This document shows positions 1-9,745 of a DNA stretch of 9,745 nt, piece by piece. Location of the stretch: contig CM001047.1 of NCBI GenBank assembly GCA_000183865.1, forward strand, positions 749,291-759,035, given 5' to 3'. Position 1 is the stretch's first letter; each line of letters opens with the position of its first letter. The position numbers were made by a program, and so were the translations under genes. Source of the DNA: Listeria marthii FSL S4-120. Its GTDB lineage: Bacteria; Bacillota; Bacilli; Lactobacillales; Listeriaceae. The notes under the pieces were generated by a model. It did not search any database, was not told where the DNA came from, and saw nothing but the letters and a program-made list of their open reading frames with translations.

Positions 1-7
1 TGAACAA

Positions 8-703
8 ATGATCACTTTTTATTTAAAACAAATTAGTCCGATTCTTTTGATTGGACTAGCCATTATCTGGGGACTGAATTTAGTAGGTTTAACAATGAAC
101 TTAATGGAAGGGCCAGATTTACTCTTTAGAGCTATTCGCGGAACGACCGTGATGAGTGTACTTCTAATTCTAATCACTACTTGGAAAATAACCAAACTAG
201 ATACATCGAAAGAAAACTTAACACTTGCATCCCTTTCTGGGTTTTCAGAAATGAAGAAGTTTTTTGGAAAGCTATTCGCCGCTTATTTAGCAGCTATTAC
301 GGTTATTTTAGTTCAAAGTGTTTTTATTTGGTATTACGGGTTTGAAACAGGACGCATGGAAGCTGGCGATGCACTATCTTTTGCTTCTGGAACGTTGATG
401 ATGTTCTTATTTATCGCCATGTTTGTTTGCTATTTTGTTATCCCAGTGGGCTGGTTAAAAGATCATGTGAAAGCTAGTTATGTTCAAAAAGCAGCCGTAA
501 TCTTATTGATGTTCGGAATTTTAATCGTGAATTTGCTTGCTGAATATTATTTGCATATTTATAACAGTGCTGGAATTATTTCGATTTTACCAAGTGGTCA
601 CTTTGAAATTTCACTGTTATCCATTATTTGGAACGCAATATTATGTTCTATTATTGCCGGAAGTTACATTTATATGAAATCCAAAAAAATGGACACTATT
701 TGA
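8..703 (+). CDS. ABC-2-like multispan membrane protein (putative transporter permease subunit)
   Basis: A 231-residue, very hydrophobic protein with about six membrane segments (roughly residues 11-30, 45-58, 88-110, 124-147, 161-179 and 200-222) and a short basic tail (KSKK). This count and the lack of large soluble domains fit the permease half of an ABC-2 type exporter, where a separate ATPase is usually encoded next door. The ATG at 8 follows a TGA at 1-3 that could be the stop of an upstream partner gene, but only seven bases are visible, so neither the ribosome binding site nor an ATPase can be checked. Downstream lie ATPase and permease remnants of a different transporter. No sequence motif proves the family, so the permease role is inferred from topology and context. 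The substrate is unknown. It is intact within the window, assuming the ATG at 8 is the true start. Confidence 0.7.
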   Translation: MITFYLKQISPILLIGLAIIWGLNLVGLTMNLMEGPDLLFRAIRGTTVMSVLLILITTWKITKLDTSKENLTLASLSGFSEMKKFFGKLFAAYLAAITVILVQSVFIWYYGFETGRMEAGDALSFASGTLMMFLFIAMFVCYFVIPVGWLKDHVKASYVQKAAVILLMFGILIVNLLAEYYLHIYNSAGIISILPSGHFEISLLSIIWNAILCSIIAGSYIYMKSKKMDTI

Positions 704-707
704 AAAT

Positions 708-973
708 ATTGGAAAAAGTGGTCGCGGAAAGTCCATTTTATTAAACATAATTAGTTGACTTGATACGGACTATTCAGGAGAGGTTTGTATACCGGAGAAG
801 ATTTACAAGATATTGATTTAGATTTGTATCATATCAGTTTCATTTTTCGATAGGAGTTTCGGAATTTATTAGTCGCACTTGGCACATCCACTGAGATTAT
901 CACCATTCTACTAGCTTTTGGGCTGGAAAATGGCTTTACACAAAGTTTATCCAAAATTTTTGGAATCACTTAA
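708..973 (+). pseudogene. Remnant of an ABC transporter: ATPase fragment joined to FtsX-like permease fragment
   Basis: No intact ORF spans this stretch, but reading the frames gives recognisable pieces. From 708 the frame reads a Walker A-like IGKSGRGKSILLNII, then a TGA stop at 756-758, then LDTDYSGEV, typical of the start of MacB/LolD-type ATPases. Near 786-794 the frame shifts and continues as GEDLQDIDLDLY-HISFIF, the stretch before the Q-loop, with a few residues missing and a TAG at 851-853. In the same frame 863-973 reads LLVALGTSTEIITILLAFGL and ends KIFGIT-stop at 971-973, which resembles an FtsX/MacB-type permease segment (VA-GTS...LL--GLGNG). The signature motif, Walker B and most of the permease are absent. 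So a fused or neighbouring ATPase-permease gene has suffered a large internal deletion, a frameshift and point stops. It cannot make a working transporter. The match to family consensus is from memory. Confidence 0.75.
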
Positions 974-992
974 CAGAAAAGAGGAATTTAAC

Positions 993-1496
993 ATGAAAAA
1001 ACCACTAAAAATCAGCTTAATCGTCGTAGGAATCGCCGTAGTCATATTTGTAGGAGTGATGTTATCCTATCGTTTTATTAAATCAATGGATGTTACTGAA
1101 AATGCCGAAATAAATAAATCAGCAACAGGGAACCATGTATTACTTGCAACTCAAGGTAGTAAGTTCAAAGACAGTGTAATGGACCAAGTGAAAAAAGATA
1201 TGGAAGGCAAAAACGTGCATGTTTCCATTATCGATACAACAAAATTAGACAAAGTAAAAGCAGATGATTATGACAAAGTAGTGCTATTCACTACAGTGCA
1301 GTCCGATGATATCCCAGAAAACGTATCCACTTTTATGTATGATAATAAAGATAAAAGTATCCATATTGCGGTAACCGCAGATTCTGGCCGTTGGGATGAT
1401 AAGCCAAATGATATTGATGCAATTTCCGAAGCATCGAAAGCAGAAAACAAACAAGATTTCGTGGACGATTTAACAAAAGCAATTTTGATGGAATAA
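993..1496 (+). CDS. Small membrane-anchored protein with flavodoxin-like pattern, function unknown
   Basis: A 167-residue protein. The ATG at 993 is chosen because GAGG at 981-984 sits 8 bases upstream and a lysine-rich start plus one membrane helix (residues 7-26) follows at once. A longer reading from 918 would run out of frame through the pseudogene remnant and has no ribosome binding site. After the anchor the protein alternates strands and helices: HVLLATQGS (48-56), VHVSIIDTT (75-83), YDKVVLFTTVQSDDIP (93-108), SIHIAVTADSGRW (122-134), then a charged helix. That order resembles a flavodoxin-like fold, but the usual FMN phosphate loop is not clear and there is no cysteine. The soluble part probably faces outward, since the basic residues lie before the helix. 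It follows a broken ABC transporter that may once have been its partner. I do not recognise a named family. Confidence 0.7.
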   Translation: MKKPLKISLIVVGIAVVIFVGVMLSYRFIKSMDVTENAEINKSATGNHVLLATQGSKFKDSVMDQVKKDMEGKNVHVSIIDTTKLDKVKADDYDKVVLFTTVQSDDIPENVSTFMYDNKDKSIHIAVTADSGRWDDKPNDIDAISEASKAENKQDFVDDLTKAILME

Positions 1497-1580
1497 GACT
1501 TGCAGGGAAATCCATTCTTTTAGTCGTGTTTCATAAGAAGCTTGTTGAGAATTACAAGAGAATAATGGATAATTTTAACT

Positions 1581-1618
1581 CCCGCTAAATCACTAAGTTG
1601 ATTTAGTGGGTTTTATTT
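1581..1618 (+). terminator. Rho-independent terminator after the small membrane protein gene
   Basis: CCCGCTAAATC at 1581-1591 pairs with GATTTAGTGGG at 1600-1610 (11 base pairs, one of them G-U) around an 8-base loop, followed by TTTTATTT at 1611-1618. It ends the first transcription unit about 85 bases after its last gene. The 1497-1580 stretch before it shows no supportable gene. Confidence 0.85.
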
Positions 1619-1660
1619 GGAGTTGAAATGTGAGGAATGAAGGAGTCTACTTTTAAAATA

Positions 1661-1669
1661 TGCTATACT
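1661..1669 (+). promoter_or_regulatory. Extended -10 promoter for the hydrolase-ABC operon
   Basis: TGC-TATACT (TATACT at 1664-1669, TG at 1661-1662) is a good extended -10 element for the housekeeping sigma factor. No clear -35 box lies 17 bases upstream, which is acceptable for an extended -10. It sits between the terminator at 1581-1618 and the start codon at 1710, giving a predicted leader of about 35 bases. Confidence 0.55.
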
Positions 1670-1709
1670 TAGTGAAATATAAACCTCATGAAACGGTAGG
1701 TGGTTGTCA

Positions 1710-2531
1710 GTGAAAAAAAGTAAGACGGTTCAAATTCTGTTAGGCTTTTCCGTTATTGCGTTAATTTTGAGCGTGGTTGGTGTGGCATCGATTTGGTATG
1801 GGCAGAAAAATCATCAAACGAATAATGCGAAAACCACCGCCAAAAAAGAGACAACTGTAACGAAAAAACAAGATACTTTTAAAATAACGGCGCTTGGTGA
1901 TTCGCTTACATATGGTGTTGGTGATACAGAAGGCGGCGGGTATGTCCGAGTGGTGGAGAATTTCTACAAACAAAAAGAGAAGAATGTCGAGAATGTCAAT
2001 CTTGCTATTAGTGGCGCCAAATCAGGACAACTTCTCAAACAATTAGACCAAAAAGAAGTACAAAATCAAATAAAATCAGCCGATGTTATTTTAATGACGA
2101 TTGGCGGAAATGATTTGTTTCGCGGCGGGGAAGCGCTGGATGATTTTAAAAGCGATGCGATTAAACAAGCCGAAGCAAGTTATACAAGCAATCTAAAACA
2201 AATTTACCAGACGATACGAAAATTAAATCCATCCGCGCCAGTTTTTCATATTGGGTTGTATAATCCGTTTATGTCGTTAGAAAATGCGAGCGAAATGTCG
2301 GCAGTTGCGAATGAGTGGAATTTGCAAAGTCAAAATCTATCGCAAAACGAGAAAAATATTATTTATGTTCCAACTTTTGATTTATTTCAGCAAAATGAGG
2401 CTGCCTATTTAGCGACTGATAAATTCCATCCAAATCATGCTGGATACCAATTTATCGGCAATCGCGTGACCGAAGTTATTCAGACGGGAGGGGGAGAAGG
2501 CAATGACGGAGCGAGCACTTCAAGTAACTAA
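1710..2531 (+). CDS. Membrane-anchored SGNH/GDSL-family hydrolase
   Basis: A 273-residue esterase or lipase of the SGNH superfamily, similar in build to Bacillus YpmR. One N-terminal membrane helix (about residues 8-30) and a Thr/Lys-rich linker (31-57) place the catalytic domain outside the membrane. Block I is ALGDSLTYG with nucleophile Ser65. Block II is SGAKSGQLL with Gly102. Block III is GGND with Asn134. Block V is DKFHPNHAGY with Asp237 and His240. All catalytic positions are present. GTG at 1710 is chosen because AGGTGG (1698-1703) lies 6 bases upstream; the TTG at 1704 is too close to any Shine-Dalgarno. The last ten codons overlap the next gene by 29 bases, so the Gly/Ser-rich tail is partly the neighbour's ribosome binding site read as protein. 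The substrate is unknown. Position at the head of an ABC transporter operon suggests an envelope lipid or a transported ester. Confidence 0.88.
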   Translation: MKKSKTVQILLGFSVIALILSVVGVASIWYGQKNHQTNNAKTTAKKETTVTKKQDTFKITALGDSLTYGVGDTEGGGYVRVVENFYKQKEKNVENVNLAISGAKSGQLLKQLDQKEVQNQIKSADVILMTIGGNDLFRGGEALDDFKSDAIKQAEASYTSNLKQIYQTIRKLNPSAPVFHIGLYNPFMSLENASEMSAVANEWNLQSQNLSQNEKNIIYVPTFDLFQQNEAAYLATDKFHPNHAGYQFIGNRVTEVIQTGGGEGNDGASTSSN

Positions 2532-3408
2532 TCTGCATAAAAAAATTCGTAAACGAGAAATTATTAAAGGGATCTCTTTTGAAGTAATGCCCGGAGAAGT
2601 TTTTGGCTTTCTTGGACCGAATGGAGCTGGGAAAACGACGACGATTCGAATGATTGTCGGCTTAATCAAACCAACGTCTGGAACGATTTTAATTGGTGGC
2701 AAAGATATTCGTAAAAATTTCACCGAAGCGATGCGGGGTCTTGGTTCTATCGTGGAAAATCCGGAATTTTATAGCTTTTTAACAGGACAAGAAAATTTGG
2801 CGTATTTTGCCCGAATGGATTCTTCGATTAAAAAAGAACGTATTCAAGAAGTAACCGAACTAGTTGGGCTAGAAAAGCGGATAAATGACAGAGTTTCTAC
2901 TTATTCACTTGGTATGCGCCAACGTTTAGGAATTGCTCAGGCATTACTTTCGAATCCGAAATTATTAATTCTTGATGAACCAACAAACGGTCTCGATCCA
3001 TCTGGAATTCACGAAATGCGCGACTTTATCCGTGCTCTGGCTAGAAATGAAGGTATAAGTGTGCTCGTGTCTTCTCATTTATTAAGTGAAATTGAACTTT
3101 TATGTGATCGGGTGGCGATTATGACAGACGGGACGATTATTAAAACAGACCAAGTTGCGCACTTGCTCAGTTCTCGTGCGCAACTACGCTGGCGGGTGAC
3201 TCCAATAGAACAAGCTAAAGCCTTTTTGGAAAGTGTGACCGAAGTGGAAGTGGACGGGGAGTATCTTGTGACAGCAATGAATGACGAAAGCGCAGAGTGG
3301 AACGAACAGCTCGTAGCAAAAGGTGTCAAAGTCCATGAAATCGACAAGCGAAAACCATCCCTTGAAGATCTATTCCTTGAGTTAACGGGAGGTCAGTCTA
3401 TTGATTAA
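2503..3408 (+). CDS. ABC transporter ATP-binding protein, BcrA-type
   Basis: A 301-residue ATPase that would power the permease encoded next. Motifs in order: Walker A GPNGAGKTT (38-46), Q-loop region at ENPEFY (85-90), signature YSLGMRQRL (134-142, the SLGMRQ variant common in BcrA/lantibiotic-type exporters), Walker B LLILDEP (154-160) with the D-loop GLDP (163-166), and the switch His192. After about residue 215 a C-terminal domain of about 85 residues follows, ending in LEDLFLELTGG, typical of this family. The start ATG at 2503 has GGAGGGGG at 2487-2494 and lies 29 bases inside the hydrolase gene, so the two are likely translationally coupled. BcrA-type systems often remove peptide antibiotics such as bacitracin or lantibiotics, but no BceS-type sensor lies here, so the substrate is open. 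Confidence 0.92.
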   Translation: MTERALQVTNLHKKIRKREIIKGISFEVMPGEVFGFLGPNGAGKTTTIRMIVGLIKPTSGTILIGGKDIRKNFTEAMRGLGSIVENPEFYSFLTGQENLAYFARMDSSIKKERIQEVTELVGLEKRINDRVSTYSLGMRQRLGIAQALLSNPKLLILDEPTNGLDPSGIHEMRDFIRALARNEGISVLVSSHLLSEIELLCDRVAIMTDGTIIKTDQVAHLLSSRAQLRWRVTPIEQAKAFLESVTEVEVDGEYLVTAMNDESAEWNEQLVAKGVKVHEIDKRKPSLEDLFLELTGGQSID

Positions 3409-4381
3409 TTTAGTGTATAATGAGCAATTAAAACTTTGGCGTAAAAAGCGGCTCATCGTTATTTTAGCGTTGGTGGCAATTATCGTAGCGATTTTCACGT
3501 ATGCGCAATTCAGACAGCATCAAGAAGACGAAAAGCAAGCTGGGACAAGCGATTGGCATGTACAGACTCAGCAACAAATCGTCGACCTTGAAAATCGGCT
3601 TGGCACAGGTCGGTTACCCGAGGAATATCAAAAATATTTCAAAGTGCTTGTCGGGCAACTACAATATTATTTAGATAATGACATCAACCCAAATGCACCC
3701 GGAGCACCAACTTTCCTAAAAACCTTTGTCGAAAATGGCATCAGTTTATTGTTTCCACTTTTTATCATGGTTATAGCAGCTGACTTAATCAGTGCTGAAA
3801 CAAGCGCGGGAACAATGAAGTTCTTGCTGACAAGGCCTGTGAAGCGATGGCGAATTTTGACGAGTAAATATATTTCAATGTTACTCTCGATTTCCGCGAT
3901 TATGGTGTTATCCGCCGTTATTGCCTATTTGATTTCTGGGATTGTCTTTGGCTACGGTGGCTGGGACGCGCCAGTTCTCACCGGATTTGGCATGAAAGAT
4001 GGTGCCGTAACAACAACAGACGTGTACCAACTACCAGTTTGGCAATTACTGCTCATGGAATTTGGCCTTGCGTGGTTTGTCAGTGTCGTGGTCGGCGTGT
4101 TAACGATGTTTGTATCCGTACTCGTCCGCTCCACAGCTGCCGTAATGGGAATTATGCTCGCCTCACTTATTACCGGAACGATTCTAACCAACCTCGTCAG
4201 CTCTTGGCCGAGCGCGAAATATTTATTTATGGTCAATTTACAACTAACAAATTATTTAAACGGCTCCAGCCCACCAGTCGAAGGAATGACATTAAGTTTC
4301 TCAATGCTCGTCTTAACCGCGTGGATGCTAGTCGCATTCGTTTTATCTTATATTATTTTCACCAAAAGAGATGTCTATTAA
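3401..4381 (+). CDS. ABC-2 type transporter permease
   Basis: A 326-residue integral membrane protein, partner of the ATPase just upstream, which it overlaps by 8 bases. The start is TTG at 3401, supported by GGGAGGT at 3387-3393 seven bases before it and by the MINLVYNEQLKLWRKKR opening typical of ABC-2 permeases. Six membrane segments are visible at about 18-36, 113-131, 158-184, 216-240, 246-268 and 298-321. A polar loop of about 75 residues (38-112), probably extracellular, separates the first two. SAETSAGTMKFLLTRPVKR (131-149) is the conserved cytoplasmic coupling segment of this family. The protein ends with the basic tail TKRDVY. A terminator begins at its stop codon. The exported substrate cannot be told from sequence. 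Confidence 0.9.
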   Translation: MINLVYNEQLKLWRKKRLIVILALVAIIVAIFTYAQFRQHQEDEKQAGTSDWHVQTQQQIVDLENRLGTGRLPEEYQKYFKVLVGQLQYYLDNDINPNAPGAPTFLKTFVENGISLLFPLFIMVIAADLISAETSAGTMKFLLTRPVKRWRILTSKYISMLLSISAIMVLSAVIAYLISGIVFGYGGWDAPVLTGFGMKDGAVTTTDVYQLPVWQLLLMEFGLAWFVSVVVGVLTMFVSVLVRSTAAVMGIMLASLITGTILTNLVSSWPSAKYLFMVNLQLTNYLNGSSPPVEGMTLSFSMLVLTAWMLVAFVLSYIIFTKRDVY

Positions 4382-4406
4382 AGAGCGCTTACCGGCGCTC
4401 TTTTTT
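4381..4406 (+). terminator. Rho-independent terminator of the hydrolase-ABC operon
   Basis: AAGAGCGC at 4381-4388 pairs perfectly with GCGCTCTT at 4395-4402 around a 6-base loop, followed by a T run to 4406. The first base of the stem is the last base of the permease stop codon. This is the strongest terminator in the window. Confidence 0.95.
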
Positions 4407-4451
4407 GCGTTCAATAAAAGTTACTTACTTTTTGTGAGCAAAAAACTTTTC

Positions 4452-4480
4452 TTTTGAATAGTTTAGTTATAAACTATAGT
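4452..4480 (+). promoter_or_regulatory. Promoter with perfect dyad operator in its spacer
   Basis: TTTTGA (4452-4457) and TATAGT (4475-4480) are separated by 17 bases and form a plausible housekeeping promoter, with a weak -35 and a good -10. The spacer and first bases of the -10 are a perfect inverted repeat: ATAGTTTA (4458-4465), GTTA, TAAACTAT (4470-4477). Its position would let a dimeric repressor block RNA polymerase. MarR/DUF24-type repressors such as MhqR and YodB of Bacillus control comparable genes through dyads, but the sequence here is not one I recognise as theirs, and no regulator gene is in the window. Confidence 0.65.
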
Positions 4481-4507
4481 TAGTAATCAAAAAGGAGGTA
4501 CAAACAA

Positions 4508-5398
4508 ATGATTAAAGGAATTCATCACGTATCCGCGTTAACAAAATTTTTCAGCGAAAATCATCATTTTTATTCAGAAATATTAGGGCTACGGCTCGTG
4601 AAAAATACAGTGAACCAAGATAATATCCATATGCGCCACCTGTTTTACGGCGACTACATCGGTTCACCCGGGACTTTGCTGACATTTTTCGAAGTACCGC
4701 GCATCGGCTCAAGCTACGACGAACGCGCCTTTTTCGGCAAAATCACCCTAGGCATACCAATAGACACAAGCTCTTACTGGGAAAAAAGGCTAAACGATTT
4801 TGCGATATCTTTCCAAAAAGACGGCCAGACTTTAACCTTACAAGATCCCGACACAATGGGCATCATCCTAACGGAAATACCAGCTACTAATTCTAACCCA
4901 ACCATCCACACCAATATTCCGGCCGAAAAACAACTTGTTCGGATTATCGGCGCTGATTATCACGTGCCAGACCCGGCCGCGACCAGCCAGTTTTTCACGA
5001 ATCTTTTTGGGTTAGAAAGTCAGAATGGGGTATTAGTAGATAGGGACGAGATGAGTTTTGCGAAACTGCATGTGACCACATCAAACAAAAAATCCCGCAC
5101 AGGACGCGGAACCATTGATCATATTGCTTATACTTTAGAAACGAAAGAAGCCGTCGATGAACTGCACGATTTAGCCGTTCGAAACGATTTAAAAATAGAA
5201 GAATTTGTTGACCGTGAGTATTTTAAAAGTTTATATATTCGTGAGCCAGGTGGACTGAGGATTGAATTCGCAAGTAGAGGCCCCGGTTTTACTATTGACG
5301 AACCACTCGAAACAATGGGTGACAAACTAGCCTTACCAAGCTTTTTAGAAGAAAAAAGAACAGAAATTGAAACTTATTTTGGAGGAGATTTATCATGA
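4508..5398 (+). CDS. Ring-cleaving dioxygenase of the VOC/glyoxalase superfamily (MhqO/MhqA-like), copy 1
   Basis: A 296-residue two-domain VOC protein. These Fe(II) extradiol-type enzymes open hydroquinone or chlorohydroquinone rings and serve in quinone detoxification. The first domain begins KGIHHVSALT (3-12) and the second near residue 147. Likely metal ligands, by position relative to PcpA-type enzymes, are His7, His205 (in IDHIAY) and Glu253 (in RIEFA). His205 and Glu253 are 48 apart, close to the family spacing I recall. AAAGGAGGT at 4491-4499 lies 8 bases before the ATG. It is shorter than its neighbour (296 against 319), mainly in the middle. It overlaps the next gene by the four bases ATGA. 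Glyoxalase annotation is common for this family but misleading. The exact substrate is unknown. Confidence 0.87.
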   Translation: MIKGIHHVSALTKFFSENHHFYSEILGLRLVKNTVNQDNIHMRHLFYGDYIGSPGTLLTFFEVPRIGSSYDERAFFGKITLGIPIDTSSYWEKRLNDFAISFQKDGQTLTLQDPDTMGIILTEIPATNSNPTIHTNIPAEKQLVRIIGADYHVPDPAATSQFFTNLFGLESQNGVLVDRDEMSFAKLHVTTSNKKSRTGRGTIDHIAYTLETKEAVDELHDLAVRNDLKIEEFVDREYFKSLYIREPGGLRIEFASRGPGFTIDEPLETMGDKLALPSFLEEKRTEIETYFGGDLS

Positions 5399-6354
5399 TT
5401 AAAGATTTAAAAGGAATTCACCACGTAACTGCAATGACAAGTAGCGCCGAGAAAAATTACGCATTTTTCACAGAAGTTTTAGGAATGCGTTTAGTGAAAA
5501 AAACCGTTAACCAAGACGATATTCATACGTATCATTTGTTTTTCGCGGATGACAAAGGTTCGGCGGGAACAGATATGACATTTTTCGATTTTCCAAATTT
5601 ACCAAAAGGGCGCCACGGAACAGATAGTATTTCACGTGTAGCTTTCCGCGTACCTAGTGATGCGGCGCTGGAATATTGGCTTGATCGTTTTGAACAATTA
5701 GAAGTTCCGCACGGCGAAATCAAAACTTTATTCGGTAAAAAATATCTAACATTCCAAGATTTTGATGACCAACAATTACAACTGATTTCCGACGAAAATA
5801 ACGAAGGCGTAGCTGCGGGAACGCCGTGGAAAAACGGTCCAGTTCCAGAAAAATATGCAATTTACGGCTTAGGACCAGTCTTTTTAACCGTTGTTTCTTT
5901 GAAAAATATGGAGGCGATTTTGCAAACTATTTTTGGCTTTAGAAAAGTGGCCGAAGAAGATGGACTTCATTTATTCGAGGTTGGTGAAGGTGGAAACGGG
6001 GCGCAAGTGATTGTCGAAGAACGTACGGACATTCCTGCTGCGATGCAAGGTTACGGCGGCGTGCACCATGTGGCTTTCCGAGTAGAAGACCACGAGGAGT
6101 TACAAAAATGGATTGATCGCATGAATACAATCGAAGCGCCCAATTCTGGCTATGTAAATCGCTTCTACTTTGAATCTTTATACGTGCCTGTTTCGGAACG
6201 AATTTTGTTTGAATTTGCGACAGATGGTCCGGGCTTTGCGAGCGACGAACCATATGAAACACTCGGTGAAAAATTAGCTTTACCACCATTTTTAGAACCA
6301 AAACGCGCGGAAATTGAAAAAATGGTACGCCCAATTAACACGAAACGGAGCTGA
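5395..6354 (+). CDS. Ring-cleaving dioxygenase of the VOC/glyoxalase superfamily (MhqO/MhqA-like), copy 2
   Basis: A 319-residue paralogue of the gene just upstream, close to the usual length of MhqO-type enzymes. The pair share openings (KGIHHVTAMT here, KGIHHVSALT there), the segment LVKKTVNQDDIH near 33-44, the FxSLY segment, the GPGF segment and the tail LALPPFLEPKRAEIE. Likely Fe(II) ligands are His10, His225 (VHHVAF) and Glu273 (LFEFA), with the same 48-residue spacing as copy 1. GGAGGAG at 5381-5387 precedes the ATG, and the ATGA overlap with copy 1 indicates coupled translation. The cytosolic enzyme probably opens reduced quinone rings. The substrate may differ from copy 1, since the middle of the protein has diverged strongly. 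Confidence 0.9.
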   Translation: MIKDLKGIHHVTAMTSSAEKNYAFFTEVLGMRLVKKTVNQDDIHTYHLFFADDKGSAGTDMTFFDFPNLPKGRHGTDSISRVAFRVPSDAALEYWLDRFEQLEVPHGEIKTLFGKKYLTFQDFDDQQLQLISDENNEGVAAGTPWKNGPVPEKYAIYGLGPVFLTVVSLKNMEAILQTIFGFRKVAEEDGLHLFEVGEGGNGAQVIVEERTDIPAAMQGYGGVHHVAFRVEDHEELQKWIDRMNTIEAPNSGYVNRFYFESLYVPVSERILFEFATDGPGFASDEPYETLGEKLALPPFLEPKRAEIEKMVRPINTKRS

Positions 6355-6360
6355 TAGTCG

Positions 6361-6969
6361 GTGGAACATATTTTTATCCCAGCGAAAAATAAGGAATTAG
6401 CGCCATTATTACTACTTCACGGGACAGGCGGCGATGAAAAGTCGCTTGTCGAAGTAGCAGAATTTATCTCGGGTGATGCCGCTGTTTTATCATTGCGAGG
6501 AGATATTAAAGAAGGCGGAGCAAATCGATTTTTCAAAAGATTTCATGACGGCAGTTTAGATTTAGAAGACTTGGAAAGTAAAACGGCAGAATTAATTGCA
6601 ACGACGCGGGAGCTTGCTGAAAAGTACCAACTGGATTTTGAGCGAATTATTGCGGTAGGCTATTCTAACGGTGCCAATATTGCTGCCAATGCGTTACTTC
6701 AAGCAGAGGATAGTTTCCATAAAGCGATTTTGTTTCACGCGATGCCAGCCGGGAATAAACAACCCGAATTTTCGATTAGCCATCGTAGTGTATTTTTATC
6801 AGCTGGTTTAAATGATCCGCTTATTACTGCTGAAGCTTCCGAAAAACTGGTTAAAATCCTCGAAAAACGTGGTGCGAAAGTCGAAACAGTTTGGACAGCG
6901 GCTGGGCACTCACTCACCATGGAAGAACTAGAAGAAGCAAAAAAATGGTATCACAACAACCAGAAATGA
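6361..6969 (+). CDS. Alpha/beta hydrolase, phospholipase/carboxylesterase family (MhqD-like)
   Basis: A 202-residue cytosolic alpha/beta hydrolase. LLLLHGTGGDE (16-26) supplies the oxyanion loop, GYSNG (100-104) the nucleophile Ser102, GLNDPL (149-154) the acid Asp152, and AAGHSL (180-185) the catalytic His183, so the triad is complete. Length and motifs match MhqD-type carboxylesterases, which in Bacillus lie beside a ring-cleaving dioxygenase (mhqED) and respond to quinones. The start is GTG at 6361; GGAG at 6347-6350 stands 10 bases before it and overlaps the end of the previous gene. No in-frame ATG near the front would keep the first strand. It probably hydrolyses an ester or lactone arising from ring opening, but the physiological substrate is not established for the family as far as I know. 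Confidence 0.88.
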   Translation: MEHIFIPAKNKELAPLLLLHGTGGDEKSLVEVAEFISGDAAVLSLRGDIKEGGANRFFKRFHDGSLDLEDLESKTAELIATTRELAEKYQLDFERIIAVGYSNGANIAANALLQAEDSFHKAILFHAMPAGNKQPEFSISHRSVFLSAGLNDPLITAEASEKLVKILEKRGAKVETVWTAAGHSLTMEELEEAKKWYHNNQK

Positions 6970-6978
6970 GGTAAGTAG

Positions 6979-7599
6979 ATGACTATTTTCAAAAGTGCTG
7001 AGTTATCCCAAAAAGATAATTATAAATTTTTAACAGGAAGTATTATTCCGCGACCAATTGCTTTTGTAACAACGCTTGCTGAAGACGGGGTGACGGTTAA
7101 CGCCGCCCCGTTCAGTTTTTTTAATGTCGTTTCTAGCTCTCCTGCAATAGTTTCGATTGCTGTCCAACGCGCAGATGGTGAGCAAAAAGATACTGCGCGG
7201 AATGCGGCTTTCACGAAGGAACTGAACATCCATATTGTCAGCGAGGAATTTGTGGAAGAAATGAATAAAACCGCCGCGCGCCTTGCACGAGATGTGAGCG
7301 AAATCGACAAGACGAACTTGCATTTAGAGCCAGTCCAAGACATGAAAACACCAAAGATTTCCGAAGCAAAAATTGTCCTTACTGCCAAATTGGAACAAAT
7401 CATTCCTATAAAAAACGATGCAGGCGAGGTTGTTTCTGATTTGATTTTAGCGCGGATTGTGACGTACGATTTTGCAGATGATGTGTTTGACCCAGAGCAT
7501 CAGTACCTTTTGCCAGAAAAGCTTGCGCCAATTGCTCGGCTCGCGGGAAATGACTATACGAAACTTGGTGACATTTTCCGGATTGAACGGCCGAATTAA
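6979..7599 (+). CDS. Flavin-reductase-like FMN-binding split-barrel protein
   Basis: A 206-residue protein of the flavin reductase-like (DIM6/NTAB) family, which binds FMN in a split beta barrel. TGSIIPRPIAFVTTLAEDG (19-37) is the typical opening strand pair, NAAPFSFFNVVSSSPAIVSI (41-60) the FMN-contacting segment, and KDTARNAAFTKELNIHI (70-86) the conserved DT-RN motif. APIARLAGNDY near 183-193 is the usual C-terminal RLxGxxY-like motif. TGAGGT at 6967-6972, overlapping the previous stop, serves as a weak ribosome binding site six bases from the ATG. As the last gene of a quinone-stress-like operon it could reduce flavin or quinones, or protect from FMN-dependent side reactions; this is inference. 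No terminator follows before the next promoter, which begins 11 bases after the stop codon. Confidence 0.87.
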   Translation: MTIFKSAELSQKDNYKFLTGSIIPRPIAFVTTLAEDGVTVNAAPFSFFNVVSSSPAIVSIAVQRADGEQKDTARNAAFTKELNIHIVSEEFVEEMNKTAARLARDVSEIDKTNLHLEPVQDMKTPKISEAKIVLTAKLEQIIPIKNDAGEVVSDLILARIVTYDFADDVFDPEHQYLLPEKLAPIARLAGNDYTKLGDIFRIERPN

Positions 7600-7609
7600 C
7601 GAGAAATAG

Positions 7610-7638
7610 TTGCGAAACAAAAGCGACCATGTTAAACT
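7610..7638 (+). promoter_or_regulatory. Promoter of the hflXr leader
   Basis: TTGCGA (7610-7615) and TAAACT (7633-7638) stand exactly 17 bases apart, a reasonable housekeeping promoter. Transcription should start around 7644-7646. The -35 box begins 11 bases after the flavin-reductase-like gene's stop. An RNA starting here would carry a leader of about 280 bases before the GTPase start codon at 7928. Confidence 0.65.
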
Positions 7639-7640
7639 AG

Positions 7641-7669
7641 GGGCAACTTAAATGAACGGAGGGTTGCCC
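7641..7669 (+). promoter_or_regulatory. 5' hairpin with the leader-peptide Shine-Dalgarno in its loop
   Basis: GGGCAAC (7641-7647) pairs perfectly with GTTGCCC (7663-7669). The 15-base loop holds almost the whole GGAGGG (7658-7663) that serves the leader peptide. If transcription starts at 7644 or later, the stem is a few pairs shorter. The hairpin could stabilise the 5' end or set the basal translation rate of the leader peptide. Confidence 0.55.
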
Positions 7670-7672
7670 ATC

Positions 7673-7717
7673 ATGCGTTATATTAGACTACGTTTCCCAA
7701 AAAATCTATGCAACTAA
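7673..7717 (+). CDS. Leader peptide MRYIRLRFPKNLCN (macrolide-type stalling uORF)
   Basis: A 14-codon ORF with ATG at 7673, stop TAA at 7715-7717, and the strong Shine-Dalgarno GGAGGG (7658-7663) nine bases upstream. Residues 5-9 are RLRFP. The Arg-X-Arg pattern is a known macrolide/ketolide-dependent ribosome arrest motif, and RLRFP is shared with the ErmD leader peptide (MTHSMRLRFPTLNQ, from memory). The uORF lies upstream of an HflX-family gene with several hairpins between. From memory, the L. monocytogenes hflXr gene (lmo0762) is induced by ribosome-targeting antibiotics through such an attenuator, seen as the short RNA Rli80. An in-frame ATG at 7652 would add seven residues but has no Shine-Dalgarno of its own. 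Confidence 0.85.
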   Translation: MRYIRLRFPKNLCN

Positions 7718-7844
7718 TTTAATAGTGCGGGAATATCCATGCTTATTTGGTGTGGATAACGGGATTGGTCTTGCGTGCATGTATGGCACCCAAAATAAAT
7801 ATGGGTAGAATGAAGGGGAAACTCGCTTCATTTGAAGGCAAGCT

Positions 7845-7874
7845 AGTATCTTTTTGATGCTGTTTTTGTGTTTT
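7845..7874 (+). terminator. Candidate attenuator terminator in the hflXr leader
   Basis: AGTATC (7845-7850) pairs with GATGCT (7856-7861, one G-U) over a loop of five T, followed by GTTTTTGTGTTTT. The stem is short and AT-rich, so termination here alone would be modest. It would yield a short RNA of about 220-230 bases. Confidence 0.4.
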
Positions 7875-7892
7875 CAATCTACTCAGAACCCT

Positions 7893-7927
7893 GACCGCGC
7901 TGAATCTATTTCAGGAGGTCCTTTTTT
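7893..7927 (+). terminator. Hairpin masking the hflXr Shine-Dalgarno, followed by a T run
   Basis: GACC (7893-7896) pairs with GGTC (7917-7920), and inside it CTGAA (7900-7904) pairs with TTCAG (7910-7914), with a 3-by-2 internal loop between. AGGAGG (7913-7918), the GTPase ribosome binding site, lies in the 3' arm. Six T (7922-7927) follow directly before the ATG. The element could act as a terminator, a translational block, or both. Confidence 0.45.
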
Positions 7928-9184
7928 ATGGAGAAAAAAGTATTAATCGTTGGCATAAGCCAAAAACAAGCAAATTTTGATTATTCGATGGAAGAACTAG
8001 CCAATTTAGCGGCTGCAAATAATATGGAAGTGGTAGGTGAAATCCGCCAAAATATTGACCGTGAAAATCGCGCTACCTATGTTGGAAAAGGGAAAGTGGA
8101 TGAAATCAAAGGCCTGGCAGAAATGCAGGATGCAGGTTTGATTATTTTTGACGATGAACTTTCGCCGTCGCAAATCAGAAATTTAGAAGAAGCGCTCGAA
8201 CTGGATGTAATGGATAGAACTGGCTTGATTCTGGCTATCTTTGCGAACCGAGCAAAAACAAAAGAAGCCCAACTGCAAGTCCAAATCGCCAAATTGAAAT
8301 ATGAACTTCCGCGGATTTTTGGACAAGGCGAAGATATGGATCAACAAAGCGGAAAAGGCGGGCTTAGCAACCGTGGTTCCGGTGAAAAGAAAATCGAAAC
8401 CGACCGCCGAACAATCAAAAATCAAATCCGTCATTTGCAAAAAGAGCTTGATATGCTCGTAGATGACCGCGAAGTCCGTCGTCGCAAACGGAAGAAAAAT
8501 GAGATTCCAGTGGTGTCGCTCGTTGGTTATACGAATGCTGGGAAATCCACGACAATGAACGGCTTAGTGCGTGCCTATAGTGAAACGGCTGAAAAACAAG
8601 TTTTTGAGAAAGATATGCTCTTCGCTACGCTAGAAACAAGTGTCCGCGAAATTGTATTACCAGATAACAAGCAATTTCTGCTCACCGATACGGTTGGCTT
8701 TGTAAGCAAACTACCGCATCAGCTCGTGAAAGCATTCCGTTCCACACTAGAAGAAGCGCGCGATGCTGATTTGCTCATTCATGTGGTAGATTATTCGGAT
8801 CCGCATTATAAAACGATGATGAAGACCACGGAAGAAACGTTGAAAGCTGTTGGCGTGGAAGATGTTCCGGTTATTTATGCGTATAATAAAGCTGATTTGA
8901 TAGAAGACGAAATATACCCTAAACAAACGGAGAATACGATAGTCTTTTCAGCGCGGGAAGAAGAAAGTTTGGAATTTCTGACAGAAGTGATTCGTAAGGA
9001 ATTGTTCGCCAGCTATGAAAAAGCAACTTTCTTAATTCCGTTTGAAGCGGGGCAAGTTGTCGCTTATTTAAATAATCATGCCGATGTGTTAGAAACCGAA
9101 TACTTGGAAAATGGCACGCAAATTGTTGCAGAAGTAAGCCCGGCAGATTTACAAAAACTAGCCGCATATCACATAGCTGACTAA
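7928..9184 (+). CDS. hflXr: HflX-family ribosome-associated GTPase (HflXr, antibiotic resistance type)
   Basis: A 418-residue GTPase that binds ribosomes and splits them into subunits, rescuing drug-stalled ribosomes. The N-terminal HflX domain (1-180) includes YVGKGKVDEI (51-60) and the loop GLSNRGSGEKKIETDRR (145-161), then a basic coiled coil (about 160-191, ending RRRKRKK). The GTPase domain has G1 GYTNAGKST (200-208), G2 region LFATLET (231-237), G3 DTVGF (254-258), G4 NKAD (320-323) and G5 SA (341-342), all intact. Canonical HflX usually has GPGETQLE where this protein has GSGEKKIE, fitting a divergent second copy, as I recall for lmo0762 alongside the housekeeping lmo1296. AGGAGG (7913-7918) is nine bases before the ATG. 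The leader upstream points to induction by ribosome-targeting drugs. The assignment as HflXr rather than plain HflX rests on this variant motif plus the RLR leader peptide. Confidence 0.9.
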   Translation: MEKKVLIVGISQKQANFDYSMEELANLAAANNMEVVGEIRQNIDRENRATYVGKGKVDEIKGLAEMQDAGLIIFDDELSPSQIRNLEEALELDVMDRTGLILAIFANRAKTKEAQLQVQIAKLKYELPRIFGQGEDMDQQSGKGGLSNRGSGEKKIETDRRTIKNQIRHLQKELDMLVDDREVRRRKRKKNEIPVVSLVGYTNAGKSTTMNGLVRAYSETAEKQVFEKDMLFATLETSVREIVLPDNKQFLLTDTVGFVSKLPHQLVKAFRSTLEEARDADLLIHVVDYSDPHYKTMMKTTEETLKAVGVEDVPVIYAYNKADLIEDEIYPKQTENTIVFSAREEESLEFLTEVIRKELFASYEKATFLIPFEAGQVVAYLNNHADVLETEYLENGTQIVAEVSPADLQKLAAYHIAD

Positions 9185-9199
9185 AGCGAGTTCCGACTG

Positions 9200-9229
9200 A
9201 ATTTGCTATAATGAACCATACAGCAAATT
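9200..9229 (+). promoter_or_regulatory. Extended -10 promoter inside an inverted repeat
   Basis: TGC-TATAAT (9204-9212) is a consensus -10 with a TG extension and no clear -35 box. It is framed by AATTTGCT (9200-9207) and AGCAAATT (9222-9229), perfect inverted 8-base arms with a 14-base gap, where the inner TA/TA can also pair. The left arm overlaps the -10, so the repeat could be a repressor operator. Transcription would begin around 9219 within the repeat. Confidence 0.6.
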
Positions 9230-9249
9230 TAGTGAGGAGATTTCTAGCT

Positions 9250-9745
9250 ATGAAAAAAACTGGATGGGGAATACTTGGCGCGGTTGCTGCTTTTACAGGG
9301 TATGCATACTGGTCGACCAAACATTTAACCGTAACAAATTATGAAATAGTATCAGATAAGATTCCGGCAGAATGGGACGGCGCGACATTTGTTCAGCTGT
9401 CCGATCTGCATAGTGCAAGTTTTGGTTTATATAATAATCCTTTGCTCAGTATCGTGAACGAGCTGGCTCCGGATGCCGTTTTTCTAACTGGAGATATGAT
9501 TGACGGCGATGAGTCACCAATTGTAGCAATGGCAGCCGTGCGCAAATTGGCGAAAGAATTTCCGGTCTTTTATGTGAGCGGAAACCATGAAGGCAGAAGC
9601 GCATTTTATGAAGATTTTAAAGCGGATATGGAGAAACATCACGTCGCTGTTCTTGAAAATGAACGCTATTTTCTTAAAAAAGATGGCGCGGCAATCATGG
9701 TGGCTGGCGTCCGAGATCCACGTTTTGTTAGAGATGAATGGGCTG
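9250..9745 (+). CDS. Membrane-anchored metallophosphoesterase, 5' part (YkuE-like)
   Basis: Only the first 165 codons are in the window; the reading frame is open to the end. GAGGAG at 9234-9239 stands 10 bases before the ATG at 9250. An N-terminal segment (about residues 5-22) looks like a signal or membrane anchor, so the enzyme likely works outside the cytoplasm or at the membrane. Calcineurin-like phosphoesterase motifs follow in order: SDLH (51-54, metal ligands Asp52 and His54), GDMIDGD (81-87, Asp82) and GNHE (111-114, Asn112 and His113). The remaining histidine ligands should lie beyond the window. The build resembles Bacillus YkuE, but the substrate cannot be told. It has its own promoter and is 65 bases downstream of hflXr with no terminator between, so hflXr transcripts may read into it. 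Confidence 0.9.
   Translation, partial: MKKTGWGILGAVAAFTGYAYWSTKHLTVTNYEIVSDKIPAEWDGATFVQLSDLHSASFGLYNNPLLSIVNELAPDAVFLTGDMIDGDESPIVAMAAVRKLAKEFPVFYVSGNHEGRSAFYEDFKADMEKHHVAVLENERYFLKKDGAAIMVAGVRDPRFVRDEWA

What the first reader, a model, noticed from the sequence alone, without database searches (positions are those of the whole stretch)
7673..7717. ErmD-like RLRFP arrest peptide in front of an HflX-type ribosome-splitting GTPase
The 14-codon uORF reads MRYIRLRFPKNLCN with a strong Shine-Dalgarno. RLRFP matches the macrolide arrest motif of the ErmD leader (recalled), although here the downstream gene is a ribosome-splitting GTPase and not a methylase. This suggests the same drug-sensing peptide was combined with a different resistance mechanism. 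To my memory antibiotic-dependent attenuation of L. monocytogenes hflXr is published, so the concept is not new. The shared RLRFP-with-Pro arrangement is worth a comparative look.
Basis: partly seen in the sequence, partly recalled or inferred. Interest (0 to 1): 0.8.

Follow-up and report, generated by a model that had tools for sequence, protein, structure and literature searches.

The report
ErmD-type drug-sensing leader before hflXr
In front of a Listeria gene for a ribosome-splitting resistance protein lies a 14-codon reading frame inside an RNA that matches, in sequence and predicted fold, the leader of the ErmD methylase and of at least five other kinds of antibiotic-resistance gene, so one drug sensor has likely been reused, probably by common descent, for very different resistance mechanisms.

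Summary
The uORF is real: MRYIRLRFPKNLCN, 7673-7717, with a Shine-Dalgarno, 210 nt before an HflX-type gene. The locus is published as rli80-hflXr (PMC6310831), with its RLR motif, attenuation and mutants; an RLR-bearing hflX leader motif in Bacillales (uORFC-6-1, PMC8632094) is in print too. The arrest motif is R/K-x-R at codons 5-7, kept by 24 of 24 Listeria hflXr loci; FP follows in 15 of 24 and lies beyond the arrest site known for ErmDL. FP codons instead pair with a downstream GGGA in a predicted three-helix RNA. That RNA is the real kinship: a covariance model built from 14 non-hflX leaders (erm, ABC-F, mef, rlmA) finds the window (33 bits, E=1.5e-6) and a leader before a gene labelled ErmD (119.6 bits); a Listeria-only model finds that leader back (42.6 bits). 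My searches found no paper joining these leaders. Drug arrest and antiterminator pairing in this window are inferred; my antiterminator tests were inconclusive.

The parts
7610..7638 (+). Likely leader promoter: TTGCGA (7610-7615), 17 nt, TAAACT (7633-7638) with TG at 7630-7631
   Evidence: By eye; TGTTAnnnT is kept in the 24 aligned Listeria loci. 8 of 12 consensus bases, below the threshold of the scan, which did not list it. Inferred.
7658..7663 (+). Shine-Dalgarno of the uORF (GGAGGG)
   Evidence: Sequence; an SD match precedes the uORF in 24 of 24 Listeria loci.
7673..7717 (+). uORF MRYIRLRFPKNLCN; +x+ motif = Arg5-Leu6-Arg7 (7685-7693)
   Evidence: translation of the 14-aa ORF of rli80 in vivo and its need for induction are published (PMC6310831).
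7683..7780 (+). Leader RNA of the ErmD type (match to covariance model R1, built without any hflX leader)
   Evidence: 33.0 bits, E=1.5e-6, only match in the window at E<=10.
7685..7690 (+). P1 outer helix, 5' strand AGACUA (Arg5-Leu6 codons), pairs with 7766-7771 UGGUCU
   Evidence: MFE; RNAalifold on a Listeria-only alignment; family pair counts. Predicted.
7695..7698 (+). P1 inner helix, 5' strand UCCC (Phe8-Pro9 codons), pairs with 7761-7764 GGGA
   Evidence: one search gives the same strands in a slightly shifted register. Predicted.
7704..7734 (+). P2 hairpin holding the uORF stop codon; loop region CUAAUUUAAUAG resembles that of the family
   Evidence: weak helix in the window itself.
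7735..7757 (+). P3 hairpin
   Evidence: 5 pairs change on both sides within Listeria, all in this helix.
7761..7771 (+). P1 3' strand GGGAUUGGUCU, inferred to be freed when a ribosome sits on codons 6-7
   Evidence: ACGGGA..GUCU invariant in 18 of 18 aligned Listeria leaders. Role as antiterminator: inferred.
7840..7868 (+). Predicted intrinsic terminator hairpin followed by a T-rich stretch (approximate bounds)
   Evidence: -7.3 kcal/mol; the simple scan listed no terminator here. Premature termination downstream of rli80 is published, its coordinate was not available to me.
7893..7920 (+). Hairpin that covers the Shine-Dalgarno of hflXr (GACC..GGUC, CUGAA/UUCAG)
   Evidence: -11.3 kcal/mol; sequence pattern kept in 22 of 23 Listeria loci tested.
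7928..9184 (+). hflXr (lmo0762 orthologue), HflX GTPase
   Evidence: TIGR03156 431.9 bits; 96.4% identical to the copy in a named L. monocytogenes record.

Best explanation
The uORF at 7673-7717 and the RNA predicted to fold over it (7683-7780) match the leader of ErmD in sequence and predicted structure, and likely act as the same kind of macrolide/lincosamide-sensing transcription attenuator, here placed before hflXr. Without drug the ribosome would pass the uORF quickly, the closing helix P1 (codons 5-6 and 8-9 of the uORF paired with 7761-7771) would form, and a downstream terminator would stop transcription. With drug the ribosome would stall with Leu6 in the P site and Arg7 in the A site, as shown for ErmDL at its RLR; it would cover the 5' strand of P1, the 3' strand would be free to pair with the terminator, and hflXr would be transcribed. 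In this reading Phe8-Pro9 are kept as RNA (UCCC pairing with GGGA), not as arrest residues. Shown here: uORF, conservation, shared leader architecture by covariance models, gene census. Published for the orthologue: ORF translation, need for the start codon, termination, ribosome dependence. Inferred: arrest codon, P1 as the anti-antiterminator, antiterminator pairing, common descent with the ErmD leader.
For: 24 of 24 Listeria hflXr loci keep +x+ at codons 5-7. RNAalifold on a Listeria-only MAFFT alignment (18 of 24 loci) gives the three-helix arrangement; on 14 non-hflX leaders it gives the same. Model R1, built from those 14 (2 erm, 7 ABC-F, 3 rlmA-type, 1 mef, 1 without a clear gene), finds the window, 19 of 23 other Listeria hflXr loci and 13 of 29 non-Listeria hflXr-type loci at E<=5 (17 and 8 at E<=0.01), and none of 7 paralog loci. 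Model R2, built from 18 Listeria leaders, finds 71 of 100 non-Listeria loci at E<=0.5 (62 at E<=0.01) at the places R1 found; 94 of the 100 had an R1 match, and the 6 without got none. Leader before a gene labelled ErmD on a B. licheniformis plasmid: R1 119.6 bits, R2 42.6 bits, E=2.6e-8. Of 89 R1 places, 83 lead into ABC-F 21, Mph 16, Erm 16, HflX 13, Mef 8, RlmA 6, LmrB 3 by BLASTP, and tblastn adds Erm at L197 and RlmA at L161; without the 14 training leaders, 72 of 75. Pair counts on 89 leaders: 90.8% of cells paired against at most 43.3% when slid; 23 of 27 pairs change on both sides; P1 alone 86.0% against at most 45.9%, 8 of 10. Published mutants of the orthologue fit.
Against: With the first 16 nt of the match removed the window keeps only 5.2 bits, E=0.27 in 202 nt: the window's own link rests on P1, the RLRFP codons and a short loop. 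Within Listeria no P1 pair changes on both sides. R1 misses 4 of 23 other Listeria leaders (L017, L019, L022, L023) and finds nothing at E<=0.5 in 80 named HflX loci, mostly distant; R2 finds there only L080 (the same locus as training leader L023) and L082 at E=0.11, and misses L259 and L261 of 11 plasmid loci. My antiterminator duplex tests were inconclusive: 6 of 80 at p<=0.05 and 18 of 80 at p<=0.1, window p=0.124; an earlier version gave 8 and 13 of 82. The counts on A3 lean towards the model, since that alignment was fitted to it. The stretch labelled ErmD is 501 nt, shorter than most Erm frames here, about 250-290 codons.
Confidence: 0.78

Rival explanations
1. Convergence: any +x+ attenuator must put its arrest codons into the closing stem, so hflXr and ErmD leaders look alike in P1 without common descent; only the peptide rule is shared.
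For: Most of the window's score is P1 plus the RLRFP codons; FP is absent from the 9 more distant Listeria leaders; PMC4335068 reports no homology between the mef(E) and erm(K) leader regions apart from the peptide, so peptide-only likeness does occur.
Against: Matches in both directions over the full model length; hflX leaders of other genera score 50-69 bits with a model that saw no hflX (L198 68.8, L203 66.4, L206 64.2, L069 50.3); shared UAAUUNAAUA loop and ACGGGAUNNGUCU in both groups.
Confidence: 0.17
2. The whole RLRFP string, with Pro, is a peptide arrest motif.
For: FP follows RLR in the ErmK and ErmJ leaders (PMC4335068 Table 3) and in ErmDL (PMC10314930), and in 18 of 74 family members with +x+.
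Against: FP is not decoded at the ErmDL arrest; 56 of 74 leaders with +x+ lack FP; the mef(E) leader MTASMRLR ends at RLR and is needed for induction.
Confidence: 0.03
3. The leader RNA binds the drug directly (riboswitch).
For: A conserved, structured RNA.
Against: In the published orthologue, ErmC in the cell abolishes induction by lincomycin and the uORF start codon is needed (PMC6310831, section 8 read).
Confidence: 0.02

Closest known systems
rli80-hflXr (lmo0762) attenuator of L. monocytogenes, Duval et al. 2018 (PMC6310831; passages, and sections 6 and 8 read)
   Same: Same locus: 14-aa ORF with RLR, HflX-type gene downstream, ribosome-dependent attenuation.
   Different: Nothing in the window differs in kind. 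In what I read the RNA is not joined to the ErmD leader (RLR is called a hallmark of macrolide-sensing leaders); its supplementary Table S3 was not open to me.
uORFC-6-1 motif (PMC8632094; passages read)
   Same: uORF with conserved Arg-Leu-Arg and a covarying RNA, primarily upstream of hflX in Bacillales; very probably the hflX part of the family seen here.
   Different: 51 representatives, described as primarily hflX; no tie to erm, ABC-F, mef, mph, rlmA or lmrB leaders in the passages read; its alignment was not available to test.
ErmD/ErmK leader (ErmDL MTHSMRLRFPTLNQ; PMC8298421, PMC4335068, PMC10314930, passages)
   Same: RLRFP; RNA fold (R1 119.6, R2 42.6 bits for the leader before a gene labelled ErmD).
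   Different: Methylase gene; Arg at codons 6 and 8, not 5 and 7; P2 better paired than in the window.
mef(E) leader MTASMRLR (PMC4335068) and MsrD leader (PMC10314930), passages
   Same: Short macrolide-arrest leader with transcription attenuation; mef(E) has +x+.
   Different: The mef(E) peptide ends at RLR; that paper reports no other likeness to the erm(K) region.
tlrB (yxjB) leader of B. subtilis MIIQFIRYR (PMC6851288, passages)
   Same: +x+ arrest shown by toeprint, x in the P site and second Arg in the A site; transcription and translation attenuation.
   Different: Motif at the C-terminus, RYR, tylosin and not erythromycin.

Membership tests
hflXr attenuator (rli80 type) | 14-aa ORF with RLR upstream of an HflX-type gene | tested here: met
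   96.4% identical protein and same peptide in a named L. monocytogenes record.
hflXr attenuator (rli80 type) | Drug-dependent read-through that needs ORF translation | not testable with these tools
   Published for the orthologue only.
ErmD-type leader | +x+ (R/K-x-R/K) early in a short SD-preceded uORF | tested here: met
   Codons 5-7.
ErmD-type leader | Three-helix RNA with arrest codons in the closing helix | tested here: met
   Covariance-model matches in both directions, same arrangement predicted independently. Without its first 16 nt the window does not match.
ErmD-type leader | Drug-dependent arrest with x in the P site and the second Arg in the A site | not testable with these tools
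   Known for ErmDL; inferred here.
ErmD-type leader | P1 3' strand pairs with the terminator 5' arm (antiterminator); my own criterion, not taken from a paper | tested here: inconclusive
uORFC-6-1 motif | Match to its published alignment | not tested
   The alignment is not in the passages I saw; the described features (RLR uORF, structure after the start codon, hflX downstream) agree.
HflX GTPase | Score above the curated TIGR03156 cut-off | tested here: met
   431.9 against 216.75 bits.

The most novel reading that the evidence does not exclude
One portable macrolide-sensing leader RNA, with its +x+ uORF built into the closing helix, has been swapped among at least eight gene classes (Erm, RlmA(II), ABC-F, Mef, LmrB, Mph, HflXr and an SDR oxidoreductase not known to me as a resistance gene) across Bacillota and on plasmids reaching Gammaproteobacteria; hflXr is one client, and new clients of the leader are a way to find undescribed resistance genes.
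Probability: 0.55. Interest if true: 0.8.

Novelty: new member of a known kind. Interest (0 to 1): 0.6.

Why it matters
If right, sensing and resistance are separate modules: one leader RNA serves methylases, ribosome-protection ATPases, efflux pumps, drug kinases and a ribosome-splitting GTPase. That gives a sequence-only way to predict macrolide/lincosamide-inducible genes, including ones with no known resistance role, and offers a reason why residues after the arrest site recur in these leader peptides (they would be RNA stem, not peptide).

Tried and rejected
Considered and rejected: FP as part of the arrest peptide; riboswitch; an Rfam family at the leader. Rfam gave nothing over the leader itself in the window or in the 13 other loci scanned; the nearest is a match below its gathering score (RF03533 SQ1002, 42.4 of 128 bits) to the stretch just after the leader in L044. 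Led nowhere or inconclusive: two versions of an antiterminator duplex test; masking the first 16 nt leaves no significant score; the named-genome scan brought mostly distant HflX proteins, in which R1 found nothing and R2 only L080 and L082; shuffled-sequence odds for +x+ uORFs were too weak to use alone. My first reading of the SDR locus L226 as a false match was dropped.

Full report
What is there. ATG 7673 opens MRYIRLRFPKNLCN, ending at TAA 7715-7717, with GGAGGG at 7658-7663. An HflX-type GTPase of 418 aa follows at 7928-9184. The genome holds a second HflX paralog, 39% identical.

What is known. Duval et al. 2018 (PMC6310831; passages, and sections 6 and 8) describe this locus as rli80-lmo0762, renamed hflXr: a 14-aa ORF with the RLR motif, induction by lincomycin and erythromycin, premature termination, loss of induction when the start codon or the antiterminator is changed, and loss of induction in cells that express ErmC. 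PMC8632094 (passages) describes the uORFC-6-1 motif, 51 representatives mostly in Bacillales, primarily upstream of hflX, with a conserved Arg-Leu-Arg.

RLRFP or RLR. Of 25 Listeria-genus genomes, 24 have an hflXr-type gene (G021 has only the paralog, the copy of G007 is broken). All 24 have an SD-preceded uORF with +x+ at codons 5-7. FP follows in the 15 close relatives; the 9 others read RLRY, RLRT, RLRS or KFRS. In ErmDL the drug-stalled ribosome has Leu7 in the P site and Arg8 in the A site (PMC8298421, passages). By analogy Leu6/Arg7 here, so Phe8 and Pro9 are mRNA still to be read. In the wider family (below) FP follows +x+ in 18 of 74; 14 of the 18 are training leaders picked for RLRFP, and outside them it is 4 of 60. 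The peptide motif is therefore RLR.

Why FP is nevertheless shared. A pattern search for SD-ATG-...-RLRFP in 398 Bacilli genomes gave 19 matches, 3 for the reversed pattern; 15 are short uORFs, 11 of them going on to (T/A)LN. Their downstream genes are erm (2), ABC-F (7), mef (1), RlmA-type (3; L039 by tblastn, its frame being cut by the locus end) and hflXr (the window itself); L033 has no long frame in the 1.5 kb behind it, only ABC-F-like pieces near the end of the locus. The 14 without hflX align over about 94 nt, and RNAalifold gives a three-helix fold: P1 pairs the R-L codons (AGACUN) with NAGUCU and the F-P codons (UCCC) with GGGA; P2 holds the TLNQ codons and reaches the stop; P3 follows. 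The third base of the Leu codon changes with its partner (GC 5, UA 3, AU 3, unpaired 3, of 14). The window folds the same way, and RNAalifold on Listeria leaders alone finds the same arrangement, although inside Listeria P1 varies on one side only. Most of the deeper Listeria leaders keep UUCC opposite CGGGA while the peptide reads RLRS or KFRS; L018 and L024 have UACC, L017 differs. This is why I read FP as RNA stem; it is an inference from pairing and conservation.

Test of kinship. Model R1, from the 14 non-hflX leaders, finds the window at 33.0 bits, E=1.5e-6, and nothing else in it at E<=10. Over 59 HflX loci it gives 32 matches at E<=5: 19 of 23 Listeria hflXr loci, 13 of 29 other hflXr-type loci, 0 of 7 paralog loci. 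Model R2, from 18 Listeria leaders, finds 71 of 100 non-Listeria loci at E<=0.5, 62 at E<=0.01; 94 of the 100 had an R1 match, the 6 others got none. In 87 comparison loci it finds L080, which is the locus of training leader L023 again, and L082, a Paenibacillus hflX leader at E=0.11. A B. licheniformis plasmid carries a stretch labelled ErmD by prediction (501 nt); the uORF before it reads MTHSMRLRFPTLNQ, the published ErmDL sequence, R1 119.6 bits, R2 42.6 bits, E=2.6e-8. Weak point: the window without its first 16 matched bases scores only 5.2 bits, so in the window itself the link rests on P1, the RLRFP codons and the stop-codon loop; hflX leaders of other genera (50-69 bits with R1) bridge the gap.

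Spread. R1 in 398 Bacilli genomes: 90 hits in 82 genomes at E<=0.01. For 89 of the 90 the sequence was read. Tblastn then showed Erm behind L197 and RlmA behind L161; left are L170 (= L033), L226 (an SDR oxidoreductase), L232 (an MFS protein, no uORF called) and L235 (nothing). Family models support the labels, often below the curated cut-offs of narrow families. 74 of 89 uORFs show +x+ (57 RLR); in the other 15 it is absent or no sensible uORF was called. A phylum draw of 398 genomes gave 11 with hits at E<=0.001, 7 of them outside the class; six of those seven precede Mef (1), ABC-F (2), Erm (2) and Mph (1), the seventh is a partial match. Pair counts over the 89: 90.8% of cells paired, at most 43.3% when slid, 23 of 27 pairs changed on both sides; that alignment was fitted to the model. 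Among plasmid records, one leader (L162, before an ABC-F frame that closes after 255 codons) is 90.5% identical to a leader before an RlmA-type gene (H1), 94.1% to that of ErmD (H6), 91.9% before mph (H8) and 91.1-91.2% before mef(F) (H9, H11, H12), over 134-148 nt: near-identical leaders before unrelated genes.

Mechanism. Attenuation by a drug-stalled ribosome is published for the orthologue. From the anatomy I infer that the stalled ribosome covers the 5' strand of P1 and frees 7761-7771 and what follows (including CUUGC, complementary to GCAAG at the foot of the predicted terminator). My tests of that pairing over the family were inconclusive (6 of 80 at p<=0.05, 18 of 80 at p<=0.1; window p=0.124). 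A second gate is suggested by a hairpin over the hflXr Shine-Dalgarno, pattern kept in 22 of 23 Listeria loci tested.

Novelty. The locus, its motif and its attenuation are known. I found no paper joining hflXr, ErmD and the other leaders as one RNA family (searches; open-licence papers only, listings read and passages of eight papers; supplements not open to me). In Rfam 15 no family matched over the leader itself in the window or the 13 other loci scanned.

Noticed in passing
L260:2486-2575 (Latilactobacillus curvatus plasmid), L261:2490-2579 (Acinetobacter variabilis plasmid), L226:2501-2588: The leader RNA (62.0, 58.4 and 38.5 bits with R1) precedes an SDR-family oxidoreductase; the three proteins are 65-94% identical. 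The uORF lacks +x+ (MIDILTLNR in the two plasmids, MNVSYFPRVEQLN in L226). A possible undescribed macrolide-modifying enzyme with a differently tuned sensor.
   Followed up: partly
L258, L261 (plasmid records of Stenotrophomonas rhizophila and Acinetobacter variabilis): The Bacillota-type leader is found on plasmid records filed under Gammaproteobacteria.
   Followed up: partly
window 7893-7920: Hairpin over the hflXr Shine-Dalgarno, pattern kept in 22 of 23 Listeria loci tested, suggests a second, translational gate.
   Followed up: partly
L177, L179, L191: Leaders with the family RNA but a changed +x+: MTHSITLRFPTLNQ (before mef), MTHAMRLHFLTLNR and MTHAMRLYFLPLNR (before ABC-F): natural variants for testing the arrest rule.
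   Followed up: no
L025 (G007): The hflXr gene of this genome is split between two frames with an internal stop, yet its leader uORF is intact (MFSIRLRSVNGISH); decay or assembly error not settled.
   Followed up: no
L060, L065, L066, L071, L077, L078: HflXr-type genes of one family (f10, genomes of about 6-7.5 Mb) have uORFs with RVR or RIR followed by T(L/F)R (such as MIDFIRVRTLRG, MIDYIRIRTLRG), R1 scores 17-27 bits: a divergent branch of the leader.
   Followed up: partly
L254: On a Priestia megaterium plasmid one such leader precedes an RlmA-type methylase followed directly by an Msr-family ABC-F gene: two mechanisms behind one sensor.
   Followed up: no
L044:1616-1833: The stretch after the leader, with two hairpins each followed by T runs, matches Rfam SQ1002 (a C. 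difficile sRNA) below its gathering score (42.4 of 128 bits); a Clostridioides RNA may be a related attenuator.
   Followed up: partly
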